Positions 1-64,000 of a stretch of DNA of 64,000 nucleotides are shown one piece after another. The stretch is from positions 186,001-250,000 of the forward strand of contig NZ_ATUJ01000002.1 of assembly GCF_000420145.1 (NCBI RefSeq), written 5' to 3'. Made by a program: the position numbers and the translations under genes. How positions within the stretch are numbered: position 1 is the first letter of the stretch; each line of letters opens with the position of its first letter. This stretch comes from Paracoccus zeaxanthinifaciens ATCC 21588 (lineage in GTDB: Bacteria; Pseudomonadota; Alphaproteobacteria; Rhodobacterales; Rhodobacteraceae). The notes below the pieces were generated by a model. The model was not told where the DNA came from. It searched no databases and worked only from the letters and a program-made list of their open reading frames with translations.

Positions 1-1202
1 GTCATCTCGCGATAGTCGATCTCGTAGATCGAGGACAGGAAGCGGCCCGACTGTTCGACCGCGCGGGTCAGTTCGATCGGGTGCTGCGCCATCCGGTCGC
101 CGAAGACCTGCCCGAAGGCGTTCAGCATCGCCTGGTGCAGTTCGTTCGACGGCTCGTAGCGGGTCATGAGGAAGCGGACATCGGTGAACTGCTTGGGCAG
201 CGTGATCTTCCCCGTGGGGAAGGATTCGAAACCGTGCGACAGATCCTCAAGCGCCTCGGACAGCTGGCCGATGAAGCTGGTCGTCGAGTCGTACTCCCAG
301 TAACCTGGCCCCGACGGGATATAGAGCATGTCGGCTGCGAAGACCGCGTTCATCGACTGGTAGCCGATCGCAGGCGGGCAATCGAACAGGATCAGGTCGT
401 AGGCGTCGTCCGGCAGCCCGTCGAGGAAGCGCGACACCGCGCCGAAGAAGGTCCATTCCGGGTTGAGGTGCCGATACTGGGCGCTTGCGAACTCGACGAA
501 GGCGGCGTTGGCGCAGCTGGGAACGATGTCGATCGTCGGCCAAGCCGTCTGCTTGATGAAATCGGCAGGCCGCAACGACCCCAGGCCCATGTCCCGGATC
601 GAGGAGGGCAACTTGCGTTGGGGCAGGGCGGTCCCGCTCTCGGCGCCCTGCGCGGCGGCGTTCATGCGGTCGGTCTCGCGCTCGAGGTCGCGGGCCATGA
701 TGCCCCAGACGGTGTGATCCTCGCCCACATCCGACAGGCCCATGCTGTGGGACAGGGTCGCCTGCGGGTCGAAGTCGACCACCAGAACGCGATAGCCGTC
801 CAGCGCCGCGGCATGGGCGAAATGCAGCGCCACCGTCGACTTGCCCGCGCCGCCCTTGAAGTTCGCGATCGCCGCGCGGAAGGCGCGCTTGCCCTCGGGG
901 CGGGGGGGCATCAGGGACTTGCGGTTGATGCGGATGCGACGGCGCAACTCGTTGACCTCGTCGAGGCTGAACCAGCGCTGGCGGCCATCCTCCTCGACTT
1001 CCCCGAGGGGAAGGTTCGGATCCGCCGCCAGCTTGCCGCGGAAGGTCGACTGGTTGATCCGAAAGATCAGCTCGGACACCTCCCAGCTGGAGAAGCGGCG
1101 CAGCGTCTTCTCGTTCGAGGGACTGAAGGTCTGCCTGCGGATCCAGCCCTGCATCTTGAGCGACTGCGCCTGCAGTCTTGCGAGGTCTTCGTGCGTGTAC
1201 AT
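1..1202 (-). CDS. parA: ParA/RepA-type plasmid partition ATPase (3' end cut by window)
   Basis: About 400 residues are visible, from ATG at 1202 to the window edge, with no stop. The N-terminal ~120 residues look like the DNA-binding extension found in plasmid ParA/RepA proteins. A deviant Walker A, FKGGAGKST, follows, then VVDFDPQATLS, and later DLILFDCPPAIG as the Walker B-like segment. This set is typical of type Ia ParA ATPases, which move replicons by binding DNA non-specifically and interacting with ParB. Relatives run to roughly 400-450 residues, so only the C-terminus is missing. The partner parB would be expected just outside the window. It is divergent from the replication initiator, a common layout on Rhodobacterales plasmids. 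Confidence 0.9.
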   Translation of the reverse strand, partial: MYTHEDLARLQAQSLKMQGWIRRQTFSPSNEKTLRRFSSWEVSELIFRINQSTFRGKLAADPNLPLGEVEEDGRQRWFSLDEVNELRRRIRINRKSLMPPRPEGKRAFRAAIANFKGGAGKSTVALHFAHAAALDGYRVLVVDFDPQATLSHSMGLSDVGEDHTVWGIMARDLERETDRMNAAAQGAESGTALPQRKLPSSIRDMGLGSLRPADFIKQTAWPTIDIVPSCANAAFVEFASAQYRHLNPEWTFFGAVSRFLDGLPDDAYDLILFDCPPAIGYQSMNAVFAADMLYIPSGPGYWEYDSTTSFIGQLSEALEDLSHGFESFPTGKITLPKQFTDVRFLMTRYEPSNELHQAMLNAFGQVFGDRMAQHPIELTRAVEQSGRFLSSIYEIDYREM

Positions 1203-1630
1203 GATTTGCCTGTATTCTTAGGACGCAGATTATCGGTGCCTTCGCTTTTACGCCGGATTTGCGTTTTTGGCAAAAGGGAAGTTTAATCTGCGGGCGCTTC
1301 TTTCACGGCAGCGCAAACCCCTGCCACGGCTGCACGAATCGGTGCTGCGGCAATGCATCGGGCCATAAAACGGGACAAGGGTCGGGACATCACACCGCAA
1401 TAGGGGACATGGCAGGTCTTATAGGGGACGCCCAAGGTGACCCCCTATACCATATGATACCTATTCTTGATCCTTGATACGGGATGAATACCGTGCGTTG
1501 CATCACGCTCTCTTGACAGAATCACGAAACAGGACGCTAATGCCTGCCATGAGGCGAAAGACGTTTGCGGGACGCCAAGATCCCCGACGTCCAGAGGGCA
1601 AGGCCGGGCAAACCGGCAGCAGGAGCGGCG
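1203..1630. other. Origin-like spacer between parA and rep
   Basis: No convincing gene lies in these 428 bases. They hold several GGGAC-containing boxes (1371-1376, 1383-1388, 1403-1408, 1424-1429). Two are longer direct copies of ATAGGGGAC, at 1400-1408 and 1421-1429, 21 bases apart, roughly two helical turns. A reversed related box, CCCCCTAT, is at 1441-1448. An AT-richer stretch follows at about 1448-1480. Divergent promoters and iteron-type or partition sites are expected here. That this is the origin is inferred from position next to rep and from the repeat spacing. Confidence 0.5.
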
Positions 1631-2323
1631 ATGCAGGTGATCAGGCCCGTCGGCCGGGAATCGGCGGCGAAGAAATACGACATCCTGTCGGCCCTGACGG
1701 CACATGGTCTGTCGCAGGACCAGAACCGACAGCGGCTGGTGATGCGCCTCGTGGCGTTGATCACGACCAGGTACAACTGGCAGCGCAACGAGCTTGCGGT
1801 GGGCCAGCGCGAGATCGCGCGGCTCTGGTGCGTCGATGAACGCACGGTCAAGCGCGAGATGGCGAAGCTGCGCGATCTCGGCTGGATCACGGTCAAGCGC
1901 CAGGGCGCACGGGGGCGGGTCTCGGTTCTGGGGATCGACCTCGAACGCATCCTTCTGGACACTCGCCCGGCCTGGTCGAATATCGGCGAGGATTACGTCG
2001 CCCGCATGTCCGAGCGAACGCAAATCCCCGAACCCACGGCCAATGTCGTTCCGTTCCGCCGCGACGTTCCGGGCCCGCAGGGGCAGGGCGAATGGCCGCG
2101 GATCTTCGCGCTTCTGGCGCAGGAGGATCAGGCCCTGGCCGATATCTGGCTGGCCCCTCTGACCGAGATCGGGCGCGACGATGCGGGGCGCCTTGTCGTC
2201 TCGGCCCCCTCTCGTTTCCACGCAAGTTATCTGCGCACGCATCTGTCGGTCAGGCTGCAGACCGCCGCGCGGCGGGTCGATCCAAGCCTTGTGGGCGTGG
2301 TGATCGAGGTGGGGCAGGGGTGA
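1631..2323 (+). CDS. DnaA-like plasmid replication initiator
   Basis: A 230-residue protein starting MQVIRPVGRE. ATG 1631 is chosen because CAGGAG lies just upstream; an in-frame TTG at 1565 has no such site. The N-terminal two thirds carry a helix-turn-helix-like stretch (VGQREIARLWCVDERTVKRE) followed by a wing-like KRQGARGRVSVLG. The C-terminal ~75 residues, beginning WPRIFALL and containing LAPLTEI and SAPSRFHASYLRTHL, resemble the N-terminal domain of chromosomal DnaA. That combination defines the 'DnaA-like' plasmid replicases of Rhodobacterales. It should bind the adjacent spacer and recruit the replication machinery. Its stop codon overlaps the first ATGTTCAAC box of the next regulatory region. 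Confidence 0.8.
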   Translation: MQVIRPVGRESAAKKYDILSALTAHGLSQDQNRQRLVMRLVALITTRYNWQRNELAVGQREIARLWCVDERTVKREMAKLRDLGWITVKRQGARGRVSVLGIDLERILLDTRPAWSNIGEDYVARMSERTQIPEPTANVVPFRRDVPGPQGQGEWPRIFALLAQEDQALADIWLAPLTEIGRDDAGRLVVSAPSRFHASYLRTHLSVRLQTAARRVDPSLVGVVIEVGQG

Positions 2324-2388
2324 TGTTCAACAATCTTGTCATTCGTTGAACATCACCGTATTCAACAGTTGCAAGGATTGTTGAACAT
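2323..2388. promoter_or_regulatory. Cluster of ATGTTCAAC boxes, candidate operator
   Basis: ATGTTCAACAATC at 2323-2335 is perfectly repeated in inverted orientation as GATTGTTGAACAT at 2376-2388. Between them lie another inverted box, GTTGAACAT (2345-2353), and a degenerate forward box, GTATTCAAC (2358-2366). The last box runs into the ATG at 2387 of the nucleotidyltransferase gene. Four half-sites in 66 bases before a start codon suggest an autoregulatory operator, or a handcuffing site used by the neighbouring initiator. The function is inferred. Confidence 0.55.
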
Positions 2389-3400
2389 GACGCTGAAACC
2401 CCATTCCGCCATCGCTCATGCGGCCTATCACGACCTTTTGCGTTCCCTGCGCGAAGAGGCGGTCGGCGATCTGCGTGGCACGCCCACACGGGTCGAGCGG
2501 AACGGGCGCGGCTACTGGTATGACAGCTTTCGCGTGGGCGCCGAGGTCCGCAAGCGCTATCTGGGCGAGGACGATCCCCAGATGACCGCCCGGATGCAGG
2601 CCGCCCGCGAGGCGCGCGAACCGGCCGAGGCACGGCGTCGTGCGCGGGCGCGGCTGGTCAGGCTGCTGCGGGCCGAGGGGTTCCTGGGCCTCGATCCCAC
2701 GACCGGCAGCCTGATGGCCGCGTTGGCCGGGGCAGGGGTGTTCCGGCTGGGCGGCACGGTCGTCGGCACCCACGCCTTCCGCCTGTACGAGGGCGAATTG
2801 AACCTGGCCCTGTCGCTGGAACAGACCGCGCAGACCGACGATATCGACATCGCCAGCTTCGAACGCCTGTCCCTTGCGCTGGAGGATGCGGCAGCACCCC
2901 CCGTGCAGGAGGTGCTGCGCGATTTCGACTTCGCCCCCGTTCCCAGCCTGGAGCCGGGGCGCACATGGCGCTGGCGGCAGACGCAGGGGCAGGCCTTGGT
3001 CGAGTTCCTGACCCCCGCCTTCGGCGAGGAGGGGCTGCGCGATCTGCCCGCCCTGGGCGTGCAGGCGCAGGCACTGCGGCACCTGAACTGGCTGATCGCG
3101 GAACCGATCCCGGCGGCGATCCCCTATCGCAGCGGCGTGCTGGTGCAGATCCCGCGCCCCGAGCGTTTCGCCATCCACAAGCTGATCGTCTCGGAACGGC
3201 GCCAGGGGCAGGCGCGACTGAAGGCCGCCAAGGACCGCGCGCAGGCCGAATGGCTGATCGAGGCGCTGGCCCGCGACCGCCCCGACGACCTGCTGGATGC
3301 GCTGGAGGATGCGCGAGAGCAGGGCCCGCGCTGGCGCGAACGCATCGCGGCCAGCCTGGAACGGATGCCGGAAACGGCGGCGGTGCTGGGCGCGCTCTAG
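2387..3400 (+). CDS. GSU2403-family nucleotidyltransferase-fold protein
   Basis: A 337-residue protein. ATG 2387 is preferred to an upstream in-frame TTG at 2336 because AAGG lies 10 bases before it. The central part, VVGTHAFRLYEG followed by TDDIDIASF, matches the nucleotidyltransferase fold of the GSU2403/NTP_transf_8 family, where the D-x-D of DDIDIA would bind metal. The N-terminus has an R/K-rich segment around RVGAEVRKRYLGEDD that is typical of the family. The substrate is unknown. Related folds occur in antitoxin/abortive-infection pairs, but no partner gene is visible here. Its TAG stop and the stop of glpR on the other strand share the palindrome CTAG, so the two genes end head to head. 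Confidence 0.7.
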   Translation: MTLKPHSAIAHAAYHDLLRSLREEAVGDLRGTPTRVERNGRGYWYDSFRVGAEVRKRYLGEDDPQMTARMQAAREAREPAEARRRARARLVRLLRAEGFLGLDPTTGSLMAALAGAGVFRLGGTVVGTHAFRLYEGELNLALSLEQTAQTDDIDIASFERLSLALEDAAAPPVQEVLRDFDFAPVPSLEPGRTWRWRQTQGQALVEFLTPAFGEEGLRDLPALGVQAQALRHLNWLIAEPIPAAIPYRSGVLVQIPRPERFAIHKLIVSERRQGQARLKAAKDRAQAEWLIEALARDRPDDLLDALEDAREQGPRWRERIAASLERMPETAAVLGAL

Positions 3401-4155
3401 GCGACGGTCACCTCGGTGCCCCAATCGGCGCAGGCCTGCGCCAGCGGGCGGGGCAGGGGCCTGTCGGTGAAGAAGCGGTCGAGCTCGGACAGGGACGCGA
3501 TGCGGGCGGGCGCGCTGCGCGACAGCTTGGAATGGTCGGCCACCAGGAAGGTGCGGCGCGACTGGCGCAGGACGGTCTGGCTGACGCCCACCTCCTGGAT
3601 GTCGAAATCCAGCATGTCGCCATCGGGGTCCAGCGCCGAGCAGCCGATCACGGCTAGGTCGAACTTGAACTTGCGGATGGTGTCCGCGGCCAGGTTGCCC
3701 ACCAGTCCGCCATCGGCGCGGCGCAGGCTGCCGCCCGTCACGATCACCTCGCAATCGGGGTTCTGGGCCAGAATGTTCGCGACGTTGATGTTGTTCGTGA
3801 CGACCAGCAGGTTGCGATGGCCCAGCAGCTCGCGGGCGACGGCCTCGGTGCTGGTCCCGATATTGAGGAACAGCGAGATGTTCTCGGGGACCTCGGCGGC
3901 GCAGGCGCGCGCGATGGCGGTCTTGGCATCCTCGTGCAGCGAGCGGCGTTCCTCGTAGCCGATATTGGCCACCCCCGAGGGCAGGATCGCGCCGCCATGC
4001 ACCCGTTCCAGCCGCCCGGCCTCGGCCATGTCGGTCAGGTCGCGACGGATCGTCTGCAGCGTGACGCCGAAATGCTGGGCCAGCCCCTCGACGGTGACCT
4101 TGCCGTCGCGGCGGGCGATCTCGAGGATCTCGGGCTGGCGGAAGGATTGCGACAT
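3397..4155 (-). CDS. glpR: DeoR-family glycerol-3-phosphate regulon repressor GlpR
   Basis: 252 residues, the same length as E. coli GlpR. ATG 4155 (MSQSFRQPEILEIAR) has GGGGAC upstream; a longer in-frame start at 4209 lacks support. The N-terminal helix-turn-helix (VEGLAQHFGVTLQTIRRDL, about residues 21-39) is the DeoR signature, and a DeoR-C sugar-phosphate sensor domain follows, with NIGTSTEAVA and VTNNINVA. It is divergent from glpD, the normal place for a repressor relieved by glycerol-3-phosphate. Ligand and target are inferred from family and context. Confidence 0.92.
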   Translation of the reverse strand: MSQSFRQPEILEIARRDGKVTVEGLAQHFGVTLQTIRRDLTDMAEAGRLERVHGGAILPSGVANIGYEERRSLHEDAKTAIARACAAEVPENISLFLNIGTSTEAVARELLGHRNLLVVTNNINVANILAQNPDCEVIVTGGSLRRADGGLVGNLAADTIRKFKFDLAVIGCSALDPDGDMLDFDIQEVGVSQTVLRQSRRTFLVADHSKLSRSAPARIASLSELDRFFTDRPLPRPLAQACADWGTEVTVA

Positions 4156-4210
4156 GTTGCGTCCCCGTGGCTGCTCCGAATCTGTCGCACGCGATTCGTC
4201 GCAAGGCAAG

Positions 4211-4341
4211 ATGTTCGCTTTCGCGCGGTTTTCGGCAGGGCAGGGTGGATCGGCATGCGCGAACCTGCGCGAAACGCGTCAGACGGGCTGACCCAGCCAG
4301 CCTACGGCGCTGGAATCGTGACGTTTCTGCAAAGCGAACAT
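4211..4341. promoter_or_regulatory. Divergent glpR/glpD control region with paired GlpR-type half-sites
   Basis: ATGTTCGCTTT at 4211-4221 and its exact reverse complement AAAGCGAACAT at 4331-4341 flank the divergent start region. The core ATGTTCG equals the half-site of the E. coli GlpR operator consensus. They sit 56 bases before the glpR ATG and 76 bases before the glpD ATG, so a repressor bound at both could control both directions. Binding itself is inferred. Confidence 0.6.
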
Positions 4342-4416
4342 GAAGGAAAATAAAACCGTTTCCTTTTTGCGCGAAATCCGCCAGTGTTGGCACAATACTT
4401 CAAGACGAGGTGGCAC

Positions 4417-6006
4417 ATGTCCACGCCCAGCACGGCACCCGACGACCTGTTCATCATCGGCGGCGGCATCAACGGATGCGGCATCGCGCGCGACGCGGTG
4501 GGCCGTGGCCTGAGCGTGACCCTGGCCGAGATGGGCGACCTGGCGCAGGCGACGTCCTCGGCATCGACCAAGCTGTTCCACGGGGGGCTGCGGTACCTCG
4601 AATATTTCGAGTTCCGCCTGGTCCGCGAAGCCCTGATCGAGCGCGAGACCCTGCTGCGCGCCATGCCCCATATCAGCTGGCCCATGCGCTTCGTGCTGCC
4701 CTTCCATCCCGACATGCGCTTCGAGAACGACACGCCCACCTCGAAGCTGATGGGGATGGTCATGCCCTGGATGAAGGGGCGGCGCCCGTCCTGGCTGATC
4801 CGGCTGGGCCTGTTCATGTACGACAACCTTGGCGGCCGGAAGATCCTGCCCGGAACGCGGACCCTGTCGCTGGACGGGACGCCCGAAGGCGCGCCGCTGC
4901 AGGACCGCTTCCACCACGCCTATGAATACAGCGACTGCTGGATCGAGGATGCGCGGCTGGTCGTCCTGAACGCCCGCGACGCCGAGGCCCGCGGCGCGCG
5001 CATCATGACCCGCACCCGCGTCACCGGCGCCGAACAGCGCGACGGGCTGTGGCACGTCACCGTCGAGGATGCGGACGGCACGACCCGCACCCATGTCGCG
5101 AAGATGCTGGTCAATGCGGGCGGCCCCTGGGTCGGCGACATCATCCAGGGCAAGCTGCGTCTGAACTCGACCGAAGGCGTGCGGCTGGTGCGCGGCTCGC
5201 ATATCGTGACGAAGCGTCTTTTCGATCACGACAAGTGCTATTTCTTCCAGGGGACCGACGGGCGGATCATCTTCGCCATCCCGTACGAGACCGATTTCAC
5301 CCTGATCGGCACGACCGACAAGGAACATACGGATGCGGGGCAGAAGCCCGAATGCACGCCCGAGGAACGCGACTATCTTCTGAACTTCGCGAACCAGTAT
5401 TTCCGCCAGGAACTGACGACCGATGACGTGGTCTGGAGCTATAGCGGCGTACGCCCCCTCTATGACGACGGCGCCAAGAGCGCGACTGCGGCCACGCGCG
5501 ATTACGTGCTGACCGTGGATCAGAGCGCGGGCGCGCCGGTGCTGAACGTCTTCGGCGGCAAGATCACCACCTATCGCCGGCTGGCGGAATCCGCGCTGGA
5601 GAAGATCGGCCAGCATCTGAGCCTGTCCAAGGGCGAATGGACCGCGGGCGTCCCGCTGCCCGGCGGCGATTTTCCGGTGGACGGGGTCGAGACGCTGATC
5701 GCGGACCTGCGCGCGGCCCATCCCTTCCTGTCGGACCGGTGGGCCCGCCGTCTGGTCCGCGCATACGGCACCGAGGCCGCTGCGGTCACGGGATCGGCCA
5801 AGGACGCCGCGGACATGGGCATCGCCTTCGGTGCGGACTTGACCGAGGCCGAGGTGATCTGGCTGATGGATCATGAATACGCCGCCCGCGCCGAGGACGT
5901 GGTCTGGCGTCGCAGCAAGCTGGGCCTGCGCATGGAGGATGCGCAGATCGCGGCCCTGGACGAATGGATGCTGGCCCGTGCGGGCCGAATGGGGGGTGCG
6001 GCCTAG
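4417..6006 (+). CDS. glpD: Aerobic glycerol-3-phosphate dehydrogenase
   Basis: 529 residues. ATG 4417 (MSTPSTAPDD) follows GAGGTGG at the right distance; a GTG at 4384 is possible but poorly placed. The N-terminal FAD motif LFIIGGGINGCGIARDAVGRG is followed by ATSSASTKLFHGGLRYLE, the classic GlpD segment, and by the conserved GVRPLYDD and NVFGGKITTYRRLAE blocks. It oxidises glycerol-3-phosphate to dihydroxyacetone phosphate on the inner face of the membrane, passing electrons to quinone. It leads a long same-strand operon with its transporter and kinase. Confidence 0.97.
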   Translation: MSTPSTAPDDLFIIGGGINGCGIARDAVGRGLSVTLAEMGDLAQATSSASTKLFHGGLRYLEYFEFRLVREALIERETLLRAMPHISWPMRFVLPFHPDMRFENDTPTSKLMGMVMPWMKGRRPSWLIRLGLFMYDNLGGRKILPGTRTLSLDGTPEGAPLQDRFHHAYEYSDCWIEDARLVVLNARDAEARGARIMTRTRVTGAEQRDGLWHVTVEDADGTTRTHVAKMLVNAGGPWVGDIIQGKLRLNSTEGVRLVRGSHIVTKRLFDHDKCYFFQGTDGRIIFAIPYETDFTLIGTTDKEHTDAGQKPECTPEERDYLLNFANQYFRQELTTDDVVWSYSGVRPLYDDGAKSATAATRDYVLTVDQSAGAPVLNVFGGKITTYRRLAESALEKIGQHLSLSKGEWTAGVPLPGGDFPVDGVETLIADLRAAHPFLSDRWARRLVRAYGTEAAAVTGSAKDAADMGIAFGADLTEAEVIWLMDHEYAARAEDVVWRRSKLGLRMEDAQIAALDEWMLARAGRMGGAA

Positions 6007-6042
6007 GTCTCACACCCGTCCCTGGGGAGGGGGATGGACAAG

Positions 6043-7125
6043 ATGACATTGGAACTGCGGGGCGCTGCGAAGTCGGTCGAGGGTCAGGTGCATATCCACC
6101 CGACCGACCTGCGCCTGGAAAAGGGCACGATGAACGTGCTGCTGGGGCCGACGCTGTCGGGCAAGACGTCGCTGATGCGGCTGATGGCGGGGCTGGACCG
6201 CCCGACCGAGGGGCGCATCTTCTGGGAAGGCCAGGACGTCACCGGCATGCGCGTGCAGGACCGCAAGGTCGCGATGGTCTATCAGCAGTTCGTCAACTAT
6301 CCGGCGATGACGGTCTTCGACAACATCGCATCGCCCCTGCGACTGCTGGGCGTGCCGCGCCCCGAGATCGAGCGCCGCGTCCACGAGGCCGCCGAGATGA
6401 TGCGCCTGACGCCGATGCTGGAACGCAAGCCGCTGGAACTGTCGGGCGGGCAGCAGCAGCGCTGCGCCCTTGCGCGCGCGCTGGTCAAGGATGCGGGCCT
6501 CGTGCTGCTGGACGAGCCGCTGGCCAATCTGGATTACAAGCTGCGCGAGGAATTGCGGGTCGAGATCCCGCGCATCTTCGAGGCATCCGGCGCGATCTTC
6601 GTCTATGCCACGACCGAACCCGAAGAGGCGCTTCTGCTGGGCGGCAACACCGCCACCCTGTGGGAGGGGCGCGTCACGCAGTTCGGCCCGACCGCAGGCG
6701 TCTATCGCCGTCCGGTCGATGCGACGACGGCGCGGGTCTTCTCGGACCCGCCGATGAATTTCCTGGACGTGACGGTCGCGAACGGACGGGCCAGCGCCGA
6801 TGGTGCCCCGCTGGAGGGCGCGCCCTTCGCGGGCCTTGCCGATGGCCGCTATCGCGCGGGGTTCCGCCCCAACCACCTGATGATCGCCGATCCCGGCACC
6901 CGCGCCCTGCGCTTCGAAGCCAGCCTGGGCGTGACCGAGCTGACGGGGTCCGAGACCTTCGTGCACCTGGATCGCGGGCAGGAACGGTGGGTCGGGCTGG
7001 TCCACGGCGTCCACGACCTGCCGATCGGGCAGGTCATGCCGGTCTGGCTGGAGCCGCGCCACGTCTATGTCTTCGGCGAAGACGGCGCGCTGGTCACGCC
7101 CGCCGCCTATGCCGACGCAGCCTGA
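6043..7125 (+). CDS. glpS: Glycerol ABC transporter ATP-binding protein GlpS
   Basis: About 360 residues. Two starts are possible: ATG 6034 lies only one base after GGAGGGGG, while ATG 6043 (MTLELRGAAK) has proper spacing and is used here. Walker A is degenerate but functional-looking (GPTLSGKTS), with the signature LSGGQQQR and Walker B VLLDEPLANLD. In the expected H-loop, YATTEPEEAL has glutamate-proline where histidine-aspartate usually sits, so this half-site may be weak. It belongs with GlpT as a heterodimeric ATPase pair, as described for the Rhizobium leguminosarum glycerol importer. Confidence 0.9.
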   Translation: MTLELRGAAKSVEGQVHIHPTDLRLEKGTMNVLLGPTLSGKTSLMRLMAGLDRPTEGRIFWEGQDVTGMRVQDRKVAMVYQQFVNYPAMTVFDNIASPLRLLGVPRPEIERRVHEAAEMMRLTPMLERKPLELSGGQQQRCALARALVKDAGLVLLDEPLANLDYKLREELRVEIPRIFEASGAIFVYATTEPEEALLLGGNTATLWEGRVTQFGPTAGVYRRPVDATTARVFSDPPMNFLDVTVANGRASADGAPLEGAPFAGLADGRYRAGFRPNHLMIADPGTRALRFEASLGVTELTGSETFVHLDRGQERWVGLVHGVHDLPIGQVMPVWLEPRHVYVFGEDGALVTPAAYADAA

Positions 7126-7137
7126 GGGAGGGGACCG

Positions 7138-8208
7138 ATGGCACAGATCACGCTGGACAACCTGGCGCATTCCTATCTGGCGGACCCGAAGGGCCCCGAT
7201 GATTTCGCGCTGAAGGAACTGAACCACGTCTGGGAGGACGGCGCCGCCTATGCGCTGCTGGGCAGTTCGGGCTGCGGGAAATCGACGCTGCTGAACATCA
7301 TCTCGGGGCTGCTGCGCCCGTCGCAGGGGCGCATCCTGTTCGACGGGCAGGACATGACCGATGCGCCGACGGCGGAACGCAACATCGCGCAGGTGTTCCA
7401 GTTCCCGGTCGTCTACGACACGATGTCCGTGCGCGAGAACCTGGCATTCCCGCTGCGCAACCGCGGCCGCCCCGAAGCCTATGTGGCCGAACGCGTGGCC
7501 GAGATCGCGGCGATGATCGGGATGGAGCACATGCTGGACCGCAAGGCGCGCGGGCTGACGGCGGATGCCAAGCAGAAGATCAGCCTTGGGCGCGGCATGG
7601 TCCGCAAGGACGTGAACGCGCTTCTGTTCGATGAACCCCTGACCGTCATCGACCCGCACATGAAATGGGAGCTGCGCACCCAGCTGAAGAAGCTGCATCA
7701 CGATTTCGGCCACACGATGATCTATGTCACCCATGACCAGACCGAGGCGCTGACCTTCGCCGACAAGGTGGTGGTGATGTATGACGGCCGCGTCGTGCAG
7801 ATCGGAACCCCCGACGAGCTGTTCGAGCGGCCCGAGCATACCTTCGTCGGATATTTCATCGGCTCGCCCGGGATGAACCTTCTGCCCGCCGAGGTCGCGG
7901 GCGCCGAGGCGCGCATCCCCGGCGGCACCGTTCCGCTGGCGGGCCATTACGGCACGCCGCAGGGTCGCCTGCAGCTGGGCATCCGCCCCGAGCATCTGCG
8001 CCTGAGCGATGCGGACGGCCTGCCCGTCACGATCCGCCGGATCGAGGATGTGGGCCGCCACCGCATCGTGCGCGCCGATCTTGCGGGCCACGAGCTGAAC
8101 ATCATCGCCCCCGAGGATCAGCCCCTGGGAGAGGGCATGAACCGGGTCGTCGTCGATCCCGCCAAGGTCAGCATCTATGCCGACGACTGGCGCGTGACCG
8201 CGGCCTGA
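7138..8208 (+). CDS. glpT: Glycerol ABC transporter ATP-binding protein GlpT
   Basis: 356 residues starting MAQITLDN, with GGAGGGGACC just upstream. Walker A GSSGCGKST is canonical and Walker B is LLFDEPLTVID with an intact H-loop YVTHDQTEA. The ABC signature position reads LTADAKQKISLGR, not LSGGQ. Its partner GlpS has a perfect signature but a degenerate Walker A and H-loop, so the two probably combine into one canonical and one degenerate ATP site. A TOBE-like C-terminal domain (residues ~250-350) matches carbohydrate ABC ATPases. Confidence 0.9.
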   Translation: MAQITLDNLAHSYLADPKGPDDFALKELNHVWEDGAAYALLGSSGCGKSTLLNIISGLLRPSQGRILFDGQDMTDAPTAERNIAQVFQFPVVYDTMSVRENLAFPLRNRGRPEAYVAERVAEIAAMIGMEHMLDRKARGLTADAKQKISLGRGMVRKDVNALLFDEPLTVIDPHMKWELRTQLKKLHHDFGHTMIYVTHDQTEALTFADKVVVMYDGRVVQIGTPDELFERPEHTFVGYFIGSPGMNLLPAEVAGAEARIPGGTVPLAGHYGTPQGRLQLGIRPEHLRLSDADGLPVTIRRIEDVGRHRIVRADLAGHELNIIAPEDQPLGEGMNRVVVDPAKVSIYADDWRVTAA

Positions 8209-8230
8209 GCGCAGGGGAGGGAGGAGAGAC

Positions 8231-9100
<870 letters not shown>

Positions 9101-9103
9101 GCC

Positions 9104-9916
9104 ATGGCGACCGAAAAATCGCGCGGCAGCGCCGTGGTCATGGTGCTGTATCTTCTGTTCCTGATGCTGCCGATCTACTGGCTGCTGAACATGAGCCTGA
9201 AGACCAATACCGAGATCACCGGCAGCTTCAGCCTGTGGCCGCAAAACCTGACGCTGCAGAACTATGTCACGATCCTGACGGATCCCAGCTGGTACATGGG
9301 ATACGTGAACAGCCTGGCCTATGTGGCGATGAACACCGTCATCTCGGTCGGCGTGGCGCTGCCCGCGGCCTATGCCTTCAGCCGGTACCGGTTCATGGGC
9401 GATAAGCACCTGTTCTTCTGGCTGCTGACGAACCGCATGGCGCCGCCCGCCGTCTTCGCGCTGCCGTTCTTCCAGCTCTACTCCTCGGTCGGGCTGTTCG
9501 ACACGCATATCGCGGTGGCGCTGGCGCATTGCCTGTTCAACGTGCCGCTTGCCGTCTGGATCCTCGAAGGCTTCATGCGCGGCGTCCCCAAGGAGATCGA
9601 CGAGACCGCCTATATCGACGGGTATTCCTTCGGACGCTTCTTCGTGAAGATCTTCATGCCGCTGATTTCCTCGGGGATCGGGGTTGCCGCCTTCTTCTGC
9701 TTCATGTTCAGCTGGGTCGAGCTGCTGCTGTCCAGGACGCTGACCTCGGTCGCGGCCAAGCCGATCGCGGCGACCATGACCCGGACGCAGGGGGCTTCGG
9801 GCGTGGACTGGGGGGTGCTGGCAGCCGCGGGCATCCTGACCATCGTGCCGGGCGCGCTGGTCATCTGGTTCGTGCGGAACTACATCGCCAAGGGCTTTGC
9901 CCTGGGCCGCGTGTAA
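9104..9916 (+). CDS. glpQ: Glycerol ABC transporter permease GlpQ
   Basis: 270 residues, MalG/UgpE-type. Six predicted membrane segments begin with VVMVLYLLFLMLPIYWLLN. The EAA-type loop is PKEIDETAYIDGYSFGRFF near residue 165. It is translationally close to glpP (three bases between stop and start) and forms the second half of the membrane channel. The name follows the rhizobial glycerol transporter and should not be confused with the E. coli glycerophosphodiesterase GlpQ. Confidence 0.9.
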   Translation: MATEKSRGSAVVMVLYLLFLMLPIYWLLNMSLKTNTEITGSFSLWPQNLTLQNYVTILTDPSWYMGYVNSLAYVAMNTVISVGVALPAAYAFSRYRFMGDKHLFFWLLTNRMAPPAVFALPFFQLYSSVGLFDTHIAVALAHCLFNVPLAVWILEGFMRGVPKEIDETAYIDGYSFGRFFVKIFMPLISSGIGVAAFFCFMFSWVELLLSRTLTSVAAKPIAATMTRTQGASGVDWGVLAAAGILTIVPGALVIWFVRNYIAKGFALGRV

Positions 9917-9928
9917 GGGGGAACGCGC

Positions 9929-10201
9929 ATGTCATGGATGGCCTGGACCCTGCCGACGGGGATCTTCTTCGGCACCATCGCCTGCCTGCTGGTGATCTTC
10001 ACGATCCTGGCGGTCCGGTTCCCGGAAACGCCGCGCACCGGCGTCCTGGGGATCGAGACCACGCGCGGCGACCGCCTGTTCATCACGCTTCTCGGCTCGG
10101 CCTTCATCAACCTCGCATGGCTGGGGTTGACGGGGATGCCGCAGCCCTGGGCGATGCTGGTCTGCCTGATCTGGGCCGCCGCCGTGTTCCGGTGGGTCTG
10201 A
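9929..10201 (+). CDS. glpU: DUF2160 small membrane protein, GlpU-like
   Basis: 90 residues with three hydrophobic segments (about 10-30, 50-67 and 72-88), including FGTIACLLVIFTILAV and LLGSAFINLAWLGL. This DUF2160-type protein is regularly found between the permease and binding-protein genes of glycerol importers, where it is called GlpU in rhizobia. It may be an accessory subunit of the transporter; no biochemical role can be read from the sequence. It lies in the operon 12 bases after glpQ. Confidence 0.75.
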   Translation: MSWMAWTLPTGIFFGTIACLLVIFTILAVRFPETPRTGVLGIETTRGDRLFITLLGSAFINLAWLGLTGMPQPWAMLVCLIWAAAVFRWV

Positions 10202-10265
10202 TCGGGAACGTCCGCCGGGGCTGGAGGGGCCCGGCGCAAGTCAACGCTTCAACGGGAGGGAAAAG

Positions 10266-11975
10266 ATGAAGCTGAAACCGCAACTGGTGACGACCACCGC
10301 GCTGGTCATGGCCATGGCCGGCCCCGCGCTGGCCGACATGGAGGCCGCGAAGGCCTTCCTCGACTCCGAGATCGGCGACATGTCGGTCCTGAGCCGCGAG
10401 GATCAGGAGGCCGAGATGCAGTGGTTCGTCGACGCCGCCGAACCGCTGAAGGGCATGTCGATCAACGTCGTGTCCGAGACGATCACCACCCATGAATACG
10501 AAAGCCGCGTGCTGGCGCCCGCCTTCACCGCCATCACCGGGATCGAGGTCACCCACGACCTGATCGGCGAGGGCGACGTGGTCGAGAAGCTGCAGACCCA
10601 GATGCAGACCGGCGAGAACGTCTATGACATGTATGTCAACGACGCCGACCTGATCGGGACGCATTGGCGTTACCAGCAGGTCCGCAACATGACCGACTGG
10701 ATGGCGGGCGAGGGGGCCGACTTCACGAACCCCGACCTGGATCTGGACGACTTCATCGGGCTGGCCTCGACCACGGGTCCCGACGACAAGCTGTACCAGC
10801 TGCCGGTCCAGCAGTTCGCCAACCTCTACTGGTTCCGCCACGACTGGTTCACCGACCCCGAGATCATGGCCGCCTTCAAGGAGGAATACGGCTATGACCT
10901 GGGCGTGCCGGTCAACTGGTCGGCCTACGAGGACATCGCCAAGTTCTTCACCGGCCGCGAGATCGACGGCCAGGAAGTCTGGGGCAACATGGATTACGGC
11001 AAGAAGGACCCCAGCCTCGGCTGGCGCTTCACCGATGCCTGGATGTCCATGGCCGGCATGGGCGACAAGGGCGAACCCAACGGCTTCCCGGTCGACGAAT
11101 GGGGCATCCGCGTCAACGAGGATTACCAGCCCGTGGGGTCCTGCGTGGCCCGTGGCGGCGCGACGAACAGCCCCGCCGCCGTCTATGCCATCGAGAAGTA
11201 TATCGACTGGCTGAAGAACTATACGCCCCCCGCCGCGGGCGGCATGACCTTCAGCGAGGCCGGTCCGGTCCCCGCGCAGGGCAACATCGCGCAGCAGATG
11301 TTCTGGTACACCGCCTTCACCGCCGACATGGTCAAGGAAGGTCTGCCCGTCATGAACGAGGACGGCACGCCGAAATGGCGCATGGCCCCCTCGCCCTATG
11401 GCGCCTACTGGGAAGAGGGGATGAAGGTCGGCTATCAGGATGTCGGTTCGGCCACGCTGATGCAGTCCACCCCGGTGGATCGCGCGCAGGCCGCATGGCT
11501 CTATGCGCAGTTCATCGTGTCCAAGACCGTGGACACCAAGAAGAGCCATGTCGGCCTGACCTTCGTGCGCGACAGTTCGGTGCGCCACGAGAGCTTTACC
11601 GAACGTGCCCCGCAGCTGGGCGGCCTGGTCGAGTTCTACCGCTCGCCCGACCGCACGCGCTGGTCGGATACCGGCCTGAACGTGCCGGACTATCCGCGCC
11701 TTGCGCAGCTGTGGTGGCAGAATATCGGTGACGCGTCCTCGGGGGCGAAATCCGCGCAGGAGGCGCTGGACGCGCTGTGCGAACAGCAGGAAGCGGTCCT
11801 CGACCGGCTGGAACGTTCCGGCGTGCAGGGCGACCTGGGCCCGGTGCTGAACGAGGAGCAGGAGGCCCAGTACTGGCTGGACCAGCCCGGCGCCCCGAAG
11901 CCCAAGCTGGAAAACGAGAAGCCCGAGCCCAAGACCATTTCCTACGAGGAACTGATCACCCGCTGGCAGGAATGA
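10266..11975 (+). CDS. glpV: Glycerol ABC transporter periplasmic binding protein GlpV
   Basis: 569 residues with GGGAGGGAAAAG before ATG. The first ~23 residues form a Sec signal peptide (hydrophobic [13 protein letters not shown], then PALA before the cleavage site). The mature protein is a large type II solute-binding protein with [19 protein letters not shown] and [12 protein letters not shown] blocks. At about 545 mature residues it is longer than most sugar-binding proteins, as known for this family. It captures glycerol for GlpPQ/ST. It is followed by a strong GC hairpin that may set its level above that of glpK. Confidence 0.9.
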
Positions 11976-11997
11976 TCCTGCCCGCATGAGAACCGGA

Positions 11998-12022
11998 AGG
12001 GGCGCGGATCGACCGCGCCCCT
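11998..12022 (+). terminator. Intercistronic hairpin between glpV and glpK
   Basis: A perfect 10-bp stem, AGGGGCGCGG paired with CCGCGCCCCT, closes a 5-base loop. No T-run follows, so a full intrinsic terminator is unlikely. A partial terminator or a 3' stabiliser of the binding-protein mRNA is more likely. Confidence 0.55.
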
Positions 12023-12051
12023 TGCCGATGCCGCAGAAAGGATACCAAGGC

Positions 12052-13530
12052 ATGACCCATATTCTGGCCATCGATCAGGGCACGACAAGTTCCCGCGCCA
12101 TCGTCTTCGACGGCAGCATGGGTATCGTCGCGAAGGCGCAGGAGGAATTCACCCAGCACTTCCCGCGCTCGGGCTGGGTCGAACACGATCCGGGCGACCT
12201 GTGGGCATCGACCGCCGCGACCTGCCGCGCGGCCATCGAGAAGGCGGGCAACCCAACCATCGCGGCCATCGGCATCACCAACCAGCGCGAGACCACGCTG
12301 GTCTGGGACCGCAAGACCGGCAAGCCCGTCCACAACGCCATCGTCTGGCAGGACCGCCGCACCGCCGAATTCTGCCGAGAGCTGGAGGCCCAGGGCCACG
12401 GCCCGATGATCACCGACCGCACGGGTCTGCTGGTCGATCCCTATTTCTCGGCGACCAAGCTGAAATGGATCCTGGACAATGTCGAAGGCGCCCGCGCGCG
12501 CGCCGAGGCGGGCGACCTGGCCTTCGGCACCGTGGACAGCTGGCTGATCTGGAAGCTGACCGACGGCAAGGTCCATGCGACGGACGCCACGAACGCCGCC
12601 CGCACGATGCTGTACGACATCCACAAGGGCCGGTGGAGCACGACGATCTGCAAGCTGTTCGGCATCCCGCAGGCCATGCTGCCCGAAGTGCGCGACTGCG
12701 CCGCCGATTTCGGCGAGACGCGGGCCGACCTGTTCGGGCGCCCCATCCCGATCAGCGGCGTCGCGGGCGACCAGCAGGCCGCGACCCTGGGGCAGGCGTG
12801 CTTCCAGCCGGGCATGATGAAATCGACCTATGGTACGGGCTGCTTCGCGCTGCTGAACACCGGCGACAAGCCCGTCGCCTCGACCAAGCGGCTGTTGACG
12901 ACCATCGCCTATCAGCTGGACGGCAAGCCGACCTATGCGCTGGAGGGGTCGATCTTCATCGCGGGCGCGGTGGTGCAGTGGCTGCGCGACGGGCTGCAGA
13001 TCATCCGCGACGCAGCCGAGACGCAGCCCCTGGCCGAACGCGCCGATCCGGAACAGAACCTGGTGCTGGTTCCCGCCTTCACGGGTCTTGGCGCGCCCTA
13101 TTGGCAGCCCGATTGCCGCGGCGCGATCTATGGCCTGACGCGCAATTCCGGGCCCGCCGAATTCGCCCGCGCCGCGTTGGAGAGCGTGGGCTATCAGACG
13201 CGCGACCTGCTGGAGGCGATGCAGGCCGACTGGAACCCCGAGGGCCAGCCCGCCCTGCGCGTCGATGGCGGCATGAGCGCGTCCGACTGGGCGATGCAGT
13301 TCCTGTCGGACATCCTCGGCACGCAGGTCGACCGCCCGCAGGTGCTGGAGACGACGGCCCTTGGCGCGGCATGGCTGGCGGGTCGTCACAACGGCATCTA
13401 TCCCGACCAAGAGGGGTTCGCGAAGGCATGGGCGCTGGACCGCAGCTTCCAGCCCGAAATGCAACCCGAGGATCGCGATGCCCGCGTCGCCCGCTGGAAG
13501 CGCGCGGTCGAGGCCACGATGTCGATCTGA
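12052..13530 (+). CDS. glpK: Glycerol kinase
   Basis: 492 residues (E. coli GlpK has 501-502). ATG 12052 is preceded by AAGG. The N-terminal phosphate-binding segment [15 protein letters not shown], the ITNQRETT block, the WQDRRT active-site segment, and GTGCFAL/DGGMSAS near the C-terminus are all FGGY glycerol-kinase signatures. It phosphorylates imported glycerol with ATP to glycerol-3-phosphate, the GlpD substrate and the likely GlpR inducer. It closes the operon; a small 6-bp GC hairpin lies at 13539-13552, but no clear terminator follows. Confidence 0.97.
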
Positions 13531-13687
13531 CGGGGGTCGGCGCGGTCGCGCCATCGTGTATGGCGCGGCGTCGTGATCGGTCCAATTGGATGCGGATTGC
13601 GCTTGCGCGGGGCGCGCCGGGCGGGCAGCTTCGGTGGGGCAATCTTCTCGGTGTATCCCCCGCATGAAACCTGTGGCGCAGGCCGGA

Positions 13688-14776
13688 ATGGCCAACATCC
13701 TGCTGATCGGCGCGGGTCACGCGCATCTCGTGGCCTTGCCCGCGCTGCGTCAGGCGCTGCCGAATGCGCGCATCACGCTGATCGATCCGGGGACCGAGGC
13801 CGCCTATTCCGGGATGCTGCCCGGCGTCGTCGCGGGTCATTACGACACGCCCCTGATGATGGCCCCGCTGGACCGCATCGCGCGGCGGCACAAGCTGCAC
13901 CTGATGCGCGCCAGCGTGACGGGCATCGACCCCGAACGCCGCCTGGTCACGCTGATGGGGCCGCAGGGGACGGGGACGCGCAGCTACGACATCGCCTCGA
14001 TCGACATTGGATCGCATGCCTGCCTGGGCGACATGCCGGGGTTCCGCGACCACGGCGTTCCGGTCAAGCCGGTCGGCGTCTTCCGCCGTCGCTGGCAGGA
14101 TTTCGTGGCCGCCGCGCCCCCCGGCACGCCCGTCGCGCTGATCGGCGCGGGCCTTGCGGGGATCGAGATCGCCTTCGCCATCCGGCACTCGCATGACGGC
14201 CCCGTGACCGTCATCGACAGCGGCCGGACCGAGCTTGCGGGCCTGCCACCCCGCGCCGCGCGGCAGCTGCGCCACGAGATGGCCCTGAACGGCATCACCC
14301 TGCTGTCCGGGCATCGCGTCACCCGCGTCGCCGCGGATCACATCCTGCTGGATGACGGGCGGCGCATCGAGTGCGGGCTGGCGATCGGGGCGGCGGGCGC
14401 GCGCGCCTATGACTGGCCGCAGGCCTGTCTGCCGGTGGATGGGTCGGGGTTCATCCGCGTGGGGGCCGATCTGCGGGTGATGGGTCGCGACGACCTGTTC
14501 GCGGCCGGCGACTGCGCGGTCCAGACGACCGCGCCGCGCCCGCGAGCAGGGGTCTATGCCGTCAGGCAGGGGCCGCTTCTGGCCTGCAACATCGCGGCCT
14601 TGGCGCGGGGCAGGGCGCTCGATGCCTTCCACCCGCAGCACGATTATCTCAAGCTCGTATCGCTCGGGCAGCGCAGGGCGCTGGCGGTCTGGCGCGGGCT
14701 CAGCCTGCGGGGGCGGGCGGCCTGGTGGCTGAAGGACCGCATCGACCGCCGCTTCATGGCGGCGCTGCGCGACTGA
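13688..14776 (+). CDS. FAD-dependent NDH-like oxidoreductase resembling the SelD N-terminal fusion domain
   Basis: 362 residues from ATG 13688 (MANILLIGAGHAHL); ATG 13664 is an alternative. GAGHAHLVALPALRQ, then AAYSGMLPGVVAGHY, and the C-terminal WLKDRIDRRFM are hallmarks of the Nterm_to_SelD family. This NDH-like flavoprotein is found either alone or fused in front of selenophosphate synthetase. A second nucleotide-binding site (VALIGAGLAGIEIA) and FAAGDCA complete the two-dinucleotide fold. No SelD domain follows here. The replicon also carries a selenocysteine module ~44 kb away, so a role in selenium handling is possible but unproven. Confidence 0.8.
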   Translation: MANILLIGAGHAHLVALPALRQALPNARITLIDPGTEAAYSGMLPGVVAGHYDTPLMMAPLDRIARRHKLHLMRASVTGIDPERRLVTLMGPQGTGTRSYDIASIDIGSHACLGDMPGFRDHGVPVKPVGVFRRRWQDFVAAAPPGTPVALIGAGLAGIEIAFAIRHSHDGPVTVIDSGRTELAGLPPRAARQLRHEMALNGITLLSGHRVTRVAADHILLDDGRRIECGLAIGAAGARAYDWPQACLPVDGSGFIRVGADLRVMGRDDLFAAGDCAVQTTAPRPRAGVYAVRQGPLLACNIAALARGRALDAFHPQHDYLKLVSLGQRRALAVWRGLSLRGRAAWWLKDRIDRRFMAALRD

Positions 14777-14840
14777 TCCCCCCTCGTCCGTTGCGGCGAA
14801 ACCGGCTATGCAGATCGCGATCAGCGAACGGAGCCGAGAC

Positions 14841-15794
14841 ATGAGCCAGCAGAAAGTCATCTTCGATACCGATCCCGGCGTGGACGACGCGCTTGCGCTC
14901 TATTACCTGCTGCGCCATCCGGGGATCGACCTGCTGGGCGTGACCACGGTCTTCGGCAACGCCCCGGTCGAGGTGACGACCCGCAATGCCGCCTGGCTGC
15001 TGAAGCAATGGGGCCACGAGGACGTGCCCGTCCATGCGGGCGCGTCGGCCACGATGACCCCCGACATGGCCGAGGAATCCTTCCCGACCCATATCCACGG
15101 GCTGAACGGTCTTGGCGACATTCCGATCGACATGGCGGCGGGTCCGGTTTCCGAAACCGCGGCGCGCTTCATCATCGACACCGTCCGCGCCCATCCGGGC
15201 GAGGTGCGGCTTCTGGCCGTCGGGCGCATGACGAACCTCGCCCGCGCGCTGGCGCTGGACCCCGGCATCGCGCCCCTGGTCCGCGACGTCGTGATCATGG
15301 GCGGCGCCTTCCGTGTACCGGGCAACATCACCCCGGCTGCCGAGGCGAACATCTGGGGCGATGCGCTGGCCGCCGACGTGGTCTTTGGCGCGGAGTGGCC
15401 GGTCGTCGCGATCCCGCTGGACCTGACCACGCAGACCTTCATGGATGCGGCCACGCTGCAGGACCTTGCCCGTCGCGGCGGCGCGGGGATGGAGCTGGTG
15501 GCCGAGCTGTCGCAGGATTACGTCGGCTTCTATCGCGGGGCGGGCTATGACGGGATGCTGGTGCACGACTGCTGCGCGGCGGTCTATCTGACCGATCCCG
15601 ACCTGTTCGACCTGGCGCGGGGCGAGGTTCGCGTCGTCGATCGCGGCATCGCCATCGGCCTGACGCTGTGCAACCCCGAGGACCGGAAGGGGCCGCTGGC
15701 CGACTGGGAGGGGCGGCCCCGGCAGTCCTATGCCCATGACGGGGACGCGCCCGCGATCCTGGCCCGCATCGATCAGGTCTGCACCGCGCGCTAG
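14841..15794 (+). CDS. Inosine/uridine-preferring nucleoside hydrolase
   Basis: 317 residues, ATG preceded by ACGGAGCCGAGAC. The N-terminal FDTDPGVDDALAL is the calcium-binding motif of nucleoside hydrolases; VIMGGAF and LVHDCCAAVYL supply the remaining ligands. It cleaves the N-glycosidic bond of ribonucleosides to ribose and base. No signal peptide is visible, so it is cytosolic. Base preference cannot be read from sequence alone. It stands without a nucleoside transporter beside it. Confidence 0.9.
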   Translation: MSQQKVIFDTDPGVDDALALYYLLRHPGIDLLGVTTVFGNAPVEVTTRNAAWLLKQWGHEDVPVHAGASATMTPDMAEESFPTHIHGLNGLGDIPIDMAAGPVSETAARFIIDTVRAHPGEVRLLAVGRMTNLARALALDPGIAPLVRDVVIMGGAFRVPGNITPAAEANIWGDALAADVVFGAEWPVVAIPLDLTTQTFMDAATLQDLARRGGAGMELVAELSQDYVGFYRGAGYDGMLVHDCCAAVYLTDPDLFDLARGEVRVVDRGIAIGLTLCNPEDRKGPLADWEGRPRQSYAHDGDAPAILARIDQVCTAR

Positions 15795-15940
15795 GCTGTC
15801 ATGCGGCTGTCGCATTGTTCGACGAGAGCGAATTCAGAAGGTGCAAATCGGGGGCTAATCTTCCGGCGGCACGGGGCATATCTCCCGCTCATCCAAACGG
15901 ACCTGATCGCAGGTACCGCGCAAGAACAAGGAGATATGAA

Positions 15941-16192
15941 ATGAAACCTGTTGTGTTTGCTCTCGCCGCCCTCGCCCTCGCCACCGGTGCCGCACAGGCC
16001 AGCAGCCAGGGCCCGATCGCGGGTTCCGAGCGTGCGGCCCAGCCGACCGTCACCGTCGAAGTTCCCGCAGGTTCGGTCATGACCACCCGCGAACTGGCCG
16101 AAGCCGGTCTGGAGGCCTCGGACATCGTCAACGTGACCAAGGTCGCCGCGCCCGAAGGTCCGGTTGATAATTCCAGCCACGGCTACTACTAA
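15941..16192 (+). CDS. Small exported protein of unknown function
   Basis: 83 residues after a textbook Shine-Dalgarno (AAGGAGATATGAA). The first 20 residues form a signal peptide (MKPVVFALAALALATGAAQA, cleavage after AQA), leaving ~63 residues rich in V, T, E and ending SSHGYY. No cysteine or known motif is present, so it is probably a small soluble periplasmic protein. It is followed directly by a strong terminator, so it is likely a single-gene unit. I do not recognise a family. Confidence 0.75.
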   Translation: MKPVVFALAALALATGAAQASSQGPIAGSERAAQPTVTVEVPAGSVMTTRELAEAGLEASDIVNVTKVAAPEGPVDNSSHGYY

Positions 16193-16228
16193 TCCGTGAC
16201 CGATCTGCCCCGCGACGCGGGGCCTGAC

Positions 16229-16268
16229 GGACCGCCCGCCCCGGCTTCGGGGGCAGGCGGTCCTTTTT
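16229..16268 (+). terminator. Rho-independent terminator after the small exported protein
   Basis: GGACCGCCCGCCCC (16229-16242) pairs with GGGGCAGGCGGTCC (16249-16262, one mismatch). The stem is followed by TTTTT at 16264-16268. It ends the transcript of the 83-residue protein just before the LysR gene. Confidence 0.85.
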
Positions 16269-16294
16269 GCGTTCACGCCCTGCGGAGCCATGTC

Positions 16295-17176
16295 ATGGAA
16301 CTCAAGCCCCTTCGAGCCTTCGTCGCCATCATCGAGGAGGGCAGCTTTGCAGGGGCCGCGCGCAGGCTGGGCATCTCCAAGAGCATGTGCAGCAAGATGA
16401 TCTCGGATCTCGAGGCGGATCTGGGCGGGCGTCTGCTGTCGCGTTCGACCCGCGCGGTCAAGCCGACGGCGGTGGGGCTGGCCTTCCATGCCGAGCTGAC
16501 GCAGATCCTGGGGCAGCTGGACGCCGCCGCCGAGGCCGTGAAGGCCGCGGGCGAACATCCGGCGGGCCCGCTGCGCATCGCGGCGCCCGTGCAGTACACG
16601 CTGAAGGTTCTGCAACCGCACCTGTTCCGCTTCATGGACGACCATCCCGACATCCAGCTGGACCTGGTGCTGGAAGATGGCAGGTCCGACATGGTGCGCG
16701 AGGGGTTCGACGCCATGATCCGCATCGGAGAGCTGGAGGACAGCGCCCTGCACGCGCGCAGGCTGGACGACGCGCATATCCTGCTGGTCGCGGCGCCCGA
16801 TTACATCCAGCGGCATGGCAGCCCCCGCATCCCCGCCGATCTGCGCGACCATGCCTGCCTGCATTACACCAACCTGCGCGGGCCGGGCACATGGCCGCTG
16901 CGCAACGGCAACGAGGTGATCTATCAGAAGATCACGCCCGCCTTTTCCAGCAACAACGGCGATCTTTTGCGTGCGATGGCGGTCGGCGGACGGGGCATCG
17001 CGCTGGCGCCCGAATTCCAGGTCGCCGCGGACCTGGCCGAGGGTCGGCTGGTGCAGGTCATGCCCGATTACGCGCTGCCGGGCGTTCCGGTCCATGTCGT
17101 CTATTCCAGCCGGAAACTGGTGACCGCGGCGCTTTCGCGGTTTCTGGACTTTCTCGGAGGGCTGAAGCTGGTCTAA
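16295..17176 (+). CDS. LysR-family transcriptional regulator
   Basis: 293 residues; ATG 16295 (MELKPLRAFVAI) is preceded by CGGAG seven bases away. The winged helix (FAGAARRLGISKSMCSKMISDLE, residues ~18-40, shown in part) is the normal LysR DNA-binding domain. A two-lobe effector domain follows, and DALHARR-type substitutions suggest the CrgA/AaeR subgroup that includes many single-gene-target regulators. Its target is unknown. It lies between an exported protein and a flavoprotein gene with a GTGAC inverted repeat in the next gap. Confidence 0.88.
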   Translation: MELKPLRAFVAIIEEGSFAGAARRLGISKSMCSKMISDLEADLGGRLLSRSTRAVKPTAVGLAFHAELTQILGQLDAAAEAVKAAGEHPAGPLRIAAPVQYTLKVLQPHLFRFMDDHPDIQLDLVLEDGRSDMVREGFDAMIRIGELEDSALHARRLDDAHILLVAAPDYIQRHGSPRIPADLRDHACLHYTNLRGPGTWPLRNGNEVIYQKITPAFSSNNGDLLRAMAVGGRGIALAPEFQVAADLAEGRLVQVMPDYALPGVPVHVVYSSRKLVTAALSRFLDFLGGLKLV

Positions 17177-17191
17177 CATCCTCGCGCCACA

Positions 17192-17206
17192 GTGACGCAG
17201 TGTCAC
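17192..17206. promoter_or_regulatory. GTGAC-N5-GTCAC inverted repeat, candidate operator
   Basis: A perfect 5-bp inverted repeat with a 5-base spacer lies in the 73-base gap before the renalase-like gene. It could be bound by the adjacent LysR protein or by a CRP/FNR-like factor. No direct evidence favours either. Confidence 0.35.
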
Positions 17207-17249
17207 GTGTTCTGTTTGTGGCATTGTACATGGTGCGGAGGGTTTTGAC

Positions 17250-18194
17250 GTGCTGGTCGAGGATATTGCCATCATCGGCGCCGGGATCACGGGGATCACC
17301 TGTGGGCGGGCGCTTTCGCGCCGGGGGCTGAGCGTTCGCCTGTTCGACAAGGGGCGTTCCATCGGCGGACGTCTTGCATCGCGCTGCACGGGCGACGGGA
17401 TGCATTTCGACCACGGTGCGCAGGGGATCCAGTGTTCCACCCCCGAATTCCACGCCTTCCTTAAAAAGGCCGGTGCCAGGCTGGCCCATTGGTCCATCGG
17501 ACCGGGCGACGAATGGTGCATCGGAACGCCCACGATGGTGGACCTGCCCCGCGCGCTGGCCTCGGGGCTGGAGGTGGTGCAGGGCGTCCGGATCGAGCGG
17601 ATCGTCTTCGACGGCCATATATGGAGCCTGCTGTCCGGCAACGAGGTCTTTCGCGCAAGGCAGCTGGTGCTGGCCATCCCCGCGCCCCAGGCGGCCGAGC
17701 TGCTGGGCGAGACGCATCCCCTCTATGACCGCCTGATGCAGGTGCGCTTCCATGCCTGCGCCACGCTGATGGCGGGGGTCGATGCGCCCGCGCCCTTCAC
17801 GACGCGGATCGGGCGGGGGGCGATGTCATGGATCGCCAATGACGGCGCGAAGCCGGGCCGGGAAGGGCAGCGGCTGACCACCTGGGTCGCGCAGGCCGAT
17901 CCCGATTTCAGCGCGCGCCATGTCGACACGCCGTTGCCCGAGCTGGCCGAAATCATGGCCCCCGAGCTGCTGCGCGTCATCCAGGCCCCGCCCGAGGCGC
18001 TGAAGCATGCCGTCGCGCATCGCTGGCTCTATTCCCAGGCGTCGCATCCGCTTGGGGCGCCGTTCCTTGCGGACCAGGCCAGCGCGGTGATCGTGGGCGG
18101 CGACTGGACGCTTGGCCCCTATGCCGAGGATGGCTGGGCCAGCGGCCGAGAGATGGCGGGCCACCTGCTGGCGCGGGGTGTCGATGAACGATGA
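17250..18194 (+). CDS. Renalase-like FAD/NAD-dependent oxidoreductase
   Basis: 314 residues from GTG 17250, with GGAGGG nine bases upstream. DIAIIGAGITGITCGRAL is the FAD-binding motif; GGRLASRC and FDHGAQGI match the COG3380 renalase-like flavoproteins. A C-terminal GGDWTLGPYAEDGWASG block closes the FAD domain. These enzymes oxidise amines or dihydronicotinamide isomers; the substrate here is unknown. The gene overlaps the next one (ABC1 kinase) by 11 bases, so the two are translationally coupled. Confidence 0.8.
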   Translation: MLVEDIAIIGAGITGITCGRALSRRGLSVRLFDKGRSIGGRLASRCTGDGMHFDHGAQGIQCSTPEFHAFLKKAGARLAHWSIGPGDEWCIGTPTMVDLPRALASGLEVVQGVRIERIVFDGHIWSLLSGNEVFRARQLVLAIPAPQAAELLGETHPLYDRLMQVRFHACATLMAGVDAPAPFTTRIGRGAMSWIANDGAKPGREGQRLTTWVAQADPDFSARHVDTPLPELAEIMAPELLRVIQAPPEALKHAVAHRWLYSQASHPLGAPFLADQASAVIVGGDWTLGPYAEDGWASGREMAGHLLARGVDER

Positions 18195-19521
18195 GCCGCG
18201 CATCCGGCCGGTCCCGCAGGGGCGGCTGTCGCGCATGGCGCGGATCGGGGGGCTTGCCGGGGGCATGGGGGCGCGCGCCATGGCGACGGGGCTTCGGGAA
18301 ATCGCGCAGGGCAGGCGGCCCTCGGCATCGCAGCTGTTCCTGACGCCGGGGAACGCCCTGCGGCTGACCGACCAGCTGTCGCGGATGCGCGGGGCCGCGA
18401 TGAAGCTGGGGCAGCTGATCTCGATGGATGCGGGGGCGGTGCTGCCGCCCGAGCTGGCGCAGGTGATGGCGCGGTTGCGTGCCGACGCGGACCACATGCC
18501 ACCCCGGCAGTTGCGCAGCCAGCTGGACGCCGCCTGGGGCGAAGGCTGGATCCACCGCTTCGACCGGTTCGAGACCCGCCCCATCGCCGCGGCCTCGATC
18601 GGGCAGGTCCATCGCGCAAGGCTGAAGGACGGTCGCGACCTTGCGATCAAGGTGCAGTATCCGGGCGTCGCGGACAGCATCGACAGCGATCTGTCGAACC
18701 TCGGGATGCTGCTGCGAATGCCGGGGGTGACGCCGCCGGGGATCGACCTGCCCGCCCTGATGGACGAGGCCCGCACCCAGCTGCGCCAAGAGGCGGATTA
18801 CCTGCAGGAGGCCCGCGCGATGCTGGCCTATGGCGCGCATCTGGCCGAGCGACCGCGCTTCACGCTGCCCCGGCCCGTGGAGGAGCTGACGACCGGCACC
18901 GTCCTTGCGATGGATTTCATCGACAGCCAGCCCATCGAGCTGCTGACCGACGCGCCGCAGGACCTGCGCGACCGCGTGGCATGCGACATGGTCCGGCTGG
19001 TCATCGACGAGCTGTTCCTGTTCGACCTGATGCAGACGGATCCGAACTTTGCCAATTTCCGCTGGTGCCCGTCGACACAGCGGATCGTCCTGCTGGATTT
19101 CGGCGCGACGCGCGGTTTCTCGGGGGCGGTGGCGCCTCGATACCTTGCGCTGCTTCGGGCGGGCCTTGGCGGCGACCGCGGCTCGATCGCGGATGCCGCC
19201 ATCGCCATCGGATATTTCCGCTCTGAGACCCCGCCCGATCACCGCGAGGCGCTTCTGGACATGATGGAGATCGCTTTCCAGCCTCTGCGGCAGGGCGGGG
19301 TCTTCGATGTCGCCAGAACGACCATCCCGCAGCAGATCGCCGATCTGGCGATGGACCTTGCCCGCACCCGCAGCGCCGCCGAGATGCCCCCGCCCGAGAT
19401 CCTGTTCCTACATCGCAAGCTGGGCGGGCTGTATCTGCTGCTGGCACGGCTGCGCGCGCGGGTCGATCTGGACGCGCTGTTCGATCCGGCCGATCTGCAG
19501 GCGCGGCTGGACGCGCGTTAA
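18184..19521 (+). CDS. ABC1/UbiB-family atypical kinase
   Basis: 445 residues from ATG 18184. The KxGQ element is KLGQLISMDAG, followed by AAASIGQVHRA (ABC1 A-rich loop), AIKVQYPGV (catalytic lysine), QTDPNFANF (catalytic-loop DP) and LLDFGATR (metal-binding DFG). This is a complete ABC1 atypical kinase, a family linked to quinone biosynthesis or lipid handling through ATPase activity. It is shorter than UbiB proper and lacks obvious C-terminal membrane helices, so it is probably a paralogue of chromosomal UbiB. It ends tail to tail with the 83-residue gene, sharing TTAA for both stops. Confidence 0.85.
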   Translation: MNDEPRIRPVPQGRLSRMARIGGLAGGMGARAMATGLREIAQGRRPSASQLFLTPGNALRLTDQLSRMRGAAMKLGQLISMDAGAVLPPELAQVMARLRADADHMPPRQLRSQLDAAWGEGWIHRFDRFETRPIAAASIGQVHRARLKDGRDLAIKVQYPGVADSIDSDLSNLGMLLRMPGVTPPGIDLPALMDEARTQLRQEADYLQEARAMLAYGAHLAERPRFTLPRPVEELTTGTVLAMDFIDSQPIELLTDAPQDLRDRVACDMVRLVIDELFLFDLMQTDPNFANFRWCPSTQRIVLLDFGATRGFSGAVAPRYLALLRAGLGGDRGSIADAAIAIGYFRSETPPDHREALLDMMEIAFQPLRQGGVFDVARTTIPQQIADLAMDLARTRSAAEMPPPEILFLHRKLGGLYLLLARLRARVDLDALFDPADLQARLDAR

Positions 19522-19769
19522 TCGGCCAGCCGGTCGCCGACCAGCCGGTCGATACGGCGGAACTCGTCCGCCATCGCGTGATCCAGCGCCTGCCCCTCGG
19601 ACGGGACGGCGCCCGGGTCCTCCTGCCCGTCGCGGGGCAGGCTGCGATCGGACATGAAGCCGCGGATCTCGTCCCGCGCGGCATCGGGCATGGCCGCGAT
19701 CAGCCGCGCCAGCAGGCGGCGTTGAGCCAGAAGGCGGCCTTCGAATTCGGAAATCTGCCGGTTGTCCAT
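19518..19769 (-). CDS. Hypothetical 83-residue helical protein
   Basis: ATG 19769 (MDNRQISEFEGRLL) follows AAAGGGGACAGGG. The product is charged and predicted mostly helical (FEGRLLAQRRLLARLIAAM, then ALDHAMADEFRRID), with no signal peptide or cysteine. The Shine-Dalgarno and the exact tail-to-tail abutment with the upstream kinase gene support it as a real gene. No family is recognised. It lies beyond the glcB terminator, so a separate promoter is expected. Confidence 0.6.
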   Translation of the reverse strand: MDNRQISEFEGRLLAQRRLLARLIAAMPDAARDEIRGFMSDRSLPRDGQEDPGAVPSEGQALDHAMADEFRRIDRLVGDRLAD

Positions 19770-19803
19770 CCCTGTCCCCTTTGTTCGCTGCGCGCCGCAA
19801 TGA

Positions 19804-19836
19804 AAAGGGCGCGCAGGGGAAATCCCCCGCGCGCCC
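19804..19836 (-). terminator. Terminator after glcB
   Basis: Read on the minus strand, GGGCGCGC plus GGGG pairs with CCCC plus GCGCGCCC (one bulged base), followed by TTTTC. It lies 26 bases beyond the glcB stop. Confidence 0.75.
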
Positions 19837-19861
19837 GAACGGTTCCCCGCAGGATGGGGCG

Positions 19862-22006
19862 TCAGGCCATCGCCTTGGCCTCGGCCCGGCGGGCATGCAG
19901 CGCAGGCTCGGTATAGCCCGAGGGTTGGCGCGTGCCGGTCAGGATCAGGTCGCGCGCGGCCTGGAAGGCGGGGCCGTCGAAGCCCGGCGCCATGGGGCGA
20001 TAGGCCGGATCGCCCGCGTTCTGCGCATCGACCTTGGCGGCCATGCGGCGCAGCGCATCCTCGACCTGGTCGGTCGTGATCAGGCCATGCTCCAGCCAGT
20101 TCGCCAGATACTGCGCACTGATCCGGCAGGTGGCGCGATCCTCCATCAGGGCCACGTCGTCGATATCGGGCACCTTGGAGCAGCCGATGCCCTGGTCCAC
20201 CCAACGCACGACATAGCCGAGGATACCCTGCGCGCTGTTTTCCAGTTCCCGCGCGATCTGGTCCGGGGCCATCGGCTCGGTCGCCAGCGCGGGGGTCAGC
20301 AGCGTGTCCAGATCGGGCAGCGCGTTGGCGGACATGCGGTCCTGGACCTGTGCCACATCGACGGCGTGGTAATGCATCGCGTGCAGCGTCGCCGCGGTCG
20401 GGCTGGGCACCCAAGCAGTCGTCGCGCCCGATTTCGGATGGCCGATCTTGGCCTCCAGCATCTCGGCCATGGCGTCGGGCTTGGCCCACATGCCCTTGCC
20501 GATCTGGGCGCGGCCCCGCATCCCGGCAGCAAGGCCGATCAGCACGTTGCGATCCTCGTAGGATTTCAGCCAGCTGGCCGATTTCAATCCGTCGCGGCCG
20601 ACGAAGGCACCCGCCTGCATCGAGGTGTGGATCTCGTCTCCGGTACGGTCGAGGAAGCCGGTGTTGATGAAGAAGATCCGGTCGCGGATCGCGTGGATGC
20701 AGGCCGCGAGGTTCGCACTGGTGCGGCGTTCCTCGTCCATCAGGCCCAGCTTGACGGTATTGGCGGGCAGGCCCAGCACTTTCTCGACATGGGCGAAGAT
20801 GCGGTTGGCGAAATCGGCCTCGGACGGGCCGTGCATCTTGGGCTTCACGACATAGATCGCGCCGCAGCGGCTGTTGCGCGGGCCCTCGGTCTTGGCCAAG
20901 TCGTGCATGGCGCAGGCGGTCGTGACCATCGCGTCCATCATCCCCTCGGGGGTGGGCTGGCCGTCCTTCAGCACCGCATCGGTGGTCATCAGGTGGCCGA
21001 CATTGCGCACCAGCAGCAGCGCGCGGCCCTGCAGGGTCAGCTGGGACCCGTCGGGACGCGCGAAGACGCGGTCGCCCTGCAGGCGGCGGGTCATGTCCTT
21101 GTCGCCCTTCCGGAACGTCTCGGCCAGGTCGCCCTTCATCAGGCCCAGCCAGTTGCCATAGACGGCGACCTTGTCCTCGGCATCGACGGCGGCGACGCTG
21201 TCCTCGCAATCCTGGATGGCGCTGAGCGCGGCCTCCATCACGACGTCGCGCAGGCCGGATTTGGACGCGGCCCCGATCGGGTCGGTCGGGTCGATCACCA
21301 GTTCGACATGCAGTCCGTTATGGCGCAGCAGGTATCCGGTATCGCCGCCATCGCTGCGCGTGCCGACATATGCCGCCGGATGCGCCAGGCGCACGGGCTG
21401 GCCCGCGACGGTCGCGACCAGCCCCTGGTCGTCCGCGCCATAGCCCTCGACAGCGCTGTGGCTGCCGGCGGTCAGCGGGAAGGTCTCGTCCAGGAAGGCC
21501 GCGACGCGGGCCACGACGGCATCGCGGCGGTCGGCATCGAAGCCGCCGGTGGGCGCAGGGCCCATCACGTCCGACCCGTACATCGCATCATAGAGCGAGC
21601 CCCAACGCGCATTCGCCGCGTTCAGCGCGAAACGTGCATTGCTGACGGGCACGACCAGCTGCGGACCGGCAAGGGTCGCGATCTCGGGGTCGATATCGCC
21701 GTTCGCGATGGTGAAGGGCGCGGGCTCGGGGACGAGGTATCCGATCTCGGTCAGGAAGGCGCGATAGGCCGCGGCGTCCCAGGGCTGGTTGCCGCGGGCG
21801 CGGTGCCAGTCGTCGATCCGGGTCTGCAATTCCTCGCGCCGGGCCAGCAGGGCGCGGTTCTCCGGGGCGAAGCCGTCGATCAGCTCGGCATAGCCCTGCC
21901 AGAAGCGGTCGGCATCGACGCCCGTTCCCGGCAGCACGCTGGTTTCGATGAATTCGGCAAGTCGGGCATCGACGGCAAGGCCGTGGCGGTCGAGACGTTC
22001 GGTCAT
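19862..22006 (-). CDS. glcB: Malate synthase G
   Basis: 714 residues (E. coli GlcB has 723). ATG 22006 is preceded by AAGGGGGAACC. The central TIM-barrel part contains KPKMHGPSEADF, DEERRTSANL and MQAGAFVGRDG, all conserved in isoform G, and the C-terminus carries the acyl-CoA-binding helical cap. It condenses glyoxylate with acetyl-CoA to malate. No isocitrate lyase or glycolate oxidase lies beside it. A divergent betaine monooxygenase suggests use of C1/C2 products, though betaine breakdown yields glycine rather than glyoxylate directly. Confidence 0.97.
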   Translation of the reverse strand: MTERLDRHGLAVDARLAEFIETSVLPGTGVDADRFWQGYAELIDGFAPENRALLARREELQTRIDDWHRARGNQPWDAAAYRAFLTEIGYLVPEPAPFTIANGDIDPEIATLAGPQLVVPVSNARFALNAANARWGSLYDAMYGSDVMGPAPTGGFDADRRDAVVARVAAFLDETFPLTAGSHSAVEGYGADDQGLVATVAGQPVRLAHPAAYVGTRSDGGDTGYLLRHNGLHVELVIDPTDPIGAASKSGLRDVVMEAALSAIQDCEDSVAAVDAEDKVAVYGNWLGLMKGDLAETFRKGDKDMTRRLQGDRVFARPDGSQLTLQGRALLLVRNVGHLMTTDAVLKDGQPTPEGMMDAMVTTACAMHDLAKTEGPRNSRCGAIYVVKPKMHGPSEADFANRIFAHVEKVLGLPANTVKLGLMDEERRTSANLAACIHAIRDRIFFINTGFLDRTGDEIHTSMQAGAFVGRDGLKSASWLKSYEDRNVLIGLAAGMRGRAQIGKGMWAKPDAMAEMLEAKIGHPKSGATTAWVPSPTAATLHAMHYHAVDVAQVQDRMSANALPDLDTLLTPALATEPMAPDQIARELENSAQGILGYVVRWVDQGIGCSKVPDIDDVALMEDRATCRISAQYLANWLEHGLITTDQVEDALRRMAAKVDAQNAGDPAYRPMAPGFDGPAFQAARDLILTGTRQPSGYTEPALHARRAEAKAMA

Positions 22007-22083
22007 GGTTCCCCCTTCATGGCGCAGGAATTTCCCTTGGCGACAGGTCTAGGGCAGGGCGCGGGACTTGCCAAGAAATATTT

Positions 22084-22098
22084 TGGAATGTTTTTCCA
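22084..22098. promoter_or_regulatory. TGGAA-N5-TTCCA inverted repeat in the glcB/gbcA divergent gap
   Basis: A perfect 5-bp inverted repeat lies 78 bases before glcB and 142 bases before gbcA in an AT-rich part of the 234-base gap. It could be a shared regulator site. The regulator is unknown. Confidence 0.35.
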
Positions 22099-22240
22099 TT
22101 TATCGGCGACCCTCCGCCGGCAAAATGGGGCGCATGTCCGTTTTCGCGCCCGGAATGTCGCAAAAGGGCCAATAAGGCGCATGGCACCGATTATCGTTGG
22201 GGGAAGATGAACCCTTGCCGCACAGGAATCGCGCCGCGCC

Positions 22241-23476
22241 ATGAACGAACACATCTCCACGGCCCAGCTGATCGCGGAACGCCAGCCGAACCATTCGCTG
22301 CCGCGCGATCTCTATTGCAGCGAGACGACCTTCCGCGACGACCTGGAGCATATCTGGTATCGCGAATGGCTGTTCGCGGGGCCGTCGGCGGAACTGCCCA
22401 AGACCGGCAGCTTCACCACGATGCAGGTGGGCGAATATCCGGTGATCGTGACGCGGGGCGCGGACGGGCGGATCAGGGCGTTCCACAATGTCTGCCGCCA
22501 CCGGGGGCAGCGGCTGTGCGCGACGGCCAGCGGCACGAACCCCAAGCTGGTCTGCCCCTATCACCAATGGACCTACGACCTGGACGGCAAGCTGATCTTC
22601 GCGCGCGACATGGGGCCGGAGTTCGACGCGTCGAAATACGGGCTGAAGCCTGTCCACTGCGTCGATCTGGCGGGGATGATCTTCATCTGCCTTGCCCGCA
22701 TCCCGCCCGCCATCAACGAGATGGCCGCCCAGTTGATGCGCTATCTGGGGGCGCATGGGCTGAAGGACGCGCGCATCGCGCACAGCTCGACCATCGTGGA
22801 AAAGGGCAACTGGAAGCTGGTGATCGAAAACAACCGCGAATGCTATCACTGCGGGGGCAGCCATCCGTCGCTGTGCCGCACCTATTCCGACGATCCCAGC
22901 ATGACCGCGATGGAAGGCCCCGACAGCGCCAGCCCCGAGATCATCGCCCATTGGCGCCGCTGCGAGGATGCGGGCCTGCCCTCGCGCTTCGTGAACCACG
23001 ACCGGATGCAATGGCGCCTTGCGCGCATCCCGCTGCTGAACGGGGCCGAAAGCTATACCCTCAGCGGCAAGAAGGCGGTGTCGCACCGCATGGGCACGAT
23101 GCCCTTCGACGATGCAGGGGCGCTGCTGTTCTTCAACTATCCCAATACCTGGAACCACTTCCTGGCCGATCACGCCATCGTCTTCCGGGTGCTGCCCATC
23201 AGCCCCACGGAAACGCAGGTGACGACGCATTGGCTGGTGCCCGCAGGCGCGACCGAGGGGCGCGACTACGATCTGGACGACCTGACCCATGTCTGGATGC
23301 ACACCAATGACGAGGACCGCCAGGTCGTCGAGGAGAACCAGGTGGGCATCCTGTCCCCCGCCTACGAGCCCGGCCCCTATTCGACCCTGCAGGAAGAGGG
23401 CGTGATCCAGTTCACCGACTGGTATTGCGCCACGATGACCGAACGGCTGGGTCCGCAGACCATGGCGGCCGAGTGA
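22241..23476 (+). CDS. gbcA: Rieske-type glycine betaine monooxygenase, oxygenase subunit (GbcA-like)
   Basis: 411 residues. The Rieske [2Fe-2S] ligands are visible as VCRHRGQRL (C-x-H) and CPYHQW (C-x2-H), about residues 86-108. The mononuclear iron site is ENNRECYHCGGSHPSL (~195-210), with two histidines. The C-terminal catalytic domain is normal length for GbcA/stachydrine demethylase-type N-demethylating oxygenases. The family removes a methyl from a quaternary amine as formaldehyde. Betaine is the most likely substrate, but stachydrine or carnitine-type substrates cannot be excluded. It is coupled to the reductase gene by a TGATG overlap. Confidence 0.78.
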   Translation: MNEHISTAQLIAERQPNHSLPRDLYCSETTFRDDLEHIWYREWLFAGPSAELPKTGSFTTMQVGEYPVIVTRGADGRIRAFHNVCRHRGQRLCATASGTNPKLVCPYHQWTYDLDGKLIFARDMGPEFDASKYGLKPVHCVDLAGMIFICLARIPPAINEMAAQLMRYLGAHGLKDARIAHSSTIVEKGNWKLVIENNRECYHCGGSHPSLCRTYSDDPSMTAMEGPDSASPEIIAHWRRCEDAGLPSRFVNHDRMQWRLARIPLLNGAESYTLSGKKAVSHRMGTMPFDDAGALLFFNYPNTWNHFLADHAIVFRVLPISPTETQVTTHWLVPAGATEGRDYDLDDLTHVWMHTNDEDRQVVEENQVGILSPAYEPGPYSTLQEEGVIQFTDWYCATMTERLGPQTMAAE

Positions 23477-24558
23477 TGGCGATGAAGCGACTGCGCCTGA
23501 ACTGGTCGTCCGAGCCCTGGTCCGACGACGAGCCGCTTGAATGCGTCATGGTCACCCCCGAGACGCGCGATTGCGCGACCTTCACCTTCCGCGCGCCTTC
23601 GGGGGCGTGGTTCGACTATTCCCCCGGCCAGTTCATCACGCTGGACCTGCCAGTGCCGGGCGGCAATGTGCAGCGGACCTATACGATCAGCTCGTCGCCA
23701 TCGCGTCCGCTGTCGATCTCGGTCACGGTCAAGGCGCAGCCGGATTCCGTGGGTACGCGCTGGATGCTGGACCACCTGCGCCCCGGCACGAGGCTGCGCG
23801 CCTTCGGTCCTGCGGGGATCTTCAGCTTCCACCAGCATCCGGCCCGCAAGTACCTGTTCATCTCGGCCGGGTCGGGGGTCACGCCGATGATGTCCATGAC
23901 GACCTGGGCCTGGGACCAGGCGCAGGACACCGACATCGTGTTCGTCCACGCCGCCCGCACCCCGTCCGAGATCATCTTCCGCGAGCGGCTGGAACAGTTC
24001 GCGGCCCGCGTGCCGGGCGTCCAGCTGCGCTTCACCGTCGAAGAGCCCGAGCCCTACCAGACATGGCACGGATACCAGGGCCGCCTGTCGCAGATCATGC
24101 TGGGCCTGATGGCGCCGGACTATCTGGACCGAGAGGTGTTCTGCTGCGGCCCCGAGCCCTTCATGCAGGCGGTGCGGGAAATGCTCGGGTCGCTCGGCTA
24201 CGACATGGACCGATACCACCAGGAAAGCTTCGGCGCCCCCGTCGCGACCGAGGCCGAGGCCCCCGTCATCGACGACGTGGCCCCGGACGAGGATGCGCGC
24301 GCGCAGGTGGTCTTTGCCGCAAGCGGCGTGTCGGCGGCCTGTTCGGAAACCGACACGGTCCTTGCCGTCGCCAAGCGCGCGGGCCTCAACATCCCCTCGG
24401 GCTGCACCTTCGGCCTGTGCGGTACCTGCCGGATCCGCAAACGCTCGGGCGAGGTGCACATGGTCCATAACGGCGGCATCAGCGACGAGGATATCGAGGA
24501 CGGCTGGATCCTGGCCTGCTGCGCCAACCCCCTGGGCCGGGTCGAGGTCGAGGTCTGA
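23476..24558 (+). CDS. gbcB: Rieske monooxygenase reductase subunit (GbcB-like)
   Basis: 360 residues; ATG 23476 overlaps the gbcA stop (ATG 23482 also possible). Order of domains: FAD-binding (RTYTISSSPS), NAD-binding (SAGSGVTPMMSM and FCCGPEPFM), then a C-terminal plant-type ferredoxin with C-x4-C-x2-C (GCTFGLCGTC) and a final cysteine in ILACC. This is the order seen in GbcB. It passes electrons from NADH to the Rieske centre of the GbcA-like subunit. Confidence 0.85.
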   Translation: MAMKRLRLNWSSEPWSDDEPLECVMVTPETRDCATFTFRAPSGAWFDYSPGQFITLDLPVPGGNVQRTYTISSSPSRPLSISVTVKAQPDSVGTRWMLDHLRPGTRLRAFGPAGIFSFHQHPARKYLFISAGSGVTPMMSMTTWAWDQAQDTDIVFVHAARTPSEIIFRERLEQFAARVPGVQLRFTVEEPEPYQTWHGYQGRLSQIMLGLMAPDYLDREVFCCGPEPFMQAVREMLGSLGYDMDRYHQESFGAPVATEAEAPVIDDVAPDEDARAQVVFAASGVSAACSETDTVLAVAKRAGLNIPSGCTFGLCGTCRIRKRSGEVHMVHNGGISDEDIEDGWILACCANPLGRVEVEV

Positions 24559-24568
24559 GCGAACTTCC

Positions 24569-24590
24569 CATGCGGTCACGTCACCGCATG
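24569..24590. terminator. Bidirectional hairpin between gbcB and the FGGY kinase
   Basis: CATGCGGT (24569-24576) and ACCGCATG (24583-24590) form a perfect 8-bp stem with a 6-base loop in the gap between convergent genes; it includes the kinase stop codon. There is no T-run on either side, so strength as a terminator is uncertain. Confidence 0.45.
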
Positions 24591-26153
24591 AGCGACAGCC
24601 TGGAGGCGCTCGAACGCGTCGAACCGCGTGTCATGGATTGCTGCCGCCTGCGCGTCGGGCTGGAAGCTGTGGGCGACGCTGGACATCATGCGCATGGCCG
24701 TCTGCAGATCGGGGACCGCCTGTGCCGCATGGGCGGCCAGCATGGCCGATCCCAGCAACACGGGTTCGGGGCTCTGGGTAACCTCGACCGTCCTGCCGGT
24801 GGCATCGGCCAGGATCTGGGCCGAGAATGGGTGCGTCCCCGCACCGCCCGAAACCGAGATCACGATGCTTTCGAGGCCCGATCGAGTTTGCGCCTCGATG
24901 ATCTGTCGCAAGCCGTAGGCCAGCCCGCACAACCCCGCGACATACAGTGCCACAAGGCTGTCGAGGCCGGTTTGCAGGCCAAGTCCCGCGATCACTGCGC
25001 GGCGCCTTGGATCGGCAAAAGGTGCGCGATTGCCAAGATATTCCGGCACCACATGCAAGCCCTGGGCCATCGTGACTGCGCGACTTCCCAAGTCTTTCGC
25101 CTGCGCGCGGTCGGCAAGCCAAGCGGTCAGGGTCTTGCCGTCTTCGGATGCAAGACGCGCAGCCTCGGGTGCTGCGGGGTGAGAGGAGCAGAGCTGATCC
25201 AGCGCAGCGCCCGCCGCAGACTGACCGCCTTCGTTCAGCCACAGCCCCGGAACCATCGCCGAGAAATAGGGGCCCCAGACACCGGGCACCGGATGCGCAG
25301 CATTGCTGGTCGTCATGGTGCATGAGGAGGTGCCGAAGACATAGGCCAGCGTCCGCGTTGCGCCGGTGCCACCCGCCGCACCGACGGTCGCAAGCCCGCC
25401 CGCATGCGCGTCGATCAATCCGGCGGCCACTGCCGTGCCGGGCCGCAGCCCCATCGAATGCGCGGCGGCTTCGGTCAGGCCGTGGCCCACTGCCGTTCCG
25501 GGGGCGACGATATCGCTGCCGATCCGTGCATGGCCGTCGTCGGTCAGATCGCCAAGGCCGACCTTGTCGAAGAAGCTGCCGTCCCAACGACCCTCATGCG
25601 CCAGATAGGTCCATTTGCAGGTGACGGTGCAGGTGGATCGCGCGACCGATCCGCTTGCCTTCCATGTAAGAAAATCCGTCAGGTCGAAGAAGTGATCGGC
25701 GCTTTTATAGGCTTGGTTTCGGTTCTCCTTCAGCCACAGAAGCTTGGGGGTCTGCATCTCGGGCGATATGCGTCCGCCGACATATTGAAGCACGGGATGC
25801 GCCGTGGCGTTGATCCGGTCGGCCTGCTCCTCCGCACGATGATCGAACCATGCGATGACATCGCGGTCGGGATGGGCGGGATCGCACGGGGTGCCGCCGA
25901 CGATGACCAGCGAACAGGTCGCGTCGAAGCCTATCCCCGCGATGTCCTGCGCGGAAACGTCTGCTGCCAGAACCGCCTCGGCCACGCTGTCGCAGACCGC
26001 CTTCCAGATCTGTGCGCTGGACTGCTCGGCATGGCCCTCATCGTCGCGCCACGTGTCGATCGGGCGCTTGGCCGTGCCCTTCAGCGCGCCCTTGGCGTCG
26101 AACACCCCGGCCCGCGCGGATCCGGTGCCGACATCGACCCCGATATAATGCAT
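24576..26153 (-). CDS. FGGY-family pentulose kinase (ribulokinase-like)
   Basis: 525 residues from ATG 26153, which follows AAGGAAGAACGC. IGVDVGTGSARAGVFD is the FGGY phosphate loop; IAGIGFDATCSLVI and VIAWFDHRAEEQADRIN match the 5-carbon carbohydrate kinase branch (D-ribulokinase-like). GLIDAHAGGL and VSGGAGTHP supply the ATP-site motifs. It phosphorylates a ketopentose or polyol taken in by the importer encoded upstream. The substrate is not certain. It is the last gene of the operon, 11 bases after the P-loop kinase. Confidence 0.85.
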   Translation of the reverse strand: MHYIGVDVGTGSARAGVFDAKGALKGTAKRPIDTWRDDEGHAEQSSAQIWKAVCDSVAEAVLAADVSAQDIAGIGFDATCSLVIVGGTPCDPAHPDRDVIAWFDHRAEEQADRINATAHPVLQYVGGRISPEMQTPKLLWLKENRNQAYKSADHFFDLTDFLTWKASGSVARSTCTVTCKWTYLAHEGRWDGSFFDKVGLGDLTDDGHARIGSDIVAPGTAVGHGLTEAAAHSMGLRPGTAVAAGLIDAHAGGLATVGAAGGTGATRTLAYVFGTSSCTMTTSNAAHPVPGVWGPYFSAMVPGLWLNEGGQSAAGAALDQLCSSHPAAPEAARLASEDGKTLTAWLADRAQAKDLGSRAVTMAQGLHVVPEYLGNRAPFADPRRRAVIAGLGLQTGLDSLVALYVAGLCGLAYGLRQIIEAQTRSGLESIVISVSGGAGTHPFSAQILADATGRTVEVTQSPEPVLLGSAMLAAHAAQAVPDLQTAMRMMSSVAHSFQPDAQAAAIHDTRFDAFERLQAVAHAVT

Positions 26154-26164
26154 GCGTTCTTCCT

Positions 26165-26797
26165 TCATTGGGTCAGCACCAGATCGGCTGGTCTGCTTGC
26201 GCTGCGCACGGTTCGCCCGTTGGGCAGGTCGTTGGCCTCCAGCTTGTCGCGGATATCCGCGGGTGACAGACGGTATCCTTGCCACCTTGCCGTAAGACGT
26301 TGCTTCAGCTCGTTCTCCGGCACGTCGATCATCAGGGTCCGATCGAAGAAAGGGGCAAGATCGCGCCATGGATCATGGTCCAGAAGCAGATAGTTGCCTT
26401 CGCACAGAATCAGCCGCGCTTCTGGACCGATCAGCCGCGCGGACCCTCGCGATATCTCGAGCGCGCGGTCGAAAACTGGCACCGCAACCGTGTCGGTCCC
26501 GGCCACCAGGCGGGACAGGGTCGAAGCCAGTCCCCCCACGTCGAACGTGTCGGGTGCACCCTTCCACGGCAGGCGACCTGCCTGACGCAGCACCGCATCA
26601 TCGAAATGATATCCGTCCATCGGCAGGATCGCGACCTGACCCGGATGGGTCAGATCGAAGGCCTGGGCCAACCTGTCGACGGTGGTGCTCTTGCCGGAAC
26701 CCGGTGCCCCGGCAATCGCGAGGATGCGCCGGCCGGGGCGTTCCAGAAGACTGCGTGCCTCGGCGATGAGCCCGTCGAAGTCTATGCGGCGGCTCAT
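26165..26797 (-). CDS. FrcK/uridine-kinase-like P-loop sugar kinase
   Basis: 210 residues. Walker A is GAPGSGKST (residues ~30-38), then LPMDGYHFDD and LILCEGNYLLLD, characteristic of the uridine kinase-like group that includes FrcK of the Sinorhizobium fructose transporter operon. The start overlaps the epimerase stop as TGATG. It probably phosphorylates the imported or epimerised ketose. A nucleoside substrate is possible but does not fit the neighbours. Confidence 0.8.
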   Translation of the reverse strand: MSRRIDFDGLIAEARSLLERPGRRILAIAGAPGSGKSTTVDRLAQAFDLTHPGQVAILPMDGYHFDDAVLRQAGRLPWKGAPDTFDVGGLASTLSRLVAGTDTVAVPVFDRALEISRGSARLIGPEARLILCEGNYLLLDHDPWRDLAPFFDRTLMIDVPENELKQRLTARWQGYRLSPADIRDKLEANDLPNGRTVRSASRPADLVLTQ

Positions 26798-27645
26798 CAG
26801 ATCAGGCGATATTGCGCGGCCTTGTTGCGCAGGAACGGCAGCCCTTTGGACATCACCTCGTCGTGGTCACTTGCAACGGGACGCCAGACGGCCAGACCGA
26901 AGCCGATTTCGGGCGGCATGTTGATGAAGCTCTCCATTGCCAGCCCGCCCTTGAAATCGATCGCCTTCAGCGTGGCAAAGACCTCGTCCCAGTCGCAGCA
27001 GCCCTCGCCCGGCGTGCCCCGATCGCTTTCGCTGAGGTGGATGTACTTGAGGTAGTCGCGCGCATCGAGGATGCCGTTCGCGGCCCCCTTCTCCTCGATG
27101 TTCATGTGATAGGTGTCGAGGTGGATGAAGATGTTGTCGGAACCCACCCGCTCGATCATGTCGCGCGCCTGCCAGCCGGTGTTGATCAAGTGGTTCTCGT
27201 AGCGGTTGACGGGTTCGATACCGAACTGCAGTCCGACCGTCTTGGCGTACTTCGCGGCAGCGTCCAGAACCTTTGCGATGTTGTCGTACTCGCCCTGCGT
27301 CGGCCAGGTCCCGGTGCGCTGACCGATGCCGCCGAAGGTGACGCCCGACAGCGCCTCGGCGCCGCAAGCCTTGGTCTGATCAATCGCCAGCTTCAGGTAC
27401 TCGATCGCGCCGCTTGGATTCACCGATGCCCAGTTCTGTTCCGGGAGCCCGAGCGAGCAGACCGCCCGGAGGTTGTTCTTGTCCAGCAGCGCGGCGGTGT
27501 GTGCGGTGTCGACCTCTTTCGGGCGCAGCATCGGGATCTCGATGAAGTCCACACCGTAGGTCACGGCGCCCTTGACGGCACGTTCCGCGCCCTCGCGGTC
27601 CCAGTTCATTGTCCACATGCTTGTATGAACGCCAAAGCCTTGCAT
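26797..27645 (-). CDS. D-tagatose/D-psicose 3-epimerase-like TIM-barrel protein
   Basis: 282 residues with AAAGGGCAAGTAA before ATG. It is an AP-endonuclease-2/xylose-isomerase-like barrel; FGIEPVNRYENHLINT, FIHLDTYHMNIEE and IHLSESDRG match the metal-site and substrate-site blocks of D-tagatose and D-psicose 3-epimerases, and the length fits (about 290). The metal ligands (glutamates of IEPVNR and MESF, D of LDTYH, H of IHLSE) are present. It inverts C-3 of a free ketose. Exact specificity cannot be set by reading. Confidence 0.82.
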   Translation of the reverse strand: MQGFGVHTSMWTMNWDREGAERAVKGAVTYGVDFIEIPMLRPKEVDTAHTAALLDKNNLRAVCSLGLPEQNWASVNPSGAIEYLKLAIDQTKACGAEALSGVTFGGIGQRTGTWPTQGEYDNIAKVLDAAAKYAKTVGLQFGIEPVNRYENHLINTGWQARDMIERVGSDNIFIHLDTYHMNIEEKGAANGILDARDYLKYIHLSESDRGTPGEGCCDWDEVFATLKAIDFKGGLAMESFINMPPEIGFGLAVWRPVASDHDEVMSKGLPFLRNKAAQYRLI

Positions 27646-28665
27646 TTACTTGCCCTTTCCGAACAGGAAGAAGAATGTGTGCCGCAACTGGCTGGATCGC
27701 ATCACCATCACGGCGATCAGGAACAGGCCCCAGACGGCAGTCGAGAGATGCTGGTTCGCACCGATCAGGTTCAGCCCCGAAGACAGGACCTGCAGGATGA
27801 CCAGCGCGATGACGACCGGCGCCACGCGGCCATGCCCGCCGAACGGGTCCACGCCGCCCAGAAAGCAGGCGAGCACGGTGATCAGCAGCATCGCCTCGCC
27901 GTGGCCGACCCTGACGGAGTTGAAGCGCGCCGCCATCAGGATGCCCGCGATCGCGCAGAGAACGCCCGACAAGGTATAGATCAGCACGAGCGTTCGCTTG
28001 GCGTTCAGCCCGGCATATTCGGCCGCCTTCATGTTCGACCCGGTCATGTAGACCGAGAAGCCGTGCGGCGAACGGCGCAGCAGCATGTGCCATCCGAAGG
28101 CGACGATGCCGAAGATGATCAGGGGTACCGGAACCCCGACAAGGCTGCCGTGCCCAAGAATGCGCATGTAGTCCGGGAAGCCCGAGATGTCGCCCCCGCG
28201 GGTCAGGAACTCGCCCAGGCCGCGCAGGAAGATCATCATGGCCAGGGAAACGAGGATCGGGTGCGCGCCGACATAGGCGACGACCCCGCCCATCGCCGCA
28301 CCGGCCAATGCGCCGACCACCAGCGCCAAGACGCAGCCCAGCATGAAGGCGCCGATCCCGGCTTCGGCGCCGCCGAACTGCATGAGCGTCCAGGCAAGCG
28401 TCAGGCCGCTGATGTTGGCCGTGTAGACGATGGCCAGATTCAGGCCGCCCGACAGGATCGGGGCCAGCATCGCCAGCGTGAGCAGCCCAAGCAGCGGCAT
28501 CTGGAATCCCATCGAGCCGAGATTCGCGCCGGTCAGGAAGCGGGGCGAAGCGATCGAGAAGACCACCACCAGAACGGCCAGAAGGGCCAGCAGGGACAGG
28601 TTCTCGCCGGTGGCGGGCCTGATGCGGATGCCCTTCTGAACGGGCAGACGAGAGGATCGCGACAT
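27646..28665 (-). CDS. Sugar ABC transporter permease (RbsC family), second subunit
   Basis: 339 residues from ATG 28665, behind GGAGGCCAGCTCTTG and overlapping the previous stop as TGATG. It has about ten hydrophobic segments, with LAPILSGGLNLAIVYTANISG near the N-terminus, the RbsC/AraH-type permease pattern. With its neighbour it forms a heterodimeric membrane channel for a type I binding protein. It abuts the epimerase gene without a gap. Confidence 0.9.
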   Translation of the reverse strand: MSRSSRLPVQKGIRIRPATGENLSLLALLAVLVVVFSIASPRFLTGANLGSMGFQMPLLGLLTLAMLAPILSGGLNLAIVYTANISGLTLAWTLMQFGGAEAGIGAFMLGCVLALVVGALAGAAMGGVVAYVGAHPILVSLAMMIFLRGLGEFLTRGGDISGFPDYMRILGHGSLVGVPVPLIIFGIVAFGWHMLLRRSPHGFSVYMTGSNMKAAEYAGLNAKRTLVLIYTLSGVLCAIAGILMAARFNSVRVGHGEAMLLITVLACFLGGVDPFGGHGRVAPVVIALVILQVLSSGLNLIGANQHLSTAVWGLFLIAVMVMRSSQLRHTFFFLFGKGK

Positions 28666-29657
28666 CAAGAGCTGGCCTCCTTGTTCCGGAAGAATTGGCT
28701 GAGATCGATGTTCGAGGTGGAGATCGCGACGAGAATCGCGGCACCGATGATCATCTGGAATGCGAAGGGCGACACGCCCAGCAGGTTCAGGCCGTTCTGC
28801 GTGACCGCGACGAACATCACTCCCAGGATGCACCCGAGGATCGTCCCTTTGCCGCCGCCCAGTCGCGCACCCCCCAGCACCACGGCCGCAAGGACATCCA
28901 GCTCTCGGCCATAGAGCGCGTTGGGCACCACCTCCTTCACGAGGTTGACCTGCATCAGGCCGGCGATCCCCGCCATCAGGCCCATCCATCCGAACGCGAC
29001 GCCCTGCATGACGGCGATGTTCACGCCGGCGCGCCGCGCGCCTTCCGGGTTGTCACCGAAGGCATAGAGCTGCCGCCCGATATTAGTGCGCTTGATCAGC
29101 ACCCAGGTCGCGACGATGCAACCGATCATGACGGCGACGGGCAGGGTCAGTTCGGACCAGACCCCTTGCGCGTTCTCGTGTTCGAAGATGAAGATCCGGG
29201 CCGTCCACCAGTCGGGCAGGTTGTAGATGTTGCGCCCGCCACTGAAGAACATCAGCAGACCGAAGAAGGCGTTGAAGGTCGCGATGGTGACAACGATCGA
29301 GATGATCCTGAAGCCATGGATCAGCCATGCGTTCAGCAGGCCCAGCAGGATCCCGAGCGATCCGCAGAACAGGAACCCCAGTAGCCAGTTGCCTCCGCCG
29401 ATGCCGATCAGCAGCTTTGCCGCCAGGTATTGGACCACGGATGATGCGACCGCGAAGGAAATGTCGATGCCACCCGCGATCAGCACGACCAGCAGCCCGA
29501 CGGCCCAGATCAGGTTGACCGCGCTGTTGTTCAGAAGCGACGTGGCGTTCGGCAGGGTGGCGAATTGCGGGGCAGCGACGGACAGCAGCGCGCAAATAAC
29601 CACCAGTACGACGCCCAAGCGCAGCTCGATCGTATAGCGGCGGAATGCGTCACGCAT
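28665..29657 (-). CDS. Sugar ABC transporter permease (RbsC family), first subunit
   Basis: 330 residues. ATG 29657 (MRDAFRRYTIEL) has GGAGGAGAAAATCT upstream and overlaps the ATPase gene by 8 bases. VLIAGGIDISFAVASSVVQYL and GRQLYAFGDNPEGARRAGVNI are RbsC-family signatures. About nine to ten membrane segments are visible. It partners the following permease, which belongs to the same family but has a different sequence. Confidence 0.9.
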   Translation of the reverse strand: MRDAFRRYTIELRLGVVLVVICALLSVAAPQFATLPNATSLLNNSAVNLIWAVGLLVVLIAGGIDISFAVASSVVQYLAAKLLIGIGGGNWLLGFLFCGSLGILLGLLNAWLIHGFRIISIVVTIATFNAFFGLLMFFSGGRNIYNLPDWWTARIFIFEHENAQGVWSELTLPVAVMIGCIVATWVLIKRTNIGRQLYAFGDNPEGARRAGVNIAVMQGVAFGWMGLMAGIAGLMQVNLVKEVVPNALYGRELDVLAAVVLGGARLGGGKGTILGCILGVMFVAVTQNGLNLLGVSPFAFQMIIGAAILVAISTSNIDLSQFFRNKEASS

Positions 29658-31155
29658 AGATTTTCTCCTCCAACTGGGGCACCGAGATTGCGCGCGGATC
29701 GTATTCCTCGACGATGCGCCCACCGGCCATGTGAAGTATCCGGTCGGATTGATGCATGATCTCGGTCACCTCGTCCGAGATCAGCAGGATCGCCAGCCCT
29801 TTCTCGGCAAGGGATCGCACGATGCGGAAGATGCCCGCCCGTGCGCCGACGTCCACGCCGACGGTTGGGCTGTCGAGGATCAGCAGGCGCGGTTCGGTCG
29901 CCAGCCATTTGGCCAGGACGACCTTCTGCTGATTGCCGCCCGAAAGGGTCGAGATGGCGTCGGAAGCTGCGCCGATCTTGACGCCAAGCTCGCGGATCCA
30001 ATGGCTGACCAGCCGGGATTTTTGCGTATCCGAGATCAGTCCGGCCGCAGTGGTCAGCTTGCGCAGGACCGAGATGACGGTGTTGTCCTCGATCGACTGC
30101 TTCTGCAGCAAGCCCAGTGAGAGCCTGTCCTCCGAGACATAGGCCATGCCACCACGGATCGCCTCTCGGATATTGGCCGGACGATAGGACGCACCGTTCA
30201 GCGCCATCTGTCCGGCATCGGGCTGACGCATCCCCATCATCACATGCGCCAGCTCCGTCCGTCCCGCCCCGATCAGACCTGTCAGGCCAAGCACTTCGCC
30301 CGCCTTGATCCTGAACGAGATATCGCTGAATTCACCGCGCCGCGTCAGGCCCGTGGCCTGAAATACCGTCGGCGCGTCGGGCAGGTCGCGGGCAACGACC
30401 TCATCCTCGATCAGGTGACCGGTCATCAGCTCGCCCAGGCGTCCCTGCGTCATGCCTTCGGTCGGATAGACGCCCACGAGGTTTCCGTCGCGCACGACGG
30501 TCACGCGTTCGGCGATCTCCAGCACTTCGGCAAGACGGTGCGAGACGAAGACGATTGCCACCCCGTCGGCCGACAACTTGCGCACGATATCAAGAAGGCG
30601 GTCCGTTTCGGTCTGGGTCAGCGAGGCCGTCGGCTCGTCCATGAAGATCAGGCGGGCATTGTTCATCAGGGCACGGGCGATGGCGACGACCTGCCGCTGC
30701 GCGATTGCCAGATCGCTCAGCGACGCGCCGAGCGAGATGTCGACGCCCAGACGGTCCAGCACATCGCCCGCCCGCCGGACCATTTCGCGGTAGCGGACCG
30801 ATCGGGGGCGCAGACCAACCAGGTCGTCGAAGGCGATGTTCTCGGCCACGGTCATGTGCGGAAACAGGGCAAGGTCCTGCCAGATGACCGATACGCCAAG
30901 CTCGCGCGCCTTGACGGGATTGATCCGGTCGACCTTTTCGCCGAACAGCTCGATCAGCTCGGCCTCTTCGGGCTGGTGCACACCGATAACGGTCTTGATC
31001 AGCGTCGACTTGCCGCATCCGTTTTCGCCTGCGAGGCAGTGCACCTCGCCTGCGCGCACCTCGAAGTCGACCCGGTTCAGCGCCTGCACGCCGCCAAAGG
31101 CCTTCGAGACCTTGTGGAGGCGCAGCGCATATCGATCTGCCTCGGCAGTTGTCAT
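29650..31155 (-). CDS. Sugar ABC transporter ATP-binding protein (RbsA/MglA type)
   Basis: 501 residues with two fused nucleotide-binding domains. The first has Walker A GENGCGKST and Walker B RLIFMDEPTASL, with signature LSDLAIAQRQ. The second has a weaker Walker A (GLIGAGRTE), a good signature LSGGNQQK, and LLILDSPTVGVD. Degeneration of the second Walker A is normal for this family. It powers uptake through the two permeases that follow. Confidence 0.92.
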   Translation of the reverse strand: MTTAEADRYALRLHKVSKAFGGVQALNRVDFEVRAGEVHCLAGENGCGKSTLIKTVIGVHQPEEAELIELFGEKVDRINPVKARELGVSVIWQDLALFPHMTVAENIAFDDLVGLRPRSVRYREMVRRAGDVLDRLGVDISLGASLSDLAIAQRQVVAIARALMNNARLIFMDEPTASLTQTETDRLLDIVRKLSADGVAIVFVSHRLAEVLEIAERVTVVRDGNLVGVYPTEGMTQGRLGELMTGHLIEDEVVARDLPDAPTVFQATGLTRRGEFSDISFRIKAGEVLGLTGLIGAGRTELAHVMMGMRQPDAGQMALNGASYRPANIREAIRGGMAYVSEDRLSLGLLQKQSIEDNTVISVLRKLTTAAGLISDTQKSRLVSHWIRELGVKIGAASDAISTLSGGNQQKVVLAKWLATEPRLLILDSPTVGVDVGARAGIFRIVRSLAEKGLAILLISDEVTEIMHQSDRILHMAGGRIVEEYDPRAISVPQLEEKIYA

Positions 31156-31220
31156 GCTTCACCTGTGAATAATGGGGACGGGCAGGCGGCGCGATGCCCC
31201 GCCTGCAGCAAGGCTTCGGA

Positions 31221-32204
31221 TCAGAGGCCCATGTCGGCCAGATCGTCCACGGTGCTCTTGTTGATTTCCAGCAGGTTATCGGTGATGATGTCACGCTGCT
31301 CGAAGTCGGGTTCGATCACGCCCAGTCCGGGGACTTCCATGCCTGCCTCGATCTGCTGGCCATTGGCCAGCATGTCGCCCAGGGTCACGAAGACCTCGCC
31401 TGCCTGCGCGGGATTCCACATGAAGCCGCCAGTCAGAACGTCCGAATGGATCATCTTCCGCCCCTGGCCCGGAGAGAACGGCCCCATGACGTGAATCTCG
31501 CCAGTCTTGCGACGCTCCTCGACCGCGCGCCCGGCGCCGATGGGCCCCTGACTGCCGAAGGCCAGGAACCCTTTCAGGTCGGGGTTCGCCGCGATCAGGT
31601 CCAGCGCCGTAGACCGGCTGTCATCGACGTTCTCTGCAACGCCGTAGCGATCACCGACGATGCTCAGATCGGGACGGTTCTCGTCCATCCAGGCAATCGC
31701 CGCATCGGCCCAGGCATTGTGCAGCGGCACCGTCAGAGATCCCACATAGACCGCGTAGGTGCCGCCATCCGGCGCCTTGTCAGACAGCAGCTTGGCGTGA
31801 GCCTCGCCGAAACCTTCGGCCGATGCCAGTTCGAAGTTCCAGTCGACATTCTGAAGGCCCGGCCCTTCGTGAGAGATGACGACGATCCCCGCGTCGCGCG
31901 CCTTCTGCAGAACCGGCTCCAGCGCGGCCTCGTCATTGGGTACGACGCCGATCACGTCGACGCCCTTTGCGATCAGATCCTCGATAGCCTGCACCTGAAG
32001 CGACGGATCGGCCGAAACGGGGCCGATCATCTCGGCGTCGACGCCAAGCTCCTTTGCGCGGCGTTCGATCCCATCTTCCATCGCATTGAACCACGGAATG
32101 CCGCCGATCTTGACGACCACCCCGATCGATGTTTCGGCAACGGCCGCCGTAGACAGGCCGGTCGTCAGCGCCAAGGCGCCGATCAGACAATTCATCTTCG
32201 TCAT
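31221..32204 (-). CDS. Sugar ABC transporter substrate-binding protein (RbsB type)
   Basis: 327 residues; the first ~23 form a signal peptide (LIGALALTTGLSTAAVA, cleavage before ETS). The mature protein is a type I periplasmic-binding fold, with VVVKIGGIPWFNAMEDG at the first strand-helix and GVDVIGVVPNDEAALEPVL at the hinge. It delivers a monosaccharide or polyol. It is the first gene of a seven-gene operon that faces the LacI regulator. Confidence 0.9.
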   Translation of the reverse strand: MTKMNCLIGALALTTGLSTAAVAETSIGVVVKIGGIPWFNAMEDGIERRAKELGVDAEMIGPVSADPSLQVQAIEDLIAKGVDVIGVVPNDEAALEPVLQKARDAGIVVISHEGPGLQNVDWNFELASAEGFGEAHAKLLSDKAPDGGTYAVYVGSLTVPLHNAWADAAIAWMDENRPDLSIVGDRYGVAENVDDSRSTALDLIAANPDLKGFLAFGSQGPIGAGRAVEERRKTGEIHVMGPFSPGQGRKMIHSDVLTGGFMWNPAQAGEVFVTLGDMLANGQQIEAGMEVPGLGVIEPDFEQRDIITDNLLEINKSTVDDLADMGL

Positions 32205-32243
32205 CTATCCCTCCCCAAGCGGACGTATTCCGCCAATCCATTT

Positions 32244-32337
32244 GCGCAACCGATTGTGCTGTTGCTTGAAAAAAAAGTCTGCGACCCACTCCCGGGCATC
32301 AGACCAGCTCACCTCCTCGGTGCACAATCGATGTTGC
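32244..32337. promoter_or_regulatory. Two candidate LacI-type operators between the SBP and regulator genes
   Basis: GCGCAACCGATTGTGC (32244-32259) and GCACAATCGATGTTGC (32322-32337) are near-palindromes with a central CG, as LacI-family operators have. They share CGATTGTGC exactly, in inverted orientation, 62 bases between the copies. They lie 40 bases before the binding-protein start and 80 bases before the regulator start, so one repressor could silence both directions. Binding is inferred. Confidence 0.6.
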
Positions 32338-32417
32338 AAACATTCGTGCTTTTCCTGCACAGTGTCAATACTTCTGTTGGGGCGGTGGGTCCGAACGAGA
32401 GCGGATGCGGTAATGCT

Positions 32418-33473
32418 GTGAAAAAAAACCAGAAAGAAACGATATACGACATTGCCGCGAAGGCAGGCGCATCCGCCTCGACGGTAAGCGCGGCCCTGAA
32501 CGGCACATGGGAAAAGCGGCGAATCTCGCGCGCGACGGCCGAGCGGATCATCGCCATCGCACGTGAGCAGGGCTACTCGATCAACCTGCAGGCAAGGGCG
32601 TTGCGGACATCCCGATCCGGCCTCGTGGCGCTGCTGGTTCCCGAATACAACCGCTTCTTCTCCAGCATCGCTCAGACTTTCTCGGACGAGGTGCGGGCAC
32701 GCAACCAGTGCCCCGTCATCATCTCCACCGGCCGGGACACGCAGAAGGAGCACGACACCGTCACGGACCTGATGTCCTGGTCGATCGATGCGATATTCTT
32801 CGTCGGCGCGGTCGCCCCTGACGAACTGAGCCGACAATGCCAAAGCGCTGACATCCCCCATGTCTTCGTGGATCAGCCTTGCGATCTGGCGCCGTCCGTC
32901 GTCACCGACAGCCGGACGGGCGCGCGCATCCTGACCCGAGAGATCCTGAGCAGTATGACGCACCGTGGCGTCAGGATCGGAGAGAGTCCGCGAGACACCA
33001 TATACTTTCTGGGGGGCGACCGAAGGCTGCCGTCCACTCGCAATCGCGTCGAAGGCTTTTCCGATGCCGTTTATGCCCATGTCGGGCATCTGGAACCAGA
33101 GCAGGTCATCGCCGAGACCTACGATCTGGATGCTGCGACCGAATCCATCGCAGCGCTTTATCGCAAGATGGGAGGGCTTCCGCGCGGGCTGTTCATCAAT
33201 TCGGATTCGGTTTTCGAGGGTGCGCTGCGCTTTCTGGCAACATTGCCCGAGGCCGAACTGGCCGAATGCTCGATGGGGTGTTTCGACTACGAGCCCCTGG
33301 GGCAGTTGCTTCGCTTTCCTGTGCACATGATGCGACAACGGCACAAGATGCTGGTTCAGCGCGCCTTCACGCTTCTGGAGGACAAGAGCCCTCCGGTCAC
33401 CGAGATGGTCCAGCCTGAACTTTATCCGGCACCGGGCAGTCGTGACCCGGAAGGCCGCGCTTTCAGCCGGTAG
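32418..33473 (+). CDS. LacI-family transcriptional regulator of the ketose operon
   Basis: 351 residues from GTG 32418 (VKKNQKETIYDIAAKAG), the start that places the helix-turn-helix at the N-terminus; the Shine-Dalgarno is weak. TIYDIAAKAGASASTVSAAL is the LacI DNA-binding domain, followed by the hinge helix region NLQARALRTSRSGLVALLVP and a periplasmic-binding-like sensor domain. In family terms it should release the operon when its sugar binds. It is divergent from the importer operon and flanked on its 3' side by an IS5 remnant. Confidence 0.88.
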   Translation: MKKNQKETIYDIAAKAGASASTVSAALNGTWEKRRISRATAERIIAIAREQGYSINLQARALRTSRSGLVALLVPEYNRFFSSIAQTFSDEVRARNQCPVIISTGRDTQKEHDTVTDLMSWSIDAIFFVGAVAPDELSRQCQSADIPHVFVDQPCDLAPSVVTDSRTGARILTREILSSMTHRGVRIGESPRDTIYFLGGDRRLPSTRNRVEGFSDAVYAHVGHLEPEQVIAETYDLDAATESIAALYRKMGGLPRGLFINSDSVFEGALRFLATLPEAELAECSMGCFDYEPLGQLLRFPVHMMRQRHKMLVQRAFTLLEDKSPPVTEMVQPELYPAPGSRDPEGRAFSR

Positions 33474-33643
33474 ACGACGATAGCCGCTGAAGCGCCGGCA
33501 TGCGAATTGTGCTGGGGCAGCGGTCGTATTCAATCGCGATAGCGCCCTGATGCTTGCGCCCGATTTTGATACTGACCTAGTACTGGGTATACCGTTCATC
33601 TGCGATTATTGTGCGGTCCAAGCTGCTCTGACTACCATTATAT

Positions 33644-34444
33644 GGGCTTGGACTCATTGAGTTTCGCAGCCAGTCGATGACGGGCGCACCCAGTGCGATG
33701 GCCGAGAGGAAAGCCTGCGGGCATCTGTCGTATCGGGTTGCCACACGCCGCCGGTCCTTGAGCCTGCCGAACATGATCTCGATCCGATTGCGCCGTTTAT
33801 AACGGTACTTGTCGTGTTTGACGGTTCTCTTCCGGTGCTTCCGGCTAGGGATGCACGGGCGTATCCTCCGTATCCTTCAACTCCTCTATGAACCAATTGG
33901 TGTCATGGCCGCGACCCCCGAGGAGCCAGTCCACGTCCGTCAGGCTGCTCAGCATTGCTCTTGCACCGATGTCATCGCTGACCTGACCCGCCGTGGCGAA
34001 CAGGTTAAGAGACCGGCCTTTTCTGTCGCAAATAGCGTGCAGCTTGGTGTTCCGTTCTGGGGCAAAAACTGACAGTTTCTTCTTCCCGCGAACCCTCTGG
34101 TCCGACCAATCATGACGGTCTTCGTTTCGCCGCGCTCGGACGCCAGGCCAGCCATCATCGGGGCGAAGACGCCCTTGTCACTCCAGCGCTTCCAATGATT
34201 GTAGCGCGTCTTGTGGGACCACGGGCTGCATGCGCAGCACGCCATCGCAAGCCATTGCGATTGACGAATACAATGCCGCTCGAGGCACGCCGGCCATCGG
34301 TTCGTGGCTTGCCATGGCTCTTGGGAAAGAACGGCCGCAGCCGCGCCAACGGTTCGTCGCTCAGCCAGAAAGGATTGCTCATCATGCCTCTATCTTTGCA
34401 ACGGGGAATCGCCCCGTTAGACGGCAAGCAATGGGTCCTGCCCC
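33644..34444. mobile_element. IS5-family (IS427-like) insertion sequence, degenerate
   Basis: Imperfect terminal inverted repeats bound an ~800-base element. The left end GGGCTTGGACTCATTG (33644-33659) matches the right end, read inward, GGGGCAGGACCCATTG (34444-34429), at 12 of 16 positions. TA dinucleotides lie near both ends (33641-33642 and 34445-34446), compatible with the short TA-type target duplication of this group. It separates the ketose operon from the galactoside cluster. Confidence 0.7.
33660..34385 (-). pseudogene. IS5-family transposase, frameshifted and internally deleted
   Basis: Reading on the minus strand from ATG 34382/34385 (MSNPFWLSDEPLARL), matches to the IS427-type transposase appear in successive frames: the N-terminal NRNGLRWR segment, then RYNHWKRWSDKGVFAPMMAGL, then GETKTVMI joined directly to GRTRG, then RRNRIEIMFGRLKDRRRVATRYD. 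About 20 codons, normally including the first catalytic aspartate after TVMI, are missing at the junction. Frame changes near 34240, 34070 and elsewhere also break the gene. It cannot make an active transposase. Confidence 0.85.
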
Positions 34445-34455
34445 TAGGACGGGGA

Positions 34456-35301
34456 TCAGTCCACCCGCACCCGGTATTCGGGCTGGCCTGCGACATCGGC
34501 GGGCACGGACATGACGCAGCCATCCTCGGGGGTGGGGTCGTCCAGCCCCTGCGTGGCCGAGGTCACGAACATGCGCGTCAGTTCCGGTCCGCCGAATGCG
34601 GGGCAGCTGACATGGCGGGCGGGCAGGTCGATGGCGCGGTCGAACCGCCCCTCGGCGTCATAGCGCGCGACGCGGGACGCACCCCATTGCGCGGTCCACA
34701 AGCCGCCCTGCGCGTCGATCACCGCGCCGTCGGGGTTCAGCCCCTCGGCCGACAGGTCAAGCCAGGGCTGCGGGTCGCCCGCGGGCCAGCCATCGGCGTC
34801 CAGCGCGACCTTCCAGACGATGGATCGTGCGGTATCCGCGAAATGCGCGTGCCGCCCGTCGGGGGTGAAGCAGATGGCGTTGGTGATGGTGATGTCGGGG
34901 AACAGGCGGCGCAGCTCGCCCCGGTACCAGCGCCAGATCGAGCCCGCGCCATCCTCGGCATTCAGGCCGATCGTTCCGATCCAGAAGCCGCCCTGCGGGT
35001 CGGCGCGGCCATCGTTCGATCGCGTGACCGGGTTGTCGGCCTCGAGCGCGACAAGCGGACGGCTGCTGCCGTCGCGCAGGTCGAACAGCGACAGCGCGCG
35101 GCTGGAGGCCACGATCAGGCGGTCGCGGTCCACGATCCCCGCTGCCGAGACGTGATCCTCGAACCGCCATTCGCGGCGTTCCCCGCCGGGTTCGCGCATG
35201 AACATGCGCCGCCCCAGGATATCGAACCAGATCAGCGCGTTGCGATCCGAATGCCACAACGCGCCCTCACCCAGCTGGCACTGCCCCGCGTCGAAGATCA
35301 T
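34456..35301 (-). CDS. SMP-30/gluconolactonase-family galactonolactonase
   Basis: 281 residues from ATG 35301, overlapping the dgoA stop as ATGA. The metal ligands of the six-bladed propeller are visible: glutamate in QLGEGALWH, asparagine in RSNDGRADPQGGFWIGT, and aspartate in LNPDGAVIDAQGG. Family members hydrolyse sugar lactones. In this operon it should open D-galactono-lactone made by the dehydrogenase at 43895 into galactonate. Confidence 0.85.
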   Translation of the reverse strand: MIFDAGQCQLGEGALWHSDRNALIWFDILGRRMFMREPGGERREWRFEDHVSAAGIVDRDRLIVASSRALSLFDLRDGSSRPLVALEADNPVTRSNDGRADPQGGFWIGTIGLNAEDGAGSIWRWYRGELRRLFPDITITNAICFTPDGRHAHFADTARSIVWKVALDADGWPAGDPQPWLDLSAEGLNPDGAVIDAQGGLWTAQWGASRVARYDAEGRFDRAIDLPARHVSCPAFGGPELTRMFVTSATQGLDDPTPEDGCVMSVPADVAGQPEYRVRVD

Positions 35302-35903
35302 GCGCCGACCTCGTCCCATGCGGCGACCATGCGGCGCGCCTTGTCGGAGACCACCTGCGGCGTGTCGCCCGGCTTGTACATGGACGATCCGATCCCGAAG
35401 CCCGCAGCGCCCGCCTGGCGCCACTCGGCCATGTTGTCGGCGGAAACCCCGCCCACGGCCCAGCAATCGACATCCTTGGGCAGCACCGCCCGCATCGCGC
35501 GCAGGCCGACGGGGCCGATCAGTTCGCCCGGGAACATCTTCAGCCCGCTTGCGCCCGCATCCAGCGCCACGAAGGCCTCGGACGGGGTCATGACGCCCGG
35601 AAAGCTGTCCATCCCCTCGGCGCGGGTGGCGCGGATGACATCGGCGTTGCAATTGGGCGACAGGACCATGCGACCGCCTGCGCGGGCCACGTCGCGGACC
35701 TGTTCCACCGTCAGCACGGTGCCCGCGCCGATGGTGGCGTCCTGCCCGAATTCGCGCGCCATGACGGCGATGCTGTCGATGGGATCGGGCGAGTTCAGCG
35801 GAACCTCGATCCGGGTGACGCCGGCCTCGATCAGGGCGCGGGCGATGGCGGGGGCCTCGGGCGGGGTCAGGCCGCGCAGGATGGCGATGAGGGGTCGTGA
35901 CAT
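35298..35903 (-). CDS. dgoA: 2-dehydro-3-deoxy-6-phosphogalactonate aldolase
   Basis: 201 residues. The class I KDPG/KDPGal aldolase pattern is clear: IAILRGLTPPEA at the start, EVPLNSPDP with its substrate-site glutamate, IGAGTVLT, and GASGLKMFPGELIGP with the Schiff-base lysine. The name DgoA is favoured over Eda because of LKMFPGE (KDPGal type) and of the neighbours. It yields pyruvate and glyceraldehyde-3-phosphate, the last step of the De Ley-Doudoroff pathway. Confidence 0.93.
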   Translation of the reverse strand: MSRPLIAILRGLTPPEAPAIARALIEAGVTRIEVPLNSPDPIDSIAVMAREFGQDATIGAGTVLTVEQVRDVARAGGRMVLSPNCNADVIRATRAEGMDSFPGVMTPSEAFVALDAGASGLKMFPGELIGPVGLRAMRAVLPKDVDCWAVGGVSADNMAEWRQAGAAGFGIGSSMYKPGDTPQVVSDKARRMVAAWDEVGA

Positions 35904-35906
35904 GGA

Positions 35907-36797
35907 TCAGCCTTCCGATCTGAAGCGGTCATGGGCGGCGTTCAGGCCCGCAAGCGTCGCATCCTCGACCGAGACGCTGCGCGGGGCCAGGCCCTGCGCC
36001 GTCAGGGCTTCGGCATAGAGACGCGCAAGGCCGGATGCGCCGATGATGGTGATGTCGCTGCCAAGCCACCAGGGCTTGGTCGCGGCCAGTTCCCAGCCGA
36101 TCAGCGTGCCCGACAGGCGGGCGCGGGCGACGGGCGCGGGCAGTTCGCCAAGCAGCCCCTCGGCGCGGATCTGGAACAGGCCGCCATAGCCGCGTTCGGG
36201 GCGCGCGATGGCGTCGGACACCGCCGACAGGAAGGTCGGCAGGTCGCAGCCATCCGTGCCGACCGAATGGCGCAGCACGGAATGGCCCGCGATCAGGCCG
36301 AAGATCTCGCCTGTCATGACGGATTTGAAGTTGCAGATCTCGCCGGCCGAGATGCGGACCCATTTCGTATGGGTGCCGGGCAGGCAGATCACGCCGTCGA
36401 ATTGCGGATCGGCGGCCAGCAGGCCCGCGATCTGCGTTTCCTCGCCGCGCATCACGTCGGCGGGATCGGTCTGCTTGACGCCGCAGACGATCCGTACGGG
36501 GCGGCCCCCCGGATCGCCCGGCACCGCGACGATGCGCGGCTGGGCGGGGCAGGGCACGGCGGCATAGGGGGCCTCGGACCAGCCCTGCCGAGAGCCCACC
36601 ATGCCGCAGGCGATGACGGGGACGGCGGGCCATCCCTGCGTCGCCTCGGCCAGGACGGCGGCGAAATCGTCGGGGGCAAGGCCGCCCATGCCGCGCGGGT
36701 CGGTCCGGGCCTCGACGGGCGCGCGGCCCGACATGGCCCACAGCCGCAGGTTGGTCGTGCCCCAGTCGGCGGCAATCCAGTCGATCGTTCCTGTCAC
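35907..36797 (-). CDS. dgoK: 2-dehydro-3-deoxygalactonokinase
   Basis: 296 residues (E. coli DgoK has 292) from GTG 36797, with GGAGAGCGTCT upstream; the GTG overlaps the alpha-galactosidase stop as GTGA. WIAADWGTTNLRLWAM is the DgoK signature, with ACGMVGSRQGW and LPGTHTKWV as further conserved blocks. It phosphorylates 2-keto-3-deoxygalactonate at O-6 with ATP. Confidence 0.93.
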   Translation of the reverse strand: MTGTIDWIAADWGTTNLRLWAMSGRAPVEARTDPRGMGGLAPDDFAAVLAEATQGWPAVPVIACGMVGSRQGWSEAPYAAVPCPAQPRIVAVPGDPGGRPVRIVCGVKQTDPADVMRGEETQIAGLLAADPQFDGVICLPGTHTKWVRISAGEICNFKSVMTGEIFGLIAGHSVLRHSVGTDGCDLPTFLSAVSDAIARPERGYGGLFQIRAEGLLGELPAPVARARLSGTLIGWELAATKPWWLGSDITIIGASGLARLYAEALTAQGLAPRSVSVEDATLAGLNAAHDRFRSEG

Positions 36798-38845
36798 AGA
36801 CGCTCTCCTTCGATGACGGCGATGGACTGCGGGAAGGCGGGCGGCAGTGCAACCCCCTGCGCCATGAGAACCGCCCCCGAGACGCGGATTTCCCCGTCCG
36901 TCAGCGCCACATGCGACGTGGCGTGCCGCGACGGGGCCTCGATCATGCGCAGGCGATAGGTAGCCTGCGGATCCAGCCCGGTCAGCCGCAGCAGCGGAGG
37001 CTGCAGCGCGACGGGCGCGGTGATCTGGGCGGCGAACAGCACGAAGCGCGATCCGTCGGCGGCCAGCTGCATCTCGGCCAGCGCGTCGTCGGGGCGGTCC
37101 AGCCGCCAGATGTCGCCCGCCATCATCCAGTCGCGATTGGCCTTCCACCAGGCGGTTACGCGGGTCAGGGTCGCGGCCTCGTCCTCGGTCAGCTCGTGCG
37201 GGTCCATCTCGAAGCCCATGTGCCGCTGCGCCGCCGTCCATGCGCGCAGGGCCATCGGCAGGACGCGGTGGCTGGTGTGGCAGTCGCGCGGGCCGACATG
37301 GCTGCCGGTCGCGCAGGCGGGCAGCAGCGATGCCGCGTGGTGCTGGATGCGCAGCCGTTCCAGCGCGTCGTTGCTGTCCGACAGCCAGACCCGCCCGCAG
37401 CGCGTCAGGATGCCCGCGTCGATGCGACCTCCGCCCGAGGCGCAGCTTTCGAACTCGACCCCCGGATGCGCCGTCCGCAGCCGGTCCAGCAGGGCATGGA
37501 CGCCGCGCGTCTGGGCCGCGTCGGGGAAGGGGGTCAGCCGGTTGTGGTCCCATTTGACGTAATCGATGTCGTTGCCGGACAGCACGGCGTCGATGCGGGC
37601 GAACAGGTGGTCGCGCACGTCCTCGCGGCTCATGTCCAGGTGAAGCTGGTTGCGGCCCCGGATCTGGTCGGCCGGTCCCATGACCCAGTCGGGATGGGCG
37701 CGGTGCAGGTCGCTGTCCTCGTTGATCATCTCGGGTTCGAACCACAGGCCGAAGCGCATGCCCAGACCGCGCACATGGTCGATCAGCGGGCCGAAGCCCT
37801 CGGGGTGCTTGCGCGGGTCGATGACCCAGTCCCCAAGCGACGAGGTGTCGTCGTCGCGCAGCCCGAACCAGCCGTCGTCCAGCACGAAACGCTCGGCCCC
37901 CAGTTCGGCGGCGCGGTCCGCGATGCGTCGCAGCTCGGCCTGGTCGTGGCGGAAATAGATCGCCTCCCACCCGTTGTAATGGACGGGGCGAGGCTGGCGC
38001 GCGCGCGGCAGGTTGTCGCGGATATGGCGCTGGAACGGGATCGCCGTGCCGTTGAGGCCCCCGTCGCTGCGCGCGACGATCATCTCGGCGGTGGCGAAGG
38101 CCGTGGCCGGGGCGCGTTCCGATCCGGTGACATGGCCCAGCTGCAACTGGCGGCGGCCCTCGGGCAGGGTCTCGACCACCATGCGGTGGCCGCCCGACCA
38201 GCCGTAATGGATGGCCGCGTTCTCGCCCCGGGTGTTGGTCGTGCCCTGCGTCGCCAGGATCATGTGCGGCGGATGTTCATGACCCGAGCGTCCGGTGCGG
38301 GCCTCGCGCACCCGCATCCCGTGGTCGAGGACCGTGGTGACCGGCTGCCATTCGCGCGTCCAGCGGCCCGCGAATTCGGTCAGCCGGTCCAGATGCGCGG
38401 GCAGGAGCAGCGCCCCCGCCGTCAGCCAGTGCAGCCGGATCGGCGTGTCCGACCGCAGGCTGGCCGAGAACCCGACCAGCCCGTGATCCAGCGCGCGGAT
38501 GGTGAAGTCCAGCGCCAGCCCCTGCGCGACATGGCGCAGGATCAGCGTGCCCCCGTCGCGATCCGCGCGGTCGAAGCGCCATTCGGGCGCCAGTTCCGCG
38601 CCGTCCGCCCCGAAGGCCACCAGCCCCGGCTGCCCCGGAAAGCTGCGCCGCGCCTCGGGGGCCAGGGACAGGGGCGGCACCTGGTCCAGCATGCCGCCGG
38701 TGATGCCCCCGCGCCCCGCCGCGACCATCGCGGCCAGGTCGGTATCCTCGGGCAGGGGGGCGCCCCAGTAGTGGCAGCAGGCAAGCCTGCCATCGGACCC
38801 GAACACGAAGGTCTGGGTCGGGGTGTCGATCCGCCAGAAGCTCAT
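36794..38845 (-). CDS. GH36 alpha-galactosidase, cytosolic
   Basis: 683 residues from ATG 38845 (MSFWRIDTPTQ), overlapping the permease stop as ATGA. FVLDDGWFGLRDDD and YVKWDHNR carry the GH36 signature; Asp433 in KWDHN is the expected nucleophile, and Asp490 in LSDSND the acid/base. SCASGGGRIDAG lies between them. No signal peptide is present, so it acts on imported oligosaccharides such as melibiose or raffinose inside the cell, giving galactose for the pathway genes. Confidence 0.92.
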   Translation of the reverse strand: MSFWRIDTPTQTFVFGSDGRLACCHYWGAPLPEDTDLAAMVAAGRGGITGGMLDQVPPLSLAPEARRSFPGQPGLVAFGADGAELAPEWRFDRADRDGGTLILRHVAQGLALDFTIRALDHGLVGFSASLRSDTPIRLHWLTAGALLLPAHLDRLTEFAGRWTREWQPVTTVLDHGMRVREARTGRSGHEHPPHMILATQGTTNTRGENAAIHYGWSGGHRMVVETLPEGRRQLQLGHVTGSERAPATAFATAEMIVARSDGGLNGTAIPFQRHIRDNLPRARQPRPVHYNGWEAIYFRHDQAELRRIADRAAELGAERFVLDDGWFGLRDDDTSSLGDWVIDPRKHPEGFGPLIDHVRGLGMRFGLWFEPEMINEDSDLHRAHPDWVMGPADQIRGRNQLHLDMSREDVRDHLFARIDAVLSGNDIDYVKWDHNRLTPFPDAAQTRGVHALLDRLRTAHPGVEFESCASGGGRIDAGILTRCGRVWLSDSNDALERLRIQHHAASLLPACATGSHVGPRDCHTSHRVLPMALRAWTAAQRHMGFEMDPHELTEDEAATLTRVTAWWKANRDWMMAGDIWRLDRPDDALAEMQLAADGSRFVLFAAQITAPVALQPPLLRLTGLDPQATYRLRMIEAPSRHATSHVALTDGEIRVSGAVLMAQGVALPPAFPQSIAVIEGERL

Positions 38846-39687
38846 TTCACGGCACCCAAGGTCAGGCCGGCGATGAAGTGGCGCTGCATCAGGAAGAACA
38901 TCAGGACGGGCGGAAGCGCCGCCAGGATGGACCCCGCACTGACAAGGTGCCACGCCGCGATCCACTGCCCGTTGAGGCTGTTCAGACCCGCCGTGATCGG
39001 CTGCGTGCTGGCACCCGTGGTCAGCACCGTCGCCCAGAAATAGTCGTTCCAGATGAAGGTGAAGATCAGCACCGACAGCGCGGCGATGGCCGGACGCACC
39101 AGCGGCATGACGATGTGCCAGAAGATCTGCCACTCGGTCACGCCCTCGACGCGGGCGGCCTCGATCAGTTCCTTGGGCAGGGCCTTGATGAAGTTGCGCA
39201 TGAACAGCGTGCAGAAGCCGGTCTGGAACGCGATGTGGAACAGCGCCAGGCCGGTGATGCTGTTGTACAGCCCCATGTTCACCGTCAGGTCGCGCACCGG
39301 CACCATCAGGATCTGGAAGGGCACGAAATTGCCCGCCACGAACATGAAGAACACGACCATCGACAGGCGGAACCTGTAGACCGCCAGCGCGAAGCCCGTC
39401 AGGCAGGACAGCCCGACCGCGCCGATGACCACGGGGATCGTCACGCGGAAGCTGTTCCACAGGTACTGCGCGAAGGGCGAGTTGCGGAACACGTCCAGGT
39501 AGTTCTCGAAGGCGATGCGCGACGGCATCCCGAAATAATTGCCGGCGGCCAGGTCCCCCGAGGGGCGGAACGAGGTCAGCGCGACCCCCAGAAGCGGCAG
39601 CAGCCACAGGACCAGCATGATCGGCAGGGCGATCTTGTATCCGCGCTGCGCGGCGGGCGACAGGGTCTGGATGGGACGGGGAAACAT
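38842..39687 (-). CDS. Galactoside ABC transporter permease (MalG type)
   Basis: 281 residues with six hydrophobic segments starting IALPIMLVLWLLPLLGVAL. The EAA loop LPKELIEAARVEGVTEWQIF (residues ~170-190) is well conserved. It is the second permease of a carbohydrate uptake transporter-1 importer, three bases after the MalF-type gene. Confidence 0.93.
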   Translation of the reverse strand: MFPRPIQTLSPAAQRGYKIALPIMLVLWLLPLLGVALTSFRPSGDLAAGNYFGMPSRIAFENYLDVFRNSPFAQYLWNSFRVTIPVVIGAVGLSCLTGFALAVYRFRLSMVVFFMFVAGNFVPFQILMVPVRDLTVNMGLYNSITGLALFHIAFQTGFCTLFMRNFIKALPKELIEAARVEGVTEWQIFWHIVMPLVRPAIAALSVLIFTFIWNDYFWATVLTTGASTQPITAGLNSLNGQWIAAWHLVSAGSILAALPPVLMFFLMQRHFIAGLTLGAVK

Positions 39688-39690
39688 GGG

Positions 39691-40605
39691 TCAGACCCCT
39701 TTCTCGTCGCGCCACATCTTCCAGATGAAGCCCGAAATGAAGATCATCATGATGGCGAACAGCACCACGGCGATGGCCGCGCCATAGCCCATGCGGTAGC
39801 CGTATTCCGACAGCGCCTGCTCATACATGTAGTAGGACAGCACGCGCGACGACCCGAAGGGTCCGCCTGCCGTCATGATCGACACGAGGTCAAAGCTGCG
39901 CAGCGCGCCGATGACGGTGACGACGACCGCGATGAAGGTCGCGGGCCGCAGCTGCGGGATGATGACGTGCCACAGCATCTTCCAGCCCTTCGCGCCGTCC
40001 AGGCGCGCGGCCTCGATCTGGTCGGGGGCGACGGCGTTCAGGCCCGTCAGGTACAGGATCATGCAATAGGCGATCTGCGGCCACAGGCCTGCCGCGATGA
40101 TGCCGTAGGTCACGAAGCGCTCGTCGGCCAGGATGGCCACTCCGTCCCCGGTCACCGCCTCGATCAGGGTATAGAGCAGCCCGAAATCGGGCGCGTAGAA
40201 CCACGAGAACATCAGGCCGACGACGACCTGGCTGATCACGAAGGGGAAGAAGAACAGCGACTTGTAGATGCGGATGCCGCGCACGGTCTGGTTCAGGAAC
40301 AGCGCGATCAGCAGCCCGAACGGCACCGCCAGCATGTACAGGACCAGCCAGATGACGTTGTTCTTCAGGCTGGTATAGAACGCCTCGTCCCACCAAAGCT
40401 CGGAATAGTTGGACAGGCCGATCCAGCGCGCCTCGCCGATGCCGTCCCAGGAATGGAACGAGATCCAGAAGGACTGGAAGATCGGGATGACGACATAGAC
40501 GGCGAACATCAGGATGCCGGGCGTAAGGAACAGCCAGGGCGTCAGCTGGCTGCGACGGCGCCTGCGCGGCGCGGGCGTGCCATGCGTATCGGGGGTGACG
40601 GACAT
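39691..40605 (-). CDS. Galactoside ABC transporter permease (MalF type)
   Basis: 304 residues; ATG 40605 has GGAGGAC upstream (a GTG at 40608 is an alternative). After an Arg-rich N-terminus (PRRRRRSQ), it has six membrane segments starting PWLFLTPGILMFAVYVVIP. The EAA loop is PDQIEAARLDGAKGWKMLW. It partners the MalG-type permease. A GC hairpin lies between it and the binding-protein gene. Confidence 0.92.
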   Translation of the reverse strand: MSVTPDTHGTPAPRRRRRSQLTPWLFLTPGILMFAVYVVIPIFQSFWISFHSWDGIGEARWIGLSNYSELWWDEAFYTSLKNNVIWLVLYMLAVPFGLLIALFLNQTVRGIRIYKSLFFFPFVISQVVVGLMFSWFYAPDFGLLYTLIEAVTGDGVAILADERFVTYGIIAAGLWPQIAYCMILYLTGLNAVAPDQIEAARLDGAKGWKMLWHVIIPQLRPATFIAVVVTVIGALRSFDLVSIMTAGGPFGSSRVLSYYMYEQALSEYGYRMGYGAAIAVVLFAIMMIFISGFIWKMWRDEKGV

Positions 40606-40639
40606 CACGTCCTCCGGGGTGGGTCAGCGGATGGGAAGG

Positions 40640-40667
40640 GGCGGGGGCGATCGGTGTCGCCCCCGCC
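40640..40667 (-). terminator. Intercistronic hairpin between the galactoside SBP and permease genes
   Basis: On the minus strand, GGCGGGGGCGA pairs perfectly with TCGCCCCCGCC (11 bp, 6-base loop). No T-run follows. As in the glp operon, it sits right behind a binding-protein gene and may stabilise that part of the mRNA or reduce read-through. Confidence 0.55.
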
Positions 40668-40687
40668 TTGGATGCCGATGGCGGCGC

Positions 40688-41929
40688 TTACTGCCCGGCC
40701 AGGCGCTGGCGCTGACGCTCCAGCCGATCGAGGATGTTGTCCAGGCGCTCGGGGCGGACCATGAACTCCTGGAAGCCCTCCATCCCGGCCTTGGCCATTT
40801 CCGGGCTGGCGTCGCGGTCGAAGAACTGCGCGATGCCGCCTTCGGCCGTGGACAGCAGCTCGAAGCCCTGCTGCAGATAGGGGTCCTCACCCACGCTGCT
40901 CTCGGCGTTGATCGGCAGCTGGCCAAGCGTCTCGTTCATCTTGGTCTGCACGTCGGCGCGGGCCAGGAAGGCCAGGAACAGCTTGGCATCCTCGGGGTTC
41001 TTGGCGCCCGCGGGGATGTGGATGGTGTCGGTCGGCGCATCCTCGGCGCGCGGGATCGAGGCGTCGACGGTCGGGAAGGGCATGAAGCCCAGGTTCTCGT
41101 CGGTCATGCCGCCATCCTTGAAGGCCGCGACCGCGAAATTGCCCATGACATAGTTGGCGGCCTTGCCCTGGACGAGGTTCGCCACCGCGTCCTGCCAGTC
41201 GATGGCGGCGTGGTTGTCGGTGGTATAGGGCAGCACCTTTTCCCAGTTCGCGAAGGTCGCCTTGACGCGATCGTCCGTCCAGGGAACCTCGCCCGAGGTC
41301 AGCTGCATGTGGAAGTCGTAGCCGTTCGTGCGCAGGTTCAGATAGTCGAAGATCCCCGCGATGGGCCACAGCGCCTTGCTGCCCGTGGTCAGGCAGTCGA
41401 TGCCTGCGGCGTCGATCTTCTCGCAGGCGGCGACGAAGTCGTCCCAGGTCTCGATGGTGTCGGGATCGACGCCCGCCTGCGCATAGGCGTCGCGGTTGAA
41501 GTAGATGCCCCACTGGTAATAGGTGTAGGGAACGCCCCACTGCTTGCCGTCGATCGTCATCGAGGACGCGGCGGAACCCAGGCTCTCCTCCAGCCCGTTC
41601 TCGGCCCAGACGTCGGACACGTCCATGAACTGGTTCGCCTCGACGAAGGGGCGCATCCGGTTGCCCGCATACCAGTTCGCAAGATCCGGCGCGTCGGCGG
41701 TCAGGAAGTTGCGGATGGCGGTCTTGTACCCCTCGTGGTCGAAGACGTTCACCTCGACCTTGATGTCGGGATGTTCGGCCTCGAAATCCGCGATCAGCTG
41801 CTCGAACGCCGCCTTGGGGGCGGGGTCGGACGCGTCGGTGTTCATCACCAGCGTGCGGGTCTGCGCGAATGCGGGGGCTGTGGTGGCCAGCAATGCGGCC
41901 ATCGCCAGTCCGTGCTTGACTTGGAACAT
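40688..41929 (-). CDS. Galactoside ABC transporter substrate-binding protein
   Basis: 413 residues from ATG 41929, preceded by GGGAGGAGATC. The signal peptide is MFQVKHGLAMAALLATTAPAFA, shown to residue ~22, cleaved before QTRTL. The mature part is a type II (MalE/UgpB-like) solute-binding protein with VEVNVFDHEGYKTAIRN and WGVPYTYYQWGIYFNR. It is the first gene of the left arm of the galactoside cluster. Specificity is inferred from the two galactosidases. Confidence 0.9.
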   Translation of the reverse strand: MFQVKHGLAMAALLATTAPAFAQTRTLVMNTDASDPAPKAAFEQLIADFEAEHPDIKVEVNVFDHEGYKTAIRNFLTADAPDLANWYAGNRMRPFVEANQFMDVSDVWAENGLEESLGSAASSMTIDGKQWGVPYTYYQWGIYFNRDAYAQAGVDPDTIETWDDFVAACEKIDAAGIDCLTTGSKALWPIAGIFDYLNLRTNGYDFHMQLTSGEVPWTDDRVKATFANWEKVLPYTTDNHAAIDWQDAVANLVQGKAANYVMGNFAVAAFKDGGMTDENLGFMPFPTVDASIPRAEDAPTDTIHIPAGAKNPEDAKLFLAFLARADVQTKMNETLGQLPINAESSVGEDPYLQQGFELLSTAEGGIAQFFDRDASPEMAKAGMEGFQEFMVRPERLDNILDRLERQRQRLAGQ

Positions 41930-41946
41930 GATCTCCTCCCGAGTTG

Positions 41947-41983
41947 GTTCCAATATTTGAGACTTGGTTTTGAATATTGAAAC
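41947..41983. promoter_or_regulatory. Inverted CAATATT repeat, candidate IclR operator
   Basis: GTTCCAATATTT (41947-41958) and GAATATTGAAAC (41972-41983) are inverted copies agreeing at 10 of 12 positions, with CAATATT/AATATTG exact. They lie in the 111-base gap between the divergent binding-protein and IclR genes, 18 bases before the former. The position suits control by the adjacent IclR protein. Confidence 0.55.
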
Positions 41984-42040
41984 TATGCGGCGAATCGACT
42001 AGCCTGTCAACAAGGGCCAGAACGGGAGGGGGACGGCGAC

Positions 42041-42835
42041 GTGACGGCAATGGACCGCGAGACATCGGACGGAACGGTGGGTCGCACCCTGGCGGTGCTG
42101 GACCTCGTGGCCGAATACGGCCGCCCCGTCCGCTTTGCCGAGATTCTTCCGCGCGCGGGCCTGCCCAAGGCCACGCTCTATCGTTTCCTGCAGGTGCTGG
42201 CGCATCAGGACATGCTGGTCTTCGACGAGGATCGGCAGACCTATGCGCCGGGGATGCGGCTGGTGCGCCTTGCGCATTCGGCCTGGGCGCAGTCCAGCCT
42301 TGCGCCGCTGGCCAAGGACATCATCGACGCGCTGGCCGCCCGCATCGGGCAGACCGTGCACCTTGCGCAGCTGGACAACGGCGCCGTGCTGTATGTGGAC
42401 AAGCGCAACGCCCAGAAACCGGTCGAGATGTTCTCGCAGTCGGGGAAGGTCGGTCCGGCCTATTGCACCGGCGTCGGCAAGGCCATGCTGGCCCACCTGC
42501 CCGAGGACCGGCTGGCGCAGGCCATCGCGCGGCAGTCCTTTCACGGGCACACGCCCAAGACCATCACCACCCCCGAGGCGCTGCGCGCCGAGCTGGGCGT
42601 GATCCGCGAGCGCGGCTTCGCGCTGGACGACGAGGAGCACGAGGCCGGCATCGCCTGCATCGCGGTCCCGATCCTGTCGGCATCCGGGCGGATGCTGGGC
42701 GCGATCTCGGTCACCACCACCACCGCCACGACCTCTCGCGACGAATTGCTGTCGCTGGCCGGTCCCGTATCCGACGCCAGCGCGGCCATCGCCGCCGCGG
42801 CCGAGGCGTGGCGTTTTCCTGAAACCAAGCAATGA
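42041..42835 (+). CDS. IclR-family regulator of the galactoside cluster
   Basis: 264 residues from GTG 42041, with GGGAGGGGGACGG upstream (ATG 42050 also possible). The N-terminal winged helix (RFAEILPRAGLPKATLYRFL) and the C-terminal effector domain, with GPAYCTGVGKAMLA and GIACIAVPILSASG, are IclR hallmarks. It starts the right arm of the cluster, so it may control both arms from the central gap. The effector is probably a galactose-pathway intermediate. Confidence 0.9.
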   Translation: MTAMDRETSDGTVGRTLAVLDLVAEYGRPVRFAEILPRAGLPKATLYRFLQVLAHQDMLVFDEDRQTYAPGMRLVRLAHSAWAQSSLAPLAKDIIDALAARIGQTVHLAQLDNGAVLYVDKRNAQKPVEMFSQSGKVGPAYCTGVGKAMLAHLPEDRLAQAIARQSFHGHTPKTITTPEALRAELGVIRERGFALDDEEHEAGIACIAVPILSASGRMLGAISVTTTTATTSRDELLSLAGPVSDASAAIAAAAEAWRFPETKQ

Positions 42836-42842
42836 GGTCCGC

Positions 42843-43898
42843 ATGTCCGGCGTTCAGCTGAACCGCGTCACCAAGGATTTCGGCCCCGTGCGGGTCATTC
42901 ACGGCGTCGATCTGCAGGTCGATCAGGGCGAGTTCTGCGTCTTTGTCGGGCCTTCGGGCTGCGGCAAGTCCACGCTGCTGCGCATGATCGCGGGCCTGGA
43001 GGAGACCAGCGACGGCCAGATCCGCATCGAGGCCGACGACGTCACCCATGCCGAGCCCGCCGATCGCGGCGTGGCGATGGTGTTCCAGACCTACGCGCTC
43101 TATCCGCACATGACCGTGGCCGAGAACATGGGCTTCGGTCTGAAGATGAACGGCCACCCCAAGGCCGAGATCCGCGAGAAGGTCGCCGAGGCCGCGCGCA
43201 TCCTGAAACTGGAGCCGCTGCTGGACCGCAAGCCCGCCGCCCTGTCGGGCGGTCAGCGCCAGCGCGTCGCCATCGGTCGCGCCATCGTGCGCGGGCCCAA
43301 GGTCTTCCTGTTCGACGAACCGCTGTCGAACCTGGATGCCGAATTGCGGGTCGAGATGCGTGCCGAGATCGCGCGCCTGCACCGCGAGATCAAGGCCACG
43401 ATGATCTATGTCACCCATGACCAGGTCGAGGCGATGACCATGGCCGACAAGATCGTCGTCCTGCGCGCGGGCCGGATCGAGCAGGTCGGCGCGCCCATGC
43501 ACCTGTACGACGACCCGGACAACCGCTTCGTCGCGGGCTTCATCGGCAGCCCCTCGATGAACTTCGTCGCGGGGCAGGTGACGGACGGGCAGCTTGTCGT
43601 CCCGGCCTTCGACGCGCCGGTGCCCCATTCGAACGGCAACCTTCTGGAGGGCCGCAAGGTCGAGATGGGCCTGCGTCCCGACGCGCTGAAGATCACCGGC
43701 GACGGTCCCTTCCGCGTCGAGATGGCCGAGAACCTGGGCGGGATGACCTTCGCGCATCTGACCGCGCCCTCGGGCGAGAAGCTGGTCGTGCAGACCGATC
43801 AGCGGCTGGACCCCGCGGGCGGCGGCACGGTGGGGCTGACCTTCGATCCGGCGGCGGCCTATTACTTCGACGCCGAAACCGGGCAGCGCCTGAGATGA
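42843..43898 (+). CDS. Galactoside ABC transporter ATP-binding protein (MalK/UgpC type)
   Basis: 351 residues. Walker A GPSGCGKST, Q-loop MVFQTYALYPHMTV, signature LSGGQRQR, Walker B VFLFDEPLSNLD and H-loop YVTHDQVEA are all intact, unlike the Glp pair. A TOBE domain fills residues ~240-350. A single homodimeric ATPase of this kind serves MalFG-type permeases encoded in the left arm. It is seven bases after the IclR gene. Confidence 0.93.
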   Translation: MSGVQLNRVTKDFGPVRVIHGVDLQVDQGEFCVFVGPSGCGKSTLLRMIAGLEETSDGQIRIEADDVTHAEPADRGVAMVFQTYALYPHMTVAENMGFGLKMNGHPKAEIREKVAEAARILKLEPLLDRKPAALSGGQRQRVAIGRAIVRGPKVFLFDEPLSNLDAELRVEMRAEIARLHREIKATMIYVTHDQVEAMTMADKIVVLRAGRIEQVGAPMHLYDDPDNRFVAGFIGSPSMNFVAGQVTDGQLVVPAFDAPVPHSNGNLLEGRKVEMGLRPDALKITGDGPFRVEMAENLGGMTFAHLTAPSGEKLVVQTDQRLDPAGGGTVGLTFDPAAAYYFDAETGQRLR

Positions 43899-44812
43899 GC
43901 GATCTTCGGATTGGCCTCGTGGGCCTGGGCACCATCGCCCGCGCCCAGCATCTGCCCGCCATCGAGGCGACGGCGGGCATGGTGCTGACCGATGTCGCAA
44001 GCCGCAACGCGCAGGCCGAGGGCGTGGCGAACCACCCCGATGTCGACGCGCTGCTGGCGGCGGGCGGGGTGGATGCCGTGTCGCTCTGCACGCCGCCGCA
44101 GGGGCGGTTCGATCAGGCCATGTCGGTCCTGCGCGCGAACCGCCACCTGATGCTGGAAAAGCCCCCCGGCGCGACCCTGTCCGAGCTGGAGCTGCTGGCC
44201 GCCGAGGCGAAATCCCGCGGCCTGACCATCTTCGCGACATGGCACTCGCGCGAGGCTGCGGCCGTCGATGCCTGCCGCGACTGGCTGGCGGGCCGCACGC
44301 TGCGCCGCACCCATATCGACTGGTCCGAGGATGTGCGCAAATGGCATCCGGGCCAGCAGTGGATCTGGCAGGCGGGCGGGCTTGGCGTCTTCGATCCGGG
44401 CATCAACGCGCTGTCGATCCTGACCGCCGTGCTGCCCGCGCCCGCGCGCATGGTCGGGGCCGAGCTGCATGTGCCGTCGAACTGCCAGACCCCCATCGCC
44501 GCCGATCTGGTGATGGATGCGGGCCACCCCGTGACCGCGCGGCTGGACTGGCGCCAGCAGGGCGCGGATATCTGGCAGATCCGCTTCGAGACCGATGCCG
44601 GCACCGCGATCCTGTCCGAGGGCGGCGCGCGCCTGACCATCGACGGAACCGAGATCCAGTCGGGCGGGAACCGTGAATACGCCCGCCTCTATTCCCGCTT
44701 CGGCGACCTGGTCGCCCGAGGCGACAGCGATTTCGACCTTGCCCCGCTGCGGCTTGTCGCCGACGCGTTCATGAACGGCCGCATCCATGCGGCACCCGAA
44801 TTCCAGGACTGA
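43895..44812 (+). CDS. Gfo/Idh/MocA-family D-galactose 1-dehydrogenase
   Basis: 305 residues, start overlapping the ATPase stop as ATGA. The N-terminal nucleotide-binding LRIGLVGLGTIARAQH and the EKPPGATLSE segment with the catalytic lysine are those of the Gal/L-Ara dehydrogenase branch, and the length matches known enzymes (about 305-310). It oxidises D-galactose to the lactone with NAD(P). L-arabinose as an extra substrate is common in this branch. Confidence 0.85.
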   Translation: MSDLRIGLVGLGTIARAQHLPAIEATAGMVLTDVASRNAQAEGVANHPDVDALLAAGGVDAVSLCTPPQGRFDQAMSVLRANRHLMLEKPPGATLSELELLAAEAKSRGLTIFATWHSREAAAVDACRDWLAGRTLRRTHIDWSEDVRKWHPGQQWIWQAGGLGVFDPGINALSILTAVLPAPARMVGAELHVPSNCQTPIAADLVMDAGHPVTARLDWRQQGADIWQIRFETDAGTAILSEGGARLTIDGTEIQSGGNREYARLYSRFGDLVARGDSDFDLAPLRLVADAFMNGRIHAAPEFQD

Positions 44813-44816
44813 CACC

Positions 44817-45965
44817 ATGAAGATCACCCAGATCGAAACCTTCATCGTTCCGCCGCGCTGGTGCTTCGTCAAGATCAGCACCGACGAGGGCGTCTGCGGC
44901 TGGGGCGAGCCCGTGCTGGAAGGCCGCGCCGCATCCGTCGCCGCCTGCGTCGAAGAGCTGTCGGACTACCTGATCGGCCGCGACCCGCGCCTGATCCAGG
45001 ATCACTGGACGGTCATGTATCGCGCAGGCTTCTATCGCGGCGGCGGCATCCACATGTCGGCCATCGCGGGGCTGGACCAGGCGCTGTGGGACATCAAGGG
45101 CAAGGATCTGGGCGTTCCGGTCCATTCGCTTCTGGGCGGCCAGCTGCGCGACCGCATCCGCGTCTACAGCTGGATCGGCGGCGACCGTCCGGGCGACACG
45201 GCCCGCATGGCCCGCGATTGCGGCGACCGCGGCTTTACCGCCGTCAAGATGAACGGCACCGAGGAGATGCAGTTCGTCGATACCCACGCCAAGGTCGACC
45301 AGGTGCTGGAACGCGTGCAGGCCATCCGCGACGAGATGGGCCAGGATTTCGGCATCGGCATCGACTTCCACGGGCGCGTGCATCGCCCGATGGCCAAGGT
45401 GCTGGCCAAGGAGCTGGAACCCTTCCGCCTGATGTTCATCGAGGAACCGGTCCTGTCCGAACATGCCAAGGCCCTGCGCGAGATCGCGAACCATTGTTCC
45501 ACCCCCATCGCGCTCGGCGAGCGGCTCTATACGCGGTGGGACTTCAAGTCGATCCTGCAGGGCGGCTTCGTGGACATCATCCAGCCCGATCCCAGCCATT
45601 CGGGCGGCATCACCGAGACCTATCGCATCGCGTCCATGGCCGAATCCTATGACGTGGCGCTTGCGCTGCACTGCCCGCTTGGCCCCATCGCGCTGGCCGC
45701 GAACCTGCAGCTGGATGCCGTCTGCTACAACGCCTTCATCCAGGAACAGTCGCTCGGGATCCATTACAACAAGGGCAGCGACCTGCTGGACTACCTCGTC
45801 GATCCGAGCGTCTTCGACTATGACGACGGTTTCGTGAAGATCCCGCAGGGTCCGGGCCTGGGCATCGAGGTGAACGAGGCCAAGGTCCGCGAGATGGCGG
45901 CCGAGGGCCATCGCTGGCGCAACCCCGTCTGGCGCCATGCCGACGGCAGCTTTGCAGAGTGGTGA
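44817..45965 (+). CDS. dgoD: D-galactonate dehydratase
   Basis: 382 residues, equal to E. coli DgoD, from ATG 44817. It is an enolase-superfamily enzyme: GIDFHGRVH carries the metal-ligand aspartate and catalytic histidine, FIEEP and ALGER the other metal ligands, and LHCPLGPIALA the second catalytic histidine. It removes water from D-galactonate to give 2-keto-3-deoxygalactonate, the substrate of DgoK. Confidence 0.95.
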   Translation: MKITQIETFIVPPRWCFVKISTDEGVCGWGEPVLEGRAASVAACVEELSDYLIGRDPRLIQDHWTVMYRAGFYRGGGIHMSAIAGLDQALWDIKGKDLGVPVHSLLGGQLRDRIRVYSWIGGDRPGDTARMARDCGDRGFTAVKMNGTEEMQFVDTHAKVDQVLERVQAIRDEMGQDFGIGIDFHGRVHRPMAKVLAKELEPFRLMFIEEPVLSEHAKALREIANHCSTPIALGERLYTRWDFKSILQGGFVDIIQPDPSHSGGITETYRIASMAESYDVALALHCPLGPIALAANLQLDAVCYNAFIQEQSLGIHYNKGSDLLDYLVDPSVFDYDDGFVKIPQGPGLGIEVNEAKVREMAAEGHRWRNPVWRHADGSFAEW

Positions 45966-45967
45966 TC

Positions 45968-48181
45968 ATGCGCGAGACGCTGAAACTGAACGACGGCTGG
46001 ACCTTCGCGCCCGGCCATGCCGACCCTGCCGCCGTTCTGGCGGGGCAGGCGGTGCGCCTGCCGCATAACGCGGTGGACATGCCGCTGACCTATTTCGACG
46101 AGGCGTGCTTCCAGAAGCCCTTCACCTATCAGCGCGTGATCGCCGCCGATCCGGCATGGGCGGGGCGGCGGGTCCGGCTGCGCTTCGACGGGGCGATGGC
46201 GGATTCGCGCGTCTTCGTGAACGGGGTGCAGGTCGTGGCCCATCCCGACGGCTATACCCCCTTCACCGCCGATCTGACCGATCACCTGGGCGATGGCCAG
46301 GCGGTCGTGACCGTGCATCTGGACGGGTCGGAAAACCCTGCGATCCCGCCCTTCGGCGCGCAGATCGACTATCTGACCTATGCGGGCATCTATCGCGATG
46401 TCTGGCTGGAGGTTATTCCCGAACGCCACCTGACGAACGCGCGCATCCTGACGCCGGACGCGCTGTCGGATGACAAGACCGTCGTGATCCGCCCCGAGGT
46501 CACGGCCCCCGGCCCCGTCCGCGCCCGCCTGCTGGACGGCGACCGAGAGATCGCCGCGACCGAGGGCGAGGGAGAGCTGACCCTTTCGGGCCTGACCGGC
46601 CTGCGCCTGTGGTCGCTGGATGATCCGGCGCTGTACACGGTCGAGCTGACGCTGCCCGACACGGGCGACGTGACGACCCATCGCTTCGGCTTCCGCACTG
46701 CCGAATGGACCCCCGAGGGCTTCGTGCTGAACGGCCGGCCCGTCAAGCTGCGCGGCCTGAACCGGCATCAGAGCTGGGCGCATGCGGGCTATGCCGCGGG
46801 CCGTCACGCGCAGGAACGCGACGCCGAGATCCTGAAGCGCGATCTGGGCTGCAACATGGTGCGCACCTCGCATTATCCGCAAAGCCCGTGGTTCATCGAC
46901 CGCTGCGACGAGATCGGCCTGCTGGTCTTCGAGGAGATCCCTGGCTGGCAGCATATCGGGGACCAGGCGTGGCAGGACGCGTCGGTGGAGAACGTCCGCG
47001 CGATGATCCGCCGCGACTGGAACCACCCCAGCATCGTGATCTGGGGCGTGCGCATCAACGAAAGCCAGGACAACCACGACTTCTATGTCCGCACCAATGC
47101 GGTCGCGCGGGAACTGGACCCGACGCGGGCGACCGGCGGCGTGCGCTTCATCACCGACAGCGAGATGCTGGAGGACGTCTATACGATGAACGACTTCATC
47201 CTGGACGAATCCGAGCTGCCGCTGATCCAGCGCCCGCGCACCCCCCTGCGCGCGCAGACCGAAGTGACGGGCCTGAAGGCGCCGGTCCCCTATGTGGTGA
47301 CCGAATATAACGGCCACATGTTCCCCACCAAGGCGGGCGACCCCGAGCTGCGCCAGATGGAACACGTGATCCGTCACCTGGACGTGCTGAACGCGGCGCA
47401 TGGCGATCCGAACATCGCGGGTTGCATCGGCTGGTGCATGTTCGACTACAACACGCACAAGGACTTCGGCGCGGGCGACCGTATCTGCCATCACGGCGTC
47501 ATGGACATCTGGCGCGAACCGAAATTCGCGGCGCATGCCTATTCCAGCCAGAAACCGCAATCCGAGGGCGTGGTGATGGAGCCGGTGACCTTCTGGGCGC
47601 GGGGCGAACGCAATATCGGCGGCGTGCTGCCGCTGATCGTGCTGACCAATTGCGACGAGGTCGAGTTCGAATGCGCGGGCGTCACCCGCCGCGTCGGCCC
47701 CGATCGCGAACGCTTCCCGCATCTGCCGCATCCGCCGGTCATCATCGACGACCGCCATATCGGCCCCGAGGAACTGGGCCTGTGGGGCATGAGCTGGCAT
47801 CCCGGCAGCATCACCGGCCTGATCGACGGCAAGCCCGTCGCCCGTCGCGATTTCGTGGCCGACCCGCTGCCCACCACGCTGCAGGTCGCGCCCGATCTGG
47901 AGTCGGTCCCGGCGGATGGCGATATCGACCTGCGGGTGATGATCCGTGCGCTGGACCAGGCGGGGAACCGTCTGCCCTTCCTGGCGGGCTGCGTCGATGT
48001 CACGGTCGAGGGTCCGGCCACGCTGATCGGCCCCCATGCGCGGCCCTTGCAGGGGGGCACCACGGGGATGTGGCTGCGCCTGACGGGGGATGCGGGACAG
48101 ATCCGCATCACCGCCCGCCACCCGCAATTCGCGGATGGCGTGGCGGTCGTCACGGTCGGTCAGGAAGGCTCGATCCGGTAA
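45968..48181 (+). CDS. GH2 beta-galactosidase, cytosolic
   Basis: 737 residues from ATG 45968. Jelly-roll sandwich, immunoglobulin-like and TIM-barrel domains follow in GH2 order. LRGLNRHQS and MVRTSHYPQSP are conserved barrel blocks; Glu365 in RINESQD is the acid/base and Glu446 in VTEYNG the nucleophile. No signal peptide is seen. A beta-glucuronidase or beta-mannosidase is possible within GH2, but the galactose pathway around it favours beta-galactosidase. It overlaps galM tail to tail by 22 bases. Confidence 0.85.
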   Translation: MRETLKLNDGWTFAPGHADPAAVLAGQAVRLPHNAVDMPLTYFDEACFQKPFTYQRVIAADPAWAGRRVRLRFDGAMADSRVFVNGVQVVAHPDGYTPFTADLTDHLGDGQAVVTVHLDGSENPAIPPFGAQIDYLTYAGIYRDVWLEVIPERHLTNARILTPDALSDDKTVVIRPEVTAPGPVRARLLDGDREIAATEGEGELTLSGLTGLRLWSLDDPALYTVELTLPDTGDVTTHRFGFRTAEWTPEGFVLNGRPVKLRGLNRHQSWAHAGYAAGRHAQERDAEILKRDLGCNMVRTSHYPQSPWFIDRCDEIGLLVFEEIPGWQHIGDQAWQDASVENVRAMIRRDWNHPSIVIWGVRINESQDNHDFYVRTNAVARELDPTRATGGVRFITDSEMLEDVYTMNDFILDESELPLIQRPRTPLRAQTEVTGLKAPVPYVVTEYNGHMFPTKAGDPELRQMEHVIRHLDVLNAAHGDPNIAGCIGWCMFDYNTHKDFGAGDRICHHGVMDIWREPKFAAHAYSSQKPQSEGVVMEPVTFWARGERNIGGVLPLIVLTNCDEVEFECAGVTRRVGPDRERFPHLPHPPVIIDDRHIGPEELGLWGMSWHPGSITGLIDGKPVARRDFVADPLPTTLQVAPDLESVPADGDIDLRVMIRALDQAGNRLPFLAGCVDVTVEGPATLIGPHARPLQGGTTGMWLRLTGDAGQIRITARHPQFADGVAVVTVGQEGSIR

Positions 48182-49110
48182 CGGGTGCGCTGCTGCCAGA
48201 TCTCGCCCGGACGCAGGATCGCGTCCGGGAAATCCGGCCTGTTCGGGGCGTCGGGCCATGCCTGCGCCTCGAACGCGACGGCGGCGCGAGGGCGGGCCAG
48301 CTGGCCCTTGTGCGCGGGGATGCCTTCGGGCGGGAAATGCCCGCCGTCATAGATCTGAAGCCCCGGCGCGGTCGTCAACACCGCCAGCCGCAGGTCCGAC
48401 GATTGCAGCGTCGCGACCTGCCGCATCGCGGCATCCCCGCCGGGCAGGCAGAAGCAATGGTCGATCCCGTCGCGTCCCAACGCCCGCGGCTGCCGGAAGT
48501 CGAAGCGCGTTCCCGCGACCGGCGCGGGGGCTTCGGGCACGGGGATGCCCGACGCATCCACCGGAAGATAGCTGTCGGCATGAACCGTCAGGATCTGGTC
48601 CGCCGCATCGCCCCCAAGCGCGAAATAACCGTGATGCGTCAGGCTGCAGGGCGTGGCGCGGTCGCATGTGGCCTGCAGGTCGAAATCCAGCGCGCAACGG
48701 ACCCCGTCATCCGACAGGGTGATCCGGATCGTCGCGTGGAAATTGCCCGGAAATCCCCCCGCGCCATCGGGCAGGGTCAACGTCAGGGTCGCGCTGTCCT
48801 CGGTCGTGCGGATCGGGGTCCAGTCCCGAAGCGAGGCCGCCGCGTGGCCGCCATGCAGGCAGTTCGCCCCCTCGTTCGCGTCCAGCACATGCGTCCTGCC
48901 GTCCAGATCGAAGCGTGCCCCGGCGATGCGGTTGGCAAAGCGGCCCATCATCGCGCCCACATGGGCAAATCGGTCGGCATAGGCGGCGGGGTCGGGATGG
49001 CCCAGCACCAGCGGGCGGTCGATGCCCGCGATCCGAAGGTCCTGCACCACCGCGCCGAACGGCAGCAGCGTCGCCGTCGCACGGCCCGAACGCAAGGTGA
49101 TCTGTCCCAT
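48160..49110 (-). CDS. galM: Aldose 1-epimerase (galactose mutarotase)
   Basis: 316 residues. GRFANRIAGARFDLDG, CLHGGHAA (catalytic histidine region), SLTHHGYFAL (second histidine), and the C-terminal AVAFEAQAWPDAPN with its catalytic-glutamate area fit GalM. It equilibrates alpha- and beta-D-galactose released by the two galactosidases so the dehydrogenase can use both. It lies on the opposite strand to the GH2 gene. Confidence 0.92.
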   Translation of the reverse strand: MGQITLRSGRATATLLPFGAVVQDLRIAGIDRPLVLGHPDPAAYADRFAHVGAMMGRFANRIAGARFDLDGRTHVLDANEGANCLHGGHAAASLRDWTPIRTTEDSATLTLTLPDGAGGFPGNFHATIRITLSDDGVRCALDFDLQATCDRATPCSLTHHGYFALGGDAADQILTVHADSYLPVDASGIPVPEAPAPVAGTRFDFRQPRALGRDGIDHCFCLPGGDAAMRQVATLQSSDLRLAVLTTAPGLQIYDGGHFPPEGIPAHKGQLARPRAAVAFEAQAWPDAPNRPDFPDAILRPGEIWQQRTRYRIEPS

Positions 49111-49160
49111 GGGCACCCCCTTTTCCCCGCGATACGACGCGGGGGCGGGGCGGTGCAAGG

Positions 49161-49928
49161 TCAGGACTGCAACGCCTTGCGAAGGCCGGGCAGGGTGCGG
49201 TCGAATGCCTTTCTCAGGGCAGGGCCGAACTCTCCGGGGGCAAAGCTGCGGATGCTGGAATGCGCGGCGCACAGGTTGCGCAGCTCGGCGCAGGTATGGG
49301 CCAGCTCGTCCACCCACGCGCCCAGCTGCTCGATGCAGTCGGGGTCGCCGGTCAGCGCCTTGGACATGGTTGGGTGCATGAACAGCTTGTCCTCGCCCAC
49401 GATGCGCTTCAGCGGGCCGGGCATGGGCAGCACGTTGATCGTGTCGTCCACATGCAGCGTCGCGCTGGCCGGATGCCATGCAAGGACCGAGCCCGCGTGA
49501 ACGCGCTCGTTCGCGGTGGTGTGATCTATCCCGCGCGGCACGGTCAGGACGAAATCCGACGCGAAGGTGGCCTCGGCCTCGGGGGTGTCGATCAGGGTCG
49601 GCTGCCAGTCCAGATCGGGGTGCTGGCGGCGATGCCGCTCGGTCCCATAGAGCCGCGCCTGCGGAAAGTCCCGCGCGACCGCCTGGCAGTGCAGCGTGTG
49701 ATAGGGATGCAGGTTCAAGACCGCCGTCACCGCACGCCCCTGGTCGGTCATCTGCATCACCTGGTCGCGGATCTCGCCCGACAGGGGATAGCTGTCCAGC
49801 ATCGCGAATTCGCCCGATCCCAGCTGCACCAGCGATGCCTGCGTGCCCACGTTCAGCACGCCGCCGATCCGCAGATCGCCGCGGATGTTCCAGAACCCGT
49901 TGCCGAGGTCGATGATCTTCTCGCTCAT
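49161..49928 (-). CDS. Metallo-beta-lactamase-fold-like protein with altered metal motif
   Basis: 255 residues. The N-terminal GVLNVGTQASLVQLGSGEFAMLDSYPL looks like the first strands of the MBL fold. At the usual HxHxDH position it has LHPYHTLHC, so three histidines remain but the acid is absent. DDTINVLP near residue 165 could supply the bridging aspartate. It may be a divergent hydrolase or have a single metal site. It precedes no clear partner except the Lpd-like gene upstream in the same operon. Confidence 0.65.
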   Translation of the reverse strand: MSEKIIDLGNGFWNIRGDLRIGGVLNVGTQASLVQLGSGEFAMLDSYPLSGEIRDQVMQMTDQGRAVTAVLNLHPYHTLHCQAVARDFPQARLYGTERHRRQHPDLDWQPTLIDTPEAEATFASDFVLTVPRGIDHTTANERVHAGSVLAWHPASATLHVDDTINVLPMPGPLKRIVGEDKLFMHPTMSKALTGDPDCIEQLGAWVDELAHTCAELRNLCAAHSSIRSFAPGEFGPALRKAFDRTLPGLRKALQS

Positions 49929-49958
49929 GTGTCTTTCCTGTTCATGCGTCCAGTGGGT

Positions 49959-51377
49959 TCATGCACCCGGGGGCGTTCCGAAATCGCGGTCCGTGGGCTG
50001 CGGTGCGTTCACCTGGCGGCAGATGTCGCGCAGCGCGGGCTTCATGCCCTCGACCAGGGTGGGGTGATAGAAGGGCATCGACAGAAGCTGCGGCGCGGTC
50101 GCGCCCGACTGGATCGCCCAGGCCAGCAGATGCGCCAGCGTGTCCCCGCCCGGACAGCACAGATCCGCTCCCGTCAGCCGCCCGTCATCGTCGGCATAGA
50201 TGCGCATCAGCCCCTCGTTCGTGGCCTCGACCTTGGCGCGGCCCTGATCGCCGTAATCCGAGCTGCCGCAGATGCGACCGTCCTCGGGGGCGGTGCCGAT
50301 CACGGCCATCGGCGGATCGGTGAAGGTCAGCGCCAAGGCCGGGCTGCGGTCGGCAGGGGCCACGTCGGGCAGGCGGGCGGCGTTGCGCCCCGCGACGGCC
50401 CCCTCGGTCGAGGCCTCGTGCAGGACCGGCGCGTCGGCATTCGCATCGCCCGCAATGAAGATCGCGCTGTCGCCGCAGCGCATGGTGCGGCGGTCGAAAT
50501 CGGGCATGCCCTTGTCGTCCAGCGCCAGTCCGCTTCGTTCCAGGTCCAGCGCCTTCAGGTTCGGCGGCCGCCCTGCCGCGACCAGCACGCGGTCGAAATA
50601 TTCCTCGCCGCTGTCATCGTCCGAGGACCAGCGGAGACGAACGCCGAAGCCCTCGCGCTGCGCATCGGTCTGGACGCCCAGATGCAGGTCCACGTCGCGC
50701 GTCAACGCCTGTTCCAGCGCGCGCCCGACGCGGGGACAGCGGGCCTTGCCGACCGTGCTGCCGTGATCGAACAGCGATACGGTGACCCCCAGCCGCGCCA
50801 TCGCCTGCGCCAGTTCGCACCCGATGGCGCCCGCGCCGATGACGGCAAGGCTGCGGGGCAGGTCCTCGATCTCAAAGATGGTCTCGTTGGTCAGAAGGGC
50901 CTCGCCCAGATCGCGGAAGGGCTCGGGGATGGCGTTGGCCGATCCGGTGGCGATCACGACCGCACCGGCCCGGACGGTGCGCCCGTCCGACAGGGCCAGC
51001 AGGTTCGGACCCGCGAAGCGTGCGCGGGCGCGGATCATCACGCCCTGGGGCAGCTTGTCATAGCTTTCGCGCGTGCCGGCAGCAAAGCGGTCGCGTTCCT
51101 CGCGCAGACGGGCCATGACCGCGGGGCCGTCGATGCGCGGGGTGCCGGGATGAACGCCGAAGACGGGCGCGCGGCGCGCGTCATGGGCGGCATGGGCCGC
51201 CGCCAGCAGCAGCTTCGAGGGCATGCAGCCGGTATTCGCGCACAGCGTCCCGCGGAACTCGGGGTCGATCAGCAGCGTGCTGGCGCCTGCATCCCGCGCC
51301 GCGCGTTCCGCCGACATGCCCGCCGTGCCCGCCCCGATGACGGCCACGTCGCAACGAAGATCGGGGCTGTCGGTCAT
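49959..51377 (-). CDS. Lpd-type pyridine nucleotide-disulfide oxidoreductase
   Basis: 472 residues; ATG 51377 follows AGGAGAACGAC. FAD motif VAVIGAGTAGMSAERAA, redox-active disulfide TLCANTGCMPSK, NAD motif LAVIGAGAIGCELAQAM, and the C-terminal dyad YHPTLVEG place it with dihydrolipoamide dehydrogenases. It lacks the extra C-terminal cysteines of mercuric reductase. No lipoyl-enzyme genes are nearby, so its substrate is open. It is divergent from fdoG and likely co-transcribed with the MBL-like gene. Confidence 0.85.
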   Translation of the reverse strand: MTDSPDLRCDVAVIGAGTAGMSAERAARDAGASTLLIDPEFRGTLCANTGCMPSKLLLAAAHAAHDARRAPVFGVHPGTPRIDGPAVMARLREERDRFAAGTRESYDKLPQGVMIRARARFAGPNLLALSDGRTVRAGAVVIATGSANAIPEPFRDLGEALLTNETIFEIEDLPRSLAVIGAGAIGCELAQAMARLGVTVSLFDHGSTVGKARCPRVGRALEQALTRDVDLHLGVQTDAQREGFGVRLRWSSDDDSGEEYFDRVLVAAGRPPNLKALDLERSGLALDDKGMPDFDRRTMRCGDSAIFIAGDANADAPVLHEASTEGAVAGRNAARLPDVAPADRSPALALTFTDPPMAVIGTAPEDGRICGSSDYGDQGRAKVEATNEGLMRIYADDDGRLTGADLCCPGGDTLAHLLAWAIQSGATAPQLLSMPFYHPTLVEGMKPALRDICRQVNAPQPTDRDFGTPPGA

Positions 51378-51588
51378 GTCGTTCTCCTGGCTTGAACCTG
51401 CATGACAACATGCCGGGGGCGGCATCGTTCCCTGCGCGTCAATCGGGCGTGTTACGCGGTTGCGGCGAAAGGTCGCGCGCCGCCTGCGGGCCGTGCAGCA
51501 TCTGCAACCGATATTGACAATTCCGCGTTTCGGGCAGACCATATGTACACAATTTGTACCACGCCTAATCGCAAGGGAGAGGGGTCGA
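51378..51588. promoter_or_regulatory. Divergent spacer before the formate dehydrogenase operon
   Basis: The 211-base gap holds TTGACA at 51514-51519, a plausible -35 on the fdoG strand. An imperfect repeat, TGTACACAATTTGTACCA (around 51544-51561), follows; it could serve as an operator near the -10 region. The Shine-Dalgarno AAGGGAGAGGGG precedes ATG 51589. No regulator gene is adjacent. Confidence 0.35.
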
Positions 51589-54500
51589 ATGAATATGGAC
51601 CTTTCACGCCGCAGTTTCCTGCGGCTGGCAGGTGCAGGGGTTGCAGCGACATCGCTAGGCGCGATGGGTTTCGGCAAGGCCGAGGCGGCAGAGGCGGCAC
51701 ATGTGCGCGCCTTCAAGCTGGCCACCATGACCGAGACGCGCAACATCTGCACCTATTGTTCGGTGGCATGCGGGATCATCCTGTATTCCAAGGGTGACCT
51801 GAAGGCGGGCGAGACCGCCGAGCTGGTCCATGTCGAAGGCGATGCCGACCACCCGACGAACCGCGGCACGCTGTGCCCCAAGGGTGCCGCGCTGAAGGAT
51901 TTCGTGAAATCCGAGACCCGCGCGACCAAGCCCCGCTATCGCGCCCCCGGCGGCGGCGAATGGCAGGACATCACCTGGGACGAGGCATTCGACAAGATCG
52001 CCCGCGCCATCAAGGACGACCGCGACGCCAACATGATCGAGCGGAACGAGATCGGCACGCCGGTCAACCGCTGGACGACGGCGGGCTTCCTTGCGGCATC
52101 TGGTTCCACCAACGAGGCCGCATGGACCACCTACAAGGTCGTGCGCTCGATGGGGATGGTCGGCTTCGACAACCAGGCACGCGTCTGACACGGACCTACG
52201 GTGGCCAGTTTGGCTCCGACATTTGGCCGTGGCGCGATGACGAACGCCTGGACCGACATCAAGAATACCGACCTCGTGATCGTCATGGGCGGCAACGCCG
52301 CCGAGGCGCATCCATGTGGTTTCAAGTGGGTGACCGAAGCAAAGGCCCGTCGCGGCGCGAAGCTGATCGTGGTCGATCCGCGCTATACCCGCACCGCATC
52401 GGTGGCGGACTACTATGCCCCGATCCGTCCGGGCGCCGACATCGCCTTCCTGATGGGGGTGATCCGCTGGTGCATGGAAAACGACAAGATCCAGTGGGAA
52501 TACGTCCGCAACTATACCAACGCGGCGTTCCTGGTGAAGGACGGCTTCGGCTGGTCCGACGGGATGTTCAACGGCTATGACGAGGAGACGCGCAGCTACG
52601 ACATGGACGACTGGGAATACCAGATCGGCGATGACGGCTTCGCGATGACCGACCCGACGCTTCAGGATCCGCGCTGCGTGTGGAACCTGCTGCGCGAGCA
52701 TGTCGACGTCTATACCCCCGAATTCGTCGAGAACGTCACCGGCACGCCCAGGGACAAGTTCCTGACCATCTGCGAGATGATCGGCGAATGCAGCGCGCCC
52801 GACCGCGTCATGACCTCGGTCTATGCGCTTGGCTGGACGCAGCATTCCAAGGGTGCGCAGAACATCCGCGGCATGGCGATGCTGCAGCTGATCCTGGGCA
52901 ATATCGGCATGATGGGCGGCGGCGTGAACGCGCTGCGCGGCCATGCCAACATCCAGGGTCTGACCGATCTGGGCCTGATGTCGAACCTGATCCCGGGATA
53001 CATGAACATCCCGCGCGACACGGAAATCGACTTCGAGACCTATATCGCGGGCAAGGCGAACCCGCCCCTGCGGCCGAACCAGATCAGCTACTGGCAGAAC
53101 TACTCGAAGTTCTTCGTGTCCTTCCAGAAGGCCATGTGGGGCGACGCCGCCACCGAGGAGAACGACTGGGCCTACGACTACCTGCCCAAGCTGGACGTTC
53201 CGACCTACGACATCCTGCGCATGTTCGACATGATGTCCAAGGGCGAGGTGAACCTGTATTTCTGCCAGGGCTTCAACCCGTTCCTCAGCTTCCCGAACCG
53301 GGCCAAGCTGCTGAGCGCGCTGTCGAAGCTGAAGCTGCTGGTCGTGATGGACCCGCTGCAGACGGAAACGGCGCATTTCTGGCAGGATCACGGCATCTAC
53401 AACGATGTCGACATGGCCTCGATCCAGACCGAGGTGCTGGAACTGCCCACGACCTGCTTCGCCGAGGACGAGGGCGCGACCGTGAACTCGGGTCGCTGGC
53501 TGCAATGGCACTGGCCGGGCGCGACCGCGCCGGGGCAGGCCAAGCCGGACACCTGGATCATGTCCAACATCTTCCTGCGCGTGCGCGAACTGTATCGCAC
53601 CGAGGGCGGCGTGTTCCCCGATCCGATCGTGAACCTGAACTGGGAATACGAGGATCCGATGGAACCCTCGCCCCAGGAACTGGCCAAGGAGATGAACGGC
53701 CGCGCGCTGCGCGACGTCTATGACCTTGCCGATCCCCAAAAGCTGCTGGTCCCCGCGGGCGAGCAGGTCTCGACCTTCGCGCATCTGCGCGACGACGGAT
53801 CGACCATGGCCGGGTGCTGGATCTTCGCGGGCTCGTTCACGCCGGAAGGCAACATGATGGCGCGCCGGGACAATTCGGACCTGGGCGACACGGGGACTTT
53901 CCTGAAATGGTCCTTCGCGTGGCCGCTGAACCGCCGGATCCTGTACAACCGCGCATCGGCGGACATGAAGGGGCGCCCCTGGGACCCCGAACGCACGCTG
54001 ATCGAATGGAACGGCGAGAAGTGGGTCGGCTTCGACGTGCCCGACACGGCACCGACGGCCAAGCCCGAGGAGGTCATGCCCTTCATCATGACGCATGAGG
54101 GGGTCGGACGCCTCTTCAGCCGCAAGATGATGGTGGACGGACCCTTCCCCACGCATATGGAGCCCTTCGAGAGCCCCGTGGAGAACGTGCTGAACCGCAA
54201 GATGCGGGGCAACCCGGCTGCGCGGATCTTCCCGGGCGACCTGGAGCAGCTGGGCACCAGCGCGGACTTCCCCTTCGTCGCGACATCCTATCGCCTGACC
54301 GAGCATTTCCACTACTGGACCAAGCACAACAAGGTGAACGCCGCCTTGCAGCCCGAGTTCTTCGTGGAGATCAGCGAGGAACTGGCGGCGGAACGCGGCA
54401 TCACCAAGGGCGGGCGCGTGCGCGTCTGGTCGAACCGCGGGCAGGTCTGGGCCAAGGCCGTGGTGACCAAGCGCATCAAGCCGATGGTCTGCGACGGCAA

Positions 54501-54672
54501 GCAGGTCCACGTGGTGGGCATCCCGCTGCACTGGGGCTTCATGGGCGCCGCCAAGAAGGGCTTCGGGCCGAACAGCCTGACGCCGTTCGTGGGTGACGCG
54601 AACATCCAGACGCCCGAATACAAGGCCTTCCTTGTCAACATCGAACCCGCAGCAGAGGAGCCGGTCGCATGA
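51589..54672 (+). CDS. fdoG: Selenocysteine-containing formate dehydrogenase, catalytic subunit (in-frame TGA)
   Basis: 1027 residues if the TGA at 52186-52188 is read as selenocysteine (residue 200); E. coli FdoG has Sec at 196 and 1016 residues. The protein around it reads FDNQARV[13 protein letters not shown], matching FdnG/FdoG. A Tat signal with [10 protein letters not shown] is at the N-terminus, and the [4Fe-4S] site CTYCSVACG with a fourth cysteine in TLCPKG follows. It oxidises formate in the periplasm at a bis-MGD molybdenum or tungsten centre. Conventional annotation would split it into 51589-52188 and a part starting near 52201. Confidence 0.95.
52186..52218 (+). promoter_or_regulatory. 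Selenocysteine TGA with bacterial SECIS-like hairpin
   Basis: The TGA (52186-52188) is followed after 10 bases by a hairpin at 52199-52218: CGG pairs with CCG, an internal loop with a bulged T (52215) follows, then GCC pairs with GGC around loop AGTTT. The bulged T and a loop GT are what SelB recognises in E. coli fdhF/fdnG SECIS elements, and the distance is similar (about 11 bases there). Confidence 0.8.
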
Positions 54673-55652
54673 AGGATACCGCATCTGGCCCGACCACCGC
54701 GGTCTCGAACCCGCCGGTCCAGCCGACCGAGGCCTATTTCGATCAGGGCGACATCACCCGCATCTCGGCCACGCGGAACGTTCCGCAGCCGGATCGCGAG
54801 CTGACGAAGCTGGCCAAGCTGATCGATGTCAGCAAGTGCATCGGTTGCAAGGCCTGCCAGTCGGCCTGCGTCGAATGGAACGACACCGATCCCGGTGTCG
54901 GCGAGAACGTGGGGGTCTACGAAAACCCCCACGACCTGACGCCCGACATGTTCACCCTGATGCGCTTCAGCGAATGGGAGAACCCGGTCACGAACGAGCT
55001 GGAATGGCTGATCCGCAAGGATGGCTGCATGCATTGCGAGGATCCGGGCTGCCTGAAGGCCTGCCCGGCCCCCGGCGCGATCGTGCAGTATTCGAACGGA
55101 ATCGTGGACTTCAACCACGACAACTGCATCGGCTGCGGGTACTGCGTCACCGGCTGCCCGTTCAACATCCCCCGCATCTCGGATACCGACCACAAGAGCT
55201 ACAAGTGCACGCTGTGTTCGGACCGCGTCGCGGTGGGGCAGGGTCCGGCCTGCGCCAAGGCATGCCCGACCCAGGCCATCGTCTTCGGCACCAAGGACGA
55301 CATGAAGGCCCATGCCGCCGAACGGATCGAGGATCTGAAGTCGCGCGGCTATGACAATGCGGGTCTCTATGATCCCGAGGGCGTCGGCGGGACGCATGTG
55401 ATGTATGTCCTGCATCATCGCGACCAGCCCGGTCTCTATGCCGGCCTGCCCGAGGAGCCGCGCATCTCGCCGGTGGTCGAGGGCTGGAAGGGCGTGACCA
55501 AGACCGCGGGCCTTGCGGCCATGGGCATCGCCGCCGTCGGCGCGACGCTGCATGGTCTGTTCGCCCGCCCGAACGAGGTCGAGGAGCATGACGAGATCGA
55601 GGCCGATCGCATCGTCGACGGGCAGGAACCGCGTGACGGGGGGCAGCTCTGA
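54669..55652 (+). CDS. fdoH: Formate dehydrogenase iron-sulfur subunit
   Basis: 327 residues, start overlapping fdoG's stop as ATGA. Four [4Fe-4S] cysteine sets are visible: [35 protein letters not shown] and CTLCSDRV with CAKACP. A single C-terminal membrane helix ([20 protein letters not shown]) anchors it, as in FdnH/FdoH. It carries electrons from FdoG to the cytochrome subunit. Confidence 0.95.
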
Positions 55653-56338
55653 TGGCGCGTCCCCAATTCTCGGAACGAGGCGATCACATCGCCAGCCATG
55701 AGCCGATCCGCGTCAGCCGGTATCGCGGCTTCACCCGTGCGAACCACTGGGTGACGGCGGCCTGCCTGATCGTGCTTGCGATCTCGGGGCTGGCGCTGTT
55801 CGATCCGGCGCTGTACTTCCTGACCGGCCTCTTCGGGGGCGGTCAGACGACGCGCTGGCTGCATCCCATCGTGGGGGTCGTCCTGTTCGTCAGCTTCGCG
55901 CTGATGTTCGTGCAGCTGTGGCGGCTGAACCTGCCCCGGCGCGAGGACGCGAAGTGGATGGCCCATATCGGCGATGTCGTGAAGCAGAACGAGGACAAGC
56001 TGCCCGAGCTGGGGAAATACAACCCCGGCCAGAAGTTCGTCTTCTGGGGCATGTCCGGCCTGATCATCCTGGTGATCGTCACCGGCGTCGCGATCTGGGA
56101 ACAGTTCTTCCCCGGCCTCGTGTCGATCCCGGTGCGGCGCATCGCGGTGCTGGTCCATGCGCTGTCGGCGGTCGCGATCATCCTGGTGTTCATCGTCCAC
56201 GTCTATGCCGCGATCTGGACGCGTGGCACGCTGCGTGCGATGACGCGGGGAACCGTGACTGGCGGCTGGGCGTATCGCCATCACCGCAAGTGGCTGCGAG
56301 AGATCGCGGCGCGTGACAACAAGGGTCCGGCGGAATGA
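55652..56338 (+). CDS. fdoI: Formate dehydrogenase cytochrome b556 subunit
   Basis: 228 residues, ATG overlapping the fdoH stop by one base. Four membrane segments are visible, starting VTAACLIVLAISGLALF. Candidate haem b histidines are in TRANHWV, RWLHPIVG and LVFIVHVYAAIW. It passes electrons to quinone and anchors the complex, as FdoI does. Confidence 0.93.
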   Translation: MARPQFSERGDHIASHEPIRVSRYRGFTRANHWVTAACLIVLAISGLALFDPALYFLTGLFGGGQTTRWLHPIVGVVLFVSFALMFVQLWRLNLPRREDAKWMAHIGDVVKQNEDKLPELGKYNPGQKFVFWGMSGLIILVIVTGVAIWEQFFPGLVSIPVRRIAVLVHALSAVAIILVFIVHVYAAIWTRGTLRAMTRGTVTGGWAYRHHRKWLREIAARDNKGPAE

Positions 56339-56381
56339 TCCGCCGACCCGACTTTCGTGGCCGGTCGGCCCAGAGAGGATC

Positions 56382-57296
56382 ATGACTACCACCATCCAAC
56401 CCGATCCGACGGTCATCGGCGGCGTCCCTCAGGCGCCGCTTGCCTTTCTGCCGAACCCCGCGCGGCTGTTCGCGACGCGCGCGCGGCGCTTCGACTTCCT
56501 GTCGCAGCACAGCCAGAACCTTGCGCCCTATCTGAAATTCCTGGGCGAGCTGGTGGCCCTGCAGGACCGCATCGCGCGGGATCTGCCGCAGGTGACCCCC
56601 GTCCCGCGCGACCGCATCGACCTTGCACGCGAAAGCCGCATGCCGCCGATCGACCGCGCGAAGCTGGCGACCGATCCCGATCTGCACATCCTGCTGGACC
56701 GCTTCCTGTCCGAGGCTCAGGCCATCGAGATGCCCGAGGAGGCGCGGCTTGCGCTGTCGGCCGTCATCTCGGCCGGGGTCGCGGACCGGCACTGGCTGGT
56801 CGGGAACATCCTGTCCGACACGATCCCCGATGACAGCGCAGCGCCCCACCTGTTCGCCTCGCTGGCCGTGCAGCTGCATCTGGCCCGGCTTGCTGCGACG
56901 CTGGATGCCGATGCGCTGGTCCCGATCCGCACGGGCGTCTGCCCGTCCTGCGGCGGGCGGGCGGCCACCTCGTCCCTGACCACGGTTGGCCAGCTGGAAG
57001 GCGTGCGCTATGCGACCTGCGCCTGCTGCCAGACCCGCTGGAACGAGGTCCGCGTGACCTGCCTCTGCTGCGGCTCGAACGAGGACGTGTCCTATCGCAG
57101 CGTCGAAACCGCCGAGGCCACCGTCCGCGCCGAGGAATGCGGCAAGTGCGGCCATTGGGTCAAGATCCTGACCCAGACGGCGAACCACAGCCTGGAGCCC
57201 ATCGCGGACGATGTCGGCTCGCTTGGGCTGGACCTGCTGATGAAGGACAAGGGCGTGACGCGCGGGGGCTTCAACCCCTTCCTGGCGGGGTTCTGA
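56382..57296 (+). CDS. fdhE: Formate dehydrogenase accessory protein FdhE
   Basis: 304 residues from ATG 56382 (MTTTIQPDPTV), behind AGAGAGGATC. Four CxxC pairs in the C-terminal half (CPSCGGR, CACCQTRW, CLCCGS, ECGKCGHW) are the rubredoxin-like iron sites of FdhE. It helps mature respiratory formate dehydrogenases in the cytoplasm before export. Its TGA overlaps the selA start (TGATG). Confidence 0.93.
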   Translation: MTTTIQPDPTVIGGVPQAPLAFLPNPARLFATRARRFDFLSQHSQNLAPYLKFLGELVALQDRIARDLPQVTPVPRDRIDLARESRMPPIDRAKLATDPDLHILLDRFLSEAQAIEMPEEARLALSAVISAGVADRHWLVGNILSDTIPDDSAAPHLFASLAVQLHLARLAATLDADALVPIRTGVCPSCGGRAATSSLTTVGQLEGVRYATCACCQTRWNEVRVTCLCCGSNEDVSYRSVETAEATVRAEECGKCGHWVKILTQTANHSLEPIADDVGSLGLDLLMKDKGVTRGGFNPFLAGF

Positions 57297-58672
57297 TGCA
57301 GGGCTTCCGGGCCCTGCCATCCGTCGATCAGCTGCTGCAATCGGAACCGGTCGCGGCACTGGTCGCGGAACACGGGCGGCAGGCGGTCACCGCCGCCGCC
57401 CGCACGCGTCTGGACGGCGCCCGCGATGCGATCCGCGACGGTGCCGACGGGCCCGCGCAGGCCGCCGCGCTGCCGCATCTGATCGCCGCCGACCTGGCCG
57501 CCGCCGCCGCAACGGGGCTGCGGCCCATGCTGAACCTGACCGGCACCGTCCTGCACACCAATCTGGGTCGCGCGATCCTGGCCCCCGAGGCGGTCGAGGC
57601 CGCCGCGACCGCCATGGCCGCGCCGCTCGCGCTGGAATTCGACCTTGCGACCGGCGGGCGCGGACAGCGCGACGACCACCTGCGCGACATCCTGTGCGAG
57701 CTGACCGGGGCCGAGGATGCGACCATCCTGAACAACAACGCCGCAGCCGTGCTGATCGCGCTGAACACCTTCGGGCAGGGGCGCGGCAGCATCGTGTCGC
57801 GGGGCGAGCTGATCGAGATCGGCGGCGCCTTCCGCATGCCCGACATCATGTCCCGCGCCGGCACCCGCCTGGTCGAGGTCGGGACCACGAACCGCACCCA
57901 TCCGCGCGATTACCAGTCCGCGATCGACGCGGATACGGGGCTGATCCTCAAGGTCCATACCTCGAACTATCGGATCGAGGGTTTCACCTCCGAGGTTGCG
58001 GCCCCCGAACTGTCGCGCATCGCGCGCGAGGCGGGCGTCGTGCTGCTGAACGATCTGGGCGCGGGATCGCTGGTGGACCTGTCGCGGTGGGGCCTGCGGC
58101 GCGAACCGACCGTGGCCGAGGCCGTCGCCGAGGGAGCCGACCTGGTGACCTTCTCGGGGGACAAGCTGCTGGGCGGCCCGCAGGCGGGCTTCATCGTCGG
58201 GCGGCGCGACCTGATCGCGCAGATCAACCGCAACCCGCTGAAGCGCGCGCTGCGGCTGGACAAGATCCGCATCGCGGCGCTGCAGGCGACACTGCGGCTC
58301 TATCGCGATCCGGATCGACTGGCGGAGCGTCTGCCGGTGCTGCGGATGCTGTCGCGTCCGCAGGCCGAGATTGCCGCGCAGGCCGAACGGGTGCTGCCGC
58401 AGGTGGCGAAGATCCTGTCGGGCTGGGGCTTCCATGCCGAAACCTGCGCCTGCGACAGCCAGGTGGGGTCGGGCGCGCTGCCGACCGACACGATCCCCTC
58501 GGCGGGATTGCGGCTGACGGGGCAGGGCGGCGATGCGCCCGACCGCCTTGCCGCGCGGCTGCGGGCCCTGCCGCGCCCCATCATCGGGCATATTCGCGAC
58601 GGGGCGCTTATCCTCGACCTGCGCTGCCTTGGCGCGGATGACGATCTGACGGGGGCGTTGGCCGGGCGATGA
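57296..58672 (+). CDS. selA: L-seryl-tRNA(Sec) selenium transferase
   Basis: 458 residues (family about 460). ATG 57296 overlaps the fdhE stop. LNLTGTVLHTNLGRA and EFDLATGGRGQRD are SelA signatures; Lys290 in FSGDKLLGG binds pyridoxal phosphate. It converts Ser-tRNA(Sec) to Sec-tRNA(Sec) with selenophosphate. The downstream selB and tRNA gene complete the recoding apparatus apart from selD. Confidence 0.96.
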   Translation: MQGFRALPSVDQLLQSEPVAALVAEHGRQAVTAAARTRLDGARDAIRDGADGPAQAAALPHLIAADLAAAAATGLRPMLNLTGTVLHTNLGRAILAPEAVEAAATAMAAPLALEFDLATGGRGQRDDHLRDILCELTGAEDATILNNNAAAVLIALNTFGQGRGSIVSRGELIEIGGAFRMPDIMSRAGTRLVEVGTTNRTHPRDYQSAIDADTGLILKVHTSNYRIEGFTSEVAAPELSRIAREAGVVLLNDLGAGSLVDLSRWGLRREPTVAEAVAEGADLVTFSGDKLLGGPQAGFIVGRRDLIAQINRNPLKRALRLDKIRIAALQATLRLYRDPDRLAERLPVLRMLSRPQAEIAAQAERVLPQVAKILSGWGFHAETCACDSQVGSGALPTDTIPSAGLRLTGQGGDAPDRLAARLRALPRPIIGHIRDGALILDLRCLGADDDLTGALAGR

Positions 58673-60537
58673 TCGTCGGAACCGCAGGACATATCGACCA
58701 CGGCAAGACCGCCCTCGTGAAGGCGCTGACCGGCACCGATGCCGATCGCCTGGCCGAGGAGAAGGCCCGTGGCATCACCATCGACCTGGGCTTCGCCTAT
58801 GCCGATCTGGGCGGCGGCGGCGTCACGGGCTTCGTCGATGTTCCCGGACACGAGCGGCTGATCCACACCATGCTTGCCGGTGCGGGCGGGATCGACATGG
58901 CGCTGCTGATCGTGGCGGCGGATGACGGGATCATGCCGCAGACGCGCGAACATCTGGCCATCCTGGACCTGCTGGGCCTTAACCGTGCAATCGTGGCGCT
59001 GACGAAATGCGACCTCGTGGATGACGACCGCCTGTCGCAGGTCCGCGCGCAGATCGGGGATGCGCTGGCACCCACGCTGCTGGCGGGTGCGCCGGTGATG
59101 CCCGTATCCGCCGTCACGGGCGCGGGGATCGACGCGCTGCGGGATGCGCTGATCCGGGCCGAGGCCGCGACCGCCGCCCGCGCCGATGCGCTGCCGCTGC
59201 GCATGTCGGTCGACCGCAGCTTTACCCTGTCGGGGGCGGGGACGGTCGTGACGGGCATGGTCGTGCAGGGGCGCGTCTCGGTCGGGGATCAGGTCGTGAT
59301 CGGGCCGGAGGGGATCGCGGCCCGTGTGCGGGGCGTCCACGCGCAGAACCGCGCCGCAACCACGGGCGTCGCGGGCCAGCGTTGCGCGGTCAACCTGGCG
59401 GGCGAGGGGATCGCCAAGGACGCGATCCATCGCGGCGACATGCTGATGGCGCCCGAGCTTCTGGCCCCGACGGACCGGATCGACGCCTGGCTGTCGGTCC
59501 TGCCGTCGGAACCCAAGCCCGTCGGCACCTGGTTTCCCGCCCGCCTGCACAGCCATGCCGCCGAACGCGGCGCGAGGATCGTGCCCTTGGGCGATCCGAT
59601 CCGCCCGGGCGAGGGCGGGCCGGTGCAGATCGTGCTGGACCGTCCGGTCGCGGGCGCGGTGGGCGACCGCTTCGTGCTGCGCGACGTCTCGGCCAGTCGG
59701 ACCATCGGCGGGGGGCGGTTCCTGGACCTGCGCCCGCCCGCACGGCGCAGGCGCACGCCCGAACGGCTTGCGCTGATCGGGGCCGCGCGGCTGCCCGATC
59801 CGCTGCCGCGCATGCTGGACATCGCGCCGGTCGATCTGCGCGTCTTCTTCCGCGACAGGGGTCTGCCGCAGGACGACCGCATCCCGAACTTCGTGGGCGT
59901 CGCGCTGTCGGACGCGCATCTCGCGGGCCTGCAGCATCAACTGACCGAACAGCTTGCGGCCTTCCACAAAGAAAACCCCGACATGCCGGGCCTTGGTCGC
60001 GAAAGGCTGCGCCTGTCGATGCAGCCGCGCCTGCCCAAGGACGCGCATCTGGCCTTCCTGCGGTCCGAGGCCGCCGAGGGTCGCGTCGTGCTGGACGGGG
60101 CCTTCCTGCGGCTGCCCGGCCACTCGGTCCGCCTGTCCCCCGAGGACGAGGCGATATGGCAGCGCGTGCATCCGGTCCTGGTCGGGGAACAGCGCTTCCG
60201 CCCGCCGCGCGTGCGCGACTTCGCGACCGAGTTCGGAGTCGATGAACGCGACCTGCGCCGCGCGATGCGCCTGACGCAGAAGTTGGGCCTGACCGATCAG
60301 GTGGCCACCGACCACTTCTTCGCCCGAGAGGTCACGATCGAGATGCTGGCCATCCTGCGCGACGTGGCCGATCAGGCCGAGGGCGACTGGTTCGCGGCCC
60401 CCGCGTTCCGCGACCGGCTGAACAACGGTCGCAAGGTCGCGATCGAGATCCTGGACTTCTTCGACAGGCTGGGTGTGACAATCCGGCGCGGGGACATGCG
60501 CAAGCTGAACCCGCATCGGCTGGATCTGTTCGGATAA
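58669..60537 (+). CDS. selB: Selenocysteine-specific elongation factor SelB
   Basis: 622 residues (E. coli 614), ATGA overlap with selA. G1 AGHIDHGKTALVKAL (from residue 5), DVPGHE and TKCD are the GTPase motifs; EF-Tu-like domains follow and the C-terminal ~200 residues are winged-helix repeats that grip the SECIS hairpin. It brings Sec-tRNA to ribosomes paused at the fdoG TGA. The tRNA gene begins 59 bases after its stop. Confidence 0.96.
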   Translation: MIVGTAGHIDHGKTALVKALTGTDADRLAEEKARGITIDLGFAYADLGGGGVTGFVDVPGHERLIHTMLAGAGGIDMALLIVAADDGIMPQTREHLAILDLLGLNRAIVALTKCDLVDDDRLSQVRAQIGDALAPTLLAGAPVMPVSAVTGAGIDALRDALIRAEAATAARADALPLRMSVDRSFTLSGAGTVVTGMVVQGRVSVGDQVVIGPEGIAARVRGVHAQNRAATTGVAGQRCAVNLAGEGIAKDAIHRGDMLMAPELLAPTDRIDAWLSVLPSEPKPVGTWFPARLHSHAAERGARIVPLGDPIRPGEGGPVQIVLDRPVAGAVGDRFVLRDVSASRTIGGGRFLDLRPPARRRRTPERLALIGAARLPDPLPRMLDIAPVDLRVFFRDRGLPQDDRIPNFVGVALSDAHLAGLQHQLTEQLAAFHKENPDMPGLGRERLRLSMQPRLPKDAHLAFLRSEAAEGRVVLDGAFLRLPGHSVRLSPEDEAIWQRVHPVLVGEQRFRPPRVRDFATEFGVDERDLRRAMRLTQKLGLTDQVATDHFFAREVTIEMLAILRDVADQAEGDWFAAPAFRDRLNNGRKVAIEILDFFDRLGVTIRRGDMRKLNPHRLDLFG

Positions 60538-60596
60538 GGCGCTTGCAAAGGGCGCGGGGCTTGGCCATCAAGGCCGTCCCGCGCATGGCGCGTCAT

Positions 60597-60692
60597 GGAA
60601 GGGAATCGTCCCCGGTGGGGCGGCCGGACTTCAAATCCGGTTGGGGCAGCGAGCCTGTCCCGGGTGGGTTCGACTCCCATTCCCTTCCGCCA
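60597..60692 (+). tRNA. selC: tRNA-Sec (anticodon TCA)
   Basis: 96 bases including an encoded CCA. The 8-bp acceptor GGAAGGGA/TCCCTTCC, longer than the usual 7 bp, the extended variable arm (about 60644-60662, GGGGCAG paired with CTGTCCC), and anticodon TCA at 60631-60633 in loop CTTCAAA define tRNA-Sec. It closely resembles E. coli selC. Its 3' end is one base from the nrsF-like stop codon on the other strand. Confidence 0.96.
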
Positions 60693-60693
60693 A

Positions 60694-61335
60694 TCACCAG
60701 CGCAGCCAGCGGCGTCCCAGAACGGCCCCGATCAGGGTCGCGATGCAGATGCCCATCCCGTACCAGGTGACATAGAACAGCGGGTTGTCCTCGGCGCAGT
60801 GGAGGGCATAGCCCGCGGCAGCACCCGCCCCCGATGCCAGCCCGATCAGCGCGCCCGTCAGGGTCGGACGCGTCGTGGCGCCCCGGCGCATCAGCGCGAT
60901 CCCCACGACGATGGGCGTCAGCGACAGCACCGTGATCGAGGTCAGGCAGGCCGCGACGGTATTGCCCATGATCCCGCGCGGGATCTGCGCGACAGGCGTT
61001 TCCGCAAGCGTCGCCACGAACAGCGCGGCGGCCAGTCCGGCGGGCAGCAGCAGCAGCCAGACGGGGGGCTCGGCCTCGGGGCGGGCGGTCATCATGGCGG
61101 CGGGCAGCGCGATTGCGGCCAGCGCCAGCGGAATGGCATTCTTGGCCAGCGTCACCGGCGTCGTCAGCGCATGGGCCAGGTCGGGCCGCAGGCCGGTGCC
61201 GATCAGCAGCAGCACGAGGCCGATGCCGACCAGCCCCACGATCTGCAGCGCGATGCGGGACATGCGCAGCCGGGGCGGCGCAGGCATGGCCGCAAGGCTG
61301 GCGATCAGGTCTTCGGTGGTCTGTCGTTCGCTCAT
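60694..61335 (-). CDS. nrsF: NrsF-type (DUF1109) anti-sigma factor
   Basis: 213 residues with six hydrophobic segments after a short cytoplasmic N-terminus (MSERQTTEDLIASLAAM). The DUF1109 pattern, ending in LHCAEDNPLFYVTWYGMGI with a conserved cysteine, is that of NrsF, which holds the ECF sigma factor SigF at the membrane in Caulobacter. The start overlaps the sigma stop as ATGA, as expected for a co-produced pair. Confidence 0.87.
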   Translation of the reverse strand: MSERQTTEDLIASLAAMPAPPRLRMSRIALQIVGLVGIGLVLLLIGTGLRPDLAHALTTPVTLAKNAIPLALAAIALPAAMMTARPEAEPPVWLLLLPAGLAAALFVATLAETPVAQIPRGIMGNTVAACLTSITVLSLTPIVVGIALMRRGATTRPTLTGALIGLASGAGAAAGYALHCAEDNPLFYVTWYGMGICIATLIGAVLGRRWLRW

Positions 61336-61973
61336 CTCGTCATCCTCTCCGCCAGGGCGCTCAGGCGCTTCATCGCCCTGTGCATCGATACCCGTGCGGC
61401 TCCTGCGCTGAGCCCGACGCGTTCTCCGGCGGTCTCGGCGCTTTCACCTTCGATCGCGATCGCGCGCACGATTGTGGCCGATCGCTCGTCTATCTGGTCC
61501 AGCATGGCCGACAGGTCGCGGGCGGCCATGGGTTCGTCGCTTCGTTCGGCGGGCAGCGTCTCCTCGAATGCCTCGATGGGCACCTGGATCGCGCTGCCGC
61601 GCTTGCGGAATGCATCGACGATCTTGTGTCGCGCCACCGCATAGAGCCAGGGCCGCACGGGCCTGTCGCCCTGCCATGTCCCCCGCTTCAGATGGACCGC
61701 CAGAAGGACCTCCTGCAGGATGTCCTCGTGTTCGTCGCTGCCCATCGTGCCGGCGCGTGCGCGGATGATGCCGCGCATGACCGGCGTGATCAGTGTCAGG
61801 AACCGCGCAAATGCGGCGCCGTCGCCCGCGTTCGCGGCCGTCAACAGCCTTTCCCATTCGCCCTGCGGTTCCAGCGCGACCTCCCGTCCGTTATCGAAGC
61901 TGGCGCCCAAAATAGCGCTTCGAACGGAGCCGAGGCAATGCCGGGGGGCCGCATATGACTGGACGAAGGCCAT
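61332..61973 (-). CDS. sigF: ECF sigma factor, SigF-like
   Basis: 213 residues; ATG 61973 has GAGGAAGACG upstream. Region 2 is visible in EDILQEVLLAVHLKRGTW and RPWLYAVARHKIVDAFRKRG, and region 4 in ETAGERVGLSAGAARVSMHRAMKRL. It belongs to the SigF group paired with NrsF and known to control bufferin genes. The N-terminal ~35 residues are longer than core ECF proteins and could mean a later start. It lies downstream of doxX in the same operon. Confidence 0.85.
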   Translation of the reverse strand: MAFVQSYAAPRHCLGSVRSAILGASFDNGREVALEPQGEWERLLTAANAGDGAAFARFLTLITPVMRGIIRARAGTMGSDEHEDILQEVLLAVHLKRGTWQGDRPVRPWLYAVARHKIVDAFRKRGSAIQVPIEAFEETLPAERSDEPMAARDLSAMLDQIDERSATIVRAIAIEGESAETAGERVGLSAGAARVSMHRAMKRLSALAERMTR

Positions 61974-61983
61974 CACGTCTTCC

Positions 61984-62400
61984 TCAGTCCAGCCGCAGGG
62001 CGCGGTCGATGGACCAGCGTCCCGGCCCGTGGACGATCACCGCAAGCAGGGCGGCGGCCCACAACCCGTGGGTGATCCACGCCCCCGGATAGACGAAGAC
62101 CTGGATCACCGCCGTCATCGCCAGCAGCCCCAGGGCCGACAGCCGCGTCATCAGCCCAAGGATCATCAGGACCGGCAGGACATGTTCCGCGACCGTCGCC
62201 ATTACCGCCGCCCAGTCGGACGGGAGCAGGGGCAGGGCGTATTCGTGTTCGAACAGGAACCAGGTCGATTCCTTGATGCCGAAGCCCTCGACCTTGGTGC
62301 GGCCCGATTGCAGGAAGACCATCGCCGGAAAGACGCGCAGGGCCAGCGCGGGAATGTCGCGCGGAATGGCTGCAAGGACGGTGTTCAACGTCGCGATCAT
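61984..62400 (-). CDS. DoxX-family membrane protein
   Basis: 138 residues with four hydrophobic segments; ATG 62400 overlaps the DUF2063 stop as [26 protein letters not shown] near the N-terminus and [18 protein letters not shown] in the middle are DoxX-like. DoxX proteins commonly accompany DUF692/DUF2063/DUF2282 genes. The biochemical role is unclear, possibly membrane redox support of the peptide system. Confidence 0.85.
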
Positions 62401-63152
62401 GGCGCTTCCTCCTGCGCGCTGGTGATGGCCCCGCCCGACATCAGCCGCACGAGGATGTGCTGCGCCGAATGGTCGGGATCGATCCGCAGCGCGCATCGGG
62501 CCGCATCGGCAAGGGGGCGGCCCTGCTGCAGGGCCTCGATCAGGGCGGCGTCGGCTTCGGCAATGCCCACGACATGGACCTGAAACGCCGGGTCGCGCAG
62601 GATCAGCGCGGTCTCGGCCCGCGCATGGTCGCGGACGGGCGGGCCGTCCGGCTGGTTCGCCAGCCAGACCGAGATCGCCGCATGCCCGAAGCGCAGCACC
62701 TGGACCGAGGGGTGCAGCCCCAGGATCAGCCGGTCGGGCGCGCAAGCCGCAAGATCGCCCGGTGCCACCGGCATCGCGTCGGCGGCGTGGAAGGCGCGGC
62801 CCCGCGCATGTTCCAGCCGCGCCACGTCGGCCATGTAGGGATGGGCGACCAGCGGTGCGAAACCGCGAAGGAAATCGGCAAAGCCCTCGCCCCATTCCGC
62901 GATGACGGGGCTGGCGGGGCGGTCGTCGCGGATGAAGCCCCGCGCCAGCGCCGCAAAGAATTCCTCGCCCACCAGGCGGCGGATGACGGGGAAACGGGCG
63001 GCCAGTGCCTCGGACAGGCCGACGGCCACGTTGTTGCGATAGACCGCGAAACGCTGGCCGGTCTCGGCCGGATCGATGGCGGTCAGTCCGGGGGGCAGGG
63101 TGCCGTCCTGCAGGCCCGCCCGGAACGCGGTCAGGAAATCACTGTGCGGCAA
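62397..63152 (-). CDS. bufC: DUF2063 RiPP-maturation partner protein (BufC/HvfC-like)
   Basis: 251 residues with a proposed TTG start at 63152 ([14 protein letters not shown]), because AAAGGGGGCAG lies 8 bases upstream and the family begins at this point; ATG 63182 is an alternative. The N-terminal part ([34 protein letters not shown]) is the DUF2063 hallmark, shown here only by its position ~residues 30-65. It works with the DUF692 enzyme, holding the precursor peptide. It overlaps bufB by 14 bases. Confidence 0.85.
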
Positions 63153-63987
63153 GGCTCTGCCCCCTTTCGCGAAGGATTGCATCGGCGCGTGCGGCCTCGG
63201 CGGCCAGCACGGACCATTCGGGAACGTCGTTGTCCCATTCGACCAGCGTGGGCAGCGGCCCCGTGCGGGCAATGATGTCGCGAAACAGCGCCCAGACCGG
63301 ATCGGCCACGGGCGCGCCGTGGCTGTCGATCAGCAGCGGCCCCGAGGGCAGGTCCTCCTGGTCGTGGCCGCCCAGATGGATCTCGGCCACGAGGTCCAGC
63401 CGGAATTCCGCAAGATAGTCCAGCGGATCGCGGCGATGGTTCGCGCAGGACACGAAGACGTTGTTCACGTCCAGCAGCAGCCCGCAGCCGGTGCGGTCGG
63501 CGACACTCGCCATGAACTCGGGCTCGGGTATGGTCGACTGTTCGAACAGCACATAGGTCGCGGGGTTCTCCAGCAGCATTTGGCGGCCCAGAACCTCCTG
63601 CACGCGGTCGACGTGATCGGCCACGATCTGCAGCGTCTGCTCGGTATAGGGCAGGGGCAGCAGGTCGTTCAGATATTCCGCCCCGTGGCTGGACCATGCG
63701 AGATGCTCGGAAAAACTGTCGGGCTGGTAACGGTCGCAGAGGGTCTTCAGCCGCGCCAGGTGATCCTCGTCCAGCCCCTTGTGGCCGCCGATCGACAGGC
63801 CGACGCCATGCACCGACAGCGGGTGATCGGCGCGCAGCGCGGTCAGCTGCGCATGGGGCAGCCCGCCCGCGCCCATGTAGTTCTCGGCATGGACCTCGAA
63901 GAAGCCGACCGGACCGGGGTTGCGAGCGATATCGGCGAAGTGCTTCGACTTGAAGCCGACACCGGGGCGTGCGGGAAGATGGGACAT
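63139..63987 (-). CDS. bufB: DUF692 multinuclear iron-dependent oxidative enzyme (MNIO, BufB/HvfB-like)
   Basis: 282 residues from ATG 63987, with AAGGTG nine bases upstream (a GTG three codons earlier is possible). The conserved DUF692 blocks are all present: [52 protein letters not shown] and IDSHG, which supply the iron ligands of the TIM barrel. Enzymes of this family (MbnB, HvfB, bufferin BufB) oxidise cysteines of a ribosomal peptide into copper-binding heterocycles. The peptide gene is expected upstream, past 64000. Confidence 0.92.
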
Positions 63988-64000
63988 GGTGTTCACCTTG

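Follow-up and report, generated by a model that had tools for sequence, protein, structure and literature searches.

How is a sigma factor supplied when its own gene, together with that of its anti-sigma factor, comes last in the operon that it is expected to activate? This question is raised by the gene order bufA-bufB-bufC-doxX-sigF-nrsF on the minus strand at the 3' end of the window, the 64,000-nucleotide stretch analyzed here (C2:186001-250000 of a 3.05 Mb genome), for which open reading frames and coordinates were checked. The locus is a Buf1-class bufferin operon under SigF-NrsF control, a kind already known from Caulobacter, Sinorhizobium and Cupriavidus, and from its relatives we infer that the operon has a role in the response to copper.

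Organization of the bufferin operon

The initial annotation had read the order bufB, bufC, doxX, sigF, nrsF as a bufferin-type operon, and this reading stands, with correct coordinates (Table 1) and a family match for every product. BufB is an MNIO maturase of the bufferin type, scoring 381.8 bits against the NCBIfam model MNIO_BufB (cut-off 310) and matching Pfam MbnB_TglH_ChrH with an E-value of 1.3e-104. Among solved structures, PDB 3bww is the closest to BufB in sequence, followed by those of MbnB, and the conserved His/Asp/Glu/Asn residues of BufB are retained in 89-96 of 98 relatives. Both BufC and DoxX exceed the Pfam cut-offs of their families (DUF2063, 4e-24, and DoxX, 2e-17) and score below the cut-offs of the NCBIfam HvfC-like model (60.3 bits, cut-off 142) and the HvfX-like model (55.6 bits, cut-off 80), respectively; the BufC-type DUF2063 partner is described in the literature as RRE-bearing. 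SigF, aligned with 69 relatives, contains Sigma70_r2 (7.8e-9) and Sigma70 r4_2 domains and scores 194.2 against PRK12512, near the cut-off of 198. The product of the adjoining nrsF gene passes the Pfam cut-off for NrsF (DUF1109; 6.2e-49) and, at 70.8, lies far below the cut-off of 300 set for the NCBIfam NrsF equivalog model; its Cys130 is retained in 87 of 88 relatives and its Cys180 in all 88. Across the whole genome, bufB and nrsF are single copy and bufA is the sole DUF2282 gene.

Table 1 Coordinates of the operon, its putative control elements and further genes preceded by the SigF box (window positions unless a contig is given)
Feature	Position	Strand	Description
SigF box of bufA (box target 1)	64427-64453		Outside the window, upstream of bufA; box 55 bp upstream
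bufA	64066-64371 (C2:250066-250371)	minus	Past the window end; DUF2282 precursor, 101 aa
bufB	63139-63987	minus	MNIO (DUF692) bufferin maturase, 282 aa; NCBIfam MNIO_BufB, Pfam MbnB_TglH_ChrH
bufC	62397-63149	minus	DUF2063 MNIO-partner protein; TTG start codon; overlaps bufB
doxX	61984-62398	minus	Small DoxX-family membrane protein; ATGA overlap with bufC
Putative sigma70-like sigF promoter	61909-61938	minus	TTGCCT (61938-61933), 18 bp, TATTTT (61914-61909)
GGGAGG	61880-61885	minus	Likely ribosome-binding site of a short SigF form; would-be CTG start 61874-61872
sigF	61332-61973 (start uncertain)	minus	ECF16-type sigma factor; 213 aa if read from ATG 61973, ~180 aa from internal start
nrsF	60694-61335	minus	Membrane anti-sigma factor with six helices; final operon gene
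Box target 2 (L142)	G000:C2:54872-55443		Exported YHS-like protein; box 32 bp upstream; YHS 28.6 bits, just under cut-off of 30.3
Box target 3 (L143)	G000:C3, near 1083		Second DoxX-like protein; 21.5, under cut-off of 23.6
Box target 4 (L144)	G000:C11:50405 on		VTT-domain and pyridine-nucleotide-disulfide oxidoreductase fusion, 716 aa

Nearly all of the genes had also been described as sharing overlapping codons. This holds for bufB/bufC, bufC/doxX and sigF/nrsF but not for doxX and sigF, which are separated by 10 bp when sigF is read from its first ATG and by about 110 bp when it is read from the start implied by its homologues. A fusion of bufB and bufC through TGA read-through was considered and rejected; these are merely two overlapping genes.

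The window ends upstream of bufB, and a DUF2282-like, exported, cysteine-containing precursor had been predicted to follow directly past position 64000 on the minus strand. Inspection of the continuing contig located such a short gene, bufA, 78 bp upstream of bufB. Its product matches PF10048 (DUF2282) above the cut-off (5.3e-25), begins with a Sec-type signal sequence that by eye ends in TPVHA, and contains the four Buf1 core cysteines, which are kept in 97 of 98 relatives. A separate gene for a DsbA-family oxidoreductase lies upstream of bufA on the same strand. Among the relatives, a tandem pair of DUF2282 precursor genes precedes bufB in L027, L028, L031, L033 and other Hyphomicrobiales loci, and frame breaks in bufB or nrsF (L093, L096 and L110) represent either operon decay or sequencing errors.

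On its other side, the operon is convergent with a tRNA-Sec gene (60596-60692, plus strand) that ends 1 bp from the nrsF stop codon. No terminator was seen between nrsF and the tRNA-Sec gene, so a buf transcript that reads through would continue into the latter in antisense. The tRNA-Sec gene is adjoined by selA and selB (57137-60537 and 51406-54669 regions, plus strand), and a formate dehydrogenase frame is broken by a single TGA at 52186; since this TGA falls within the motif RVUHGPTVA, the formate dehydrogenase is read as a selenoprotein.

A SigF box precedes bufA and two gene orders exist

The sequence TGTAACGATCGGTTCGGTCGCTCCGAA, 55 bp before bufA, is a perfect ECF16/SigF box (TGTAAC-N17-CGAA). 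It is an exact match to the published ECF16 consensus (T/C)GTAAC-N17-CGAA (PMC8315932) and also fits the Caulobacter SigF box GTAACC-N16-CGAA (PMC3511200). The initial annotation had regarded sigF and nrsF as regulators placed at the 3' end of their own operon, and both their families and their position agree with this, with a SigF-type promoter fronting the whole operon.

How common is this arrangement? Loci were sampled from BufB relatives and from further genomes of the same genus and annotated with profiles built for this analysis; the order was readable in 88 loci, and ten others had no nrsF in the sampled DNA. A divergent order, with nrsF-sigF pointing away from bufA, is present in 71 of the 88, whereas the co-directional order with the regulators last is found in the remaining 17, the window included. 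The SigF box stands before bufA in all 17 co-directional and 63 of 71 divergent loci, and the linkage of buf genes to sigF-nrsF is kept across Rhodobacterales and Hyphomicrobiales. These two observations, together with the control by SigF reported for Caulobacter and Sinorhizobium (PMC3511200, PMC6180224), make it extremely improbable that sigF-nrsF is a chance neighbor without control over the buf genes.

The two orders differ in what precedes sigF. A SigF box is found there in 67 of the 69 divergent loci in which it could be tested but in none of the 17 co-directional loci, and no SigF-dependent promoter was found before sigF in the window. Such a promoter is typical of ECF16/SigF-NrsF pairs and is not required for membership among them. 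Both orders are present within the genus of the window, and mapping them onto trees requires two changes (BufB tree) or one (NrsF tree), compared with 13.4 when labels are shuffled. The co-directional order, in which the regulators have lost a self-activated promoter of their own, is common to a group of relatives and appears to have emerged about once; because support at the key fork of the NrsF tree is low, this single origin is likely rather than proven. Four co-directional loci (L009, L016, L095 and L097) have one more gene between doxX and sigF, for a membrane protein that on visual inspection looks CcdA-like.

The doxX-sigF interval and the supply of SigF

If no SigF box precedes sigF, where does SigF come from? 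The initial annotation held that regulators encoded last in their own operon would provide feedback control. One hypothesis along this line is that sigF-nrsF is expressed only from the bufA promoter, on a single transcript and with no promoter of its own, such that the regulators rise with the bufferin genes. The genes share a strand and a short gap, neither a SigF box nor a terminator was found between doxX and sigF, and in most co-directional loci the sigF frame is open back to a start beside the doxX stop codon. However, SigF would then be needed to make SigF, which demands a basal source, and the Cupriavidus sigma/anti-sigma pair depends on RpoD (PMC10304878). The interval itself also argues against this hypothesis. 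From the doxX stop to the conserved sigF core it measures ~90-170 bp across the co-directional loci, and it contains a TTGCC-N18-TAGACT-like element at a conserved aligned position, followed in most of these loci by GGAGG and an NTG start codon 18-21 bp before the core. In one relative (L113), a frame break in the upstream extension forces the use of an internal start. For these reasons, exclusive expression from the bufA promoter is possible but rather doubtful.

The alternative is that the interval contains a promoter. Summed over 13 lineages, the canonical sigma70 score reaches 98, compared with 81.5 ± 2.6 for shuffles, whose maximum was 91. In the window alone the element is weak and not significant (p = 0.12), and a generic scan found no strong sigma70 promoter and did not pick up the putative element in Table 1. 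Taken together, the conserved sigma70-like element and the internal start before the core suggest separate basal expression of sigF.

A competing reading of the same interval as an N-terminal SigF extension under amino-acid selection was rejected in its simple form, as substitutions upstream show no preference for any codon position and GC content is flat by position, unlike in the sigF core. Even so, SigF may possess such an extension, given that none of 18 loci has a stop in the frame of the core (22 and 19 stops in the other frames, some of which are simply the TAG within the -10 element) and that distances between the landmarks of the interval differ by multiples of three, the break in L113 speaking against it. 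The promoter reading is preferred, although a longer form may be made in addition from an upstream start in the same frame. An interval with a full double role can also be envisaged: the sigma70-like promoter and internal start would give a constant supply of short SigF, while on the stress transcript ribosomes leaving doxX would initiate at the upstream in-frame start, producing a longer SigF whose tail contains cysteine, so that one gene would encode a basal and an induced sigma factor. We consider this last scenario quite unlikely.

Further genes under the SigF box

The box with its leading T occurs five times in this genome and the reversed control pattern not at all; an excess over control was not seen across the genus as a whole, and the looser box GTAACR-N16-CGAA shows no enrichment genome-wide (7 versus 6 for the control). 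Four of the five boxes lie 32-70 bp before a gene start, a placement expected by chance for ~5% of sites (P about 3e-5, a rough estimate). The fifth (G000:C2:22269-22295) was set aside as a chance occurrence, since it overlaps a Zur-box-like palindrome, GTTAC...GTAAC, in front of a gene for a CobW-type GTPase encoded on the opposite strand. Besides bufA, the targets are the exported YHS-like protein, the second DoxX-like protein and the VTT-domain oxidoreductase listed in Table 1. The same box accompanies VTT oxidoreductase and YHS-like genes in several species of this genus; counting the window genome's own loci, a relaxed box stands upstream of 16 of 30 VTT-oxidoreductase and 7 of 12 YHS loci, compared with 0 of 2065 control windows. 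Since the box is shared by these genes, the SigF regulon appears to be larger than the operon, with the VTT-domain oxidoreductase and the exported YHS-like protein as new candidate members. The VTT oxidoreductase gene adjoins the buf operon in two relatives (G029 and G005) and lies on the same contig near bufA in a third (G111), and such proximity to the buf genes, seen in two or three relatives, speaks for a joint function.

Do these targets mean that the system is not primarily a copper system? The regulators could serve mainly in oxidative or sulfur stress, with the bufferin genes as one branch of a wider redox response. The box before the oxidoreductase, YHS-like and second DoxX-like genes of this genome would fit such a role, as would the response of other ECF16 sigma factors to hypochlorite or peroxide (PMC8315932). 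However, the strongest phenotype published for the closest characterized system concerns copper (PMC8224329), and the precursor shows the Buf1 pattern of copper binding, so we regard a mainly redox function as unlikely. Because SigF relatives also answer chromate, cadmium and hypochlorite, copper need not be the natural inducer.

Model for control of the operon

We hypothesize, with considerable confidence, that this is a Buf1 operon under SigF-NrsF control, in which a basal, sigma70-like supply of the regulators would be boosted by read-through. By analogy with its relatives, the BufB-BufC pair would convert the two central cysteines of BufA to thiooxazoles, and the precursor would be exported by Sec, the mature peptide binding excess copper in the periplasm. 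The Buf1 survey (PMC12452194) and a second study (PMC13097082), which proposes the class name captophorins, describe modification of central BufA cysteines by BufBC and binding of periplasmic copper by exported BufA. NrsF would keep SigF at the membrane until metal or oxidative stress acting on its two cysteines releases the sigma factor, and free SigF would then read the TGTAAC-N17-CGAA box before bufA. Constant basal amounts of SigF and NrsF would come from the putative promoter between doxX and the sigF core. Transcripts reading through from the bufA promoter would raise both, so that positive feedback by SigF and negative feedback by NrsF would act together; feedback through such co-transcription is plausible.

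Comparison with known systems

The chemistry and the sigma/anti-sigma system have been described before; what differs is the wiring, a lineage-wide variant. Because the chemistry is already known, the value of the locus lies in its control circuit. Within one genus, the same regulators and target box are wired in two ways, divergent with sigF self-activation and co-directional without it, which constitutes a natural experiment on how ECF sigma autoregulation affects the metal response. The three loci described from experiments all have the divergent order (PMC3511200, PMC6180224, PMC10304878). According to the text of the Buf1 survey, Buf1 clusters share a DUF2282 precursor with four cysteines and a Sec signal, an MNIO enzyme, a DUF2063 partner, DoxX, a sigma factor and NrsF; that text lists the sigma and NrsF genes without telling divergent from co-directional loci (PMC12452194).

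The Caulobacter SigF-NrsF regulon with CC3254-CC3257 (bufferin 1) matches the locus described here in its four structural genes and their order, in the families of its sigma and anti-sigma factors and in its box (PMC3511200, PMC8224329). Cys130 and Cys180 of NrsF match C131 and C181 of Caulobacter NrsF, replacement of which frees SigF (PMC3511200), and in Caulobacter copper induces the whole SigF regulon including sigF, while a sigF mutant shows sensitivity to copper (PMC8224329). However, Caulobacter sigF-nrsF stands apart as a unit that has a SigF-dependent promoter of its own and a further regulator, whereas here the pair lies 3' of the buf genes with no SigF box of its own. In Sinorhizobium meliloti, RpoE7-EcfR7 and SMb20530-SMb20527 likewise place genes for DUF692 and DUF2063 proteins under the control of an ECF16 sigma factor with the same box (PMC6180224), but there the units are divergent and a box precedes each, while here they are co-directional. 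The gigPABT genes of Cupriavidus metallidurans, accompanied by rpoQ-rsqA, are induced by copper and gold, with rpoQ-rsqA depending on RpoD (PMC10304878); unlike in the window, the two units are divergent.
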